64,000 nt of DNA from Bacteroides sp. (GTDB lineage: Bacteria > Bacteroidota > Bacteroidia > Bacteroidales > Bacteroidaceae). The stretch is from contig SUXY01000004.1 in NCBI GenBank assembly GCA_015060705.1, forward strand, positions 1 to 64,000, in the 5' to 3' direction. Below are positions 1 through 64,000 of this stretch, in pieces. The notes below the pieces were generated by a model. The model made no database searches. It was not told the DNA's origin and saw only the letters and a program-made list of their open reading frames with translations. Position 1 is the stretch's first letter, and each line of letters starts with the position of its first letter. Made by a program: the position numbers and the translations under genes.

Positions 1-2093
1 TTCTTGTTGTTTACCAACCAGTTACCACCTTGGTTAGTATAACCCAATTTCGGATAGAACGGATACCAGTTGTTAGTATTCTGGTTACCCAATTCACCCC
101 AAGATGCACGGAGCTTCAATGTGTTCACTACATCTGCATAATCTTCCCAGAATGCTTCCTGAGCAATGTTCCAACCTGCAGAGAATGATGGGAACACGTT
201 CCAGCGGTTGTCTGCCAAATAACGAGAAGAACCGTCGTAACGGAAGTTAGCTTCTACCAAGTAACGTCCCAAGTAGTCATAGTTCAAACGACCGAAGAAA
301 CCAGCAGTAGTCCACTTCTGATAGTCACCACCCAAAGTCGGGTCTGTATTGGTTGTATTCAAAGTCGGAAGACCTGCCATGATACCGTAGCGCTGTGCCC
401 ACATACCGCGTGAAGAATACCATTCGCTCTGGAAACCGGCCATAATCTTGAAGTTATGATCCTTAATAGACTTGCTGTATTCAGCAAAAATACTTGGAGC
501 AAAGAAGTTAGACTTCGTATTCTGTTCGTATACTGCGCTATTGCTGTTGATGTCAACGTATGGTTCGTTGTCACAATTGTAAGCATATACGGTCTTATAA
601 TCACGATGACGATGGTAGTTTTCAATACGATAGTTCAATTCCGCATTAATCAACAAGCCTTCAATCGGAGTGATTTGGAATGACAACTGTTGAGCCATCA
701 CATCGTTTACAGTCTTGTAATCACCACCTTCCTTCAAACGGCCTACGTAAGATTCCGGCACATATTGACCGTTCGGGTCTGTTACAGGAACGATTGGCCA
801 GTAACGCATCACGTTGTGATAGAAGTTACCGTCGCTCTTCCATGCATTAGGAGCCTTATAGTCTGTACGTGTAAAACGCATCATATAGTTCATCTTGAGC
901 CACTTAGCCAAGTTTACAGTAATCTTGGAGTTGATACCATAACGGTCCTTGGTTTCATCAGCTTGCTTCAAGATACCCTTCAAGCCCATATAGTTGGCAG
1001 ACAAATAATATTTTACCTTTTCAGTACCACCGTTTACAGAAAGAGTGTGTTCTTGTGAGAATGAGTTACCAAAGTGTACATCCAACCAGTCGTTGTTACC
1101 CAACGGCAAGATGTCTGTTACGTCCCATACTTCCCAACGGTTACTGTTGTTCTTGAACATGGTAGTCATGCCTGGGTTAGTCTGAGCCTGCTTGATTTGT
1201 TGCAACTTAGCTTCAGGGAACCATACGCCCGAACCCGAATTGACAGAAGCAGTATTCATCACCTGTGCCCAAGTGTAAGAATCCACCATTTCCGGCATGT
1301 TCAACGGAGAGTTGAAACGGAATGAGTTGTTGTAGTTGACAGAAGTCTTACCTTCCTTACCGCTCTTGGTTGTTACCAATACAACACCACCGGCAGCACG
1401 AGAACCGTAGATAGAAGAAGCAGAAGCATCCTTCAATACAGAAATATTGTCCACATCCTGTGGGTTCAAAGCATCCAAGTCACCTTCCATACCGTCAATC
1501 AAAACCAACGGCTTCACCTTTGCTGCTGAAGAAATAGAACCAGCACCACGGATGTTGAAATCCTTGCTTGAATCCAAAGAACCAGAAGTAGTAGTAAAGT
1601 TCATACCCGGTACCACCCCCTGAAGAGCATCAGTTACTGAGTTTACCGGACGGGCAGCGATTTCCTTAGAGCCTACAGCTGTTACGGCACCTGTCAAGTT
1701 CACCTTCTTCTGAGTACCGAAACCTACGACTACGACTTCTTCCAAAGTCTGTGTGTCTTCCGCCAAAATAACGTTCAAAGGCTGACCATTCCATACCACT
1801 TCTTGAGTCACATAACCCACGAAAGAGATTTCAATAACGTCACCTTTCTTTACACCCGGCAAAGAGAAATTACCGTCAAAGTCGGTAATTGTACCGTTTG
1901 TAGTGCCTTTCACGATTACAGATGCACCGATTACTGTTTCACCCAGAGCATCCTTCACAACGCCGGTTGCAGTTTCATCCTGTTGAATGTTTTCTACACC
2001 AGCTACGTCTTTCACAGGTATCGCATTTGCCACTCCACCGTACATCGATGCAAGAAACAGAAGCGCACCCACTGATCTTAGAGGTTTTAACAT
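1..2093 (-). CDS. SusC/RagA-family TonB-dependent outer-membrane receptor (3' end outside window)
   Basis: About 697 codons read from the ATG at 2091-2093 to the window edge with no stop, so the C-terminal part of the barrel is missing. A signal peptide of about 24 residues ends near GGVANA. It is followed by a carboxypeptidase-regulatory-like domain (about residues 41-120, with GTTNGTITDFDGNF) and a plug domain starting near EEVVVVGFGTQKK, with the family-typical LKDASASSIYGSRAAGG. The rest is barrel. Such proteins form the TonB-driven channel of a SusCD importer for glycans or other large nutrients. The SusD partner would lie beyond base 1 and is not visible, so the substrate cannot be assigned. 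It is clearly less similar to the two other SusC proteins here than those are to each other. Confidence 0.93.
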   Translation of the reverse strand, partial: MLKPLRSVGALLFLASMYGGVANAIPVKDVAGVENIQQDETATGVVKDALGETVIGASVIVKGTTNGTITDFDGNFSLPGVKKGDVIEISFVGYVTQEVVWNGQPLNVILAEDTQTLEEVVVVGFGTQKKVNLTGAVTAVGSKEIAARPVNSVTDALQGVVPGMNFTTTSGSLDSSKDFNIRGAGSISSAAKVKPLVLIDGMEGDLDALNPQDVDNISVLKDASASSIYGSRAAGGVVLVTTKSGKEGKTSVNYNNSFRFNSPLNMPEMVDSYTWAQVMNTASVNSGSGVWFPEAKLQQIKQAQTNPGMTTMFKNNSNRWEVWDVTDILPLGNNDWLDVHFGNSFSQEHTLSVNGGTEKVKYYLSANYMGLKGILKQADETKDRYGINSKITVNLAKWLKMNYMMRFTRTDYKAPNAWKSDGNFYHNVMRYWPIVPVTDPNGQYVPESYVGRLKEGGDYKTVNDVMAQQLSFQITPIEGLLINAELNYRIENYHRHRDYKTVYAYNCDNEPYVDINSNSAVYEQNTKSNFFAPSIFAEYSKSIKDHNFKIMAGFQSEWYSSRGMWAQRYGIMAGLPTLNTTNTDPTLGGDYQKWTTAGFFGRLNYDYLGRYLVEANFRYDGSSRYLADNRWNVFPSFSAGWNIAQEAFWEDYADVVNTLKLRASWGELGNQNTNNWYPFYPKLGYTNQGGNWLVNNK

Positions 2094-2280
2094 AACAAAT
2101 TAGTTTAAATTTATAAAAGGTTTAATACCATTTCTTAGTTCTTCATGTACTAGGTACTATCAGTGGGCAAAAATATTAGAATTCTTGAATATATGCAAAT
2201 TATTGTGAAGTTAATTTCCGGAGACTAACCTATTTACCCTTTAAACACAAGCATTTACCGATTTTTCATGCAAATTAGTC

Positions 2281-2313
2281 GAAAAAGTGGCAAAGTCCAT
2301 GAAGAACTTTGCC
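2281..2313 (-). terminator. Rho-independent terminator of the EnvC-like gene
   Basis: An 8-bp stem, GGCAAAGT with ACTTTGCC (2289-2296 and 2306-2313), is followed on the minus strand by a T run. It begins directly at the stop codon of the EnvC-like gene and would end the dut-to-EnvC transcript. The rest of 2094-2280 is AT-rich leader of the SusC-like gene, in which I see no clear promoter box. Confidence 0.6.
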
Positions 2314-3602
2314 TATCGTCCCAACCACACTTCAGGATTGAGTTTTGTTGTTTCTTTTCGGAGTTGGAAATGCAAAATCGGATTGCCGGACGCATCGGCA
2401 TGAACCGTTCCTATTTCTTGGCGAGTCGTTACCTTGGCACCTTTAGTTACTACCACAGTAGAAAGATTACAATAAACAGAAATATAATTGCCATGGCGAA
2501 CCAACACATTGTTCAAACCATTGTATTTAAAGATAGCCGACACTTCACCGTCGAAGATGGCACGTGCCTTGGCCCCTGCCTTGCCACGGATATCAATGCC
2601 CTTGTTGTCCAAGCGGACATTCTTGGTTACAGCATATTGTCCGTATCGGCCTACAATGACATAAGGCCCCGTAATAGGCATCGGTAAAATACCCTTATTC
2701 TTTTCGAAAGTACCCGAAAGCTTCCGGTCTTCCGTATTCATGCGGAATTTGTCTACCGTACCCTTTACCGCCGGATTTTCAACTACTTTAGACTTATCTA
2801 TTGGCTTCGTGCCCTTCTTAGCCGCCTCTTCCTTCGCTTTCTTTCTAGCCTCTTCTTCTGCACGTTTGCGAGCTTTCTCAATTTCCTGTTCAATGAGACG
2901 ATCAATCTGCGCATTCAGCCTATTGGCCGAACGGCGTTTCTTGTTGATTTCATTCTGAATATTCCGCTGTTTACGCTTCAAACCATTAAGAATGGTTTGT
3001 TTGTCCTTTTCCTGCTTCTCCAACTTCTTCTTTTCAGCCTCCCCTTCCTGCAATAGCTTCTCCTTGGCTGAACGAGTCGTTTCCAGTTCCGTCTTCTTAG
3101 CTTCAACCTGCTTTTGTTTACGTTCTATCTCGATGGCTTGTAAGCGCTGATAATCCGCATACTCCCGCACATAACGTAAACGACGATAGGTTTGGCTGAG
3201 GTTTTCGGCCGAAAAGATAAACATCAGTTTTTCCTGGATGGACTTGTTGCGATACATATATTGTACGGAAGCGCCATATTTATCCTTTTTGTCTTTGAGT
3301 TCTCTTTGCAGTCCCCTCAATTGGCGTTGCAACGTATTGATTTCGTTGTTGAGGGATTGTACGTCGTTTTCAATGGAACGGATATATTTCTTGCGGTCTT
3401 CTATCTGCCCGTTGATTAAAGCCAAATTATCCAATTGACTCTTCACATCCTTTTTGGTGGAGCGCAACAAGGTTTCCGATGCTGCAATCTGTTGTTGCAG
3501 CTCGTTCCGTTGGTTTTCCAATTCCTGGATTTTCTTAGTGGTTTGCGCCGATGCATCCAACAAGAACAGACAGGTTAGACAAAGCAAGAGTATGTTTTTC
3601 AT
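2313..3602 (-). CDS. EnvC-like murein hydrolase activator (coiled coil plus degenerate LytM/M23 domain)
   Basis: A 429-residue protein. It has a signal peptide (MKNILLLCLTCLFLLDASAQ), a long charged coiled coil (about residues 20-265, rich in K, E and Q) and a C-terminal LytM/peptidase M23 domain (about 310-429). In active LytM enzymes zinc is held by HxxxD and HxH. Here the first position reads NKGIDI (Asn for His), the central motif reads YCNLS (Asn for His) and the last reads LHFQL (Gln for the second His). The domain is therefore probably not a hydrolase but an amidase activator of the EnvC/NlpD kind, acting in the periplasm at division. The start at 3602 is chosen because it has an AAGGAAAG-type site and the upstream ATG at 3620 lies inside a repeat element. 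Last gene of a minus-strand run from dut. Confidence 0.85.
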   Translation of the reverse strand: MKNILLLCLTCLFLLDASAQTTKKIQELENQRNELQQQIAASETLLRSTKKDVKSQLDNLALINGQIEDRKKYIRSIENDVQSLNNEINTLQRQLRGLQRELKDKKDKYGASVQYMYRNKSIQEKLMFIFSAENLSQTYRRLRYVREYADYQRLQAIEIERKQKQVEAKKTELETTRSAKEKLLQEGEAEKKKLEKQEKDKQTILNGLKRKQRNIQNEINKKRRSANRLNAQIDRLIEQEIEKARKRAEEEARKKAKEEAAKKGTKPIDKSKVVENPAVKGTVDKFRMNTEDRKLSGTFEKNKGILPMPITGPYVIVGRYGQYAVTKNVRLDNKGIDIRGKAGAKARAIFDGEVSAIFKYNGLNNVLVRHGNYISVYCNLSTVVVTKGAKVTTRQEIGTVHADASGNPILHFQLRKETTKLNPEVWLGR

Positions 3603-3615
3603 GTTCTTTCCTTTT

Positions 3616-3703
3616 GTCATTCAGAACGAAACGAAGTGTAGTGAAGAATCTCGGAAGCACCCACGTGTATGTTACCGAGATTCTTCGCTTCGCTCTGAAT
3701 GAC
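3616..3703. repeat. Intergenic palindromic repeat, copy 1
   Basis: An imperfect inverted repeat with arms at 3616-3654 and 3675-3703. The outer arm ends are GTCATTCAGA and TCTGAATGAC, the inner ones GAAGAATCTCGG and CCGAGATTCTTC. A second copy lies at 55068-55160 with an identical 39-base left arm. It resembles the REP/ERIC-like hairpins scattered between genes in many Bacteroidetes. Lying between DUF4292 and the EnvC-like gene, it would form a hairpin in their shared mRNA. Confidence 0.85.
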
Positions 3704-3708
3704 ATTTA

Positions 3709-4539
3709 CTATTTAATTAGCAGTTTTAAAATATCCCACAATTCAACCTTTTCATACTTGGAAGAGACTTCCGTATGTGTTTCCCAATCTGCGTCCGTAG
3801 ACAAGCGAGATAAGTTGAAGGCAGCTTTCACCGGTTTCTTTCCTCCTTCGAAAGCCAACTGCATCTCAGCAGGGAAAAGCTTCTGTTCCAACGTACGGAA
3901 GTTGTCGTATTTCCAACTCAATAAATAAGGAGTCCCCTCCAAACCTATACGACTTTCTTTCAACAAAGCTTCCGGCGCCTGCGTCAAGAATTGATAGCTG
4001 AATCGCTTAGCTCTTTTAACATCCAGCCAAACGCCTTGCACCTCCTGTTCTACCCTAAAGGCAGACACATCTCGAACCGTCAAATCCCCCTTCCCCGGCA
4101 AGAAAAGTTCGTTCAAGAACAAAGCCTGTAAGGTATGAAAATCCAAATCGGCATGCGCCAATGCTTTCACTTCGGCAAAAGACACTTGCACATAGCGTTT
4201 ATTCATTCGATCGATTACCAATACACCGTTCGGAGATATTTCGGCTCTAGCGACTTCAATACCTAAGAAAGGAGCAATGGATAGCTGAATGACCTCACCT
4301 TTCTTAATGCGAAGCGTTCCATTTACCCGGGTTGCACCTTTCCCTTCCAAGTCGACAGCCAATGACATTTTAGCGGTCAAAGCATTCCATCCCCCGGCAT
4401 GTTCAATCACGTCCTCCACATACTCCATTTCAGTCATTCCTTCGATGGAATGGGTCTTTTTCAACGACTTCGTAGAAGAGCAAGAAGCCATCAGTACGAC
4501 CATAAAAGTCCACCAAAACCATTTAACGCTCCGTTTCAT
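3709..4539 (-). CDS. DUF4292 family lipoprotein
   Basis: A 276-residue protein with a lipoprotein signal peptide (lipobox LMASC, Cys20). The body has the mixed beta pattern of DUF4292, a Bacteroidetes family thought to share the LolA/LolB-like half-barrel fold; no precise role is established. Recognisable stretches are GGWNALTAKMSLAV, FLGIEVARAEISPNG and LFLNELFLPG. Its ATG overlaps the stop codon of the upstream TPR lipoprotein gene by four bases (ATGA), which implies translational coupling. It probably sits in the periplasm or on the inner face of the outer membrane. The C-terminus is short and charged. I infer an envelope function from this neighbourhood (TPR lipoprotein upstream, amidase activator downstream) but nothing finer. 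Confidence 0.82.
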   Translation of the reverse strand: MKRSVKWFWWTFMVVLMASCSSTKSLKKTHSIEGMTEMEYVEDVIEHAGGWNALTAKMSLAVDLEGKGATRVNGTLRIKKGEVIQLSIAPFLGIEVARAEISPNGVLVIDRMNKRYVQVSFAEVKALAHADLDFHTLQALFLNELFLPGKGDLTVRDVSAFRVEQEVQGVWLDVKRAKRFSYQFLTQAPEALLKESRIGLEGTPYLLSWKYDNFRTLEQKLFPAEMQLAFEGGKKPVKAAFNLSRLSTDADWETHTEVSSKYEKVELWDILKLLIK

Positions 4540-6353
4540 TCTGCATAATATTTCTTGTTCGCAATCTTTTTCTTCAAACGCTTCAATTCCTTGGCATCAC
4601 GGGCTTCGTTCTCGTCATCCTTTGCCTCGTCCGCCAACTTCTCGGCTTTCTTCCAATACTCCAACGCCTTTTCTAGTTCCCCGTTATGGAAATAAATATC
4701 GCCACCATGTTCGACAACAACCGAACTGGCGTCACCTCCATTTTGCAAAGCCTGATCAATGTAGATACGAGCTTCCACATACTTACCTTTCTCGAACAAG
4801 ATCCAAGCATAAGTATCCAAATAGGTATTATTGGTAGGTTCCGCCTTAACGGTCTTATAGCTCATCTCCTCCGCCTTATCCAAGTCCTTCCGTTCTACCG
4901 ACAAGTAATAAGCATAATTGTTCAATGCACCGATATTGTCTGGTTTATACACCAAAGCCGAATCGTAGGCAGCATAAGCCTCAGCATTCATCTTTTTGAT
5001 GTGATACAAATCGCCCATGATGGAATAGAAATCAGAAGCCATGTTCTTGTCACTATCCGGTCCTACTTGTCGGACACCTTTCTTAAATACCTCCAAAGCC
5101 TCATCATGCTGCTTCTTCTGGTAATGAGCTATCCCCCAATAGTAATAGAATTCCAATGCTTCGGGCATATATTCCACAGCAGGTGCACACAAACGAATCA
5201 CCTCGTCCAAGTCTTCTTTGGAAATTGCAAAACTCAATAGTTGCAAACGAGCAGGCTTGTTTTCCGGATCAACATCCAACACTTGGCGAAGCACCGGTTT
5301 AGCCTCTTCATCCATACGTTTAGACAACAAATATTGCGCCGCCAGCATGGCTATATCAGCATTTTCCTGCTCCTGAGCCAACATGGAGTTGAACAATCCT
5401 ACAATCTTCGTACTATCACGGTCACCCCGTTCCGAACGCATAATCAGCTGACGCATTATGCTTACCTTTGTATTGCTCTCTACCTTCTGATTCAAAAGTA
5501 AAGAATCCAACTGTATACGATAAAGGCTATCCTCGCCCATCTTTTCGTAATAAGACGCCATAGAAAGCATGGCTGGAGCATATCCCGGTTCCTTTTCCAA
5601 CACCTGCTGATAAGTGGTATAAGCTTCTTCTTCCTTTCCATTTTCCATATACACATCGCCAAGCATCGTGAGATAACGCATCTCATACGGATATTCCTTT
5701 GCCAAATTTTCGATTTCAGCAAAAGCCTTTTCGTTGTTGTCCATCGCCAAATACATCCGGAATTTCTCCATACTGATTTGCTCCGATTTACCATCCAACT
5801 TTTCCAAACGATCAAGCGTATGAATTACTTTCTCGTAATCCTTATTCCGATTGTATAAATCCACAAGCGCAATCAAAGGCTCCAAGCGTGAAGGAAACTG
5901 AGAGACCATTCCTTCGATGACATCTATCCCCTTAGCTATCTCTCCTTTTCGCTGATAGTATCCTGCCAACGTTTCCTTATACCAATAATTATCCGGTGCA
6001 GCATGCATGGCTTTCAGTAAAAGCCGTTCGCCTTTCTCCGCTTGACCTAAATACATATAGAGCTTACCCAATTCGTATTGGGTTACCGCACTACCCGAAT
6101 CAATAGCCAAGCAATGGCTGTACATATCGAAAGCCGCATCCATCTCACCTTTCTCCTTCAAACGGACAGCTTCCAACAAATAGTTATTAAATTTTCGGCG
6201 TTCTTCCAATGTCAGCGGATCTACATCCACTTGAGCAAGCGTATTCTTCGATGGAATGGAGACTTTTCGAGAAGATCCACACGAGAAAAGAATGCTTGCC
6301 AAAAGCAAACATACACACCAGACTTGTATTCTTGTCAATTGTTTATGACTCAT
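4536..6353 (-). CDS. TPR-repeat lipoprotein
   Basis: A 605-residue protein. It has a lipoprotein signal (MSHKQLTR then a hydrophobic stretch to LFSC, Cys25) followed by about a dozen tetratricopeptide-like helix pairs, for example YELGKLYMYLGQAEKGERLL, LGDVYMENGKEEEAYTTYQ and NNYAYYLSVERKDLDKAEEM. The last 30 residues are very charged. TPR arrays bind other proteins; no enzyme motif is visible. The start at 6353 is preferred over upstream Met codons because those lie within the dut gene and only this start gives a proper signal peptide. It is four bases downstream of dut and overlaps the DUF4292 gene by four bases, so the three genes are one transcription unit. Possible roles include scaffolding of an outer-membrane assembly, but this is inference. 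Confidence 0.85.
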   Translation of the reverse strand: MSHKQLTRIQVWCVCLLLASILFSCGSSRKVSIPSKNTLAQVDVDPLTLEERRKFNNYLLEAVRLKEKGEMDAAFDMYSHCLAIDSGSAVTQYELGKLYMYLGQAEKGERLLLKAMHAAPDNYWYKETLAGYYQRKGEIAKGIDVIEGMVSQFPSRLEPLIALVDLYNRNKDYEKVIHTLDRLEKLDGKSEQISMEKFRMYLAMDNNEKAFAEIENLAKEYPYEMRYLTMLGDVYMENGKEEEAYTTYQQVLEKEPGYAPAMLSMASYYEKMGEDSLYRIQLDSLLLNQKVESNTKVSIMRQLIMRSERGDRDSTKIVGLFNSMLAQEQENADIAMLAAQYLLSKRMDEEAKPVLRQVLDVDPENKPARLQLLSFAISKEDLDEVIRLCAPAVEYMPEALEFYYYWGIAHYQKKQHDEALEVFKKGVRQVGPDSDKNMASDFYSIMGDLYHIKKMNAEAYAAYDSALVYKPDNIGALNNYAYYLSVERKDLDKAEEMSYKTVKAEPTNNTYLDTYAWILFEKGKYVEARIYIDQALQNGGDASSVVVEHGGDIYFHNGELEKALEYWKKAEKLADEAKDDENEARDAKELKRLKKKIANKKYYAE

Positions 6354-6357
6354 TCGC

Positions 6358-6792
6358 TTATTTTTTACCCGTATGTCCGAAACCACCCGCACCCCGTTCG
6401 GTCTCATCCAAGACTTCCACTTCCTGCCATTCCGCCTGTTCATGACGAGCAATGACCATTTGTGCAATACGTTCACCATCTTCAATCACAAATTCCTCCG
6501 AGGAAAGGTTCACCAAGATAACACAAACCTCACCCCGATAGTCAGCATCTATCGTTCCCGGAGCATTCAATACACCTATCCCCTTCTTGATGGCCAAGCC
6601 ACTACGAGGACGAACTTGCGCTTCGAAGCCCTTTGGCAAGGCCATATAGATACCGGTTGGAACCAGACAACGCTGTAATGGCTTCAGCGTAATCGGCTCA
6701 TTCAAATTGGCACGAAGGTCCATTCCCGCCGATTGCTCAGTAGCATACTGCGGCAACGGATGTTTTGACTTATTGATGACTTGTACTTTCAT
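6358..6792 (-). CDS. dut: dUTP pyrophosphatase (dUTPase)
   Basis: A 144-residue trimeric-type dUTPase, the usual length. All five family motifs are present: AGMDLRA (I), PRSGLA (II), [10 protein letters not shown] (III, with the catalytic Asp), RIAQMV (IV) and [10 protein letters not shown] (V, glycine-rich, closing over the nucleotide). It hydrolyses dUTP to dUMP and pyrophosphate, keeping uracil out of DNA and feeding thymidylate synthesis. It heads the minus-strand group with the TPR and DUF4292 lipoprotein genes and is divergent from dgt, another dNTP-pool enzyme; the pairing may reflect shared control from the 118-base intergenic region. Confidence 0.97.
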
Positions 6793-6881
6793 GATTTACT
6801 CAAAAATTGATTATAGAGTGCGAATTTACACATTTCAACTGATTTATCGATAGGTTTACCATTTTTTAAAAGGAAGTTTTA

Positions 6882-6889
6882 TACTTTTG
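6882..6889 (+). promoter_or_regulatory. Probable -7 box of the dgt promoter
   Basis: TACTTTTG fits the Bacteroidetes -7 consensus TAnnTTTG and lies 21 bases before the dgt ATG. No convincing -33 TTTG is seen at the right distance. On the opposite strand CGAATTTA (6821-6828) reads as a weaker TAnnTTTG match for dut. Confidence 0.5.
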
Positions 6890-6910
6890 CATGTATCTAA
6901 ACATTGAATT

Positions 6911-8242
6911 ATGAATTGGCAACAACTAATATCCAACAAACGCTTCGGATTGGAAGAGATTCACGAGATGCGGAAAGACGACCGTTCGGAATTCCAACGA
7001 GACTTCGACCGCCTCATATTCTCTGCAGCTTTCCGCCGTTTGCAAAACAAGACACAGGTATTCCCGCTTCCGGGCAGCATCTTTGTACACAACCGGCTCA
7101 CCCATAGTCTGGAAGTGTCCTGCGTAGGACGCTCGCTAGGAGATTCAATTTCCAACCGATTATTGAGTAAGCACCCCGAACTAGTCGCCACGCATGTATC
7201 CGAAATTGGCGCCATTGTATCGGCTGCTTGTTTAGCTCACGACTTGGGGAATCCACCTTTCGGACACTCAGGCGAGAAAGCCATCTCTACCTACTTCTCA
7301 GAAGGCAAAGGGCTGGCACTTAAAGGGCAACTTTCTCCGATGGAATGGGAAGATTTGACACATTTCGAAGGGAATGCAAATGCTTTCCGATTGTTGACGC
7401 ACCAATTTCTAGGACGAAGAAAAGGAGGATTTGTCATGACTTATTCCACCTTGGCCTCTATCGTGAAATACCCTTATCCTTCCATCTTAGCCGGAAAGAA
7501 ATCCAAGTTCGGTTACTTTGTTTCCGAGATGGACGACTACTTAAAAATCGCTGAAGAACTTGGCATCAAACGCCTCAGCACTGAAGGAGAGGTCCCCCTT
7601 TACGCCCGCCATCCACTAGTATTTCTCGTAGAAGCCGCCGACGACATCTGCTACCAAATGATGGACATTGAAGACGCTTACAAACTGAAGCTTTTGACTC
7701 CAAGAGAAACCAAAGAACTCTATCAGCTTTTCTTGAGTGAAAAACAAAAAGCACGAGTGGACGAGGTCTTCCGTTTGGTTTCCGACGAGAACGAACAGAT
7801 TGCATATTTGCGAGCAACCGTCATCGGCATCCTGGTCAAAGAATGCACGAAAGTGTTTATGGAAAATGAGAACAGCATTTTGAAAGGTACTTTCGAAGGA
7901 GCACTTATCAAGCACATCAACGCACCATTAAACGAAGCCTATAAACGATGCACTCAAGTAGCCGTTGAGAAAATCTATCGGTCCCGAGATGTTCTCGACA
8001 TTGAATTGGCCGGTTTTCACGTGATTAGTACTCTATTAGAACTGATGATTGATGCTGTACAATCTCCGGACAAAGCCTATTCAGAACTACTCATCAATCG
8101 AGTATCCAGTCAATACGACATCAAGGCTCCTACATTATACGGCAAGATACAAGCCGTATTGGATTACATCTCTGGTATGACCGATGTCTACGCATTGGAC
8201 TTATATCGGAAAATTAAAGGAAATAGTTTACCAGCCGTATAA
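6911..8242 (+). CDS. dgt: Deoxyguanosinetriphosphate triphosphohydrolase (dGTPase, HD superfamily)
   Basis: A 443-residue HD-domain protein. The N-terminus has the family motif FRRLQNKTQVFPLPGS, then HNRLTHSLEV (the first metal-ligand His) and AHDLGNPPFGHSGE (the HD pair and a following His). A later segment, EAADDICYQMMDIEDAYK, supplies the last Asp ligand. It cleaves dNTPs, classically dGTP, to deoxynucleoside plus tripolyphosphate in the cytoplasm and so balances the dNTP pool. The length suits the bacterial dgt type 1/2 group. It stands alone between a divergent dut and a convergent glsB, with a strong shared terminator just after its stop. True substrate preference among dNTPs cannot be read from sequence. 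Confidence 0.95.
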   Translation: MNWQQLISNKRFGLEEIHEMRKDDRSEFQRDFDRLIFSAAFRRLQNKTQVFPLPGSIFVHNRLTHSLEVSCVGRSLGDSISNRLLSKHPELVATHVSEIGAIVSAACLAHDLGNPPFGHSGEKAISTYFSEGKGLALKGQLSPMEWEDLTHFEGNANAFRLLTHQFLGRRKGGFVMTYSTLASIVKYPYPSILAGKKSKFGYFVSEMDDYLKIAEELGIKRLSTEGEVPLYARHPLVFLVEAADDICYQMMDIEDAYKLKLLTPRETKELYQLFLSEKQKARVDEVFRLVSDENEQIAYLRATVIGILVKECTKVFMENENSILKGTFEGALIKHINAPLNEAYKRCTQVAVEKIYRSRDVLDIELAGFHVISTLLELMIDAVQSPDKAYSELLINRVSSQYDIKAPTLYGKIQAVLDYISGMTDVYALDLYRKIKGNSLPAV

Positions 8243-8288
8243 TAAAACAGAAGCGGATACGTATCCACGCATCCGCTTCTGTTTTATT
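8241..8288. terminator. Bidirectional terminator between dgt and glsB
   Basis: A perfect 18-bp stem, AATAAAACAGAAGCGGAT (8241-8258) with its complement at 8271-8288 and a 12-base loop. The T-rich outer arms serve both strands, ending dgt on plus and glsB on minus. Confidence 0.85.
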
Positions 8289-8293
8289 ATCAC

Positions 8294-9277
8294 TTAGTAC
8301 TTCGAAATCACCGGATTAGCCCCCGAAGTAATCTTCAACGCTTCCGGATTCTGAGCCACAAACGACTCAATATGACGTAAACGCTTTTCTGCTAAAATTT
8401 CATCCACCGCTATTAAAATGCCGGTTTCCTCCACATCACCAAATCCATCGTTAATAGCCGTACCAAACATACGCATCGTTGGCGACAAGCCCATGTAAGC
8501 ATTTACCAATGGCGGAATATTATAACCCAACTTACGCACTTCCGCATTCAATATACGATAATCCTCCTTAAAAGAATCACAGCAGAAAACTTCTTCCAAC
8601 AAAGCTGGGTCAGTTTCCAATTGCAATGGGCATATTGGTGTAATCAACTGGTCATTATCCGGGAAATGCTTATTCAAGAAATACAGAATCATATCACGAC
8701 CTTGACGATGATAACTTGGATACATGGTCATCTTGCCAAAGAAATACTTCATGTTAGGTTTAATAACCGTCAATGCTCCCAAACCATCCCAAAGATTATC
8801 CAAAGCAAACAGCCCCTTGGAACCGGCACGACTAGACTGATACTCCAACGTAACAAACGAACGACCCAGTTCCACGGTATAAGGCAAGTATTCCTTCAAG
8901 AATTTTTCTGAAAAATCAAACATGTGAGAAGTGGCTAAAACAGGCTTACCATGTTCATCATATTCCACCTCATCGCCCAACAAGTAACGATAACCACCCA
9001 AAATCTCTTCCGCCTCTGGATTCCAAACCACCAACTGTTTGTAAGGATTAGGCATCACATCATATTCGTCGATGTCCATCGACTTACCTGTACCACCTCC
9101 TGCAGCACGGAAAGCGATTTCACGCAAGCGTCCGATTTCCTTCATGACATTAGGCGCATTATGAGCAGTCACCACATAAATTTCGTTGTGACTCTTATTC
9201 GTAAAGCGCAATCGTCTTTCTTGCGTCAATTCAGACTTTAGAACCTCCTTACTTATCGGAGCAATAATGTCTTCCAT
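8294..9277 (-). CDS. glsB: GNAT-fold N-acyltransferase, glycine-lipid synthesis (GlsB-like)
   Basis: A 327-residue protein of the ornithine-lipid synthase OlsB-like/GNAT acyltransferase family. Recognisable parts are the N-terminal EIGRLREIAFRAAGGGTGKSMDIDEYD, then LGGYRYLLGDE, VELGRSFVTLEYQ and a C-terminal PPLVNAYMGLSPTMRMFGTA. In Bacteroides, GlsB transfers a 3-hydroxy fatty acyl group from a carrier to the amino group of glycine, giving the monoacyl glycine that is the first step of glycine-lipid synthesis. The next step is the O-acylation by GlsA, encoded just upstream in the same direction with a 23-base gap. The pair order and the family match are what support the name. It acts at the inner-membrane surface. 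Confidence 0.83.
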   Translation of the reverse strand: MEDIIAPISKEVLKSELTQERRLRFTNKSHNEIYVVTAHNAPNVMKEIGRLREIAFRAAGGGTGKSMDIDEYDVMPNPYKQLVVWNPEAEEILGGYRYLLGDEVEYDEHGKPVLATSHMFDFSEKFLKEYLPYTVELGRSFVTLEYQSSRAGSKGLFALDNLWDGLGALTVIKPNMKYFFGKMTMYPSYHRQGRDMILYFLNKHFPDNDQLITPICPLQLETDPALLEEVFCCDSFKEDYRILNAEVRKLGYNIPPLVNAYMGLSPTMRMFGTAINDGFGDVEETGILIAVDEILAEKRLRHIESFVAQNPEALKITSGANPVISKY

Positions 9278-9300
9278 ATATCTGTACTCTTTTGTCCTAA

Positions 9301-10119
9301 TTATAATTTATACACCACATCCTGAACGAACTGCGCCCACTGCGCTGGAGTCTTCGACTTATCAAAAGTCTGCCAAGGAATAGGTTTCCCAATTGTCAAT
9401 TTAAATGTTTTATGGCGATTCTTCAACATTTCATCTGCCAAATAGAGCATCGCAATGTTTACTTTTATTCCCAAGAACTTGCAAATATTAGCCAAATTAT
9501 AGAAGAAATCTGAATTTCTTCCCTCAAAATGCAAAGGAACCACATCACGGTGTGTCTCAACACTCTTTGTCACAAAAGTCTTCTTCCACTCCAAATCCTT
9601 TATCACCCCATTCTGACGACGGGAACAAAGTCCAGCCGGGAACATTATCAAGTGATTGTCCGATTTAAAGCCAGCTTCTACCATCCGCGGAAAATCGCGC
9701 GACTGAGAGCCCGTTTTGTTAACCGGAATGCAAAGTGGAGCCAAGCCACGCAAGTTCATCAACAAATCATTGACCAAATAGCGAACATTACCATCATACT
9801 TCTTACCAAGAACATACCCCAAAGAAATACCATCCTGTCCTCCCAATGGATGATTGCAAACAAACGTACATCGACCTTCTTCCGGCAAATTTTCCATTCC
9901 TTCTACTTCCACCTTCGCATCCAGGAAAGTCATGCAAGCTTCCAAAAACTCTACACCAACCTTGTCTTTCGACTCACGCAAAAAAACATTCAGTTCATCT
10001 TGATGCACAATGCGCTTCAAATAGGACACCAAAAAGCCAGGAACGTACTTATACTTCGCTCCTAACTTCTCTTTAAGAATTCTTTCGATATCAATCAGGA
10101 AAAATGAATCGTCTGCCAT
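9301..10119 (-). CDS. glsA: O-acyltransferase, glycine-lipid synthesis (GlsA-like, PlsC family)
   Basis: A 272-residue PlsC/LPLAT-type acyltransferase. The catalytic block reads CNHPLGGQDG, where His and Asp are separated by five residues rather than the classical four; this spacing is, as I recall, usual in this Bacteroidetes subfamily. The second block is MFPAGLCSRRQNG, corresponding to the FPEGTRS motif. GlsA adds a second fatty acid to the hydroxyl of the N-acyl glycine made by GlsB. It is first in a two-gene operon with glsB and is divergent from mraZ. A general 1-acylglycerol-phosphate acyltransferase is the alternative reading, but the glsB linkage argues against it. Confidence 0.83.
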   Translation of the reverse strand: MADDSFFLIDIERILKEKLGAKYKYVPGFLVSYLKRIVHQDELNVFLRESKDKVGVEFLEACMTFLDAKVEVEGMENLPEEGRCTFVCNHPLGGQDGISLGYVLGKKYDGNVRYLVNDLLMNLRGLAPLCIPVNKTGSQSRDFPRMVEAGFKSDNHLIMFPAGLCSRRQNGVIKDLEWKKTFVTKSVETHRDVVPLHFEGRNSDFFYNLANICKFLGIKVNIAMLYLADEMLKNRHKTFKLTIGKPIPWQTFDKSKTPAQWAQFVQDVVYKL

Positions 10120-10139
10120 TTTACTAAAACTTTTCCTTG

Positions 10140-10171
10140 CAAAGGTAATTTATCTTTTTTTATCTTGGCAA
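10140..10171 (-). promoter_or_regulatory. Promoter of glsA-glsB
   Basis: On the minus strand TTG (10169-10171), a 21-base spacer and TACCTTTG (10147-10140) match the Bacteroidetes -33/-7 arrangement, 20 bases before the glsA start. The following 10172-10374 is AT-rich and holds nothing else that I can identify. Confidence 0.65.
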
Positions 10172-10374
10172 TTAATTACAGAAAAATGAACGGCGATTCT
10201 AAAAAAAAGAGAATTTTTGTTGGCTGGTTTTACTAAAAGCATCGCAGATTGCACACTTTTCTTTCACTTGAGCAATAGATTTAATTTTCTCCAGATACGA
10301 CAAAGAAGATTCTAAGCACCTCAGGCATGCCTTTAACAACCTGTTGAAAACTTCTTCAAATATTTTCTCGAAAT

Positions 10375-10408
10375 ATTGTGGGGGATTGTGGGGAAATGTG
10401 TAACTTTA
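10375..10408 (+). promoter_or_regulatory. mraZ promoter with MraZ boxes
   Basis: Two TGGGG repeats exactly 10 bases apart (10379 and 10389), with a degenerate third (TGTAA at 10399), match the TGGGn boxes bound by MraZ in other bacteria. They lie between a possible -33 (ATTG, 10375-10378) and -7 (TAACTTTA, 10401-10408), so bound MraZ would block RNA polymerase. The 22-base spacing is one longer than usual. Autorepression is inferred from known MraZ behaviour. Confidence 0.6.
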
Positions 10409-10436
10409 CACCCTAAAATATATAATAAGGTACAAT

Positions 10437-10907
10437 ATGCGTTTTTTAGGTAATTCTGAAGCCAAAACAGACACGAAAGGAAGAGTCTTCCTTCCCGCCA
10501 TTTTCCGCAAGCAATTGCAAGCGGCAGGGGAAGAATGCCTTATCATGCGCAAAGACACGTACCAAGATTGCCTCGTACTTTACCCTGAAAGTGTATGGAA
10601 CGAGCAAATGAATGAATTACGTAACCGGACCAACCGATGGAATCCGAAGCACCAAATGATTTTCCGTCAGTTTGTATCAGATGTGGAAATCATTACATTA
10701 GACAGCAACGGCCGCTTCTTGATATCCAAGCGCTATCTAAAACTTGCAGGCATTGAACAAGAAGTACGTTTCATCGGATTAGGTGACACCATTGAAATTT
10801 GGTCGAAAGGAGTCGCAGACAAGCCATTCATGGATCCGGAAGAATTTGAAAAAGAATTATCAGAAATCATGGGAACACCCGCAACAAAGATAGAGGCATG
10901 CCAATAG
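10437..10907 (+). CDS. mraZ: MraZ, transcriptional regulator of the division/cell-wall cluster
   Basis: A 156-residue protein with two AbrB/SpoVT-like halves, each carrying its hallmark: AKTDTKGRVFLPAIFRK near the N-terminus and DSNGRFLISKRYLK near residue 85. MraZ forms a ring-shaped oligomer that binds TGGGn repeats before its own gene and represses the dcw cluster in E. coli. Matching repeats lie 30-60 bases upstream here. It is the first gene of the cluster and overlaps rsmH by ten bases, as usual. The C-terminal 20 residues extend slightly beyond the conserved fold. Confidence 0.97.
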   Translation: MRFLGNSEAKTDTKGRVFLPAIFRKQLQAAGEECLIMRKDTYQDCLVLYPESVWNEQMNELRNRTNRWNPKHQMIFRQFVSDVEIITLDSNGRFLISKRYLKLAGIEQEVRFIGLGDTIEIWSKGVADKPFMDPEEFEKELSEIMGTPATKIEACQ

Positions 10908-11812
10908 AAGAACAAATCTACCATGTACCCGTCTTGCTAAATGAAAGCATCGAAGGGATGAATTTGCAGCCAAACGGCATCTATGTAGACGTTACGTTTG
11001 GAGGCGGCGGTCATTCAAAAGAAATCCTCCGCCAAGGCGATGACACCATCCGCCTTCTTAGCTTTGACCAGGACGAGGACGCTGAAAAGAACATCGTAAA
11101 CGACGCTCGCTTTACGTTCGTAAGAAGCAATTTCCGCTACTTGCACAACTTCTTGCGTTACCATGGAATCGAGCAAGTGGACAGCATTCTTGCCGACTTA
11201 GGAGTTTCTTCTCATCACTTCGATGATTCGGAAAGAGGTTTTTCTTTCCGTTTTGACGGCAACTTGGACATGCGAATGAACAAACGGGCGGGCATGACGG
11301 CAGCCGAAGTGGTCAACACCTATGCCGAAGAACGATTGGCTGATATTTTCTACCTCTACGGAGAACTAAAGAATAGTCGAAAACTGGCCGCAGCCATCGT
11401 TAAAGCTAGAAACAACCGACAAATCATAACTATCGGCGATTTCTTGGAGATTGTCAAGCCAATGTTTGGTCGTGAACGCGAAAAAAAGGAATTGGCCAAG
11501 GTTTTCCAAGCGCTCCGCATCGAAGTTAACCAAGAAATGGAAGCACTTAAGGAAATGCTATATGCAGCTGCTGAAGCTTTAAAACCAGGTGGTAGACTGG
11601 TGGTGATTACTTATCACTCTTTGGAAGACCGAATGGTGAAAAACATGATGAAGACCGGGAACATTGAGGGTAAAGCCGAACAAGACTTTTTCGGCAACGT
11701 ACAAACACCTTTCCGTTTAGTCAACAACAAAGTTATTGTTGCCAGCGATGAAGAAGTTAACCGAAACCCACGTTCACGCAGTGCCAAATTGAGAATTGCA
11801 GAAAAGAAATGA
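10898..11812 (+). CDS. rsmH: 16S rRNA (cytosine-1402-N4)-methyltransferase
   Basis: A 304-residue RsmH (MraW). Motifs: HVPVLLNE at the N-terminus, the SAM-binding VDVTFGGGGHSKEIL, LADLGVSSHHFDDSERGFSFR, LRIEVNQEM and ITYHSLEDRMVK. It N4-methylates C1402 in the decoding centre of the 30S subunit, tuning start-codon choice and fidelity. It overlaps mraZ by ten bases and the next gene by four (ATGA), showing a tightly coupled operon. Length and motif order are standard. Confidence 0.97.
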   Translation: MPIEEQIYHVPVLLNESIEGMNLQPNGIYVDVTFGGGGHSKEILRQGDDTIRLLSFDQDEDAEKNIVNDARFTFVRSNFRYLHNFLRYHGIEQVDSILADLGVSSHHFDDSERGFSFRFDGNLDMRMNKRAGMTAAEVVNTYAEERLADIFYLYGELKNSRKLAAAIVKARNNRQIITIGDFLEIVKPMFGREREKKELAKVFQALRIEVNQEMEALKEMLYAAAEALKPGGRLVVITYHSLEDRMVKNMMKTGNIEGKAEQDFFGNVQTPFRLVNNKVIVASDEEVNRNPRSRSAKLRIAEKK

Positions 11813-12189
11813 AAGAGAACATGAAGGAACAGAACGCCAAGAAGCAAAAGAAACAAAAGGAAAACGCTTCACCGAAGCACATGTCCATACGAAGCATCCT
11901 CGGTGGAGATATTTTGGCCAATGATTTTTTCAAGAGACAAACCAGCCTCTTGATTCTGATCATGGTTCTGACCATATTGTACATCGACAACCGATACACC
12001 AGTCAACAAGAATTGATTGAAATCGACAGACTGAAAAAGGAATTAACAGACATCAAATACGATGCTTTGACACGATCTTCCGAATTAATGGAGAAGAGCC
12101 GTCAATCCCGTATCGAAGAATATATTTCAACTGAAGAAAGTCATTTGGAAACTGCAACCAATAGACCCTATTTAATAACAAAAGACTAA
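11809..12189 (+). CDS. FtsL-like divisome protein
   Basis: A 126-residue single-pass protein. A basic, low-complexity cytoplasmic tail (about residues 1-43) is followed by one membrane segment (TSLLILIMVLTILYI, about 45-62) and a short periplasmic coiled coil rich in L, E and K. Sequence similarity to FtsL is weak, as always in this family, so the call rests on topology, size and position between rsmH and ftsI. FtsL forms a complex with FtsB (DivIC) and FtsQ that activates FtsWI septal wall synthesis. It overlaps rsmH by four bases and ends three bases before ftsI. Confidence 0.83.
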   Translation: MKENMKEQNAKKQKKQKENASPKHMSIRSILGGDILANDFFKRQTSLLILIMVLTILYIDNRYTSQQELIEIDRLKKELTDIKYDALTRSSELMEKSRQSRIEEYISTEESHLETATNRPYLITKD

Positions 12190-12192
12190 CTT

Positions 12193-14322
12193 ATGACGCC
12201 TACAACAAAGAAAATAATGACCCGCTACTCCTTCATCATATTAGTTATGGTGTTGGTAGGCATTGCCATTGTCTTCAAGGCAGGTGTCATCATGTTTGCC
12301 GAAAGACAATATTGGAAAGATGTAGCCGACCGATTTGTCAAGGAAGAAGTCCCTCTAATTCCGAACCGAGGTAACATCATCTCTTCAGACGGACAACTCA
12401 TGGCCAGCAGCTTACCGGAATACAAAATCTATATGGACTTTAAAGCAGGCGGCGAATTGAAAGATTCATTGCTAATGCTTTATCTAGACTCAATCTGCGA
12501 CGGACTTCATCAGATTTTTCCTGATAAGAGCAAAGCGGAATTCAAGTCGCATATATTAAAAGGTAGAAAGAAAGGAAGCAGAAACTATCTGTTATACCCC
12601 AAACGCGTCTCTTACATTCAATACAAAGAAGCAAAGCGCTTACCGGTCTTCAACATGAGTAAGTATCGCGGTGGATTCCATGAACAAGCCTTCAATAGAC
12701 GCAAGAAACCATTTGGTTCATTAGCTATGCGTACTTTGGGTGACATGTACTCGGACGTAACATTGGGTGCAAAGAACGGATTGGAGCTCCAATACGACTC
12801 TATCCTTAAAGGAAAGGAAGGAGTCAGCCATCGCCAAAAAGTGATGAATAAATACTTGAACATTGTCGACATTCCTCCTATAGACGGTTGTGACATCATC
12901 ACAACCATTGATGTAGGCATGCAAGATATCGCCGAAAAAGCACTACTCGACCAATTGAGAGAAATCAATGGTAATGTAGGGGTAGCTATCCTCATGGAAG
13001 TCAAGACTGGCGACGTGAAAGCCATTGTCAACATGACCAAGGGAAGTGACGGTATCTATCGCGAAGTAAAGAACAATGCTGTATCCGACATGATGGAACC
13101 GGGGTCTACCTTCAAGACAGCCTCTATTATGGTGGCTTTGGAGGATGGATACATCACCCCCGACCAAGAAGTGGACACTAAAAATGGAGTATACATGATG
13201 CACGGCCGTCCGATGAAGGACCACAATTGGCACCGAGGAGGTTATGGAGTCATTGACGTTACAAAGGTGCTGATGGTATCCTCCAACATTGGAGTATCTC
13301 GTGTCATTGACGAGAACTACCAGCATCAACCAGAGAAATATGTGGAAGGTATATATAAATTAGGTATAGCTACTCCACTGAACCTAGATATTCCAGGTGC
13401 TGCCAAGAAACCGAACATCCGTAGACCTACGAAAGAAAACTGGTACAAGACAGCTTTGCCATGGATGTCTATCGGTTACGAGACACAGGTTCCTCCAATG
13501 AACACCTTGGCATTTTACAATGCCATCGCCAACAACGGAGTTATGGTAAAACCTAGATTTGTGAAGTCCATTGTTAAGGATGGACAAGTGATTGAAGAAA
13601 TACCGACAGAAGTGCTGAATCCAGCTATCGCTTCACCGAAGACTATCGAACAGATACAGGTCATTTTGGAAAAAGTAGTTAGCGAAGGATTGGGAAAACC
13701 AGCAGGTTCCAAGCAGTTCCATGTGTCTGGAAAAACAGGGACCGCCCAAGTCTCCAAAGGTTCCGGAGGGTACAAATCGGGAACCATGCAATATTTGGTA
13801 AGTTTCTGTGGTTATTTCCCGTCGGAAAATCCGAAATATAGCTGCATCGTCGCTATCCAGAAATCAGGCCTTCCTGCATCTGGTGGTTTGATGGCCGGTA
13901 GCGTATTCAGTGAAATTGCAGAACGTGTTTATGCCAAACATTTGGCACAAGACTTGAAAGAAGCCAAAGACTCTACCTCCATATTGACTCCGGACGTGAA
14001 ACATGGGAATATGGCTTCAGCACGATATATCTTGGACGAAATTGACGTCAAGACAATGGGTATTGAAAAGTACGATGAGGACAAGCCTATTTGGGGGAAA
14101 GTAACTCACGAGCCTAATCAATCCATTACATTGAGCGAGAGCGAAATCAACGAGAAAAAAGTTCCAAGAGTGATAGGCATGGGAGCCAAAGATGCTGTCT
14201 ACTTATTGGAAAGCTTGGGGTTGAGAGTACACCTTACCGGTATGGGTAAGGTAAGAAGCCAAAGCATTCCGGCAGGTAACACATTACATAAAGGAAAAAC
14301 GATACAGTTAAGATTACAATAA
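12193..14322 (+). CDS. ftsI: Penicillin-binding protein 2/3 type transpeptidase with C-terminal PASTA domain
   Basis: A 709-residue class B PBP. One N-terminal membrane anchor (about residues 12-30) is followed by a pedestal beginning at IPNRGNIISSDG. The transpeptidase domain has the three active-site motifs: SxxK as STFK near residue 305 (Ser nucleophile), SxN as SSN near 363 and KTG as SGKTGTAQ near 513. A PASTA domain (about 655-709, PRVIGMGAKDAVYLLESLGL) follows; it is more typical of Gram-positive PBPs and kinases but is known in Bacteroidetes division PBPs. The enzyme cross-links septal peptidoglycan with FtsW and is the likely target of division-blocking beta-lactams. Confidence 0.96.
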   Translation: MTPTTKKIMTRYSFIILVMVLVGIAIVFKAGVIMFAERQYWKDVADRFVKEEVPLIPNRGNIISSDGQLMASSLPEYKIYMDFKAGGELKDSLLMLYLDSICDGLHQIFPDKSKAEFKSHILKGRKKGSRNYLLYPKRVSYIQYKEAKRLPVFNMSKYRGGFHEQAFNRRKKPFGSLAMRTLGDMYSDVTLGAKNGLELQYDSILKGKEGVSHRQKVMNKYLNIVDIPPIDGCDIITTIDVGMQDIAEKALLDQLREINGNVGVAILMEVKTGDVKAIVNMTKGSDGIYREVKNNAVSDMMEPGSTFKTASIMVALEDGYITPDQEVDTKNGVYMMHGRPMKDHNWHRGGYGVIDVTKVLMVSSNIGVSRVIDENYQHQPEKYVEGIYKLGIATPLNLDIPGAAKKPNIRRPTKENWYKTALPWMSIGYETQVPPMNTLAFYNAIANNGVMVKPRFVKSIVKDGQVIEEIPTEVLNPAIASPKTIEQIQVILEKVVSEGLGKPAGSKQFHVSGKTGTAQVSKGSGGYKSGTMQYLVSFCGYFPSENPKYSCIVAIQKSGLPASGGLMAGSVFSEIAERVYAKHLAQDLKEAKDSTSILTPDVKHGNMASARYILDEIDVKTMGIEKYDEDKPIWGKVTHEPNQSITLSESEINEKKVPRVIGMGAKDAVYLLESLGLRVHLTGMGKVRSQSIPAGNTLHKGKTIQLRLQ

Positions 14323-14335
14323 ATAGAGGATGATT

Positions 14336-15790
14336 ATGAAATTGGAAGAATTAATAAAAGGAATAAATGTAATCGAGATGAAAGGTGATAGCACTCAAGC
14401 TATCTCGGGCATTCATATCGACTCGCGAAAAGTGAAAGCGGGTGACATGTTTATTGCGGTAAAAGGAACGCAAACAGACGGACATGCCTATATAGGAAAA
14501 GCAATCGAATTGGGGGCTTCGACCATTGTATGTGAGACATTCCCGGAAGACATGGCCAACCATGTTACTTATATAAAGGTAGCCGACACAGAAGATTGCG
14601 TAGGAAAACTGGCTACAGCTTTTTATGGAAATCCGACCTCTAAGCTGGAATTAATCGGTGTAACAGGAACCAATGGAAAAACAACCATTGCCACCTTATT
14701 ATATAATATGTTCCGTAAATTCGGCTATAAGGTAGGACTTATTTCGACGGTATGCAACTACATAGACGACGAAGCCATTCCAACCGAACATACAACTCCC
14801 GACCCGATTACTTTAAACAAGCTACTGGGCCGGATGGCAGATGAAGGCTGTAAATATGCCTTCATGGAAGTTAGTTCACACTCAGTGGCACAAAAGCGTA
14901 TTGACGGATTGAAATTTGCAGGTGGCATCTTTACTAATCTGACACGCGACCATTTGGACTACCATCAAACGGTTGACAATTATCTGAAAGCCAAGAAAGC
15001 ATTCTTTGACAACTTGCCTAAGTCTGCTTTTGCGTTAACCAACTTGGATGACAAGAATGGAATGGTGATGACACAGAACACCAAGGCCAAAGTATGTACT
15101 TATTCCCTCCGCAGCATCAGCGATTTCAAAGGAAAAGTATTGGAAGATGGTTTTGAAGGCATGTTGTTGGACATCAACAATGTAGAAGTCAACGTTCAGT
15201 TCATCGGACGTTTTAATGCATCTAATTTATTGGCTGTATATGGAACCGCATGTTTGTTGGGCAAGAAACCTGAAGATGTATTGTTGGTATTAAGCACACT
15301 CCAACCGGTTTCTGGACGTTTCGATGCTCTGCGTTCCCCAAGAGGGTATAGCGCCATCGTGGATTATGCGCATACACCCGATGCATTGACCAACGTATTG
15401 AATACCATTCAAGAAGTCTTGAATGGACGCGGGAATACCATCACCGTTGTAGGCGCTGGCGGAAACCGCGACAAAGGCAAACGCCCTATCATGGCACAAG
15501 AAGCAGTGAAGTACAGCGATAAAGTGATTATCACCTCCGATAATCCACGCTTCGAGGAACCACAAGATATCATCAACGATATGTTGGCTGGCCTCAGCAA
15601 GGAAGATATGAGAAAAGTTATCAGCATTGTAGACCGAAAAGAAGCCATCAAGACAGCGTGCATGTTGGCACAAGCTGGAGATGCGATCTTAGTTGCCGGT
15701 AAAGGACATGAAAATTATCAAGATATAAAAGGTGTAAAGCACCATTTTGATGACAAAGAAGTGATTAGAGAAATTTTTGCTAACGAATAA
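14336..15790 (+). CDS. murE: UDP-MurNAc-L-Ala-D-Glu--meso-diaminopimelate ligase
   Basis: A 484-residue Mur ligase. The ATP loop is [15 protein letters not shown], the central part has [16 protein letters not shown] and the C-terminal domain has DNPR within [11 protein letters not shown], the motif that selects meso-diaminopimelate rather than lysine. The cell wall is therefore predicted to be DAP-type. It adds the third stem-peptide residue in the cytoplasm. I chose the second ATG (14336) because AGAGGA at 14325-14330 gives a good ribosome site there, while it overlaps the first ATG at 14330. The gene follows ftsI by 13 bases. Confidence 0.97.
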
Positions 15791-15799
15791 TCTACCAAC

Positions 15800-17068
15800 A
15801 TGTTATATTATTTATTTGAATACTTAGAACAATTCGATTTCCCTGGTGCCCGCATGTTCGGATACGTATCCTTCCGATCACTGGCAGCCATTATTTTGGC
15901 ATTGCTGATTTCAACTATTTTCGGTGAATACTTCATCAACCTATTGAAGAAGAAACAAATCACTGAAGTTCAGCGCGATGCCTCTATCGACCCATTTAAT
16001 GTAGGGAAGAAAGGGGTACCTACCATGGGTGGAATCATCATCATTTTTGCAACTTTGGTGCCTTGCCTCCTTTTAGGTAAGTTACACAATGTTTACATGC
16101 TATTGATGCTGATTACGACTATTTGGTTAGGAACATTAGGATTTTTGGACGATTACATCAAGACCTTCAAGAAAGACAAAGAAGGCCTTCAAGGAAAGTT
16201 CAAGATTATCGGTCAGGTAGGATTGGGGCTTATTGTCGGCTTGACCCTCTATTTAAGTCCGAATGTGGTTATCCGTGAAAACGTAGAAATACAGAAGGGC
16301 GGTGAAGTTGTTGAAGTAATCCACAAGTCACAAGATGAAAAATCAACGAAGACTACCATCCCATTCTTCAAGAACAACAATCTGGATTATGCCGATTTGG
16401 TAGGATTCATGGGTGAACATAAACAAACCGCCGGTTGGATCCTTTTCGTGATTGTTACCATCTTTGTCGTAACAGCGGTATCCAATGGAGCCAACTTGAA
16501 CGATGGTATGGACGGAATGGCGGCAGGCAACTCCGCTATCATCGGGCTTACGCTAGGTATCTTAGCATACGTTTCGAGTCACATTGAGTATGCCAGTTAT
16601 TTGAATATCATGTTCATCCCGGGAAGTGAAGAATTGGTAATCTTCATTTGCGCTTTCATTGGTGCCTTGATCGGTTTCCTTTGGTATAATGCTTTTCCGG
16701 CACAAGTATTTATGGGAGATACCGGTAGTTTGACCATTGGGGGTATCATAGCCGTATTTGCTATCATCATCCATAAGGAATTGCTCATTCCAATTCTTTG
16801 TGGAATCTTCCTGGTAGAAAACTTGTCAGTCATCTTACAAGTGAAATATTTCCAGGCAGGTAAAAAGAAAGGCAAGAAACAACGTATCTTCAAACGTACG
16901 CCGATTCATGACCATTTCCGTATTACTATGGCTCAATTGGACCCGGAATGCAGCTATTTGTTTACTAAACCGAACAATGTTTTCCACGAATCGAAGATTA
17001 CCGTCCGTTTTTGGATTATTACCATTGTATTGGCAGCTATCACTATCATCACATTAAAGATCAGATAA
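15800..17068 (+). CDS. mraY: Phospho-MurNAc-pentapeptide transferase (MraY)
   Basis: A 422-residue polytopic membrane enzyme with about ten hydrophobic segments. Family motifs: KKGVPTMGG, the FLDDYIK aspartate pair, NLNDGMDGMAAG and the C-terminal TPIHDHFR. The last corresponds to the HHH motif, here with Asp in the middle. It moves phospho-MurNAc-pentapeptide from UDP to undecaprenyl phosphate, making lipid I. A periplasmic insert of roughly 60 residues (about 155-215, polar, containing EVVEVIHKSQDEKSTKTT) makes it longer than the E. coli enzyme (360 residues); such an insert is common in Bacteroidetes. It lies nine bases after murE. Confidence 0.97.
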   Translation: MLYYLFEYLEQFDFPGARMFGYVSFRSLAAIILALLISTIFGEYFINLLKKKQITEVQRDASIDPFNVGKKGVPTMGGIIIIFATLVPCLLLGKLHNVYMLLMLITTIWLGTLGFLDDYIKTFKKDKEGLQGKFKIIGQVGLGLIVGLTLYLSPNVVIRENVEIQKGGEVVEVIHKSQDEKSTKTTIPFFKNNNLDYADLVGFMGEHKQTAGWILFVIVTIFVVTAVSNGANLNDGMDGMAAGNSAIIGLTLGILAYVSSHIEYASYLNIMFIPGSEELVIFICAFIGALIGFLWYNAFPAQVFMGDTGSLTIGGIIAVFAIIIHKELLIPILCGIFLVENLSVILQVKYFQAGKKKGKKQRIFKRTPIHDHFRITMAQLDPECSYLFTKPNNVFHESKITVRFWIITIVLAAITIITLKIR

Positions 17069-17072
17069 GACC

Positions 17073-18407
17073 ATGGCTAAAAGAATTGTCATATTAGGAG
17101 CAGGAGAAAGCGGCGCAGGAGCTGCTGTATTGGCGAAGAAACAAGGGTTTGACACGTTTGTTTCAGACATGTCTGCCATAAAAGATAACTACAAAGCCAT
17201 GTTGGACGAACATGGTATTGCATGGGAAGAAAAGCAACATACCGAAGCACTCATCTTGAATGCCGACGAAGTAATCAAGAGTCCAGGTATCCCTCACGAA
17301 GCACCGATGATTCAGAAGTTGATGGCACAAGGTACACCGATCATCTCTGAAATCGAGTTTGCCGGCAGATATACCAATGCCAAGATGATTTGTATTACCG
17401 GAAGTAACGGCAAGACCACAACCACTTCCTTGATTTATCATATCTTCAAGAAAGCGGGATTGAATGTTGGTTTGGCAGGTAATATCGGTCAAAGTTTGGC
17501 TTATCAGGTTGCTACATGCAATTACGATTACTACGTGATTGAATTAAGTAGTTTCCAATTGGACAACATGTACAATTTCCGTGCAAACATTGCCGTCCTG
17601 ATGAACATCACTCCGGACCATTTGGACCGCTACGAACACAATATGCAGAATTATGTTGATGCCAAGTTCCGTATTCTCCAGAATCAAACGCAGGAAGATG
17701 CGTTCATTTTCTGGAACGACGATCCTATCATCCGCAGAGAGTTGCATAAGTACGGTATTCATGGACACTATTATCCGTTTGCAGAAAAGAAAGAGGAAAA
17801 TAGCGCAGCATACGTGGAAGACCAACAACTCCATTTCACCCAACCGATTGCATTCAACATGGAACAGGAGGAATTGGCGTTGACAGGCACACACAACTTG
17901 TTCAATTCCATGGCAGCAGGTATCTCAGCTAACATAGCCGGTATCCGTAAGGAATGTATCCGCGAAGCATTGAGCGATTTTGAAGGAGTGGAACACCGCT
18001 TGGAAAAGGTTTGCAGAGTACGTGGGGTAGATTACATCAACGACTCCAAAGCGACCAATGTCAACTCCTGCTGGTATGCCTTGCAAAGCATGAAGACCAA
18101 AACTGTCCTCATTCTTGGTGGAAAAGATAAAGGAAACGATTATAGCGAAATCGCTGATTTGGTCAAAGAAAAGTGCGTTGGATTGATATACATGGGACTC
18201 CACAACGAAAAACTTCACGATTTCTTTGACGGGTTCGGACTTCCTGTAGCGGATGTCCAATCCATGGAAGATGCAGTCAATGCTGCATACAAGATGGCCA
18301 AGAAGGGAGAAACAGTGCTATTAAGTCCGTGCTGTGCAAGCTTCGACCTGTTCAAGAGTTACGAAGACCGAGGCGAGCAGTTCAAACAATGTGTAAGAAA
18401 TCTATAA
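17073..18407 (+). CDS. murD: UDP-MurNAc-L-alanine--D-glutamate ligase
   Basis: A 444-residue Mur ligase. It has an N-terminal Rossmann start (VILGAGESGAGAAVLAK), the ATP loop ITGSNGKTTTTSL, NITPDHLDRY in the central domain and the C-terminal NDSKATN and GGKDKGNDY. It attaches D-glutamate to UDP-MurNAc-L-Ala in the cytoplasm. Standard length. It begins four bases after mraY, and ftsW follows after nine bases. Confidence 0.97.
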   Translation: MAKRIVILGAGESGAGAAVLAKKQGFDTFVSDMSAIKDNYKAMLDEHGIAWEEKQHTEALILNADEVIKSPGIPHEAPMIQKLMAQGTPIISEIEFAGRYTNAKMICITGSNGKTTTTSLIYHIFKKAGLNVGLAGNIGQSLAYQVATCNYDYYVIELSSFQLDNMYNFRANIAVLMNITPDHLDRYEHNMQNYVDAKFRILQNQTQEDAFIFWNDDPIIRRELHKYGIHGHYYPFAEKKEENSAAYVEDQQLHFTQPIAFNMEQEELALTGTHNLFNSMAAGISANIAGIRKECIREALSDFEGVEHRLEKVCRVRGVDYINDSKATNVNSCWYALQSMKTKTVLILGGKDKGNDYSEIADLVKEKCVGLIYMGLHNEKLHDFFDGFGLPVADVQSMEDAVNAAYKMAKKGETVLLSPCCASFDLFKSYEDRGEQFKQCVRNL

Positions 18408-18416
18408 GACAGAAAA

Positions 18417-19787
18417 ATGGATCTGATAAAAGACATATTCAAGGGGGACAAAGTAATATGGATTATTTTCCTGTTCCTTTGCTTGATTTCCGTTGTCGAG
18501 GTGTTCAGTGCTGCCAGTACGCTCACCTACAAAAGCGGAGACCATTGGGGACCTATTACCCAGCACAGTGTCATACTGATGGTGGGGGCAGTCATTGTGG
18601 TATTGGTACACAACATTCCGTGTAAATATTTCAGTGTATTGCCGTTCTTCCTGCTCCCGCTTTCCTGCATTCTCTTGCTGTTTGTAATGGGAATGGGGAT
18701 TATTACCGGCGACCGCGTTAATGGCGCTGCCCGATGGATGACTTTCTTCGGCATTCAGTTCCAGCCCTCGGAACTGGCAAAGATGGCGGTCATCATCGTC
18801 ACGGCATTCATTCTTTCCAAGTTTCAGGAAGAAGAGGGCGCCAACCCCAAGGCATTCAAGTACATCATGTGGATTATCGGCATCGTATTTATCTTGATTG
18901 CTCCAGAAAATGGATCTACCGCCGCTTTATTGGCAGGAGTCGTCTTTTTGATGATGCTGATTGGCCGTGTACCTTGGAAACAATTGGGAAGATTGGTAGG
19001 AATTGTAGGTTTAGGTTTAGGCCTTTTAGTAACCGTCATTGTAGTCATTCCTCCTAGTGTATATGAAAACATACCGGGTACTCACCGTTTCTCCACTTGG
19101 CAAAGCCGTATTAAAGGATTTGCAGAGGACAAAGGAGCTGTACCTGCCGCAAAATTCGATATCGATAAGGATGCTCAGATAGCTCATGCCAATATAGCCA
19201 TTGCAACGAGCAATGTTATTGGAAAGATGCCTGGAAACAGTGTACAGCGTGACTTCCTTTCCCAAGCCTTTTCCGATTTCATTTTCGCGATTGTCATCGA
19301 AGAATTGGGATTGTTGGGAGGGGCCTTTATCGTCATGCTCTACCTATGGTTGTTGATACGAGCCGGTCGAATAGCCAAACGAAGTGATAAACACTTCCCC
19401 GCCTTCCTAGTCATGGGCATTGCTTTATTGTTGGTATCCCAGGCGATGTTGAACATGATGGTAGCCGTAGGGTTGTTTCCGGTAACCGGCCAACCATTGC
19501 CGTTGATCAGTAAGGGGGGTACCTCTACACTTATCAATTGTGCCTACATCGGTATGATTTTAAGTGTCAGCCGTTATGTAGCCGACAAGGAAGAGCAACG
19601 TCGTCAAGAGGAATTGGCTGCTAATGATGAAAAGCTGCAAGCGGCTGCTCAAGCATTGATTCTCCAAGCCAAGGAAATGGTCAATTCTGAAGAGGAAGAT
19701 AGCGACGAAGTATTGGCTGAAGCATTACAAGCCGTACAAACGAAAGATATTCCAAGCAATAGGGAGAGTGAATATAACGGAGTTTAA
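18417..19787 (+). CDS. ftsW: FtsW, SEDS-family septal peptidoglycan polymerase
   Basis: A 456-residue protein with about ten membrane segments. SEDS hallmarks: FFGIQFQPSELAK, the catalytic Asp in SDFIFAIVIEELG, and the C-terminal TGQPLPLISKGGTS. The usual QPD-type motif after the fourth/fifth helix reads APENGSTA. FtsW polymerises lipid II into glycan strands at the septum together with FtsI. A hydrophilic Glu/Ala/Gln-rich tail of about 65 residues after the last helix may bind partners. An 83-base gap with a possible promoter separates it from murG. Confidence 0.95.
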   Translation: MDLIKDIFKGDKVIWIIFLFLCLISVVEVFSAASTLTYKSGDHWGPITQHSVILMVGAVIVVLVHNIPCKYFSVLPFFLLPLSCILLLFVMGMGIITGDRVNGAARWMTFFGIQFQPSELAKMAVIIVTAFILSKFQEEEGANPKAFKYIMWIIGIVFILIAPENGSTAALLAGVVFLMMLIGRVPWKQLGRLVGIVGLGLGLLVTVIVVIPPSVYENIPGTHRFSTWQSRIKGFAEDKGAVPAAKFDIDKDAQIAHANIAIATSNVIGKMPGNSVQRDFLSQAFSDFIFAIVIEELGLLGGAFIVMLYLWLLIRAGRIAKRSDKHFPAFLVMGIALLLVSQAMLNMMVAVGLFPVTGQPLPLISKGGTSTLINCAYIGMILSVSRYVADKEEQRRQEELAANDEKLQAAAQALILQAKEMVNSEEEDSDEVLAEALQAVQTKDIPSNRESEYNGV

Positions 19788-19833
19788 CATGAATAAATCG
19801 TCTTCATTCAGAGGATTTTAACGTAGATATTCC

Positions 19834-19841
19834 TAACTTTG
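19834..19841 (+). promoter_or_regulatory. Possible internal promoter before murG
   Basis: TAACTTTG fits TAnnTTTG exactly and sits 30 bases before the murG start, in the only sizeable gap (83 bases) inside the cluster. No -33 TTTG is visible at 19-21 bases, so this is tentative. Confidence 0.4.
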
Positions 19842-19870
19842 CAAACCCAACCTAAAAGAGAAGGGAAATT

Positions 19871-21001
19871 ATGAAAGAGAACTTAAGAATTATCATCAGC
19901 GGAGGTGGCACCGGCGGACATATCTTTCCAGCCGTATCCATTGCGAATGCCATCAAGGAACTTCAGCCCAATACTGAAATATTGTTCGTTGGAGCCGAAG
20001 GTAGAATGGAAATGCATCGAGTTCCTGCTGCTGGTTATCCAATAAAAGGTCTGCCGGTTGCCGGATTTGACCGCAAGAACTTATTAAAGAATATTCCGGT
20101 ATTAATTAAATTGTTCAAGAGCCAACGCCTGGCACGGAAGATCGTCAAGGACTTCCGCCCTCATGCAGCTGTTGGCGTAGGTGGTTATGCCAGTGGACCG
20201 ACATTGAAAGTGGCTGGAAGCATGGGCATACCGACCTTATTACAAGAACAGAATTCTTATGCCGGTGTAACCAACAAGCTCTTGGCAAAGCAAGCCAAGA
20301 AAATCTGTGTGGCTTACGAGGGCATGGAACGTTTCTTCGACAAGAGCAAGATTATCCTGACAGGTAATCCGGTTCGTCAAGGATTGCTCAACCATTCCAT
20401 CCAACGCGAAGAAGCAATTTCTTCTTTTGGATTGGATCCTCAAAAGAAAACCGTTCTGATACTTGGCGGTAGCTTAGGAGCCAGAACCATCAACCAATGC
20501 TTGATGGCTAATTTGGACAAAGTCAAGAGTTCCGGCGTCCAATTCATTTGGCAAACCGGCAAGATATACATCGAGGAAGCACGGAAGGCTGTTGCACAAG
20601 CCGGCGAACTTCCGATGTTGCACGTAACCGATTTCATCAGCGACATGGCTACTGCCTATAGTGCAGCTGATTTAGTTATCAGCCGAGCCGGAGCTGGTTC
20701 CATCTCGGAATTCTGTCTCCTCCAGAAACCGGTGATTCTGGTACCTTCGCCTAATGTAGCGGAAGACCACCAGACCAAGAATGCCTTGGCTTTGGTCAAT
20801 AAGAACGCTGCGCTCTACGTGAAGGATGCAGAAGCCAAGGACCTGTTGCTTGACAAGGCCATCGAAGCAGTCAACCAACCGGAACTGCTGAAGAATTTAA
20901 GTAAGAACATTGCAGAACTAGCTTTTACCGACTCCGCCAATGTCATTGCAAAGGAAGTCATTAAGTTAGCTGAAAACTATCAAAAGGAACATGGACGTTA
21001 A
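19871..21001 (+). CDS. murG: UDP-GlcNAc:lipid I N-acetylglucosaminyltransferase
   Basis: A 376-residue GT28 glycosyltransferase. The N-terminal glycine loop is ISGGGTGGHIFPA, the second is GVGGYASGP, and the C-terminal half has LILGGSLGARTIN and the donor-binding ISRAGAGSISEF followed by VPSPNVAEDHQ. It adds GlcNAc to lipid I, making lipid II at the inner face of the cytoplasmic membrane. It overlaps murC by eleven bases. GAGAAGGGAAA before the ATG is one of the better ribosome sites in the window. Confidence 0.97.
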   Translation: MKENLRIIISGGGTGGHIFPAVSIANAIKELQPNTEILFVGAEGRMEMHRVPAAGYPIKGLPVAGFDRKNLLKNIPVLIKLFKSQRLARKIVKDFRPHAAVGVGGYASGPTLKVAGSMGIPTLLQEQNSYAGVTNKLLAKQAKKICVAYEGMERFFDKSKIILTGNPVRQGLLNHSIQREEAISSFGLDPQKKTVLILGGSLGARTINQCLMANLDKVKSSGVQFIWQTGKIYIEEARKAVAQAGELPMLHVTDFISDMATAYSAADLVISRAGAGSISEFCLLQKPVILVPSPNVAEDHQTKNALALVNKNAALYVKDAEAKDLLLDKAIEAVNQPELLKNLSKNIAELAFTDSANVIAKEVIKLAENYQKEHGR

Positions 21002-22370
21002 TTCATTGAAAGCTGTCTATTTCATCGGTGCCGGTGGTATCGGCATGAGTGCATTGGTACGTTACTTTCTATCCAAAGGAATGAAAGTGGGCGGATACGA
21101 CCGTACTCCAAGCGATTTGACTCAAAAGTTGATTGAAGAAGGTGCCCAAATCTATTACGATGAAAGAGTGGAAAGCATACCGACCGATTTTCTCGATGCA
21201 ACAAGCACCCTGATTGTCTACACTGCTGCCATGCCGAACGACCACGTGTTGCTCCAATACTTCCGTAACCATGGATATACCATCTACAAACGGGCACAAG
21301 TATTGGGCATGCTCACCCATTCATCCAAGGGACTCTGTGCGGCAGGTACTCATGGAAAGACCACCACATCGACCATGACCGCCCATTTGCTGCATCAGTC
21401 AAAGGTGGGTTGTGATGCTTTTTTAGGAGGTATCTCCAAAAACTATGGTACCAACCTGTTGCTCTCGGACACGAGTGAATATGTTGTCATCGAAGCAGAT
21501 GAATTCGACCGTTCTTTCCACTGGTTGACTCCTTATGCTACCATCATCACCGCAACAGATGCCGACCATCTGGATATTTATGGAACTGAAGAAGCCTATT
21601 TGGAAAGCTTCAGCCATTACACTTCGTTGATCCAACCGGGAGGTTTCTTGATTATGCGTCATGGCATCAACCTGCAACCCCGTTTACAAGAAGGTGTCAA
21701 GCTTTATACCTACTCCACTGAAGAAGGTGATTTCCATGCGGAAAACATCCGCATCGGAGGAGGAGAAATCCTATTCGATTACATCTCTCCATTGGGAAAT
21801 ATCCAGGATGTACAATTAGGTGTTCCGGTGGCTATCAATATCGAAAATGGTATTGCAGCAATGGCATTGGCTCAAGTCAGCGGTGTAACCAATGAAGAAA
21901 TCAAAGCAGGCATGGCTTCCTTCCGTGGAGTAGACCGACGCTTCGATTTCAAGATCAAGACCGACAAGATGGTCTATCTGAGCGATTACGCACATCATCC
22001 GGAGGAAATCAAGCAAAGCATCCTTTCCATGCGTGCGTTGTATAAAGATAAGAAACTGACGGCTATCTTCCAACCTCACTTGTACACCCGTACCCGTGAC
22101 TTCTATCAGGAATTCGCCGAAAGTCTTTCCCTCCTCGACGAAGTGATCATCACCGAGATTTATCCGGCACGCGAATTGCCTATCGAAGGAGTAAGCAGCC
22201 AGTTAATCTATGATCATTTACGCCCGGGTATTGAAAAAACCTTGTGCAAGAAAGAAGACATTCTTGAACTGTTGAAGAATAAAGACATAGAAGTATTAAT
22301 GACCTTAGGTGCGGGCGACGTGGAAAACTACGTTCCGCAGATTTGTGAAATATTGAACAAACGATGCTGA
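20991..22370 (+). CDS. murC: UDP-MurNAc--L-alanine ligase
   Basis: A 459-residue Mur ligase. The N-terminal Rossmann motif is FIGAGGIGMSAL, the ATP loop AAGTHGKTTTSTM, and EADEFDRSF and TDADHLDIYG carry metal-binding residues; DYAHHPEEI is in the C-terminal domain. It ligates L-alanine to UDP-MurNAc, the first stem-peptide step. It overlaps murG by eleven and ftsQ by seven bases, indicating translational coupling. Normal length for the family. Confidence 0.97.
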   Translation: MDVNSLKAVYFIGAGGIGMSALVRYFLSKGMKVGGYDRTPSDLTQKLIEEGAQIYYDERVESIPTDFLDATSTLIVYTAAMPNDHVLLQYFRNHGYTIYKRAQVLGMLTHSSKGLCAAGTHGKTTTSTMTAHLLHQSKVGCDAFLGGISKNYGTNLLLSDTSEYVVIEADEFDRSFHWLTPYATIITATDADHLDIYGTEEAYLESFSHYTSLIQPGGFLIMRHGINLQPRLQEGVKLYTYSTEEGDFHAENIRIGGGEILFDYISPLGNIQDVQLGVPVAINIENGIAAMALAQVSGVTNEEIKAGMASFRGVDRRFDFKIKTDKMVYLSDYAHHPEEIKQSILSMRALYKDKKLTAIFQPHLYTRTRDFYQEFAESLSLLDEVIITEIYPARELPIEGVSSQLIYDHLRPGIEKTLCKKEDILELLKNKDIEVLMTLGAGDVENYVPQICEILNKRC

Positions 22371-23101
22371 AAAAACTCTTCATATTCCTATTTCTGATAC
22401 TGATTACAGTCTATTTGGTGATGGCTGTAACAGTCATGAACGGCAAGCCAAACGATCAGACTTGCTCAGGTATGGAATTGGTCATCAAGGACAGTATTGA
22501 CTATGGATTTATCAGCAAGCGGGAAGTGCTCCGACTGTTGAACAACAAGAAGCTCTCCCCTATCGGCAAGCCCATGGGGGAAATCAACACCCGCCAATTG
22601 GAAGATGAATTGAGACAGCATCCACTCATCGGAAACGCAGAATGTTATCGGACCTCCAGCAACCGTATCGGGATTGAGATAACCCAACGTTTACCGATAC
22701 TTAGAGTAATGGCCGCCAATGGAGAAAACTATTACATTGACGACAAGGCTCACCTTATGCCGATACCTAACAGTGCAGCCAATGTGGCCATTGTTACCGG
22801 CTATGTAGACAAGGCATTTGCTGCAAAGGAACTGTATGAGTTCGGCATGTTCCTACAAAAGCATCCATTGTGGAAGGCACAGATACAGCAAATCAATGTC
22901 ACCGCAGCCAAAGAATTGGAATTGGTTCCTCAAGTCGGCGACCACATCATTTTCTTAGGCAAGCCCAACAACTACGAGAATAAATTTGAAAGGCTGAAAA
23001 CCTTCTACAAAAGAGGGTTGAACGAAGTGGGTTGGAACAAGTACAGCCGCATCAGCCTGGAGTTCGACAATCAGATTATTTGTACCAAAAAAGAGAAGTA
23101 A
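22364..23101 (+). CDS. ftsQ: FtsQ/DivIB cell-division protein
   Basis: A 245-residue bitopic protein: a very short cytoplasmic start, one membrane helix (about residues 4-24, LFIFLFLILITVYLVMAVTV), then a periplasmic region with a POTRA-like start (IKDSIDYGFISKREVLRLL) and the FtsQ domain (NRIGIEITQRLPILRVM, VTGYVDKAFA). It lacks the long cytoplasmic tail of E. coli FtsQ. FtsQ scaffolds the FtsQLB complex at the septum. The call rests on the domain pattern plus position between murC and ftsA. Confidence 0.93.
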   Translation: MLKKLFIFLFLILITVYLVMAVTVMNGKPNDQTCSGMELVIKDSIDYGFISKREVLRLLNNKKLSPIGKPMGEINTRQLEDELRQHPLIGNAECYRTSSNRIGIEITQRLPILRVMAANGENYYIDDKAHLMPIPNSAANVAIVTGYVDKAFAAKELYEFGMFLQKHPLWKAQIQQINVTAAKELELVPQVGDHIIFLGKPNNYENKFERLKTFYKRGLNEVGWNKYSRISLEFDNQIICTKKEK

Positions 23102-23104
23102 GAT

Positions 23105-24730
23105 ATGGCAGTAACAGATTTTATTGTAGCGATTGAGCTGGGGTCATCTAAGATTTCCGGCATTGCAGGGAAAAAGCTTCCGGACGGAAGCATACAGATA
23201 CTGGCTATGGCCAGCGAAAACGCTTCCGATTGTATACGGAAGGGTGTAATCTATAATCTGGACAAAACCACCCAAAGCCTTACTTCGATTATCAAGAAAC
23301 TGGAATCGACGTTAAAGGCTTCGATTGGTAAAGTATATATCGGTATGGGCGGACAATCGTTGCGCACCATCCGCAATACGGAAGTCCGTCACATGGACGA
23401 AGAAACCAAAATTTCACAAGAGCTGATAGATACATTGAAAGACAGCAACCGTGCTGTTCCTATTGTAGGTTATCAGATATTGGGGGTTGCCCCACAAGAA
23501 TACAAGGTCGGCAATGACTTGATTGTCGATCCGGTTGGTGTGCAGACAGACCACATCGAAGCACGCTTCCTGAACATCATTGCCCGCAAGAACGTAAAGG
23601 ACAATGTAGCCAAATGCTGTGACTTGGTTCCTATTGAAATTGCCGAAGATGCGGAAGACCTCATCGCTCCTTTAGCTTTGGCAGATGCCGTTCTCACTAG
23701 CAGCGAAAAACGTTCGGGCTGTGTGTTGGTGGATTTTGGTGCAGATACAACCACCGTTTCGGTGTACAAGAACAACATTCTCCGTCACTTGGCAGTAATT
23801 CCATTGGGCGGCAATAACATCACTCGTGACATTTGCAGCCAACAGATTGAAGAAGAAGACGCAGAAGCCTTGAAGATTCGTTTTGCACAGGCTTACATCG
23901 AACCGAATGAAAACGAAGATGAGAACAAGACATACAACCTCGACGGCCGTTGCTCCATCAACGCCATCCTGTTGGAAGATATTGTAGAAGCCCGTTTGAA
24001 CGAAATACTCGATAATGTAACCCACCAAATCGTTCTGTCGGGTTACGAAAACAAGTTGTTGGCAGGTGCTATCATCACTGGTGGAGGCATTAACTTGAAG
24101 AACATGGAAGAAGCCTTCATCAAGCGCACCAAGATTGAGAAACTCCGTGTAGCCAAGGATACACAAGTATCTTTGAAAGGAATGGAAGTCAAGAAGGATG
24201 GTAGCAACAATACCTTGATTGCTCTTTTGGCAGCAGGAAAAGAAAATTGTTGCCTGGTGATGCCGGAACAACCGAAACAGGAACCTCTCAAGAAGACAAC
24301 CAATATCAGTGCGAAAGAAATAGAAGTCGGTCTCTTCACTCCTGATGGTGAAAGCGCAGCTGCTGCCAAAGAAGAAGAAGAACGCAAGCGCCAACAAGAA
24401 AAAGAAGCTATCATAGCGAAGCAGAAGGCTGAAAGAGAAGCCCAAAAGGCAGCCGAAGAAGCTCAAAAGGTAGCCGAAGAAGCCGAAAGAAAGAAAAAAG
24501 TCGATTGCGAAGAATTGATTCAAGAAGCGATTCGACTAAAGAATGCCGGTGAATACAACTCAGCCAAGAAGAAGTTGGACAAGGCACGCAAGATGAGAGT
24601 TGCTGAAAAAGAAGAAACCATCAATACCATCGAAAAGGAAGTACTGAAACTGAAGAGCGAAAACAGCTTCTGGGGTAATATCTCGAAGAAAGTCAATGAA
24701 GTGGTAGGTAAAGTACTTGATGAAGAGTAA
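23105..24730 (+). CDS. ftsA: FtsA, actin-like Z-ring membrane tether, with extended C-terminus
   Basis: A 541-residue protein, over 100 residues longer than E. coli FtsA (420). The first 385 residues are the actin-like ATPase: IELGSSKISGIAG (phosphate 1), VDFGADTTTVSV (phosphate 2) and ITGGGINLKNMEE (adenosine). Then comes a strongly charged helical stretch (about 415-465, repeated EEERK, QKAAEEAQ) and a helical-repeat-like segment (CEELIQEAIRLKNAGEYNSAKKKL). The last 15 residues (FWGNISKKVNEVVGKVL) form a plausible amphipathic membrane-targeting helix. FtsA anchors FtsZ to the membrane and signals to FtsWI. It lies three bases after ftsQ and 22 before ftsZ. Confidence 0.95.
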   Translation: MAVTDFIVAIELGSSKISGIAGKKLPDGSIQILAMASENASDCIRKGVIYNLDKTTQSLTSIIKKLESTLKASIGKVYIGMGGQSLRTIRNTEVRHMDEETKISQELIDTLKDSNRAVPIVGYQILGVAPQEYKVGNDLIVDPVGVQTDHIEARFLNIIARKNVKDNVAKCCDLVPIEIAEDAEDLIAPLALADAVLTSSEKRSGCVLVDFGADTTTVSVYKNNILRHLAVIPLGGNNITRDICSQQIEEEDAEALKIRFAQAYIEPNENEDENKTYNLDGRCSINAILLEDIVEARLNEILDNVTHQIVLSGYENKLLAGAIITGGGINLKNMEEAFIKRTKIEKLRVAKDTQVSLKGMEVKKDGSNNTLIALLAAGKENCCLVMPEQPKQEPLKKTTNISAKEIEVGLFTPDGESAAAAKEEEERKRQQEKEAIIAKQKAEREAQKAAEEAQKVAEEAERKKKVDCEELIQEAIRLKNAGEYNSAKKKLDKARKMRVAEKEETINTIEKEVLKLKSENSFWGNISKKVNEVVGKVLDEE

Positions 24731-24752
24731 GAACGATTAAAAACAACAGAAT

Positions 24753-26072
24753 ATGTCAGAAGAAAACAACATAATGCCGTTTGATTTCCCAACATCACAA
24801 ACTTCTTGCATCATCAAGGTGATCGGTGTAGGTGGTGGTGGTGGAAACGCAGTCAACCACATGTATAAGGAAGGCATCCACGATGTAGCATTCGTGGTAT
24901 GCAACACCGATTGTAAGGCACTCGAAGAATCACCTGTCCCTGTCAAGGTACAGTTGGGTCACGAAGGTTTGGGAGCTGGCAACCGTCCGCAGAAGGCACG
25001 CGAAGCGACCGAAGAAAGCTTGGCAGAAATCCAGAACATGCTGAACGATGGCACCAAGATGGTGTTCATCACTGCCGGTATGGGCGGTGGTACAGGTACA
25101 GGTGCCGCTCCACTCATCGCCAAGGTAGCCAAGGACATGGATATCCTCACCGTAGGTATCGTTACCATTCCGTTCCGTTGGGAAGGCCACAAGAAAATCG
25201 ACCAGGCCTTGGACGGTGTGGAAGAAATCAGTAAGAATGTAGACGCCCTCTTGGTCATCAACAACGAAAAGCTGGGTGAAATCTATCCGGATTTGTCGGT
25301 CATCAGTGCTTTTGCCAAGGCTAACGATACCTTGTTGATTGCCGCCAAAAGTATTGCCGAAATCATCACCATGCGTGGTATCATCAACCTCGACTTCAAC
25401 GATGTGAAGACCGTCTTGAAGGATGGTGGTGTAGCCATCATGAGTACCGGTTATGGCGAAGGTGAAAACCGTGTGACTACAGCCATCAACGAAGCTCAGC
25501 ACTCTCCGTTGCTCAACAACAACAACATCTTCAAGTCGCAGAAGGTATTGCTCAACATCACTTATAGCAGTGAGCACGAACTGATGATGAACGAAATGGA
25601 AGAAGTGCGTGAGTTCATGAACAAGTTCAACAGCGACTTCGAAACCAAGTTCGGTATGGCTATCGATGACTCGTTGGGTTCACAAGTAAAGATTACCTTG
25701 TTGGCAACCGGCTTCGGCGTACAGGACATCCACATGAAAGAAATGGACGACCGTATGAAGAAGCGCACCATCGAAGAAGAACAACGCTTGGCCGAACTGG
25801 AAGAAAAAGAAGAAGAAAAGCGCATCCGTCGCGAGAAGTTCTACGACAAGGACAGCAGTTCGAAGATCCGTCGCAAGCCAAGACGCAACATCTACTTGTT
25901 CAATCCGGAAGATTTGGACAACGACAATATCATCAGCATGGTAGAAACCATTCCTACATTCCAGCGTTCTAAAGACATGTTGGACAGTCTTCAGACACGC
26001 ATCTCTGCAGACAATGGTTTTGACCCTACCGACAATTCAACCAACGAAGAAGACAATGTTATTCACTTTTAA
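24753..26072 (+). CDS. ftsZ: FtsZ, tubulin-like division GTPase
   Basis: A 439-residue protein. The GTPase domain has VIGVGGGGGNAVNHM, the tubulin signature GMGGGTGTGAAP (about residue 110) and the T7 loop NLDFNDVKTVL with the catalytic Asp. The conserved core ends near residue 325. A charged linker (many E, K, R) follows, and a likely C-terminal docking peptide reads IPTFQRSKDML, resembling the conserved FtsA/ZipA-binding peptide but followed by another 35 residues instead of ending the protein. FtsZ polymerises into the Z ring. Confidence 0.97.
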   Translation: MSEENNIMPFDFPTSQTSCIIKVIGVGGGGGNAVNHMYKEGIHDVAFVVCNTDCKALEESPVPVKVQLGHEGLGAGNRPQKAREATEESLAEIQNMLNDGTKMVFITAGMGGGTGTGAAPLIAKVAKDMDILTVGIVTIPFRWEGHKKIDQALDGVEEISKNVDALLVINNEKLGEIYPDLSVISAFAKANDTLLIAAKSIAEIITMRGIINLDFNDVKTVLKDGGVAIMSTGYGEGENRVTTAINEAQHSPLLNNNNIFKSQKVLLNITYSSEHELMMNEMEEVREFMNKFNSDFETKFGMAIDDSLGSQVKITLLATGFGVQDIHMKEMDDRMKKRTIEEEQRLAELEEKEEEKRIRREKFYDKDSSSKIRRKPRRNIYLFNPEDLDNDNIISMVETIPTFQRSKDMLDSLQTRISADNGFDPTDNSTNEEDNVIHF

Positions 26073-26085
26073 ATACTGAAAGAAT

Positions 26086-26535
26086 ATGGAAATGTTTGAC
26101 CGCATTAGCAACGATATCAAGGACGCCATGAAGGCGAAAGACAAAGTACGTTTGGAAACTCTCCGCAACATCAAGAAGGTATTCCTCGAAGCAAAGACAG
26201 CTCCGGGTGCCAACGACACGCTGACCGACGATGCTGCGATGAAAATCATGCAGAAGCTCGTGAAGCAAGGCAAGGACTCGGCTGCTCTCTATGCCGAACA
26301 GGGCCGTGCCGACTTGGCTGAAGCCGAACTCGCTCAGGTAGCCGTTATCGAGACTTACCTTCCGAAGCAGATGAGTGCCGAAGAACTGGAAGCAGCCTTG
26401 AAGGCCATCATCGCCGAAGTAGGTGCAGAAGGTCCGAAGGACATGGGCAAAGTAATGGGTACAGCTACCAAGAAGCTCGCAGGTTTGGCCGAAGGACGTG
26501 CCATCTCTGCCAAGGTGAAGGAACTTTTGGGATAA
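26086..26535 (+). CDS. GatB/YqeY domain protein
   Basis: A 149-residue YqeY-family protein, 13 bases after ftsZ. It shows the all-helical pattern resembling the C-terminal tRNA-binding tail of GatB: MKAKDKVRLETLRNIK, then IETYLPKQMSAEELEA and GPKDMGKVMGTATKKLAGLAEGR. Its precise role is not established; a link to tRNA-dependent amidation has been proposed from the fold. It appears to be the last gene of the cluster, closed by a terminator. Confidence 0.92.
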   Translation: MEMFDRISNDIKDAMKAKDKVRLETLRNIKKVFLEAKTAPGANDTLTDDAAMKIMQKLVKQGKDSAALYAEQGRADLAEAELAQVAVIETYLPKQMSAEELEAALKAIIAEVGAEGPKDMGKVMGTATKKLAGLAEGRAISAKVKELLG

Positions 26536-26552
26536 TCCCCGAAATATAAACC

Positions 26553-26598
26553 AAAAACTCGATGAAATGGGCAAAAATCGTCCTTTCATCGAGTTTTT
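26553..26598 (+). terminator. Terminator of the division cluster
   Basis: A perfect 15-bp stem AAAAACTCGATGAAA (26553-26567) with TTTCATCGAGTTTTT (26584-26598) and a 16-base loop, 17 bases after the yqeY stop. The A/T ends make it usable in both directions. Confidence 0.85.
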
Positions 26599-26602
26599 AT
26601 AT

Positions 26603-26776
26603 GAGTTCAAGGCATCTCTAAAAACCTTAAAAACCCATCGAATTTAATTTGCTTCAAAATATCTGTCACTCCTGCAACACTCTTTGATTCTCAGCGTCTT
26701 ATGGGTGGCAAGAGCCTATTTCTCCTTACACCCTCCTGTCACCGAAGCATTGTCCTTCCTCATCCTACGGAATGTA
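26603..26776. other. Gene-free stretch after the division cluster
   Basis: No credible open frame, RNA or promoter is seen. It contains two loosely related CTGTCAC-type words (near 26663 and 26734) in a pyrimidine-rich context and leads into the nested inverted repeats that follow. It looks like decayed accessory DNA. Confidence 0.4.
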
Positions 26777-26869
26777 GTTCCAACTTTTTCCACCTATTGG
26801 AACTTTTTGTCCCATTAAGTGGAACTTTTTGTTCCAGCTAATGGGAAAAATGGTTCCAGCTAATGGAAC
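26777..26869. repeat. Nested cluster of short inverted repeats (GTTCC/GGAAC)
   Basis: Four interleaved palindromes in 93 bases: GTTCCAA/TTGGAAC (26777-26783, 26797-26803), CCCATTA/TAATGGG (26811-26817, 26839-26845), GGAAC-TTTTT-GTTCC (26821-26835) and GTTCCA/TGGAAC (26853-26869). The word GGAACTTTTTG occurs twice and TTCCAGCTAATGG twice. It ends at the ATG of the BlaI-like remnant. Confidence 0.8.
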
Positions 26870-27048
26870 TGGCTCACACTAGCAGTCAACCTTTACTACA
26901 AAAGACACTATCGGAGTTCTTACAACAATACTACAACGGCTCCTTCTCCCGAATGGTGTGCGACTACATCCACGCCACGGGGATGAAGGAGGAAGAAGTG
27001 GAAGCTTTGTTGGAGGCGATGAGGGATATGACAAAATGTAACGAATGA
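26863..27048 (+). pseudogene. C-terminal remnant of a BlaI/MecI-family repressor (61 codons)
   Basis: The 61-residue frame (LQKTLSEFLQQYYNGSFSRMV followed by GMKEEEVEALLEAM) resembles the C-terminal dimerisation segment of BlaI/MecI-type repressors, in which a NGSFSRMV-like motif precedes a closing helix. The winged-helix DNA-binding domain is absent: upstream there is an in-frame TAA at 26839 and then repeats. No BlaR1-type partner is nearby. I regard it as a leftover, though a free-standing small protein cannot be excluded. Its last 39 bases recur in diverged form at 29235-29273. Confidence 0.45.
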
Positions 27049-27079
27049 TTGTTTTTCTGCACAAAATATCGTAAGTTTG
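27048..27079 (+). promoter_or_regulatory. Promoter of the AAA/PD-(D/E)XK gene
   Basis: ATTG (27048-27051), a 20-base spacer and TAAGTTTG (27072-27079) match the Bacteroidetes -33/-7 pattern. Transcription would begin after about 27085, which excludes the upstream ATG at 27077 and supports the start at 27104. Confidence 0.65.
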
Positions 27080-27103
27080 CAGATAAATCCAAAGCAGCCG
27101 ATT

Positions 27104-28846
27104 ATGAATACATACCGCAAACGAATTCCATATGGAATGATGAATTTCGTAGATGTCCGTAGGGATAATTGTTATTATATAGATAAAACCCGTTTTATCC
27201 CCGTGATAGAGCAGGCGAACAAATTCTTTTTCTATATTCGTCCGCGTAGGTTTGGCAAGAGCTTGACACTCTCGATGCTGAAACATTATTACGATGTGTT
27301 GGCAAAGGATATGTTTGACGAACTATATGGCGACTTGTATATCGGTCAGCATCCTACACCCGAGCGGAATAGCTATTTGATACTTTATTTGAATTTCTCG
27401 GTCGTTGATGCTAGCCTGAATAATTATCGGGATTCTTTGGATGCACATTGCAACACGGCATTTTGCCGTTTCTGTGATGTGTATGCAGATTATTTACCCC
27501 TAGGCTTGAAGGAGAAAATGAATGAGAAGGACGGGGCGGTTAAACAATTGGATTTCTTGTACCAAAGAGTAGCAGATGCCGGTCAGAAGATTTATCTTTT
27601 CATTGATGAATACGACCATTTCACCAACAAGATTCTTTCCGAGCCGGGTTGTCTGGATGACTATATGAAAGAAACGCACAGCACGGGTTATCTGCGTACA
27701 TTTTTTGACACCATCAAGGGAGGCACCGATTCTTCCATCAAGCGTTGTTTCGTGACGGGTGTCAGTCCTGTGACGATGGATGACCTGACCAGCGGTTTCA
27801 ATATCGGCACGAACTACTCCACTTCTCCGGAGTTCAACGAACTGACGGGTTTCTCGGAAAAGGATGTTAGGGAAATGCTGGACTATTACCGCACTACTTG
27901 TGAGTTTCATCATTCTACCGATGAATTGATTGAACGGATGAAGCCTTGGTATGACAACTATTGCTTTGCCATGCAGAGTTACGGCAAGACCACGATGTAC
28001 AACTCGAACATGGTGCTCTACTTTGTGGATAATTACATCCGAAATGGAGGAGAGTTGCCTGATAGAATGATAGAAGACAACATCCGTGTGGATTACAACA
28101 AGCTGCGTATGCTCATCCGCAAGGACAAGGAGTTTGCTCACGATGCTTCGGTCATCCAGACGTTGGTTTCGCAAGGTTATGTGACGGGTGAGCTAAAGAC
28201 CGGTTTCCCTGCCGAAAGGATAGCCGACCCGGACAATTTCATCAGCTTGCTTTATTACTTTGGAATGACAACGATTGATGGAGTGCATCGTGGCAAGACA
28301 CGTTTCAAGATTCCGAATCAGGTGGTGCGTGAACAGTTGTTCAATTATCTGTTGGAAACATACGATGAGGTGGACTTGCGTTTTGACAGTATGGAAAAGG
28401 GGGATTTGAATGCAGATTTGGCATACGATGGCAAGTGGCGTGAATATTTCCAGTACATTGCCGATTGTTTGACTACATATGCTTCCCAGCGAGACCGCCT
28501 GAAGGGCGAATCCTTCGTTCATGGTTTCACTTTGGCAATGACGGCTCAGAACAAGTTCTATCGTCCTGAGTCGGAAAAAGATACGCAGGGTGGTTATGCC
28601 GACATCTTCATGCTTCCGATGATTGACATCTGGAAGGACATGCTCCATAGCTACATCATCGAGCTGAAATATGCCAAGAGTAAGGACAGTGACGAGGTGG
28701 TGGCCCGTCTTCGTGAAGAAGCTATAGCCCAGGCCAATCGCTATGCCGATACGGAAGTGGTGAAGCGCAATATCGGCATGACCACACTTCACAAAATTGT
28801 GGTGGTGTATCGGGGTATGGATATGGTGGTGTGCGAAGAGGTTTAG
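27104..28846 (+). CDS. AAA-ATPase-like / PD-(D/E)XK nuclease superfamily protein
   Basis: A 580-residue protein of the large Bacteroidetes family that joins an AAA-ATPase-like domain (PF09820 type) to a C-terminal PD-(D/E)XK-like domain (PF08011 type). The N-terminus has IPYGMMNFVDVRRDNCYYIDKT and a P-loop-like RPRRFGKSLTLSML (about residue 45); YLFIDEYDHF fits a Walker B. The C-terminal part has GGYADIFML and, near 517, IIELKYAK, matching D...ExK nuclease residues. The function is unknown; these genes occur in many copies per genome and spread like selfish or defence-related elements. No partner gene is visible here. It has its own promoter and lies between two related 39-base repeats, suggesting insertion. 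Confidence 0.88.
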   Translation: MNTYRKRIPYGMMNFVDVRRDNCYYIDKTRFIPVIEQANKFFFYIRPRRFGKSLTLSMLKHYYDVLAKDMFDELYGDLYIGQHPTPERNSYLILYLNFSVVDASLNNYRDSLDAHCNTAFCRFCDVYADYLPLGLKEKMNEKDGAVKQLDFLYQRVADAGQKIYLFIDEYDHFTNKILSEPGCLDDYMKETHSTGYLRTFFDTIKGGTDSSIKRCFVTGVSPVTMDDLTSGFNIGTNYSTSPEFNELTGFSEKDVREMLDYYRTTCEFHHSTDELIERMKPWYDNYCFAMQSYGKTTMYNSNMVLYFVDNYIRNGGELPDRMIEDNIRVDYNKLRMLIRKDKEFAHDASVIQTLVSQGYVTGELKTGFPAERIADPDNFISLLYYFGMTTIDGVHRGKTRFKIPNQVVREQLFNYLLETYDEVDLRFDSMEKGDLNADLAYDGKWREYFQYIADCLTTYASQRDRLKGESFVHGFTLAMTAQNKFYRPESEKDTQGGYADIFMLPMIDIWKDMLHSYIIELKYAKSKDSDEVVARLREEAIAQANRYADTEVVKRNIGMTTLHKIVVVYRGMDMVVCEEV

Positions 28847-28934
28847 CTTTTTCTTAGAAATCTCCCTGGTGGAAGGACTGTAAGCACTTCCCCTAATTCC
28901 TTGGGGATTGGCAGAATATAGGATATTGAATTTT

Positions 28935-29009
28935 ATGAAGAAACTAGTTTAGATTATTGATTTATATGGCATTGGTTTCCTGTTCGGAACAGATGACAAT
29001 GAAGGCCTG
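28935..29009 (+). pseudogene. Broken lipoprotein signal-peptide fragment
   Basis: ATG AAG AAA CTA GTT TAG (28935) starts like a lipoprotein signal peptide (MKKLV) but stops at once. Shortly after, in another frame, comes MALVSCSEQMTMKA and a stop (28965-29009), which reads like the lipobox end of such a peptide. This looks like a decayed gene start. Bases 28847-28934 hold nothing recognisable. Confidence 0.3.
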
Positions 29010-29019
29010 AACTAACCCA

Positions 29020-29247
29020 ATGAGAATCTTCACGTTCATAGCTGTTGTTTGTTGTATATTAGGCATGTCCAATTGTACATCCATGAATTCTTCCGACAAT
29101 AGGAAGATGGAGGATTGTTTGTTTTTGGCCGATTCTTTCCGGAAGGTAGGAGTAAAGGATTCAGCCTTGTTTTATTTCAAGCAAGCGGAAAGTCTGTTGG
29201 CAGATACGGCTTCCGTTTCATCCCGTTATCATATCTGGAAGCGATGA
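29020..29247 (+). pseudogene. Truncated lipoprotein (75 codons)
   Basis: The frame begins with a good lipoprotein signal (MRIFTFIAVVCCILGMSNC, Cys19) and continues with a helical DSALFYFKQAESLLADTASV stretch like the first TPR-type helices of Bacteroides signalling lipoproteins. It then stops where the diverged BlaI-remnant repeat begins (29235). I read it as an N-terminal fragment whose remainder was lost in the rearrangement. A functional 75-residue lipoprotein is the alternative. Confidence 0.45.
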
Positions 29248-29273
29248 AGAATATGACAAAACGCAACGAATGT
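29235..29273 (+). repeat. Diverged direct repeat of the BlaI-remnant end
   Basis: These 39 bases match 27010-27048 at 32 positions, and six of the seven differences are transitions. In the frame starting at 29235 it reads LEAMKNMTKRNE, against LEAMRDMTKCNE in the first copy. The two copies bracket the AAA/PD-(D/E)XK gene and the lipoprotein debris. Confidence 0.75.
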
Positions 29274-29281
29274 TCCGTCCA

Positions 29282-30010
29282 TCAGTCAAACAACTCCTTC
29301 AACACATCGAGAGATTTCAGCACCGGGAAGTCAGGTAAATGCAAACGGTAGTAATCGTTGATGACCGTCAAGCAACGGTTTCGCTCAGTGCGGCTCATGC
29401 CGAACAGGTGCATCGTCTCATAATTCATACGGAGCAACAAGCGGATACGGGCAGCCTCATCCGGTTTCAAGAATGTACCACTTTTGGGAAGCATGGGTGT
29501 AAAACAAGCATTGAGCATATCGAAATAGCAACCCGAGGTGTAATCATCCACATTGGGATACAATCCCAAAAAACGGGAAAGACGCATGAGGAATACCAGA
29601 TGAAAATTGGCAAAGCTACGTCCTTCACACTCATCAAGCCAACGGATAGAATGTTGCAAGTAGATAAAAAGTGGTTCATTCGGAGCCTCCTCCTTCAATG
29701 CCCGATAAAGGAACTCAGCCAAAAACATAGCAATGGATGATTTATAAGGATGATAAGGCAAAGACCGGAACGGATACAAAGACTTCGCTTCGCGAATCCG
29801 ATGAAGGTTACTCGTCGGACGTACATCAGCTTCAACCTCTACTAAAGCCAAAGGTTGGAACAGCACATTCTGTACCCCACTCTTTTTGGAGCGGGACACT
29901 TTGACCAGGAAAGAAGCCCGTCCCCCCTGCTCGGTATAGATATCCACGATGTTTGAAGTATCGTTGTACTTCAAGGTGTGAAGCACGATGCCTGATATTT
30001 TTTGGTACAT
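29282..30010 (-). CDS. recO: DNA repair protein RecO
   Basis: A 242-residue protein with the RecO N-terminal OB fold ([31 protein letters not shown]) and a helical C-terminal domain. RecO loads RecA onto SSB-coated single-stranded DNA with RecR in the RecFOR gap-repair pathway. The four-cysteine zinc site of some RecO proteins is not seen: only two cysteines occur near the relevant segment ([11 protein letters not shown]). Single gene on the minus strand between the accessory patch and the tRNA genes. Confidence 0.93.
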
Positions 30011-30098
30011 TACCTTATATTATATAGCTTTATCCAAGCACAAAAATAGGGAAAAGGAAGGAAATTTCATCAAAACTTGCATTTTTTCTTCGGAATGT

Positions 30099-30129
30099 TT
30101 TGCAGTTTCAAAAAAACACTCTATTTTTG
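30099..30129 (+). promoter_or_regulatory. Promoter of the tRNA-Asp/tRNA-Glu genes
   Basis: TTTG (30099-30102), a 19-base spacer and TATTTTTG (30122-30129) give a full match to the Bacteroidetes promoter, about 40 bases before tRNA-Asp. Confidence 0.75.
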
Positions 30130-30167
30130 CACTCGCTTTCGGAAACGAAGACGCTCTTAAACAAGTT

Positions 30168-30241
30168 GGTGTGGTAGTTCAGCTGGTTAGAATACCTGCC
30201 TGTCACGCAGGGGGTCGCGGGTTCGAGTCCCGTCCATACCG
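30168..30241 (+). tRNA. tRNA-Asp (GTC)
   Basis: A 74-base cloverleaf. The acceptor GGTGTGG pairs with CCATACC, with G as discriminator. The anticodon stem is CCTGC/GCAGG with loop CTGTCAC and anticodon GTC at 30202-30204. The T arm is GCGGG-TTCGAGT-CCCGT. CCA is not encoded. Confidence 0.96.
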
Positions 30242-30247
30242 CTTCAA

Positions 30248-30319
30248 GGTCCGTTCGTATATCGGTTAGTACTCAAGATTTTCATTCTTGCAAGGGGGGT
30301 TCGATTCCCCCACGGACTA
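30248..30319 (+). tRNA. tRNA-Glu (TTC)
   Basis: A 72-base cloverleaf six bases after tRNA-Asp. The acceptor GGTCCGT pairs with ACGGACT (closing G-U), discriminator A. The anticodon stem is CAAGA/TCTTG with loop TTTTCAT and anticodon TTC at 30281-30283. The T arm is GGGGG-TTCGATT-CCCCC. Confidence 0.95.
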
Positions 30320-30363
30320 CTAATAAGAAAAATAATAAAAGAACAATTTAAAGATTAGTCGAG

Positions 30364-30618
30364 ATGGCAAATCACAAATCATCAATCAAGAGAATTAGAC
30401 AAGAAGAAAAGAGAAGACTTCACAACAGATACTACGCTAAGACTATGCGTAACGCTGTAAAGAAGCTCCGTAACACTAACGACAAGGCAGAAGCTGCTGC
30501 TATGTTCCCAAGTGTACAGAAGATGTTGGACAAGTTGGCTAAGCGCAACCTCATCCACAAGAACAAGGCTTCTAACTTGAAGTCAAAATTGGCTGCTCAC
30601 ATCAGCAAGCTCGCTTAA
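30364..30618 (+). CDS. rpsT: 30S ribosomal protein S20
   Basis: An 84-residue basic protein with the family start [21 protein letters not shown] and the helical body ending [17 protein letters not shown]20 binds 16S rRNA and joins the 5' domain to helix 44. It follows tRNA-Glu by 44 bases and may be co-transcribed with the tRNAs. A terminator follows. Confidence 0.98.
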
Positions 30619-30644
30619 GTAATACACTTAAGTCAACGATAAAG

Positions 30645-30676
30645 AAGGCTGGACCTCCAAAAGGTTCAGCCTTTTG
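30645..30676 (+). terminator. rpsT terminator
   Basis: The stem AAGGCTGGACCT (30645-30656) pairs with AGGTTCAGCCTT (30662-30673) with one mismatch, followed by a short T run. Confidence 0.8.
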
Positions 30677-30687
30677 TCGTTTTATGA

Positions 30688-32790
<2,103 letters not shown>

Positions 32791-32842
32791 TTATTTCATA
32801 ACTAAATTTTTAAATCCATCCTCACATCTTACACAGAGGTAG

Positions 32843-32875
32843 TCCCGAGCTTCCGAGTTCGGGACTTTTTTTATT
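32843..32875 (+). terminator. gyrB terminator
   Basis: AGTCCCGA (32843-32850) pairs with TCGGGACT (32861-32868), followed by seven T's. The rest of the 304-base gap to malQ is AT-rich and holds only the promoter box at 33053. Confidence 0.85.
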
Positions 32876-33052
32876 CCTATAGCCTTTATATTTTCTACTT
32901 TATCAGACGACATTTTCTCACCACTCTTCATATCGTATTTTCCCGATGAATTGGGGGAAAATTGTCACTTAGCACACACAAGAAGAGCCTTACACGAACA
33001 ATATGCCCTTATATTTTTTATCTAAAAATTCTGATATTCGACAATAAAGTCC

Positions 33053-33060
33053 TATTTTTG
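33053..33060 (+). promoter_or_regulatory. -7 box of the malQ promoter
   Basis: TATTTTTG fits TAnnTTTG and lies 34 bases before the malQ ATG. No clear -33. Confidence 0.55.
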
Positions 33061-33094
33061 AAAATAATTGAATATTAATATAGATAACAGAACT

Positions 33095-35773
33095 ATGAAA
33101 CTCACTTTTCGAATAGAGTACCGTACAGCATGGGGCGAGTCTATCGGCGTCATGCTTAAAGGACAAGAGAATAGCCCAATTATGTTGGGCACGAGTGACG
33201 GAATCATGTGGGAAGGTAGCGCCGAAATGCTAGATGCTCCCGCCGGTGTTCCCCTAACCTACCGATATGGTGTATTTTTGGACGGCCAATGTAGCCGTCG
33301 CGAAAGCGGAACAATGGCACACATCTTCTGTCCTAGCAAAAAACGCAACAGTCATTACATCTTGAACGACAGTTGGAAGGACCTTCCATCTGCCTCACAC
33401 TTGTATAGCGCTGCATTCAGTGGTAATTATTCATTGGACAAGACACCAAAAGACCAATGTACAGGCGAAGGCGACATCGTCTTCCGTGCCCTTTGTCCGT
33501 GCTTACACCACCGCAAACAAGTGTTGGGTATTTGTGGACGGGAAGAAAAATTGGGCTACTGGAATCCGGACCGCGTCATCTGCATGGAGGAAATCCAAGC
33601 CAATGAATGGGTTGTGACCTTATCTGCCAAAGACCTGAAATTCCCATTGGAATACAAGTTTGTAGCTGTCCATACAGAAACCGGCAAGGTAGAAGAATGG
33701 GAAATGGGTGCTAACCGCCAATTGTATATCAACGACTTGCGCAAAGGCGAAATCTTCTTGACACAAGAAATGGAAGTGCAGTTCGAATCCATGTCACGCA
33801 AGGTGGCAGGTACTGCTATTCCAGTCTTCTCGCTCCGCAGCGAAGGCAGCTTTGGTGTTGGCGATTTCGGCGATTTGAAGAAGCTTATCGACTGGGCAGA
33901 AAAGACACATCAACAAGCTGTTCAGATTCTTCCAATTAATGACACGACTATCACCAATACTTGGATAGACTCTTACCCTTACAACAGCATCTCTATCTAC
34001 GCTTTCCACCCGATGTACATCGACGTACGTCAGTTGGGTAAGATGAAGGACAAGGAAGCAGCCGCTGCTTTCGAAGAAAAACGTCTGGAACTGAACGCTT
34101 TGGCACAGATTGATTATGAAGCGGTCAACAATACCAAGCGTGAATACATCCGTTTGATGTTCCAACAAACAGGTAAGAAAGTATTGGCTTCGGCTGATTT
34201 CAAGCAATTCTTCAAGGAAAACGAGCACTGGTTACTCCCATATGCAGCGTTCTCATACTTGAGAGATCAATATGGCACACCGGATTTCAGCCAATGGCCG
34301 GAACATCAGACTTACGACGCCAAGGCTATCGCAGCCATGTGCGATCCTAAGAGCGAATGTTACGAAGCTATCGCCTATTATTATTACATTCAGTACAACT
34401 TGCACATCCAGTTGTTGGATGCCGGCAACTATGCCCGTCAGAAAGGTATCATCTTCAAGGGGGATATTCCAATCGGCATCAGCCGCAACAGCGTAGAAGC
34501 ATGGATTGAACCGTATTATTTCAACATGAACGGTCAAGCGGGTGCACCACCTGATGCATTCTCTACCAAAGGACAAAACTGGGGCTTCCCTACTTACAAT
34601 TGGGACGTCATGGAACAAGACAACTATTTGTGGTGGCAAAAACGCTTCCGCAAAATGGCCGAATACTTTACTGCTTACCGTATCGACCATATTCTTGGTT
34701 TCTTCCGTATTTGGGAAATTCCTTCTCATTCCGTTCATGGCTTGCTCGGTCAGTTCGTTCCTGCATTGCCTATGGGTGAAGAAGAAATTCAAAGTTTCGG
34801 TTTGCATTTCCAGAAGGACTTCATGACCCGTCCGTTCATCAACGATGACATTCTGAACCGTGTATTCGGTGAAAAAGCGGATTTCGTGAAAGAAACATTC
34901 TTGCAGAACAGCCACGACGACATTTGGGAAATGCGTCCGGAATACGATACCCAACGCAAGGTAGAAGCTTGGTTTGCCGGCAAGAAAGACGAAGAAAGCG
35001 TGAATATGCGTGAAGGTATCTATGCGTTGATCAGCAATGTATTGTTTGTGCCAGACCGTAAGAACCCGTCAACTTATCACCCACGTATCACCGTTCAGAA
35101 TGACTTCATCTTTGAACGCTTGAGTGACAATGAAAAAGACGCATTCAACCGCTTGTACAACCATTATTACTACCAGCGCCACAACCAGTTCTGGTATCAC
35201 GAAGCCATGAAGAAGTTGCCGATGTTGACTCAATGTACTTCCATGTTGGTTTGCGGTGAAGACTTGGGTATGGTACCTGATTGTGTGCCTTGGGTAATGG
35301 AACAGCTGCAGATTTTGAGTTTGGAAATCCAACGCATGCCAAAGAACCCACAACACGAATTCGGTCATTTGTGGGAATATCCATTGCGCTCAGTATGTAC
35401 TATTTCTACCCACGACATGGCAACTCTCCGTGGTTGGTGGGAAGAAGACCCTGCCTTGACTGCCCGTTACTACAACCAAGTATTGGGCCAATGGGGTGAA
35501 GTACCTGTAACAGCTCCAGGTTGGGCATGTGAAGAGATTGTCCGTCAGCACTTGCAATGCCCGTCCCTGCTTTGCATTCTTGCATTCCAAGACTGGTTGT
35601 CGATGGACGAAGATCTCCGTTATCCGGATGCAAATGCCGAGCGTATCAATGTACCGGCCAATCCACGCCATTATTGGCGTTATCGCATGCATCTCACATT
35701 GGAAGACTTGATGAAAAACAAGGCTTTCAATAAGAAGATGACCGAAATGATTGACGAAGCTGGAAGATATTAA
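33095..35773 (+). CDS. malQ: 4-alpha-glucanotransferase, GH77, DPE2-like with N-terminal starch-binding domains
   Basis: An 892-residue enzyme, much longer than E. coli MalQ (694). The first 245 residues look like two CBM20-type starch-binding domains: FRIEYRTAWGESIGVMLKG, and VFRALCPCLHHRKQVLGICGREEKLGYW, whose GxxxxLGxW pattern is CBM20-like. The GH77 domain follows, with YRIDHILGFFRIW (catalytic Asp near residue 530), CGEDLGMVP (acid/base Glu) and STHDMATLRGWW. Two CBM20s plus GH77 is the layout of plant DPE2, which handles maltose with a large glucan acceptor. No signal peptide, so cytoplasmic. It would disproportionate imported maltose and malto-oligosaccharides and release glucose. The sugar transporter gene follows directly. 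Confidence 0.92.
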   Translation: MKLTFRIEYRTAWGESIGVMLKGQENSPIMLGTSDGIMWEGSAEMLDAPAGVPLTYRYGVFLDGQCSRRESGTMAHIFCPSKKRNSHYILNDSWKDLPSASHLYSAAFSGNYSLDKTPKDQCTGEGDIVFRALCPCLHHRKQVLGICGREEKLGYWNPDRVICMEEIQANEWVVTLSAKDLKFPLEYKFVAVHTETGKVEEWEMGANRQLYINDLRKGEIFLTQEMEVQFESMSRKVAGTAIPVFSLRSEGSFGVGDFGDLKKLIDWAEKTHQQAVQILPINDTTITNTWIDSYPYNSISIYAFHPMYIDVRQLGKMKDKEAAAAFEEKRLELNALAQIDYEAVNNTKREYIRLMFQQTGKKVLASADFKQFFKENEHWLLPYAAFSYLRDQYGTPDFSQWPEHQTYDAKAIAAMCDPKSECYEAIAYYYYIQYNLHIQLLDAGNYARQKGIIFKGDIPIGISRNSVEAWIEPYYFNMNGQAGAPPDAFSTKGQNWGFPTYNWDVMEQDNYLWWQKRFRKMAEYFTAYRIDHILGFFRIWEIPSHSVHGLLGQFVPALPMGEEEIQSFGLHFQKDFMTRPFINDDILNRVFGEKADFVKETFLQNSHDDIWEMRPEYDTQRKVEAWFAGKKDEESVNMREGIYALISNVLFVPDRKNPSTYHPRITVQNDFIFERLSDNEKDAFNRLYNHYYYQRHNQFWYHEAMKKLPMLTQCTSMLVCGEDLGMVPDCVPWVMEQLQILSLEIQRMPKNPQHEFGHLWEYPLRSVCTISTHDMATLRGWWEEDPALTARYYNQVLGQWGEVPVTAPGWACEEIVRQHLQCPSLLCILAFQDWLSMDEDLRYPDANAERINVPANPRHYWRYRMHLTLEDLMKNKAFNKKMTEMIDEAGRY

Positions 35774-35781
35774 TCCTATTC

Positions 35782-35846
35782 ACCACAAAGTACACAGAGT
35801 CACACGGAGTAAAATAACTCAGTGAAACTCTGTGTGACTCTGTGGT
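35782..35846. repeat. Imperfect inverted repeat built of CACAGAGT-like units
   Basis: Left arm 35782-35810 and right arm 35817-35846. Each arm begins ACCACA (read inwards) and consists of about three copies of a roughly 10-base CACAGAGT-like unit. It lies between malQ and the transporter gene and would form a long hairpin in a shared transcript. The right arm runs to 24 bases before the transporter ATG. Confidence 0.8.
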
Positions 35847-35869
35847 AAGAATTACAAACCAATAATACC

Positions 35870-37219
35870 ATGAATAAAATACCCGATTTAAGTTTTTGGA
35901 AGCTGTGGAACATCAGCTTCGGATTCTTTGGCGTACAGATTGCTTATGCACTGCAAAGCGCCAACATTAGCCGTATCTTCTCCACACTTGGAGCCGATCC
36001 GCACGATTTGAGTTATTTCTGGATTCTACCTCCATTGGCAGGTATCATTGTCCAACCGATTATCGGTGCCATGAGTGACCGTACCTGGACACGATTCGGT
36101 CGCCGCATACCTTATCTATTTGTAGGAGCCTTGTTTGCCGTAGCCGTGATGTGCTTACTCCCGAATGCCGGTAGTTTCGGCATGTCTGTTGGAGCAGCCA
36201 TGATTTTCGGTTTGATTTCGTTGATGTTCCTGGATACTTCCATTAACATGGCGATGCAACCATTCAAGATGATGGTTGGCGATATGGTAAATGAAAAGCA
36301 GAAAGGCTTGGCATATTCCATTCAAAGTTTCTTGTGTAATGCCGGCAGCTTGGCAGGATATTTGTTCCCGTTCATCTTTGCCGCTATTGGTATCAGCAAC
36401 ATTGCTCCTAAGGGCGTAATTCCTGATTCAGTGATTTATTCATTCTATATCGGTGCTATCATTCTGATTCTTTGTGTGATTTACACGTCTGCCAAAGTTA
36501 AAGAATATCCACCAAAGTTGTATGCAGAATACCATGGCATCAAGGAAGACAAGAAAGAAGAAAAGACCAATATGCTCCAATTGCTCATCAAGGCTCCGAA
36601 AGCTTTCTGGACTGTAGGATTGGTACAATTCTTCTGTTGGGCTGCCTTTATGTTCATGTGGACTTATACTAATGGTACTGTAGCCGCCAACGTATTTGAT
36701 GCCCCTTCTACACTGAACGCAGCCGGTGCAACCGTGATTGATACCGCTTCCAGCCAATACCAGACTGCAGGCGACTGGGTAGGTATCTTATTTGCCGTAC
36801 AAGCAGTAGGTTCTGTCATTTGGGCAACCATTATCCCTCAGTTCAAGAGTTTGAAAGTAGCTTATGTAGTAAGCTTGCTATTGGGTGCAGCAGGCTTCAT
36901 TTCTATCCTCTTCATCCAAGATCAATATGCATTGTTTGCATCCTTCCTTTTGATAGGTTGCGCATGGGCAGCTATGTTGGCATTGCCGTTCACCATCTTG
37001 ACCAATGCGCTTAGCGGCAGTCACATGGGTACTTACCTTGGCTTATTCAACGGAACGATTTGTGTTCCGCAGATTGTTGCTGCTTCTTTAGGTGGGCTGA
37101 TTCTGAAGATGTTTACAACAGAAGGAAGTATCGCTCCAGAAGTAAACATGCTGGTTCTTGCTGGTGTATTCTTGATTATTGGCGCTTGTTGCGTAAGTGT
37201 AATCAAGCTTAAGAAATAA
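35870..37219 (+). CDS. MFS sugar transporter (SLC45/GPH-like, probably maltose)
   Basis: A 449-residue protein with about 12 membrane segments. The N-terminal LSFWKLWNISFGFFGVQIAYALQSANISRIF and the loop MSDRTWTRFGRRIPYL are typical of the sucrose/maltose-proton symporter branch (SLC45-like) of the major facilitator superfamily. A charged central loop (EYHGIKEDKKEEKTN) separates the two halves. Its place between malQ and the sus genes makes maltose or short malto-oligosaccharides the likely cargo across the inner membrane; glucose is an alternative. It shares a terminator with the convergent susR. Confidence 0.88.
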   Translation: MNKIPDLSFWKLWNISFGFFGVQIAYALQSANISRIFSTLGADPHDLSYFWILPPLAGIIVQPIIGAMSDRTWTRFGRRIPYLFVGALFAVAVMCLLPNAGSFGMSVGAAMIFGLISLMFLDTSINMAMQPFKMMVGDMVNEKQKGLAYSIQSFLCNAGSLAGYLFPFIFAAIGISNIAPKGVIPDSVIYSFYIGAIILILCVIYTSAKVKEYPPKLYAEYHGIKEDKKEEKTNMLQLLIKAPKAFWTVGLVQFFCWAAFMFMWTYTNGTVAANVFDAPSTLNAAGATVIDTASSQYQTAGDWVGILFAVQAVGSVIWATIIPQFKSLKVAYVVSLLLGAAGFISILFIQDQYALFASFLLIGCAWAAMLALPFTILTNALSGSHMGTYLGLFNGTICVPQIVAASLGGLILKMFTTEGSIAPEVNMLVLAGVFLIIGACCVSVIKLKK

Positions 37220-37220
37220 T

Positions 37221-37276
37221 TATAAATAAAAAGAAAGCGGATATGTATTGATATATCCGCTTTCTTTTTATTTATA
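37221..37276. terminator. Bidirectional terminator between the transporter gene and susR
   Basis: A perfect 24-bp stem (37221-37244 with 37253-37276) and an 8-base loop; the core is GAAAGCGGATAT, and T-rich outer arms suit both directions. The susR stop codon lies inside it. Confidence 0.88.
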
Positions 37277-38867
37277 AGTTCATTACCTCCTGTTCAAAGT
37301 TATCTTTATCTCCTTTCGCCGATTTCTTCATGCGACTTCGATAATTGTAAACGGTAGCCAATGAATAGCCCAGGAAATGGGCAATTGCATTACTGTCAGT
37401 AATGCCTAAACGAATCAGCGCAAAAATACGCAATTCCGTAGTCAACAATTCATTAGACTTCGGATGAATCCGCCCCTCCTCTACCAACAACTCGTTGAAC
37501 GACACGATAAAGTTAGGAAATAATTCCAAAAACGATCTATCGAAATTATGATAGAAATCCTTCCGTTCATCTTTGATAAACTGTTCCGATTTAATAGCCT
37601 TGAACAAATCGTCTATACGAGAAGCCATAGCCAACTTTGCCAACGAACGACGATAAGACTCCAATTTATCCAAATAGGCCACACACTGATCCAGATAATG
37701 AGCAATATAAGCCTCTTTCACCTTTCCCGTTTGTGCCAATTCCCGATTAACCAAACGAAGTTGTTCGTTAGCGGCACTTAGATTATGACGCATCAACGAC
37801 AATTTTTTGTTCCAACGATACAACCAACAAACGCCAATAATCAATGCCAAAGAAAGGAAACTAACAAAGAAAAGCAAAGCATACCGAATACTCCTTCCCC
37901 GTTCTTCTTTCAGTTTATAAGCCTTGTCTACAATAGGAAAAAACTCAGTCACTTCACTAAATCGTAAACGGGCATTACAAGCCACTGCATCATCCATTGA
38001 ACATGTCAGATATTTGTAAGCACGGTCTACATCCCCTTTATCATAAAGCAAATAAGCTAATTTCTGTAAAGAAGCATATTCACGAGTCCCAAATTTCAGG
38101 TCAGCAATAGCAGTCAAGGCCAAGCGATAAATCTGATTATCCACATCTCCCTTCATCCCATATGCTTCCGCCAATGTATAATTAATGAAAGCCTGCTGTC
38201 GTAAGTCGGGATTATTCTCTGATAAATGATGCAGTAAAGCCAGCGCCTCATCAAGTTCTCCTTCCACCATTTGTTTTTCTGCAGCAACAATGTCATGATC
38301 AATCCCGGGAGAAGTGGTCAACATGATAGAATCGCGATAGATATGCGCTTTATCTTGATACATTTCTTCCAAATCCTTGTTTACCAAATAATCGGCAAAC
38401 CAACCATAGTTAGCTCGCATGGTTCGATAATAATAACCCAATAATTCCGGAGACAAAGTCGAAGGTTGCACTTCTGACAACAATTGTTCTGCCCATGAAT
38501 ACATGCCCATCACCCCCATAACCTCTGCCCGGTTGATGATCAATTCCTGTTCCAACAAAGGATCATGAAACGAGGGCAACAATTCTTCTTTTCTTTCTAC
38601 ATACGCCAATGCAGAATCAGCTTGATAATGCAAATAACCAGTAAAAAGTTTATCGCACAATTCATATTTCTGACGATTGTTCTTCGCATTCTTCAAACGA
38701 ATCCGAAGTTCAGACAACTCCTTTTCTTTTGGTTGTGTATAGACATCCTTTTGATTGATGACTCCATCCAATTCTTTCAATAAAAGTTCTATGTCACGTT
38801 GTTCCGCGAACAACAAGCTTGGACATAAAAAACAAATGAACAAAATATTCAATATTCTAGTTTTCAT
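37272..38867 (-). CDS. susR: SusR-like membrane-spanning starch regulator (TPR plus HTH)
   Basis: A 531-residue protein. It has a signal peptide (MKTRILNILFICFLCPSLLFA), a periplasmic helical-repeat sensor (about residues 25-315), one membrane helix (about 325-347, YALLFFVSFLSLALIIGVCWLY), a coiled linker and a cytoplasmic C-terminal helix-turn-helix (TDSNAIAHFLGYSLATVYNYRSRMKK, about 485-515). This matches SusR of B. thetaiotaomicron in length (537) and layout; SusR responds to maltose and activates susA, susB and susCDEFG. Its gene is divergent from susA, as in the known locus. The C-terminal half also fits DUF6377. Confidence 0.92.
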   Translation of the reverse strand: MKTRILNILFICFLCPSLLFAEQRDIELLLKELDGVINQKDVYTQPKEKELSELRIRLKNAKNNRQKYELCDKLFTGYLHYQADSALAYVERKEELLPSFHDPLLEQELIINRAEVMGVMGMYSWAEQLLSEVQPSTLSPELLGYYYRTMRANYGWFADYLVNKDLEEMYQDKAHIYRDSIMLTTSPGIDHDIVAAEKQMVEGELDEALALLHHLSENNPDLRQQAFINYTLAEAYGMKGDVDNQIYRLALTAIADLKFGTREYASLQKLAYLLYDKGDVDRAYKYLTCSMDDAVACNARLRFSEVTEFFPIVDKAYKLKEERGRSIRYALLFFVSFLSLALIIGVCWLYRWNKKLSLMRHNLSAANEQLRLVNRELAQTGKVKEAYIAHYLDQCVAYLDKLESYRRSLAKLAMASRIDDLFKAIKSEQFIKDERKDFYHNFDRSFLELFPNFIVSFNELLVEEGRIHPKSNELLTTELRIFALIRLGITDSNAIAHFLGYSLATVYNYRSRMKKSAKGDKDNFEQEVMNL

Positions 38868-39055
38868 AGGATAAGGATTGGTTTCTGCAAATATAAGAAA
38901 GTTATGAAAAACAAGAAAATAAAGCTATATATTTTTAGTTATCATTTATATTTCCTTGTCTATATTTAGATATTATCATCTTATTTATCAGCTACTTATA
39001 TTTATAAAATATTTATATTTTCATTCTATCCGAGAAAACGAATATTTTATCCTCC

Positions 39056-39063
39056 TAATTTTG
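39056..39063 (+). promoter_or_regulatory. -7 box of the susA promoter
   Basis: TAATTTTG fits TAnnTTTG, 43 bases before the susA ATG, in the 238-base susR-susA divergent region. No -33 TTTG is seen, as might be expected for an activator-dependent promoter. The word TTTATATTT recurs several times between 38930 and 39020. Confidence 0.5.
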
Positions 39064-39087
39064 CGACATTAGGATATACGTATTTAA

Positions 39088-40953
<1,866 letters not shown>

Positions 40954-41090
40954 AATATTTCATTCCATTTATATTTTCTATGATTATCGAATAAACAGAC
41001 AACACTGATTTACAACAACATAGCTGTTTTAATGGACTCTTTGGGATTTATATTTTCATTCTTATAGAAACGTTAAATTCCAATAGCCAT

Positions 41091-41098
41091 TAAATTTG
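41091..41098 (+). promoter_or_regulatory. -7 box of the susB promoter
   Basis: TAAATTTG fits TAnnTTTG, 62 bases before the susB ATG. No good -33 seen. A separate susB transcript agrees with what is known of the B. thetaiotaomicron locus. Confidence 0.5.
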
Positions 41099-41159
41099 TA
41101 AAATCAGACGTATTACCGTTTCTATAGTTAACTAAAAACAATTTAATACCAGAATTTAA

Positions 41160-43379
<2,220 letters not shown>

Positions 43380-43448
43380 TAAAAGGTTTGTAAAAGATTA
43401 GGTTAGAAGATTAGGTTTAAACAAAGGTTTTCAATAGGTATTTATTAT

Positions 43449-43487
43449 GCTAGTGGTAACTAGTGATAGTCACCACTAGCCCTTTTT
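43449..43487 (+). terminator. Hairpin terminator between susB and susC
   Basis: GCTAGTGGT (43449-43457) pairs with ACCACTAGC (43472-43480), followed by CCTTTTT. It separates susB from the susC operon; no TAnnTTTG box is visible between it and susC (43488-43533), so the susC promoter may lie upstream, leaving the hairpin in the leader, or may be non-consensus. Confidence 0.7.
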
Positions 43488-43533
43488 AGACAAATTACTA
43501 TAAAAATTATATTATCATTAAAAATTAAGCGAC

Positions 43534-46533
43534 ATGAGAAAACACTTTATGTTTAAAGTCCTTTTAACCCTAGTGGTTGGACTGTTCTTGTCCGTCGGAG
43601 CGTTTGCCCAGCAAATAGCCGTTAAAGGTATTGTAAAAGATACCACGGGCGAACCAGTGATCGGTGCGAACGTATTGGTAAAGGGTACTACCAATGGTAC
43701 CATTACCGACTTCGACGGTAATTTCCAATTGATGGCCAATCAAGGCGACATCATCGTTATTTCATTTATCGGCTATACTGCTCAGGAACTTCCTGCTACC
43801 AGCGAGCTGATGAACGTAGTTTTGAAAGACGACTCTGAAATGTTGAGCGAAGTCGTTGTTATCGGTTACGGTGTAGCCAAGAAGAACGACTTGACCGGTT
43901 CGGTAACTGCCGTGAAACCGGACGAAATGAACAAGGGTTTGGTAACCAACGCACAGGACATGATGCAAGGTAAGATTGCCGGTGTGAACGTTACTTCTGC
44001 CAGCGGTACTCCAGGTGCAGGTGCAACCATCCGTATCCGTGGGGGCTCTTCTTTGAACGCTTCCAACGATCCGTTGATCGTTATTGACGGTTTGGCAATG
44101 GATAACAATGGTGTGAAAGGTTTGTCTAACCCATTGTCTATGGTCAACCCTTCTGACATCGAAAGCTTTACTGTATTGAAGGATGCTTCGGCTACAGCTA
44201 TCTACGGTTCTCGTGGTTCAAATGGTGTCATCATCATCACTACTAAGAAAGGTAGAACAGGTTCTAAGCCTTCTGTTTCTTACAACGGTAACGTTTCTGT
44301 CAGCATGAAGAAGAAGACTATCGAAGTAATGGACGGCGACCAATACCGCTCATTCATCGGTAACATGTATGGTACTGACAGCCCTGCATACGCAGCTTTG
44401 GGTACAGCTAATACTGACTGGCAAAGCGAAATCTACCGCGCTGCTATCAGCACTGACCACAACGTCACTCTTTCTGGCGGTTTGAAGAACATGCCTTATC
44501 GTGTATCTATCGGTTATACCAACCAACAAGGTATTTTGAAGACTTCTGACTTCCAACGTTACACAGCCAGTGTAAACCTCTCTCCTAGCTTCTTTGAAGA
44601 CCATTTGAAGGTGAACTTGAATGCCAAAGGTATGATTGCCAAGACTGGTTATGCCAATACAGATGCAGTCAATGCTGCTGTTTGGATGGACCCGACTCAG
44701 AGCGTAAGAGACAGCCGCGAACAGTTCAAGAACTTCGGTGGTTACTTCCAATGGTTGGGTAGCGGTGCCGCTTTGAACGACCCGACTTGGGACAAGACTT
44801 ACAATTCATTGGCAACCAAGAACCCAGTAGCTTTGCTCGAACAACAAGACAAGAATGCCGATTCCAAGACATTCATCGGTAATGCCGAATTCGACTATAA
44901 GGTACATGGATTCGAAGATCTCCGCTTGCACATGAACTTGGGTGGTGACTTCTCTAAGGGTGAAGAAACAACTGTTATCACTCCGCAATCTTCTACCAAC
45001 GCATACTATGGTTGGGACGGTTGGGACAAGAGCGAAAAGTACAACCTCATGTTCAATGCTTACGCTCAGTACATGAAGGATTTCAACGATGCTCACCACT
45101 TCGACATCATGGGTGGTTACGAATGGCAACACTTCCACCAAGAAGGTAGCTACGACGGTTATGGTTTGTATCCTAGCACCAATACAGAAAAGCCAGGTCA
45201 GCAAACAGAACATAAGTTGACAGAATGGAAGACTGAAAACTATTTGGTATCATTCTTCGGTCGTGCTAACTACTCATTGCTTGACCGCTATTTGTTGACT
45301 GCTACCGTTCGTTACGACGGTTCTTCACGTTTCAAGGATCATTGGGCATTGTTCCCATCATTCGCATTCGGTTGGAAGATCAAGGAAGAAGCTTTCTTGA
45401 AGGATGTAGAAGAACTTTCAGACTTGAAGCTCCGTTTGGGTTATGGTCAGACTGGTCAGCAAGAAGGTATCGGTAACTACAATTACTTCGCTTCTTACAA
45501 TGTAAACCAGACTCCTGACAGTTTCTATCCTATCATTGGCAACGGTCAGTTAAACCGTCCGGATGCTTACAACTCAGACTTGACTTGGGAAACAACTACT
45601 ACTTATAACGTAGGTTTGGACTTCGGTTTCGTAAACAACCGCATCACAGGTAGCTTGGACTACTACTTCCGCGAAACAACCGACTTGTTGAACACTGTTT
45701 ATGTACCTGCAGGTGCTAACTTCCGTAACCAGGTTACTTCAAACATCGGTTCATTGGAAAATACTGGTTTCGAAGCATCATTGAACGTGAAGCCTATCGT
45801 TTCTGACGATTGGTATTGGGATTTGGGCTTCAACTTGACTTACAACAAGAACGAAATCACTGAATTGATCGGTGAAGAAGGTTACTACGTAGCAACTGGT
45901 GGTATTTCATCAGGTACAGGTAACACTTGTCAGGCTCACGCTGTAGGTCATCCGGCTAGCTCATTCTATGTATTCCAACAGGTATATGACAAGAATGGTT
46001 TGCCACTCGAAGGCCAATATGTAGACCGTAATGCTGATGGCGTCATCAACCAGGACGACAAGTATTTCTACAAGAGCCCGAACGCTCCTTGGACAGCCGG
46101 CTTCACTTCTAAGTTGCAGTACAAGGATTGGGACTTCAGCTTCTCACTCCGTGCAAGCTTCGACAACTACGTATTCAACGACTTGGAAGCAGGTACAAGC
46201 TGTGTAAGTTCATCACAAATTTGGGCACCATCTGAATACCTTTCTAACCGTCCTTTGAACGTGTTGGAAAAGAATTGGCAGACATACGACAACGTATTGT
46301 CAGACTACTTCGTACAGAACGCATCGTTCTTGAAGTGTGACAATATCACTTTGGGTTATACATTCGACCAATTGTTCGGTGCTAAGATTGGCGGCCGTGT
46401 TTATGCAACTGCATCTAATGTATTTACTATTACCAACTACAAGGGTATCGACCCGGAAGTGAGCGGTGGTATCGACAACAGCCTTTACCCACGTCCGTTC
46501 TCTGCATTGGTAGGACTTAGCCTTAATTTCTAA
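43534..46533 (+). CDS. susC: SusC, TonB-dependent starch-oligosaccharide transporter
   Basis: A 999-residue outer-membrane receptor. It has a signal peptide (MRKHFMFKVLLTLVVGLFLSVGAFAQ), a carboxypeptidase-regulatory-like domain (about residues 27-105, GIVKDTTGEPVIGANVLVKG), a plug (about 110-230, SEVVVIGYGVAKKNDLTGSV, LKDASATAIYGSRGSNG) and a barrel ending YPRPFSALVGLSLNF with the terminal Phe typical of BAM substrates. With SusD it takes starch oligosaccharides into the periplasm on TonB energy. First of susC-susD-susE-susF, with gaps of 8-29 bases. The second SusC at 55180-58227 is similar throughout. Confidence 0.95.
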   Translation: MRKHFMFKVLLTLVVGLFLSVGAFAQQIAVKGIVKDTTGEPVIGANVLVKGTTNGTITDFDGNFQLMANQGDIIVISFIGYTAQELPATSELMNVVLKDDSEMLSEVVVIGYGVAKKNDLTGSVTAVKPDEMNKGLVTNAQDMMQGKIAGVNVTSASGTPGAGATIRIRGGSSLNASNDPLIVIDGLAMDNNGVKGLSNPLSMVNPSDIESFTVLKDASATAIYGSRGSNGVIIITTKKGRTGSKPSVSYNGNVSVSMKKKTIEVMDGDQYRSFIGNMYGTDSPAYAALGTANTDWQSEIYRAAISTDHNVTLSGGLKNMPYRVSIGYTNQQGILKTSDFQRYTASVNLSPSFFEDHLKVNLNAKGMIAKTGYANTDAVNAAVWMDPTQSVRDSREQFKNFGGYFQWLGSGAALNDPTWDKTYNSLATKNPVALLEQQDKNADSKTFIGNAEFDYKVHGFEDLRLHMNLGGDFSKGEETTVITPQSSTNAYYGWDGWDKSEKYNLMFNAYAQYMKDFNDAHHFDIMGGYEWQHFHQEGSYDGYGLYPSTNTEKPGQQTEHKLTEWKTENYLVSFFGRANYSLLDRYLLTATVRYDGSSRFKDHWALFPSFAFGWKIKEEAFLKDVEELSDLKLRLGYGQTGQQEGIGNYNYFASYNVNQTPDSFYPIIGNGQLNRPDAYNSDLTWETTTTYNVGLDFGFVNNRITGSLDYYFRETTDLLNTVYVPAGANFRNQVTSNIGSLENTGFEASLNVKPIVSDDWYWDLGFNLTYNKNEITELIGEEGYYVATGGISSGTGNTCQAHAVGHPASSFYVFQQVYDKNGLPLEGQYVDRNADGVINQDDKYFYKSPNAPWTAGFTSKLQYKDWDFSFSLRASFDNYVFNDLEAGTSCVSSSQIWAPSEYLSNRPLNVLEKNWQTYDNVLSDYFVQNASFLKCDNITLGYTFDQLFGAKIGGRVYATASNVFTITNYKGIDPEVSGGIDNSLYPRPFSALVGLSLNF

Positions 46534-46541
46534 TCATCTAA

Positions 46542-48128
46542 ATGAATAAATATATGAACTTCAAATATATCAAGAATATACTTCCGGTTGCGGCACTTGG
46601 CTTGTCGCTCGGATTGGGTTCGTGCGTCAACGATTTGGATGTAACTCCAATCGACCCAAGTACGAACATGACGGCTGACTATGATGCCTTGTTCAACAAG
46701 TGCTATGCCAACATGGCATTGGCTGGTAACGGTGGTGCAAACGGTGACTGCGACATCGACGGTCTCGATGGCGGTACTACCGGTTTCGTTCGTCAGATGT
46801 TCAATGCCAACGAACTCCCGACAGATGAAGCCATCTGTTGCTGGGGTGACGAAGGTATCCCTGCATTCAACTACAACCAATGGGGCGCTAGCCACCCGAT
46901 GTTGAAGGGTTTCTATTACCGTCTTTATTTCGGTGTGACTATGTGTAACTTCTACTTGACAGAAGCTGCTGACTATGATGCAACCATGACTGCAGAAGTA
47001 CGCTTCCTCCGTGCATTGTATTACTATCACTTGATGGACTGCTTCGGCAACATTCCTTTCTTGACAGAAGTTGCTTCTGAACCGGCTCCACAAGCTAGCC
47101 GTGCAGAAGTTTACAACTTCATCGAAACAGAATTGTTGGAAATCGAAGGTCAGATGGCTGCTCCATTGACTAATACTTACGGTCGTGCCGACCAAGCTGC
47201 TGCTTGGATGTTGTTGGCTCGTTTGTACTTGAATGCTGAAGTGTATACAGGTAATGCACAATGGGCTAAGGCTTCTGAATACGCACAGAAGATCATGAAC
47301 TCTGGCTATAAGTTGCACACTACTCCGAAGGGAGACTGGAGCGCATACCAGATGCTTTTCATGGGCGACAATGGTGAAAACGGTGCTCAATGCGAAGCTA
47401 TCCTTCCATTGTTGCAAGATGGTTTGACTACTACCAGCTGGGGTACTTCACTCTTCTTGATGGCTTCTACTTTCAAGGCAGACATGACTATGGTAGGTTC
47501 TGCTACTAACGGTACTACCGAATTGTGGGCTGGTAACCGTGCTCGTCCGGATTTCGTTGCCAAGTTCTTCCCGACAAGCGAAGCTCCTGCTGTAACTGCT
47601 GCCGAAATGGTTGCTGCTGCTGGTGATGATCGCGCTTTGTTGTGGGGTAAGGATCGCACATTGAATATTGAAGACGTTGCTGACTTTGCAACCGGTTATT
47701 CTGTTGCCAAGTTTACTAACTTCTATACTTCAGGTACAGCCAAGCATTCACAGTTCCCTGATACCGACTTCTTCTTGATGCGTGCAGCCGAAGCTTGGTT
47801 GACATACGCTGAAGCAGAAACACGTATGGGCAATGCCGACAAGGCCAAGACCGCTATCGATGCTATCCGTACACGTGCCAATGCATCTTTGCAACCATCT
47901 TACTCGCTCGACTTCATCCTCGACGAATGGAGCCGCGAATTCTACTTCGAAGGTCGTCGTCGTATCGACTTGATCCGTCACGGCAAGTTCAGCGGCAACA
48001 GCTACGTATGGCAATGGAAGGGTGGTGCTTACAGCGGTACTACTTTCAGCTCTAACTTGAATATCTTTGCTATTCCAGATACAGACTTGAATGCAAATCC
48101 GAACCTTGTTCAAAACCCAGGTTATTAA
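46542..48128 (+). CDS. susD: SusD, surface starch-binding lipoprotein
   Basis: A 528-residue lipoprotein (lipobox GLGSC, Cys28 from the first Met; a start at Met5 is also possible). The helical TPR-rich SusD/RagB fold shows in AEVRFLRALYYYHLMDCFG, RADQAAAWMLLARLYLNAEVY and RAAEAWLTYAEAETRMGNADKA, with a C-terminal EFYFEGRRRIDLIRHGKF. SusD closes over SusC like a lid and binds the helical form of starch. It begins eight bases after susC. Confidence 0.95.
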   Translation: MNKYMNFKYIKNILPVAALGLSLGLGSCVNDLDVTPIDPSTNMTADYDALFNKCYANMALAGNGGANGDCDIDGLDGGTTGFVRQMFNANELPTDEAICCWGDEGIPAFNYNQWGASHPMLKGFYYRLYFGVTMCNFYLTEAADYDATMTAEVRFLRALYYYHLMDCFGNIPFLTEVASEPAPQASRAEVYNFIETELLEIEGQMAAPLTNTYGRADQAAAWMLLARLYLNAEVYTGNAQWAKASEYAQKIMNSGYKLHTTPKGDWSAYQMLFMGDNGENGAQCEAILPLLQDGLTTTSWGTSLFLMASTFKADMTMVGSATNGTTELWAGNRARPDFVAKFFPTSEAPAVTAAEMVAAAGDDRALLWGKDRTLNIEDVADFATGYSVAKFTNFYTSGTAKHSQFPDTDFFLMRAAEAWLTYAEAETRMGNADKAKTAIDAIRTRANASLQPSYSLDFILDEWSREFYFEGRRRIDLIRHGKFSGNSYVWQWKGGAYSGTTFSSNLNIFAIPDTDLNANPNLVQNPGY

Positions 48129-48147
48129 TTCGTAAAACGAAAAGACA

Positions 48148-49290
48148 ATGAAAAAATCAATTATATTCGCTTCATTATTGGCAGGCGTCTTGATGTTCTC
48201 AAGTTGCGACAGCGACAGAGACGACAACCCTGTATTGAATGAACCAACTGCATTTACATTGAATGTTCCGGCTTACGTAAACACCGTTTACGACTTGGAA
48301 AACTCCAAGACTCTGGAACTGACTTGCTCTCAACCGAACTATGGTTATGCAGCAGCCACTACTTATACTGTAGAAGTTTCGACTAGCCAGGATTTCTCAG
48401 CTTTCGAAACATTGGCTTCTACTTATACTACAGCCAAGATGAATGTAGCAGCTGACGAAATCGCTGTAGCAGCTACTACATTGAAGGTAGCAGAAGGTGC
48501 TGTCGATGCTGATTTCCCGATGGAAACAGCTTTGTACTTCCGCTTGAAGGCTTCTTTGGGTAATGACCAATTCGGCAACGAACTAGGTGCTATCTACTCA
48601 AATGTGATTTCTTTGCCGAACGTGAAGCTTCACTTCGCTTTGCCACCGGTATTGGTTCCTGAAAATCTCTACATCATCGGTAACCACAACGGTTGGGATT
48701 GGACCAAGTGCTTGCCTATGACTCTCGTTTGGGGTACAGACAATGTATTCTGGCGCATGACTTACTTGGACGGTGGCTGGAAGTTCAACTCTGCCCTTTC
48801 TTGGGACGGTGGTGAAGTAGGCTACGACGGCGCTAAGGAAATCGTGGACAATGCAGGTGCCAACATTTCTCGTAGCGACGATGGCAACATCGTAGCAGGT
48901 AACCCGGGATGGTACTTGGTAGTAATTACTGCTAACGTAGTAGGCCGCGACGTACAATACGCTGTAAGCATCAACAAGCCTGAAGTTTGGATGATTGGTG
49001 ACGTTACCGGTATCTCTTGGACACCGCGTACAGAAGGCTGGCAATTGGAAGTTCCTGCAACTGCAGATGGTGAATTCGTATCACCGGCATTCGCTGCTCC
49101 TGCTACTGCTGAAAATGGTGTACGTGTATACTGTCCGATTGAAGGCCACGATCCATGGCACTCAGAATTCATGGTATTCAGCGAAAAGATTGTTTACCGT
49201 GCAACAGGTGGTGACCAGGAACGTGTAACTGCTCCGGCAGGTCAGAAGCTCTACTTGAACTTCTCTAACGATACAGGTAGAATCGAATAA
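48148..49290 (+). CDS. susE: SusE, surface starch-binding lipoprotein
   Basis: A 380-residue protein (387 in B. thetaiotaomicron). The lipoprotein signal ends FSSC (Cys20), followed by acidic DSDRDD, like the Bacteroidetes surface-export signal. An N-terminal SusE-type domain (FTLNVPAYVNTVYDLENSKTLEL) precedes two starch-binding beta domains: one with YIIGNHNGWDWTKCLPM, the other with WMIGDVTGISWTPRTEGW. It holds starch at the cell surface. Fourth of the operon order after susD, with a 19-base gap, and 29 bases before susF. Confidence 0.92.
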   Translation: MKKSIIFASLLAGVLMFSSCDSDRDDNPVLNEPTAFTLNVPAYVNTVYDLENSKTLELTCSQPNYGYAAATTYTVEVSTSQDFSAFETLASTYTTAKMNVAADEIAVAATTLKVAEGAVDADFPMETALYFRLKASLGNDQFGNELGAIYSNVISLPNVKLHFALPPVLVPENLYIIGNHNGWDWTKCLPMTLVWGTDNVFWRMTYLDGGWKFNSALSWDGGEVGYDGAKEIVDNAGANISRSDDGNIVAGNPGWYLVVITANVVGRDVQYAVSINKPEVWMIGDVTGISWTPRTEGWQLEVPATADGEFVSPAFAAPATAENGVRVYCPIEGHDPWHSEFMVFSEKIVYRATGGDQERVTAPAGQKLYLNFSNDTGRIE

Positions 49291-49319
49291 AAGCATCAAA
49301 CCTTTAAAACGAAACAATT

Positions 49320-50738
49320 ATGAAGAAATACTTAGTATATTCATTGTTTGGAGCCGCTGCCTTGTCAATGGCTTCTTGCGACGAAGACTTCAACGATGTG
49401 GCTGCTCCACAAGAGTGGGCACAGGAAGAAGCGATTACATTGCCAGGACTGTCTATCAGTCCTGTGGCAACCGTCGACTTAGCTAATGCCGGCGACTCTG
49501 TAGCAATCTTTAATCCATCAGTTAGCGGAACATTGCCTGAAGGTGCAACCGTAGCCAACTACCGTGTAGACTTGGCTGCTGAAAATGGCACTTCTACATT
49601 GAGCGCTTCCACTACAGGTAAGGTAGCAACAGCTGATTTGCAAGCAGCTATCGAAAAGGCTTATGGCAAGCGTCCGGAAGCACGTGAATTTGCAGCTACA
49701 GTTTATGCGAACATCATGACCAATGGACAAGCTTCATTGATTAAGTCTGAAACAACTGTAACAGCGATTCCACAAGCTCCGCAGATTTCAAAGAACTATT
49801 ACCTCATCGGTGCTCCTAACAATTGGGACATCTTGGGTACAACCTTGGAGTTCAACCATAGTGGAAAGGATGTTTATGAAGATCCAATCTTCAGTATCGT
49901 ATTCCCAGTATCAGATGGTGAATGTTGGTTTGCGGTGACAGACTCTATCAGTATAAACCAAAACTTGGCAGACGGCAGTTGGTCACAAGTATTCGGTTGT
50001 GCAGAAGGTAATGGTGCCAATGGAGAAGAAGGTAGCTTGAAGCGTCGTGCCGACTTGACAGACGATGGTTCATTCAAGGTAGTAGTAGATGGTGATGCTA
50101 AGTTCATCAAAATGACCCTCAACATGATGGAATATACCTATAAGATTGAAAAGCTCAACTTCCAGGAATTCATCTACACTCCGGGCAATCACCAAGGTTG
50201 GAATCCAGGCACAGCAGCAGCTATGCGCTCTCCAAACTTCGACGGTGTATACGTTGGTTTCACTTACTTGAACGGTAACTTCAAGTTCACTAAGGAACGT
50301 AACTGGAATGGTGAATATAACTTCAACGACTTTGCAACCAAGGACGATATCTTCTTCAACAACGATGGTTCAAACATCAACATCAGCGAAGAAGGTTTCT
50401 ATCAGATTACTGCCGACGTTGCTACTAGCAAGTTGAGTGCCAAGAAGATTACCACTTGGGGCATCATCGGTCCTGCACAAGCAGGTGGTTGGGATTCTGA
50501 TACCGACATGACTTGGAATGCAGAAGACGAATCATGGACTGCTACTCTCGAATTGGCAGCTGATGAATTCAAGTTCCGTGCAAACGACGATTGGGGCATC
50601 AACATGGGTGGCTCTATCGATGATTTGTCACAAGACGGTGCTAATATCAAGGTTGCTGAAGCCGGTACATACGAAGTGAAGTTGTTCTTGACTCGTTCTA
50701 CTTCAGACAAGATGTATTGCACATTGACTAAGAAGTAA
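49320..50738 (+). CDS. susF: SusF, surface starch-binding lipoprotein
   Basis: A 472-residue protein (485 in B. thetaiotaomicron). Lipobox MASC (Cys20) followed by acidic DEDFND. An N-terminal domain is followed by three starch-binding beta domains, each with its aromatic motif: YYLIGAPNNWDILG, YTPGNHQGWNPGTA and WGIIGPAQAGGWDSDTD. It has one more binding domain than SusE, as in the reference system. It anchors starch at the surface and is not itself an enzyme. A hairpin follows before the GH13 gene. Confidence 0.93.
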   Translation: MKKYLVYSLFGAAALSMASCDEDFNDVAAPQEWAQEEAITLPGLSISPVATVDLANAGDSVAIFNPSVSGTLPEGATVANYRVDLAAENGTSTLSASTTGKVATADLQAAIEKAYGKRPEAREFAATVYANIMTNGQASLIKSETTVTAIPQAPQISKNYYLIGAPNNWDILGTTLEFNHSGKDVYEDPIFSIVFPVSDGECWFAVTDSISINQNLADGSWSQVFGCAEGNGANGEEGSLKRRADLTDDGSFKVVVDGDAKFIKMTLNMMEYTYKIEKLNFQEFIYTPGNHQGWNPGTAAAMRSPNFDGVYVGFTYLNGNFKFTKERNWNGEYNFNDFATKDDIFFNNDGSNINISEEGFYQITADVATSKLSAKKITTWGIIGPAQAGGWDSDTDMTWNAEDESWTATLELAADEFKFRANDDWGINMGGSIDDLSQDGANIKVAEAGTYEVKLFLTRSTSDKMYCTLTKK

Positions 50739-50757
50739 TTGTAATCTACTAAAGTTC

Positions 50758-50797
50758 AAAGGCGGACGTTCCTAAAAGGCGAACGCCCGCCTTTTTT
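50758..50797 (+). terminator. Hairpin between susF and the GH13 gene
   Basis: AAAGGCGGACGTTC (50758-50771) pairs with GAACGCCCGCCTTT (50781-50794) with one mismatch, followed by T's, and ends 23 bases before the next ATG. It may end part of the susCDEF transcript and so lower expression of the enzyme relative to the binding proteins. Confidence 0.8.
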
Positions 50798-50820
50798 AGA
50801 TACTTAAATTACAATCCAAT

Positions 50821-53388
50821 ATGAACAAAACATATTTATATCATCTCCTTTTCTTCTGCTTATTTTGTTTATTGCCCGCTTGTAGCGACAGTGAAGAAGC
50901 ATTTTCCGACTATCTCACTCCTGCAACAGGAAGTGAAACTGCATTCAGTCAAGGCCTCAACTTTACCGAAGGTTCCTCGACACAAACTGTGAGTTTTGAT
51001 GCGGGAAATACTTGGGCAGCTTCCTTAAAGGACGCGAACACATCGGATTGGTGCCGCATAAGCCCTACCAAAGGAAATGCAGGAAAGAATACAGTTAGCA
51101 TTTCAGTCGCACAAAACGGGACGGAAGAGGCACGCACAGCTACCGTCATCATTAGTGCCGGTACTGTCAGCAAATCGATCAACATCACACAAGCCGCTAA
51201 GCCATACGTGGCTCCGGACGGATTGAGTTGGACTCCAGAAGCTCCTGATGCCGACCAACCTCTTACTTTGACCTTCAAGGCGACTAGCAAATCAGCCTTG
51301 TACGGATATTCCGGGGATGTCTATATACACATCGGCATCGTGAACGAAGGCGAATGGCAATATGTACCTGCTACTTGGGACAAGAATATTGACAAGTGCA
51401 AGATGACGAAAGCACAAGAAGCGAATGTATGGACGCTTACCCTCTCTCCTAGCATCCGCCAATGGTTCGACTCGGGCGAAACACCAGTCAAGAAACTCGG
51501 TATCGTCATCCGTAGTGCTGATGGTAGCAAGAAAGGTATTGAAGAAGACTCTTTCATCACCGTGACCGATTCAAAGTACAAAGGTTTCGAAGCTGCTGCT
51601 ATTGTAGAGAAAGCACTTCCGACAGGAGTACAGGAAGGTATCAATGTTATCGACCAGCAGACCGTGACTTTCGTTCTTTACGATAAGGACAAGAATGGCG
51701 AAAGCAAGGATTATGCTTACATCGTCGGTGATTTCAACCATTGGACCTTGGCGAATGATGAAACCAGTCAGATGTATCGGGACAACACTACCGGATGTTG
51801 GTGGACTACCGTCAGCGGATTGGATGCCAATAAGGAATATGCATTCCAATATTATGTAGGCGATAAAGACGGAGAACCGATTCGCATCGGCGACCCGTAT
51901 TGCGAAAAGATTCTCGACCCGAACAACGACTCCTATATCCCGACATCGACTTATGCGGATAACAAGACGTATCCGGAAGGTGCCAAGGGAATTGCCTCGG
52001 TATTCAAGATTCAGAAAGACACCTACAATTGGAGCGAATTCGAGATGAAGGATGCCGACAAACTGGTTATCTATGAATTGTTGCTGCGTGATTTCACTGC
52101 AACCAGTGACATTCATGGAGCCATGAGCAAACTTTCTTATTTGAAAGAAATGGGTGTGAATGCCATCGAGTTGATGCCGACACAAGAATTCGACGGCAAT
52201 GATAGTTGGGGATACAATCCTTGCTATTTCTTCGCCATGGACAAGGCTTACGGTACTAAAAAAGACTATAAAGATTTCATCGATGCATGCCACCAAGAAG
52301 GTATCGCTGTGATTCTCGATGTGGTGTACAACCATGCAACCGGTGATTTCCCGCATGCCAAGATGTATTGGAATGCTTCTGCCAACAAGACCGCGACCAA
52401 CAATCCGTTCTTCAATGTAGATGCACCGCATCCATACAGTGTATTCCACGATTTCAATCATGAAAACGAATGGGTACGCAACTACATGAAGCGCAACTTG
52501 AAGTTCTTGCTTGAAGAATACAATCTCGATGGTTTCCGTTTCGACTTGACCAAGGGTTTCACCCAAAAGTCATCTTCTGAAAGTACAGCTGGCAATTACG
52601 ATACTAGCCGTGTAGCTATCCTGAAGGATTATCATGCAGCCATCAAGGAAGTGAAGGAAGATGCATTCGTTATCCTGGAACACTTCTGCGACAACAAGGA
52701 AGAAAAGGAATTGGCCGCCGACGGATTGCACTTATGGAGAAATGTGAACTATGCTTACTGCCAATCTGCAATGGGCTGGAGCGAAGGAAGCGATTTCACA
52801 GCTATGCACACCCAAACACCGATGTGGATAGGCTTCATGGAAAGCCACGACGAAGAACGCATGGGATATAAGCAAAGCCAATGGGGTAACGGCCCTTTGA
52901 AGACCGACCTTACCGCCCGCATGAAACAGCTCGAAGCCAATGCTGCCTTCACCTTCACCGTTCCAGGTCCGAAGATGATTTGGCAGTTTGGTGAAATGGG
53001 TTACGACATCGGCATTGATGAGAATGGCCGTACCGGTCGCAAGCCTCTGCATTGGGAATATTTAGACAATCAATATCGCAAGGCATTGCACGATACATAC
53101 ATCAAATTGTTGAAGCTTCGCAATGACCATCCGGAACTGTTCATCGGTAGCGCTACCCTCAGTTGGAAGGTAGGTACATCCAATTGGGACAACGGTCGTT
53201 CATTGCATGTGAAGTCCATTACCGGTAAGGAACTTGTAGTATTGGGCAACTTCACCAGCACTGAAACTTCTGTAGCCTTCCCTGCTACTACAGGGGAATG
53301 GACCGAATGGAAGAGCGGTGAATCACAAGAAGTAGGAACAACAGTTAAAGTTCCTGCACATAGTTTTGTGATTTATACAAAATTCTAA
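50821..53388 (+). CDS. Surface GH13 alpha-amylase lipoprotein with BACON domain (SusG position)
   Basis: An 855-residue lipoprotein (lipobox LPAC, Cys21, then SDSEE, a surface-export-like signal). Domains: BACON (about residues 40-127, ending KSINITQAAKPY); a beta domain of the DUF4961 kind (about 130-255, with YIHIGIVNEGEWQYVP); a CBM48-like domain (about 280-400, AYIVGDFNHWTLAND); and the GH13 barrel (about 415-780) with VYNHATGDFPH, GFRFDLTKG (nucleophile Asp575), FVILEHFCD (acid/base Glu620) and FMESHDEERM. It sits where susG lies, but this layout differs from SusG of B. thetaiotaomicron (692 residues, CBM58 inside the barrel); CBM48 suggests pullulanase or amylase action. It would cut starch at the surface for SusCD import. 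Confidence 0.92.
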   Translation: MNKTYLYHLLFFCLFCLLPACSDSEEAFSDYLTPATGSETAFSQGLNFTEGSSTQTVSFDAGNTWAASLKDANTSDWCRISPTKGNAGKNTVSISVAQNGTEEARTATVIISAGTVSKSINITQAAKPYVAPDGLSWTPEAPDADQPLTLTFKATSKSALYGYSGDVYIHIGIVNEGEWQYVPATWDKNIDKCKMTKAQEANVWTLTLSPSIRQWFDSGETPVKKLGIVIRSADGSKKGIEEDSFITVTDSKYKGFEAAAIVEKALPTGVQEGINVIDQQTVTFVLYDKDKNGESKDYAYIVGDFNHWTLANDETSQMYRDNTTGCWWTTVSGLDANKEYAFQYYVGDKDGEPIRIGDPYCEKILDPNNDSYIPTSTYADNKTYPEGAKGIASVFKIQKDTYNWSEFEMKDADKLVIYELLLRDFTATSDIHGAMSKLSYLKEMGVNAIELMPTQEFDGNDSWGYNPCYFFAMDKAYGTKKDYKDFIDACHQEGIAVILDVVYNHATGDFPHAKMYWNASANKTATNNPFFNVDAPHPYSVFHDFNHENEWVRNYMKRNLKFLLEEYNLDGFRFDLTKGFTQKSSSESTAGNYDTSRVAILKDYHAAIKEVKEDAFVILEHFCDNKEEKELAADGLHLWRNVNYAYCQSAMGWSEGSDFTAMHTQTPMWIGFMESHDEERMGYKQSQWGNGPLKTDLTARMKQLEANAAFTFTVPGPKMIWQFGEMGYDIGIDENGRTGRKPLHWEYLDNQYRKALHDTYIKLLKLRNDHPELFIGSATLSWKVGTSNWDNGRSLHVKSITGKELVVLGNFTSTETSVAFPATTGEWTEWKSGESQEVGTTVKVPAHSFVIYTKF

Positions 53389-53395
53389 TATGCTC

Positions 53396-53416
53396 CTCCC
53401 CCTTCACAAGGGGGAG
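53396..53416. terminator. Hairpin between the convergent GH13 and SusD genes
   Basis: A 9-bp GC-rich stem CTCCCCCTT (53396-53404) with AAGGGGGAG (53408-53416). No T run follows on either strand, so termination is less certain than the stem. It is flanked by a 14-base direct repeat TACAAAATTCTAAT (53376-53389 and 53423-53436). Confidence 0.55.
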
Positions 53417-53440
53417 AGCTATTACAAAATTCTAATTTTC

Positions 53441-55039
53441 TTAATACCCTTCATTCTGCTTCAAATTCCCATTCACACTCAAATCAGTCGTTGGAATAGG
53501 GAATACATTATAGCGACTGGCTACTCCGGTTCCTCCTAGTACTCCTCCCTTGAATGTCCACAGATAATCAGCAGAAGTGAACAGGCCGTATCGAATCAAG
53601 TCCGTCCGGCGGGTTCCTTCCCAATACAACTCCCGACACCGTTCATCAAGAAGATTCCGATAATTATTCTCAGTCAACCATGCCTCATTCACTTCGTGCG
53701 AAGTATTCCCATACGCACGCTTCCGAAGCGCATTGACATATTCCACCGCCGTAGCCAAGCTTCCTCCCTGTCCGCCACGAGCTACTGCTTCGGCATACAT
53801 CAAATAAATATCTGCCAAACGGAACATTGGAAAATCCGTATCGGGAAAAGTAGTATTACTTCCTGGCTGACCATCACTGCGAATATTGGTGTACTTATAA
53901 ACTGACCAACCCTCGGTAGTAAACGTACCTGTCACTGATGTCGTAATATCAATACTGCGGTTCTTATCATAAAAGATGCCTCGCTTGTCCAGAATCTCAT
54001 TGGCTTTCGGGTTGGCATTGTCTTGATAGTCGAACATCCGTACCAATTGTGGTGTCCCTCGGAAACCATCCCATCCACCACCAATACCTGCCGGAACATC
54101 GGCAAAGTCGCTGCTGCTTCGAGAACCCAATATAACGGCAGCCATACCGTAACTCTGCGTCGTATTTCCATCGAAGATGACCGGGAAAATGATTTCCCGG
54201 TTGGCACGGGCATTCTGACCATTGTCCGCCATAAAGAGTTCGGCATAATTGTCCGCAAGGCTATAACCGGCACTTATTACCCGATTACAAGCTGCTACAC
54301 AATCGGTATATCGTTCAGTACCTGTATACACGGCAGCATTCAGGTACATACGCGCCAACAAGGCATCGACTACCGCTTGGTCGGCTCGTCCGTATCCCCC
54401 CTGACGTGCTACCGGAAGTGCTGACTGAATACTCAACAACTCATTCTCTATCCAGGCAAACAGTTCTTCCCGGGAGAGGGGACTCGGATTCATGGAATAG
54501 TTTTCCTCAGTAATGAACGGCGGAATACCAAACAAATCCAACAAGGTATAATAAGCCAACGCACGACAGAAACGGGCCTCCGCTGCAAATCGGCTCTTGT
54601 CTACTTCTTCCGGAGCATTCGGAATGTTCTTCAGATACTCATTTGCCAAAGCCACGATGAACATACAACGTTGATAAACTCCTTCAATGGGTTCACACTT
54701 CGTGGTACTCCATAGGATACCATTCACATCGAGACACCAAGGATCACTCCAAGAGTTCTTCATCTCGTCCGTGGTCTGTTCTTGCAGAGTAAACCAACTT
54801 CGGAAGAGGACCGTATTACCGGCATCCAAGTCGGAGATATCCGAACCTCCTGCCCCGTCTTGTCCGGATAGTGCCCATACCGAATAGATCTTGTCCAATG
54901 CCTTCTGATAACTGGCAGCATCGGCATAGACCCGATTAGCGGTAGAGACAGTTGGGTCCAACGGTTCGACATCAAGGTCGTTGGTGCAGGCGGACAAGCT
55001 GATGACCGCCACTGCTGCTATGTATAGTTCTTTTCTCAT
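53441..55039 (-). CDS. SusD/RagB-family lipoprotein (second pair)
   Basis: A 532-residue lipoprotein (lipobox LSAC, Cys18 from the chosen start). It resembles the SusD at 46542 from the mature N-terminus on (TNDLDVEPLDP against VNDLDVTPIDP) and at GRADQAVVDALLARMYLNAAVY and RELYWEGTRRTDLIRYGLF, so it is likely a paralogue from duplication. The start at 55039 is preferred because the upstream ATG at 55072 lies in a repeat element and only the shorter form begins with a signal peptide. It follows its SusC gene on the minus strand, the repeat lying between them. Probable ligand: an alpha-glucan, by similarity and location. Confidence 0.92.
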   Translation of the reverse strand: MRKELYIAAVAVISLSACTNDLDVEPLDPTVSTANRVYADAASYQKALDKIYSVWALSGQDGAGGSDISDLDAGNTVLFRSWFTLQEQTTDEMKNSWSDPWCLDVNGILWSTTKCEPIEGVYQRCMFIVALANEYLKNIPNAPEEVDKSRFAAEARFCRALAYYTLLDLFGIPPFITEENYSMNPSPLSREELFAWIENELLSIQSALPVARQGGYGRADQAVVDALLARMYLNAAVYTGTERYTDCVAACNRVISAGYSLADNYAELFMADNGQNARANREIIFPVIFDGNTTQSYGMAAVILGSRSSSDFADVPAGIGGGWDGFRGTPQLVRMFDYQDNANPKANEILDKRGIFYDKNRSIDITTSVTGTFTTEGWSVYKYTNIRSDGQPGSNTTFPDTDFPMFRLADIYLMYAEAVARGGQGGSLATAVEYVNALRKRAYGNTSHEVNEAWLTENNYRNLLDERCRELYWEGTRRTDLIRYGLFTSADYLWTFKGGVLGGTGVASRYNVFPIPTTDLSVNGNLKQNEGY

Positions 55040-55067
55040 AATGCAATTACTTTTATCATTTCTATTT

Positions 55068-55160
55068 GTCATTCAGAACGAAACGAAGTGTAGTGAAGAA
55101 TCTCGGTATCATTCACCTTATGTCCTCGAGATTCTTCCTCCCTTCGGTCGTCTGAATGAC
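55068..55160. repeat. Intergenic palindromic repeat, copy 2
   Basis: The left arm 55068-55106 is identical to 3616-3654 over 39 bases. The right arm 55125-55160 has diverged, with an insertion-like change near CCTCCCTTCGG, but keeps GAGATTCTTC and TCTGAATGAC. It lies between the second SusC gene and its SusD gene. Confidence 0.85.
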
Positions 55161-55179
55161 AATTGGCAGTAAACAATCA

Positions 55180-58100
55180 TTAAAAGTTCAAATTCAAACC
55201 AATGGTAAAGGTCCGTGGTCTTGGCCAGATATTCGAGTCAATGGCGGAAGTTTCCGGGTCCAATCCATTATAACCGGTAATGGTAAACACATTCTGCACC
55301 GAGGCACTGACGCGGCCCGATATTTTGTCCGTAAAGAACTTATCAAACGTGTACCCTATCGTTATGTTGTCCATCTTCAGGAACGAAGCATTCTCCAAAT
55401 AGAGGTCACTGGTCTTCTGATAATTCTCCGACATTTTGGTCCAACCGTATTTTCCTGCATCCACCGCATAGTTGTTGATAAACCCTTGGTTGTTGAAATG
55501 AGCCAAGGTGGTATGATCTGCAGCGAAACCATTGAATACATAGTTGCCGAAATTGGCACGAAGATTGAAGCCCAAGTCCCATTTCTTGTACTTGAACTGC
55601 GAGTTCAAGCCCATGAACACTTTAGGCATCGGACTCTTGCCCGTCATGTATTGGTCGGCTTGGGTAATTTCACCGTCCTTGTTTCTATCCACCACTTCGT
55701 TCTGAATCGGATGTCCCTGTTCATCATACACCTGCTGATAAAGGTAGAATGTACTTGGTGCATAGCCTACCTGATGATACTGAATGGTGGTACCCGTAGC
55801 AAACGGAGCATTACCGGCTGCAATACCCGGATAGTCGGGATTGTAGGTTGCCGTCAACTTCGTGATCCGACTCTTGTTCCAAGTGAAGTTATACCCCAGT
55901 TCCCAAGTGAAGTAGTTGGTCTGGATAGCCACGGCATTGATATTGAATTCAATCCCTTGGTTCTTCATTTGCCCCACGTTGGCGGTGATGATGTTCGTAA
56001 AGTTCGTACCTGCCGGAGCGCTGACACTGTTCAGCAAGTCCTTGGTTCGCTTGTCATAATACTCCAAGGTACCCGTAATACGGTTGTTCAGGAAACCAAA
56101 ATCTATCCCCAAGTTATAGGTAGTCGTTTCTTCCCACTTCAAGTCTGGACTATACCCGTTCGGTTTCAAAAGGTAAGAGCCCAAGTATTGCCCCGTCGGA
56201 TTGGTACCCAACGAGTAAGTAGGCAAGTAAAGATAATCACCAATTTCTTGCTGTCCGGTTACCCCATATCCCAAACGGAGCTTCAAGTTGGAAAGCACTT
56301 CACGCGCCGGTTCCATCCACGGTTCATTCAGAATAGTCCAGGCAAAAGCGACCGACGGGAACGTACCCCAACGGTTGTTCGAGCTGAATCGGGAAGAGCC
56401 GTCCCGACGAAGGGTCGCTGTCAGCAAGTAGCGATCCATGAAATGCCAATTCAAACGGCCGAAGAAGGATACCAAATAGTTTTCTTTCGGAATCCGGTGA
56501 TACCCGTCTTGCCAGAAGCGTCGCTCCTCGTCTACATAGGTCCACCCTTCTTTCTCTCCGGCATCGGTCGGATTGGATTTCGTAATGTCGAAGTCGGAGT
56601 TGTAGAAATGCTGCCAGGAATAACCGGCCATGGCATCAACACGGCTCTGGATAGATTCAAATTCCTTGTTATAGTTGACATAGAAATCGAGCAGCAAGTT
56701 CCGGCGAAGACTGTTCCAGGTGGCACCTTGACCGATATCCTTGAAGGTGGTATTGAGAGCTGCCTGTGGCGAACCCGCAGTATCGAAACGGCTACCTGTA
56801 CTCTTGGCTACGTCGTAACCCAAGTTCAAGTTGGCACGCAATTCTTCGAATCCGTGCATCTTGTAATCGATCTGAAGATTCCCCAAGCTTCGGTTGGTTG
56901 TTCCCCGATTCCGGTATTGTTCCAACATGGCCAAAGGATTAATACTCGCCAAGGTATTCGGATAATAAGTCATCACACCATCACTTTCAGCCATGGTTTC
57001 CCAAGTCCAATAACCATTGTATCGACCAGTATCATTGTACACCGGCTTGGTCGGGTCGAAAAAAGCAGCCGCTCCTACCGCACCGCTTTCCGCAAAACGG
57101 GTCTTATTGATCGTCCCCTTCACATTCAAGTCGATAGACAAATGGTTATCCAGGAACTTCGGACTAAGGTTCATCGAAGCCGTATAACGGTCATAATGTG
57201 AAGTCCGGAGCGTACCCTTTTCCGTATTGACTCCCACCGACACTCGGAAAGGCATAAAAGCCACCTTACCCGCCACACTGATGTTCTGGTCGGTCGCCAA
57301 ACCGGTACGGAAGATTTCATCTTGCCAGTCAGTGGATTGTTCGGGATACAAGTTAATCATCGCTTGCGCCGCATCGCCCAAGGTGGTCCCTGTAGGATAT
57401 TGCCGAATAGTCGTTTCCCGGAAATCGGCTGCATTCATCACCTTCACCCGCTTGTACGGATCTTTGACGGTAAAGGTTCCTGCATAATTCACCTTGATAC
57501 GGTCTTGCGTTCCCTTCTTGGTGGTAATCAGAATCACCCCGTTCGAAGCACGGGAACCATAAATCGCCGTTGCCGAAGCATCTTTCAACACGGTGAAAGT
57601 CTCAATGTCGTTGGGATTAATGGTTGCGAGGGCATTGGGAGTACCTGGAGCCGCATCGTTCGCTACCGGCACGCCATCAATCACAATCAGCGGGTCGTTG
57701 CTGGCATTCAAGGAAGCCCCCCCACGGATGCGTATGCTACTACCCGCCCCCGGTTGACCATCGCCTGCCGACACATAGAGTCCCGGTACCTTACCTTGAA
57801 TCAACTCTTGCGGCGAAGTTACAGCCCCCTTGTTCATGTCTTCTGCCTTGATAGCCACCACCGAACCGCTCAAGTCATTTTTCTTGACCGAACCATAACC
57901 GATGACCACCACCTCTTCCAATTGCTTGGAATCGTCGCGTAAGGTAATGTTCATAACGGGTTGGGCAGGCAGTTCTTGTGTCTGATAGCCGATAAATGAA
58001 ATGACCAGCATCGCATCGGCATCCGTTGTCAGTTGGAAGTTGCCGTCCAAGTCAGTAATGGTACCGTTGGCTGTTCCTTTGACCAGAATATTCGCGCCGA

Positions 58101-58227
58101 TAATCGGTTCGCCTTGGGTGTCTTGCACAACTCCATTGACTGTAATCTGTTGGGCAAAACTCCCAACAGATATTCCCCATACAGTCCATAGAGTCAGTAA
58201 GACTTTAAATAGATAGTCCCTTCTCAT
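55180..58227 (-). CDS. SusC-family TonB-dependent receptor (second pair)
   Basis: A 1015-residue receptor. Signal peptide (MRRDYLFKVLLTLWTVWGISVGSFAQ), carboxypeptidase-regulatory-like domain (GVVQDTQGEPIIGANILVKG), plug (EEVVVIGYGSVKKNDLSGSV, LKDASATAIYGSRASNG) and barrel ending RPRTFTIGLNLNF. It shares long near-identical stretches with the SusC at 43534, including SLNASNDPLIVIDG, and so is a paralogue. It follows a porin gene by 86 bases and precedes its SusD gene on the minus strand. No enzyme or SusE/F-like gene accompanies it, so it may depend on the neighbouring starch enzymes. Confidence 0.94.
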   Translation of the reverse strand: MRRDYLFKVLLTLWTVWGISVGSFAQQITVNGVVQDTQGEPIIGANILVKGTANGTITDLDGNFQLTTDADAMLVISFIGYQTQELPAQPVMNITLRDDSKQLEEVVVIGYGSVKKNDLSGSVVAIKAEDMNKGAVTSPQELIQGKVPGLYVSAGDGQPGAGSSIRIRGGASLNASNDPLIVIDGVPVANDAAPGTPNALATINPNDIETFTVLKDASATAIYGSRASNGVILITTKKGTQDRIKVNYAGTFTVKDPYKRVKVMNAADFRETTIRQYPTGTTLGDAAQAMINLYPEQSTDWQDEIFRTGLATDQNISVAGKVAFMPFRVSVGVNTEKGTLRTSHYDRYTASMNLSPKFLDNHLSIDLNVKGTINKTRFAESGAVGAAAFFDPTKPVYNDTGRYNGYWTWETMAESDGVMTYYPNTLASINPLAMLEQYRNRGTTNRSLGNLQIDYKMHGFEELRANLNLGYDVAKSTGSRFDTAGSPQAALNTTFKDIGQGATWNSLRRNLLLDFYVNYNKEFESIQSRVDAMAGYSWQHFYNSDFDITKSNPTDAGEKEGWTYVDEERRFWQDGYHRIPKENYLVSFFGRLNWHFMDRYLLTATLRRDGSSRFSSNNRWGTFPSVAFAWTILNEPWMEPAREVLSNLKLRLGYGVTGQQEIGDYLYLPTYSLGTNPTGQYLGSYLLKPNGYSPDLKWEETTTYNLGIDFGFLNNRITGTLEYYDKRTKDLLNSVSAPAGTNFTNIITANVGQMKNQGIEFNINAVAIQTNYFTWELGYNFTWNKSRITKLTATYNPDYPGIAAGNAPFATGTTIQYHQVGYAPSTFYLYQQVYDEQGHPIQNEVVDRNKDGEITQADQYMTGKSPMPKVFMGLNSQFKYKKWDLGFNLRANFGNYVFNGFAADHTTLAHFNNQGFINNYAVDAGKYGWTKMSENYQKTSDLYLENASFLKMDNITIGYTFDKFFTDKISGRVSASVQNVFTITGYNGLDPETSAIDSNIWPRPRTFTIGLNLNF

Positions 58228-58313
58228 GTCTCCAAAGTTTTAGATAAATACTTTTGGGAGAACAATTTGTAAGGGACCTTGTTTGTGGAAGGAAGATAAA
58301 AAGACTTAAACGG

Positions 58314-59501
58314 TTAGAACACCGGAATGGTATAAACCAAGCCGAATGAAATACGTTGTGTATCCGATGAAACCGCTCCCAACGCACGTGCTCTTTCTGT
58401 CAACTTATGCTCTTTATGCAAGAGGTGAGCAAAAATCATCAGTTCACTGTTTGCCATCGGGAAGAACTCTACACATCCCTGTATGTTCCAGGTGGTACGA
58501 TACAATCCCTTCTCAAAAAGACCATTGGTCTTGTAAACACCGGCTGTTTCGTAAGCGCCCTTGATGTATGCATTCCAATTCGGATGAAAGCGATAATCAA
58601 AATCGGCAATGAATGAGAGATATTCCGTATTCATGGCGGTAGTAGGTGTCTGCACTACCGGACCTTGCAAATCACTGATGATACCCATGGCATCCAACCC
58701 CTGTCGGGAATACATCACATCCAAATAAGCCACAACCGGTCCCTTTTCATAGACATTGGCTGCTGTCAAGTAAAGAATGTTCTTGCTCTTGGCTTGTTGT
58801 CCCCACGATGCGGCATAACGCAGATGCACCGACTTGTCGGCAAACAAGCCGTTCCAGTTCAAGGTACTTATGACAGGAATCTTGGCCTTCGCAATGCCTT
58901 CGGGACGACCATATACATAGGTGTCTTCGTCTTTCCCGTTGCGAAGGTTGGTGACTTGAAGTACCAACTCCTGTGTAGGCGAGAAGTTGAATGTAGCCGA
59001 CACACCTGCCTGATACGCCGCTACGTAATCATTGAATTCACTGAATTCGCGTATTTTGTTGGAGTTCAAGTAGTATTCGTATCCCCCCATCGAAACAAAC
59101 TGCTTACCTACTGTTAAATTGAACTTCTCCGTCGGTTTCCAATTGACATAAGCATATTCGATGGAAGAAGACAAGTTGTCCAAAGCATGCGGATTGCTAT
59201 ACTTATTGAAGGATTGACGGAAGTGCCAATTAAATTCCTTGCTGAACGAACCGAGCAACTCCATGCGCACACGGTTAATCTTAAAAGCAGCTTCATCGAA
59301 GTCGCCGTTCGTAAAATAGGCAGCAGCCGAAGTATAGAACTCCAAGTTCATGTGTGCTTTCACCTCCGGATTGACGGTTGGTAACAATCGGTTCAATAGG
59401 CTCTTGATGGAATCATCAGGAGTCACCAAAGCAGGGTCTTGCGCTTGAATTGGTAGGCAAGCCATTCCTATCAATATGAATAATGCAACAAGTTTTTTCA
59501 T
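58314..59501 (-). CDS. Outer-membrane porin, OprO/OprP-like family
   Basis: A 395-residue protein with a signal peptide (MKKLVALFILIGMACLPIQAQ) and alternating beta strands of a phosphate-selective porin O/P-type barrel: FKINRVRMELLGSFSKEFNWHFRQSF, FNLTVGKQFVSMGGYEYYLN and a closing SFGLVYTIPVF with terminal Phe. The family name does not prove phosphate selectivity. It lies 40 bases after the DUF3109 gene and 86 bases before the second susC on the same strand, so one transcript is possible. Confidence 0.82.
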   Translation of the reverse strand: MKKLVALFILIGMACLPIQAQDPALVTPDDSIKSLLNRLLPTVNPEVKAHMNLEFYTSAAAYFTNGDFDEAAFKINRVRMELLGSFSKEFNWHFRQSFNKYSNPHALDNLSSSIEYAYVNWKPTEKFNLTVGKQFVSMGGYEYYLNSNKIREFSEFNDYVAAYQAGVSATFNFSPTQELVLQVTNLRNGKDEDTYVYGRPEGIAKAKIPVISTLNWNGLFADKSVHLRYAASWGQQAKSKNILYLTAANVYEKGPVVAYLDVMYSRQGLDAMGIISDLQGPVVQTPTTAMNTEYLSFIADFDYRFHPNWNAYIKGAYETAGVYKTNGLFEKGLYRTTWNIQGCVEFFPMANSELMIFAHLLHKEHKLTERARALGAVSSDTQRISFGLVYTIPVF

Positions 59502-59541
59502 AGTTAGTAAATTAAAAATGGGAATGACAATGAAGAAGGAA

Positions 59542-60123
59542 TTAAATCAGTCCTCTATTCTTCAATTCTTCTGCAGCGATTTCCAATTCAGCATACCAAT
59601 CTTCTCCGAACTTACGGATCAATGGTTCCTTCAAGAATTTATACACTGGCAGATTCTCTTTCTTTCCCAACAACACCGCAGCCTTGCATACATCCCAACG
59701 ATGATAGTTCACCGCTTTATACGGACCATAATCCCCGACCCGAATCGGATAAAGCGCACACGATACCGGTTTGCAGAAGTCCACCTTTCCTGCACGATAT
59801 GCTTTTTCGATGGCGCAATAACAACTGCCCTTCTCATCGTAGCAAGTAAAGACACAATCCTTTCCGTTCACGATGGAAGTCACCAAATCCCCTTCCTCAT
59901 CGGTATAGACCACTCCCTGCTTATCGATAATCGCCTTTGCTTCGGGAGCCAAATCTTCCCAAATCACAGGAAGCACTTCTTCCAGCTTAGCAACTTCGTC
60001 CAACTCCACCGGTGCTCCGGCATCTCCCTCGATGCAACATTCGCCCTTGCAGGCTCCGAGGTCACACAAAAATTTTTCACGGAATACATCCAATGAAATT
60101 ACTACATCATCTATCTGAATCAT
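59542..60123 (-). CDS. DUF3109 family cysteine-rich protein
   Basis: A 193-residue cytoplasmic protein of a Bacteroidetes family of unknown function. It is rich in paired cysteines: CDLGACKGECC (about residues 20-30), CVFTCYDEKGSCYC (about 88-101) and CKPVSCALYP (about 117), then HRWDVC. The pattern resembles YkgJ-type metal or Fe-S binding proteins. The start at 60123 (MIQIDDVVISLD) is chosen because the longer frame crosses the promoter palindrome. Divergent from the first XRE gene, whose promoter overlaps its own. Confidence 0.85.
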   Translation of the reverse strand: MIQIDDVVISLDVFREKFLCDLGACKGECCIEGDAGAPVELDEVAKLEEVLPVIWEDLAPEAKAIIDKQGVVYTDEEGDLVTSIVNGKDCVFTCYDEKGSCYCAIEKAYRAGKVDFCKPVSCALYPIRVGDYGPYKAVNYHRWDVCKAAVLLGKKENLPVYKFLKEPLIRKFGEDWYAELEIAAEELKNRGLI

Positions 60124-60135
60124 AATATTTTTCCT

Positions 60136-60170
60136 TATCTTTGTGCAAAGATAGAGAATTACGTGCAAAG
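60136..60170. promoter_or_regulatory. Overlapping divergent promoters in a palindrome, with direct repeats
   Basis: TATCTTTGTGCAAAGATA (60136-60153) holds one TAnnTTTG box on each strand: plus 60136-60143 for the XRE gene, minus 60153-60146 for DUF3109. In addition GTGCAAAG occurs at 60143-60150 and again at 60163-60170, exactly 20 bases apart. No -33 consensus is seen on either side. Confidence 0.6.
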
Positions 60171-60192
60171 CGAAAACTAAAAACAAGGATTA

Positions 60193-60414
60193 ATGATTCA
60201 CATCGGAAAACTAATCAAGCAAAAATTGGAGGAAGCTGGGAAAAACGAAAGTTGGCTAGCAGAGCAATTGGAATGTTTCCCCACCGATATTCACAAGATA
60301 GTGGATAGAGCCTCTATTGATACGGATACATTGTTACGTATATCATCCATTCTGAAGCATAACTTCTTCTTAGAATACTCCCAAGAGCTTTTACGACATA
60401 AAACAAAATCATGA
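60193..60414 (+). CDS. Small XRE-like helix-turn-helix protein
   Basis: A 73-residue protein. HIGKLIKQKLEEAGKNESWLAEQLECFPTDIHKIVDRASIDTDTLLRISSIL is a compact XRE/Cro-like five-helix domain, with WLAEQLECFPTDIHKI as the likely recognition helix-turn-helix. It is clearly a paralogue of the 82-residue protein at 60981. Such short proteins are frequent in Bacteroides; targets are unknown. Divergent from DUF3109 and probably able to bind the palindrome or direct repeats between them. Confidence 0.82.
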   Translation: MIHIGKLIKQKLEEAGKNESWLAEQLECFPTDIHKIVDRASIDTDTLLRISSILKHNFFLEYSQELLRHKTKS

Positions 60415-60429
60415 AACCACTTATGCTAT

Positions 60430-60458
60430 AAAAAAGCATATTACACATGCGCTTTTTT
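60430..60458 (+). terminator. Terminator after the first XRE gene
   Basis: AAAAAAGC (60430-60437) pairs with GCTTTTTT (60451-60458); GCAT/ATGC offers an alternative inner pairing. Located 16 bases after the stop codon. Confidence 0.6.
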
Positions 60459-60470
60459 ATTTTACTTTTT

Positions 60471-60501
60471 CTTGTAAATTCAACAATTATTCGCATCTTT
60501 G
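60471..60501 (+). promoter_or_regulatory. Promoter of the ArsR-family gene
   Basis: CTTG (60471-60474), a 19-base spacer and CATCTTTG (60494-60501), one mismatch from each consensus box, 19 bases before the ATG. Confidence 0.55.
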
Positions 60502-60520
60502 CAGAAGAGAATATAAATAA

Positions 60521-60868
60521 ATGAAGACTTACAGCTTAGAAACAATCAACCAAGAGCAATTGGCCCGTTTCGCTAAGGCTTTAGGTCACCCCACCCGAAT
60601 AGCGATCCTTCAATTCTTGATCAAACAAAAGGAATGTTATTTCGGAAGAATCTGGGAAGAGCTACCTATCGCCAAAGCAACCGTCTCCCAACACCTGAAA
60701 GAATTGAAGGATGCAGGGATTATCTGTGGAGAAATTGATGGGCCAAGAGTGAAATACTGCATCAACAAAAACAACTGGAAAGTGATGCGTATGCTATTCA
60801 ATGATTTCGTCGGTCAATGCGTCTGCAGAACAGGATGCTGCTGTGACGAAAAAGACGATGAAGATTGA
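60521..60868 (+). CDS. ArsR-family winged-helix regulator with cysteine-rich tail
   Basis: A 115-residue ArsR/SmtB-type repressor. [55 protein letters not shown] is the winged helix, with [10 protein letters not shown] as recognition helix. No CxC occurs in helix alpha-3. Instead there are single cysteines in the body (KECYF, IICGE, KYCIN) and a tail reading [16 protein letters not shown] with five cysteines and acids, a likely metal or thiol sensor site. No metal-resistance gene is adjacent; target genes may be elsewhere. Confidence 0.9.
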
Positions 60869-60891
60869 AAATATATTTTTTGCGACATTTG

Positions 60892-60964
60892 TTCGCTGTT
60901 TGGCGAAAAGCTATTAATACATTCGCCATATTTTTTTGAAACTATTGTTTGCCTTTTGGCAAAC
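60892..60964. promoter_or_regulatory. Two operator-like palindromes before the second XRE gene
   Basis: TTCGC-TGTTTG-GCGAA (60892-60907) and GTTTGCC-TTTT-GGCAAAC (60947-60964, perfect 7-bp arms, ending 16 bases before the ATG). TTCGCC recurs alone at 60932-60937. The second could also act as a hairpin, but with no T run it looks more like a binding site. Confidence 0.55.
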
Positions 60965-60980
60965 AACAAAATAAGAACTT

Positions 60981-61229
60981 ATGCATATAGGGAAACTCAT
61001 CAAGGAAAAAGTAAAGGAAAAAAACAAGACCAGTGTTTGGCTCGCCCAACAAATGTCTTATAGTCGTACAAACATCTACAAGTTGTACGACAAGAAATCC
61101 ATCGATACGGATGTCCTGTTCCGAATCTCGGCCATCCTCGACTTCGATTTTTTCTCCCTATATTCGGAACATATGCTAAAAGGGGATTGTCCCATGGGAC
61201 AAGAACGTAAGGGGATTGTCCCTGATTAG
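60981..61229 (+). CDS. Small XRE-like helix-turn-helix protein, paralogue
   Basis: An 82-residue protein. MHIGKLIKEKVKEKNKTSVWLAQQMSYSRTNIYKLYDKKSIDTDVLFRISAILDFDFFSLYSEHM matches the 73-residue XRE protein at 60193 helix by helix. After LYSEHM the last 16 residues (KGDCPMGQERKGIVPD) are encoded by a duplicated GGGGATTGTCCC word and the start of a hairpin, and the stop codon lies in the hairpin. The tail therefore looks like a later extension caused by repeat insertion. Confidence 0.8.
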   Translation: MHIGKLIKEKVKEKNKTSVWLAQQMSYSRTNIYKLYDKKSIDTDVLFRISAILDFDFFSLYSEHMLKGDCPMGQERKGIVPD

Positions 61230-61256
61230 TTTGCATGCAAACCAATCAGGGACAAT
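61187..61256. repeat. TTGTCCC palindrome and long hairpin, copy A
   Basis: TTGTCCCATGGGACAA (61187-61202) is a perfect 16-bp palindrome. It is followed by a hairpin with stem ATTGTCCCTGATT (61215-61227) and AATCAGGGACAAT (61244-61256), whose loop GTTTGCATGCAAAC (61229-61242) is itself palindromic, then TTTTATTT. It can end the XRE transcript. Confidence 0.85.
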
Positions 61257-61398
61257 TTTATTTCCTTATGGTCCCTTCTCAAGCTTTCTTTGCAGATAGA
61301 ATATGTGGTATAAGGTAAGTATGAATTAGGAACCTAAGGCTGAAACCATACCATCCTAAAGTCGAAACGAAACGTTCATAATGTTTCATAGCGCCCAA

Positions 61399-61440
61399 AG
61401 TGTCCCTGATTTGTTTGCATGTAAACAAATCAGGGACACT
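61399..61440. repeat. Long hairpin, copy B
   Basis: An 18-bp perfect stem (61399-61416 with 61423-61440) around GCATGT, sharing GTCCCTGATT, GTTTGCATG and AATCAGGGAC with copy A 160 bases away. No T run follows. Between the copies (61257-61398) I see no gene; CCTAAGGCTGAAAC and CCTAAAGTCGAAAC form a short diverged direct repeat near 61333 and 61355. Confidence 0.85.
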
Positions 61441-61524
61441 GTATTGTACATATTCTTCCTTTTGTTGCTTTTCTTTGTAGCCTAAACTACATACATGAAG
61501 AAATAAGAATAAAAATTATAGCAT

Positions 61525-61911
61525 ATGGAAGCAACAAAAAGAAGTTATTTGAAGCCGGAGGTAGAACGGTTTGAAATGAAGACTCAGGAGTTTATTGCGG
61601 GATCAAAAGTGGAGGTTGAGATTATTGTCCCACCAACTGAAGTTGAAGGTCTTCTAGAAAGTAAATGTACAGACAACGGAACAGCATTTAATCAACTAGT
61701 TGCTAATCTTGAGCCTAATGAATCTAACGGTTCATGCGGTTATTTTGGCGCTATGCATGTAACTGATGGCAGTAGCTGCGGGCTTTGGGTAAAAATGAGA
61801 GATAAAGGTCTAATGCTTAGCACAAGCAATGGTAATCCTAGTAAAGTATACATATGCAGATTACCTGACCAAAATGGGAATAGAGTATATAAAGCAAGAA
61901 TCGTTGAATAA
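61525..61911 (+). CDS. Unrecognised 128-residue protein with leader-like N-terminus
   Basis: I do not recognise a family for the whole protein. The first 27 residues (KRSYLKPEVERFEMKT, then QEFIAGS) follow the pattern of many short Bacteroidales ORFs: Y-x-x-P, an acidic amphipathic stretch, then a small-residue AGS/ASS site. That resembles a peptide leader rather than a signal peptide, for there is no hydrophobic core. The remaining 100 residues contain four cysteines (48, 71, 85, 111), are rich in Gly, Ser and Asn, and end with a basic-aromatic strand (VYKARIVE). No maturation enzyme or transporter gene is adjacent. It has its own hairpin terminator. Confidence 0.6.
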   Translation: MEATKRSYLKPEVERFEMKTQEFIAGSKVEVEIIVPPTEVEGLLESKCTDNGTAFNQLVANLEPNESNGSCGYFGAMHVTDGSSCGLWVKMRDKGLMLSTSNGNPSKVYICRLPDQNGNRVYKARIVE

Positions 61912-61951
61912 AAATAAAGAATTTATTTTCTCAATTATTTCAATATCAACA

Positions 61952-61991
61952 AGCAGGGAGCAAAGCGTGAGTTTTCCTCCCTGCTGCTTTT
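61952..61991 (+). terminator. Terminator of the 128-residue gene
   Basis: AGCAGGGAG (61952-61960) pairs with CTCCCTGCT (61977-61985), followed by GCTTTTA, 41 bases after the stop codon. Confidence 0.7.
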
Positions 61992-62057
61992 ATGATGGAA
62001 GTCCAACAAACAAGAGACTAAATGATTCCCCGATTTCCCCGAAATTCATCACAAAAA

Positions 62058-62081
62058 AAGCGGCTCCACAAGGAGCCGCTT
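62058..62081 (-). terminator. gpmI terminator
   Basis: AAGCGGCTCC (62058-62067) pairs perfectly with GGAGCCGCTT (62072-62081), with a T run after it on the minus strand, 24 bases beyond the gpmI stop. Confidence 0.88.
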
Positions 62082-62104
62082 CCGCTATGACTGATTCAAA
62101 AAGA

Positions 62105-63622
62105 TTACTTAATCAAATCCTTACCATCCATTTCTGCCGGTTGTGGCAAGCCGAGGATGTGGAGGATAGACGGAGCAACGTCTGCCAATACACCATTTTC
62201 CACCTTGGCATCCTTATTCGCAGTAACGTATACAAACGGAACCGGATTCAATGAGTGAGCTGTATTTACAGAACCGTCCTGATTCAAAGCATTGTCCGCA
62301 TTACCGTGGTCGGCAATGATGATTACTTCGTAATCGTTGGCCTTGGCAGCTTCTACGGTATCCTTCACACATTCGTCGATGGCAACCACTGCCTTTTCGA
62401 TAGCCGGATAGATACCTGTATGACCTACCATGTCACCATTCGCATAATTCACCACGATGAAATCGTACTTCTGAGTACCGATGGCTTCTACCAACTTATC
62501 CTTTACTTCATAAGCACTCATTTCCGGCTTCAAGTCGTAAGTAGCTACCTTTGGAGAAGGAACGAGAATACGATCTTCGTTATCGTACGGAGTTTCACGA
62601 CCACCGTTGAAGAAGAAGGTTACGTGTGCATACTTTTCTGTTTCAGCGATGTGAAGCTGAGTCTTGCCATTGGCTGCAAGGTATTCGCCCAATGTATTCT
62701 GAACGTTTTCCTTGTCGAAGAGAATGTGTACACCAGTGAACGATGCATCGTACGGAGTCATGCAATAGTATTGCAAATCCTTGATGGTATGCATACCTTG
62801 TTCCGGCATATCCTGTTGAGTCAATACAATAGTCAATTCCTTTGCACGGTCGTTACGGTAGTTGAAGAAGATTACCACGTCACCTTCCTTGATGGTACCG
62901 TCAACGGTTGCATTGTGGATTGGCTTGATGAATTCGTCGGTTACACCTTCATCGTAAGATTCCTGCATTGCCTGAACCATGTCAGTAGCATCCTTACCCT
63001 TGCCTTCTACCAACAAGTCGTATGCTTCCTTCACACGTTCCCAACGCTTGTCACGGTCCATCGCATAGAAACGGCCCACGATAGAAGCGATTGTACCGGC
63101 GCTCTGTGCACAATGAGCCGTCAATTGTTCGATGAAGCCCTTACCGCTCTTCGGGTCAGTATCACGACCGTCCATGAAACAGTGGATGAAGGTACGTTCG
63201 CCAACACCATATTCCTTAGCGATATCGCAAAGCTTGAACAAGTGGTCGAAAGAACTGTGTACACCACCATTGGATGTCAAACCCATGAAGTGAACGTTCT
63301 TGCCGTTTTCCTTGGCATAGCTGAAAGCCGATACCACTTCCTTGTTCTTCAAGATGCTGTTGTCCGCACAAGCACGGTTGATCTTTACCAAGTCCTGATA
63401 GACGATGCGACCTGCACCGATGTTCAAGTGACCTACTTCCGAGTTACCCATCTGACCGTCAGGCAAACCTACGTTTTCACCGCTTGCCTGCAACTGAGAA
63501 TGCGGATAGTTGGCCAACAAACTGTCCCAATACGGAGTTGGGGTATTGAAAATCACGTCTTCCTTACCTTGAGTGCCGATTCCCCAGCCATCAAGAATCA
63601 TTAAAAGGGCTTTCTTGCTCAT
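62105..63622 (-). CDS. gpmI: 2,3-bisphosphoglycerate-independent phosphoglycerate mutase
   Basis: A 505-residue alkaline-phosphatase-superfamily enzyme. Motifs: [10 protein letters not shown] (metal Asp), [14 protein letters not shown] (catalytic Ser phosphorylated in the cycle), [11 protein letters not shown], and the C-terminal [12 protein letters not shown] and [10 protein letters not shown] that hold the two manganese ions. It interconverts 3- and 2-phosphoglycerate in glycolysis and gluconeogenesis, here the route for glucose from starch. Monocistronic with its own terminator. Confidence 0.97.
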
Positions 63623-63667
63623 AGTGTTATTTCATTTATAAAGTTCGATTATTCATATCTTTATCGG

Positions 63668-63675
63668 CAAAGGTA
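63668..63675 (-). promoter_or_regulatory. -7 box of the gpmI promoter
   Basis: On the minus strand TACCTTTG fits TAnnTTTG, 45 bases before the gpmI start. No clear -33. The remainder of 63676-63838 holds nothing else recognised. Confidence 0.55.
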
Positions 63676-63838
63676 CAAAAAAGCCCCTACTTACCGCATA
63701 AGTTTCCATTTTTTTAATGGATTCCATCCTACTTCTACCACAAAACGAGGTGTTTTTTTGCATTTCCAAAAGAATTATCGTTAATTTGTAGATGCAAAAT
63801 AAGAAATTATTGTTTAACCTTTTAATGAATACAACTAC

Positions 63839-64000
63839 ATGGGAGCATTCATTAATCCTTTTACCGATTGGGGATTCAAATACATATTCGGTAGAGAGGA
63901 GTCAAAAGACGTCCTCATAGAGTTTTTGAATGATTTGCTGCAAGGCGAACGAGTGATAACCGATGTCCGTTACATGAATAATGAGCGGATACCCGAACAA
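63839..64000 (+). CDS. Rpn/PD-(D/E)XK nuclease family transposase (5' part only)
   Basis: Fifty-four codons from ATG at 63839 to the window edge. MGAFINPFTDWGFKYIFGREESKDVLIEFLNDLL is the typical beginning of the Bacteroidetes PF12784-type Rpn family (PD-(D/E)XK, related to YhgA-like transposases). Catalytic residues lie beyond the edge. Such genes are multi-copy and probably promote recombination. An upstream ATG at 63825 is out of frame. Confidence 0.85.
   Translation, partial: MGAFINPFTDWGFKYIFGREESKDVLIEFLNDLLQGERVITDVRYMNNERIPEQ

Follow-up and report, generated by a model that had tools for sequence, protein, structure and literature searches.

An AAA/PD-(D/E)XK gene between two ends of a dispersed BlaI-like small gene family beside recO in a gut Bacteroides

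Described relatives of the gene and of its setting

AAA/PD-(D/E)XK genes are numerous in Bacteroidota. Proteins of the DUF1703 type carry the Walker A motif RPRRFGKS and the Walker B motif DEYD (PMC1913061), and the family has been described as multi-copy and horizontally moving, with expansion accompanied by recombination in Cardinium (PMC6387759). Restriction-modification genes have been described to insert with long target duplication (Nobusato et al. 2000, cited in PMC3031569). Here the analysis concerned a window of 64,000 nt (the whole stretch of DNA analysed) from the draft genome of a gut bacterium (G000; 2.95 Mb, 118 contigs, 88% complete), in which an AAA/PD-(D/E)XK gene lies between yqeY and recO. 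The nearest relatives of this genome are MAGs from ruminant guts, the closest being RGIG4143 from roe deer (G010, hereafter the sister genome; 54% complete), with a recO protein 96% identical to that of G000.

The AAA-ATPase_like plus PDDEXK_9 gene (DUF1703 type) occupies positions 27104-28846 on the forward strand and encodes 580 aa from its ATG. The protein matched PF09820 in its N-terminal part (E 2.9e-51; 174.6 bits, cut-off 26.1) and PF08011 in its C-terminal part (E 1.4e-15; 57.6 bits, cut-off 25.5) and has intact RPRRFGKS, IDEYDH and D..ELK motifs, so that the gene which a preliminary description of this DNA had placed between two repeated words is indeed there. Residues R45-S52, D167-D170, E519 and K521 were invariant across 22 sequences. 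In both domains and in its motifs, with the Walker A RPRRFGKS, the Walker B DEYD and the D...ExK residues all kept, the window protein resembles the DUF1703-type proteins (PF09820 plus PF08011; PMC1913061, PMC6387759). It shares 97% aa identity with the protein at G010:C194 and 89% aa identity with that at G073:C42, and the comparison with the sister genome gave 67 synonymous and 29 non-synonymous differences, a pattern of purifying selection on the gene after G000 and G010 diverged. A structure model (mean pLDDT 79) matched Cdc6/ORC and, more weakly, the NLRC4/Avs3 AAA+ folds (STAND), which is taken as a hint only. Judged by its domains, the protein is probably an ATP-driven nuclease with a STAND/ORC-like AAA+ module, and it possibly acts in defence. 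No family among the PADLOC 2.0.0 models matched it at E 0.1, and searches of plasmid and phage collections gave relatives up to ~70% identical, none of them near-identical.

The setting of the gene can be compared with these described systems in several respects. The recurrent BlaI-end/promoter junction reported below, which is common to two subfamilies (AAA1, represented in the window, and AAA2) that are ~23% identical, does not feature in the parts of the DUF1703 descriptions considered (PMC1913061, PMC6387759). As in the long-target-duplication insertions (PMC3031569), a single nuclease gene without a transposase has direct repeats of a neighbouring gene's end on both sides; however, the repeats here come from a dispersed gene family, are of unequal length in the window and the sister genome, and the right one does not adjoin the gene. 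There is also a likeness to defence hotspots and islands in variable intervals, in that AbiEii, Abi_2, KilA-N, DUF3990 and AAA/PD-(D/E)XK genes are found after BlaI ends, but the landing place here is a repeated small gene end, not a tRNA or a single fixed core-gene interval.

The 39-base word and the gene family to which it belongs

The 39 bases at 27010-27048 had been reported to recur at 29235-29273 with 32 identities, and this repeat is real: 32/39 positions are identical, as against a best match of 23/39 on the same strand and 22/39 on the opposite strand anywhere else in the window, while the best matches of 200 random 39-mers from the window were almost all 21-25. The word is the coding 3' end, LEAMRDMTKxNE-stop, shared by genes of ~55-60 aa that lack a helix-turn-helix (HTH) and form a dispersed family, here called BlaI-small. 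Both copies are thus coding sequence and no terminal repeat of a special kind. The left copy, on the forward strand at 26863-27048, had been described as a BlaI/MecI-like remnant. That term needs correcting, as the HTH-less frame, similar to the BlaI/MecI C-terminus, runs uninterrupted for 61 aa, although its first ~11 codons derive from an upstream dispersed repeat, which has replaced the native 5' end, with family homology starting from ~26895. This intergenic repeat (26542-26888, forward strand) consists of a terminator-like palindrome and a GGAACTTTTTGTTCCA-type core, and in a query-by-query search of G000 it was found again at C78 (93% over 347 bp), at C36 (86%) and in pieces at about ten other places. 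Immediately after the left copy, a promoter/leader block at 27049-27103 (forward strand; TTG...TAAGTTTG, Bacteroides -33/-7 type), common to AAA2 and AbiEii genes elsewhere, provides the AAA gene with a predicted promoter of its own that starts at the BlaI-small stop codon.

The right copy (29235-29273, forward strand) retains the last 13 codons only (LEAMKNMTKRNE), has lost its stop through a change of TGA to TGT, and is joined at 29234/29235 to the first part of a TPR/LuxR-type regulator gene. It shares 89% identity over 74 bp with the genome's own C49 copy, the similarity extending into the recO tail, and it is a second, truncated BlaI end attached to a broken regulator gene. The regulator remnant, of TPR/LuxR (GerE) type, spans 29018-29234 on the forward strand and is 87.6% identical to L214 1538-1754, where an intact relative in G031 encodes a 493-aa product with GerE. 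The broken lipoprotein starts mentioned in the preliminary description are likewise present, the segment at 28915-28996 (forward strand) matching lipoprotein starts at C16 (92% over 62-65 bp) and C72 (77%). To the right lies recO (29282-30010, reverse strand; RecO_N plus RecO_C).

A protein search gave good matches to BlaI-small at 13 places in G000, the window copy included, and a profile search gave 15 places, one of them a full-length BlaI, leaving ~14. In a search of 61 genomes of the genus, G010 had nine matches, G073 seven (one in a longer frame) and G031 one, and G071 carried a recO-adjacent fragment, whereas the matches in G002, G016 and G029 were frames of full-length BlaI size, not small copies. 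Within these 61 genomes the family is therefore lineage-limited, being almost confined to G000 and its close relatives. The alignment of intact copies showed a conserved core, YY(D/N)GSFSRMACDYIHATGMTxEEVEELLEAM, and many copies are truncated at the 5' end with the 3' end retained. The pooled pN/pS of the core was 0.33, a purifying pattern that marks a coding family; the window copy, with six non-synonymous and two synonymous changes relative to C173, suggests relaxed constraint on that copy. BlaI-small usually comes last, at the 3' end, in an operon of 6-bladed-propeller lipoproteins, and some of these operons include a signal peptidase. NVEALD peptides are a partner of such propeller lipoproteins.

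The relation to BlaI/MecI repressors is a partial one. The window copy aligned with positions 66-113 of the 115 in Penicillinase_R (PF03965) at 21.2 bits, below the cut-off of 22.6, leaving the N-terminal winged helix unmatched, so that it falls outside the Pfam family, and the best match of a BlaI-small profile was weak (E 0.09), to MecI 76-122 at the C-terminus. BlaI-small aligns weakly with the C-terminal dimerisation part of these repressors but is without the helix-turn-helix, is ~60 aa long and scores under the Pfam cut-off. A structure model gave a low-confidence three-helix arrangement (pLDDT 65) and no meaningful fold match in the PDB. Text searches returned nothing relevant on BlaI C-terminal domains in Bacteroides and no paper on NVEALD peptides, and no earlier description of the BlaI-small family was found. 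Full-length BlaI genes paired with BlaR1-like M56 genes sit elsewhere in G000, apart from BlaI-small. Such pairs head propeller-lipoprotein arrays at C60 and C96 (among L300 5196-7094, L150 3151-4699 and L302 1-2559), and C48 holds a probable BlaI plus M56 pair at the head of a propeller array, with a putative BlaI frame at 1-314; among the M56 proteins, one has a TonB C-terminal domain and another a CarboxypepD_reg-like domain.

The yqeY-recO interval in relatives

Among 54 relatives with both genes in view, the yqeY-recO interval ranged from 88 to 5,567 bp with varied, unrelated contents; a single arrangement common to all relatives, which would have spoken against an insertion, was not seen. 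The AAA gene is accessory in this variable interval, in keeping with the insertion that had been proposed: it is absent from L065, where the interval is empty (203-204 bp), from L063 and L064, which hold other genes (in L063 a lipoprotein gene), and from L067 (G071:C168). The last of these supplies the empty site with a single BlaI end that had been suggested as a check, a BlaI-small fragment running there directly into recO. In Bacteroides faecis (L084 6738-8477), an independent AAA/PD-(D/E)XK gene with 47% identity lies 15 bp away from the stop of recO and has the same orientation.

In the sister genome, C194 has the order regulator, lipoprotein, lipoprotein, BlaI end, promoter, AAA gene, GAATGATTC and recO. 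Alignment with blastn gave two blocks in the window, 26985-28861 (94.3% over ~1,878 bp, matching L248 3458-5334) and 29268-30010 (86.8%), with no counterpart for 28862-29267, only GAATGATTC separating the AAA gene from recO. The shared ~1,878-bp unit comprises the BlaI 3' end, the promoter, the AAA gene and 15 bp (28847-28861, forward strand, the right limit of the block), and since it stops 15 bp past the gene, the right copy of the word is not a required end. The idea of a cassette whose moving limits are the 39-base ends could therefore not be upheld, and a composite element with such ends was rejected, the right block being missing in the sister genome. At both AAA junctions of the sister genome, GAATGATT is found (7/8 on the left).

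The difference in identity between the two blocks raised the possibility of a recent transfer of the AAA block (94.3% against 86.8% for recO), which was rejected because gdhA, aspC and other genes shared by G000 and G010 are 92-96% identical; against this background the AAA block shows no measurable sign of being younger than the species split. The diverged part is recO with its flank, not the AAA block, recO itself (29282-30010) sharing only 87% identity with L248 5345-6073 in genomes 92-96% identical elsewhere. One lineage may have swapped recO along with the right flank, which would have linked the left half carrying the AAA gene to a haplotype with a BlaI-small/recO junction of its own at the end. 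In G000, C49 (L142 5404-5477) carries a BlaI-small end with ~27 bp of recO tail on a contig other than that of recO, which implies that such junctions have moved.

Recurrent junctions and the origin of the bracket

BlaI ends were found beside a range of other genes. In G000 itself, C36 has a BlaI end and promoter (96% over 74-82 bp) in front of an AbiEii pair. In the sister genome, an intact BlaI-small with a window-type promoter precedes an AAA2 start cut after 32 codons at C173, a BlaI end accompanies an AAA2 fragment at C56, and C122 and C124 carry two AAA2 genes, 78% identical to one another, whose identical leaders are cut off by the contig ends precisely at the BlaI stop, CGAATGATTG; the close genomes are all fragmented MAGs, with contig ends falling exactly on the BlaI-end repeats. 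BlaI fragments are fused to AAA2 remnants at C97 of G000 and C83 of G010, BlaI-small lies upstream of an AAA1 gene at G073:C42, and at G010:C24 an Abi_2 gene is placed between two BlaI-small copies in the same layout as in the window. Further genes after BlaI-small include KilA-N (C16), DUF3990 (C78) and DUF2442 (C49). Several counts in the analysis were made by hand; one gave a defence or toxin-antitoxin-type (TA-type) gene directly after 6 of 15 BlaI-small places compared with 1 of 24 other propeller genes (Fisher p = 0.008, a rough, hand-scored figure with categories set post hoc). The proposal that other AAA copies should show the same flanking word was borne out on one side only: the left word with its promoter recurs in close relatives, but apart from the two orthologous occurrences, no AAA gene had a BlaI word on its right among the flanks read. 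The word is lacking at most AAA copies of the genus, and it occurs at many places without an AAA gene. As BlaI words are missing from the flanks of the remaining AAA1 copies in the genus, the association is particular to the clade of G000, and because most of the genus's AAA copies are without BlaI-small, BlaI ends cannot be what carries the AAA family in general.

The reading preferred here, with a probability of about 60%, is that recombination at BlaI ends lets variable islands exchange single defence-like genes, the bracket being two repeat-family members that remain on the two sides of the gene, not paired transposon ends. It would thus result from the dispersal of BlaI-small ends in variable islands, where gain, replacement and loss of single accessory genes take place beside them. 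The yqeY-recO interval would be a variable spot with pieces of decayed propeller-lipoprotein operons, each closed by a BlaI-small gene whose coding core and 3' end may be similar enough to provide short homologous stretches. The AAA/PD-(D/E)XK gene would have entered in one block with its promoter and the BlaI 3' end, probably through recombination or exchange of single genes at such junctions, a process made likely by the same block carrying the AAA2 subfamily and the AbiEii pair elsewhere. The right copy would be the leftover of an earlier BlaI-small gene adjoining recO, as still present in G071, fused by deletion to the regulator remnant. Homologous recombination is the most likely agent of this presumed order of events; among the fragmented MAGs compared, no recombination event was caught in progress, and as the gene order of the sister genome differs from that of the window, at least two further rearrangements are needed. 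What moves with the AAA gene would then be the BlaI 3' end, the promoter and the gene, not the bracketed 2.26-kb span. A lineage with comparable flanks and empty sites gives a handle on what travels with AAA/PD-(D/E)XK genes, with BlaI-small marking spots of exchange for other defence-type genes.

A single transposition-like insertion of promoter and AAA gene after the BlaI-small stop at a BlaI/recO junction, with duplication of the 8 bp GAATGATT or, for the window, of a longer sequence as described for restriction-modification genes, would fit the junction of the pre-insertion form ...AACGAATGATTCGTCCATC... kept at C49 and, with one change, at the single-copy site G071:C168, as well as the position of the gene between GGATGATT and GAATGATT at G010:C194, the direct repeats being 8-9 bp in G010 and 39 bp in the window. 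It is nevertheless considered unlikely, as the left copies extend well beyond 8 bp, in the window ~390 bp of unrelated remnants lie between the gene and the right copy, and other AAA copies show no such duplication among the flanks read. Nor does the window unit have the features of a mobile element or transposon, the ORFs and domains of the yqeY-recO interval including no transposase or recombinase and the ends inspected by eye showing no terminal inverted repeats. Accessory islands might instead simply collect lipoprotein/BlaI-small operons and defence genes, leaving the bracket mechanistically meaningless, as the many unrelated genes in the interval and the unrelated AAA gene beside recO in B. 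faecis would allow; such a chance neighbourhood is improbable given a near-identical 65-80 bp block at the same junction in different gene families, which is hard to explain without exchange there.

Co-selection of BlaI-small and the downstream nuclease as a functional pair, for example of regulator and effector, is very unlikely to account for their adjacency at C31/C194, C173, C56, C97/C83 and G073:C42. Purifying selection on BlaI-small agrees with it, but the nuclease has its own predicted promoter after the BlaI stop, BlaI-small is merely a fragment at several of these loci and otherwise ends lipoprotein/signal-peptidase operons, and in the window it shows the excess of non-synonymous changes against C173 noted above. 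A tight one-to-one partnership was rejected, most copies of each gene being unpaired. A bolder and distinctly doubtful proposal combines two roles, with BlaI-small representing new HTH-less, dimerisation-only BlaI microproteins that would modulate BlaI/BlaR1-type control of propeller-lipoprotein operons, and with their conserved 3' ends doubling as a cassette-like docking site for swapping single defence genes under a shared promoter. The full-length BlaI plus M56 pairs at the head of propeller arrays at C60, C96 and probably C48 would fit the first of these roles.

Two minor observations concern the surroundings of AAA2 and other accessory genes. After the truncated AAA2 start at G010:C173 (L218, about 1577-1700) and after the AAA2 end at G010:C124 (L231 2060-2140) there is a REP-like repeat (CAGGAGTGNNACGANGGTTGCACCACTCCTGCCACC). 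In G031, a further relative, the promoter block GTTCTGANAAAAATATCGTAAGTTTGC likewise stands before unrelated accessory genes (a regulator, a lipoprotein and AAA2; L214, L219 and L223).
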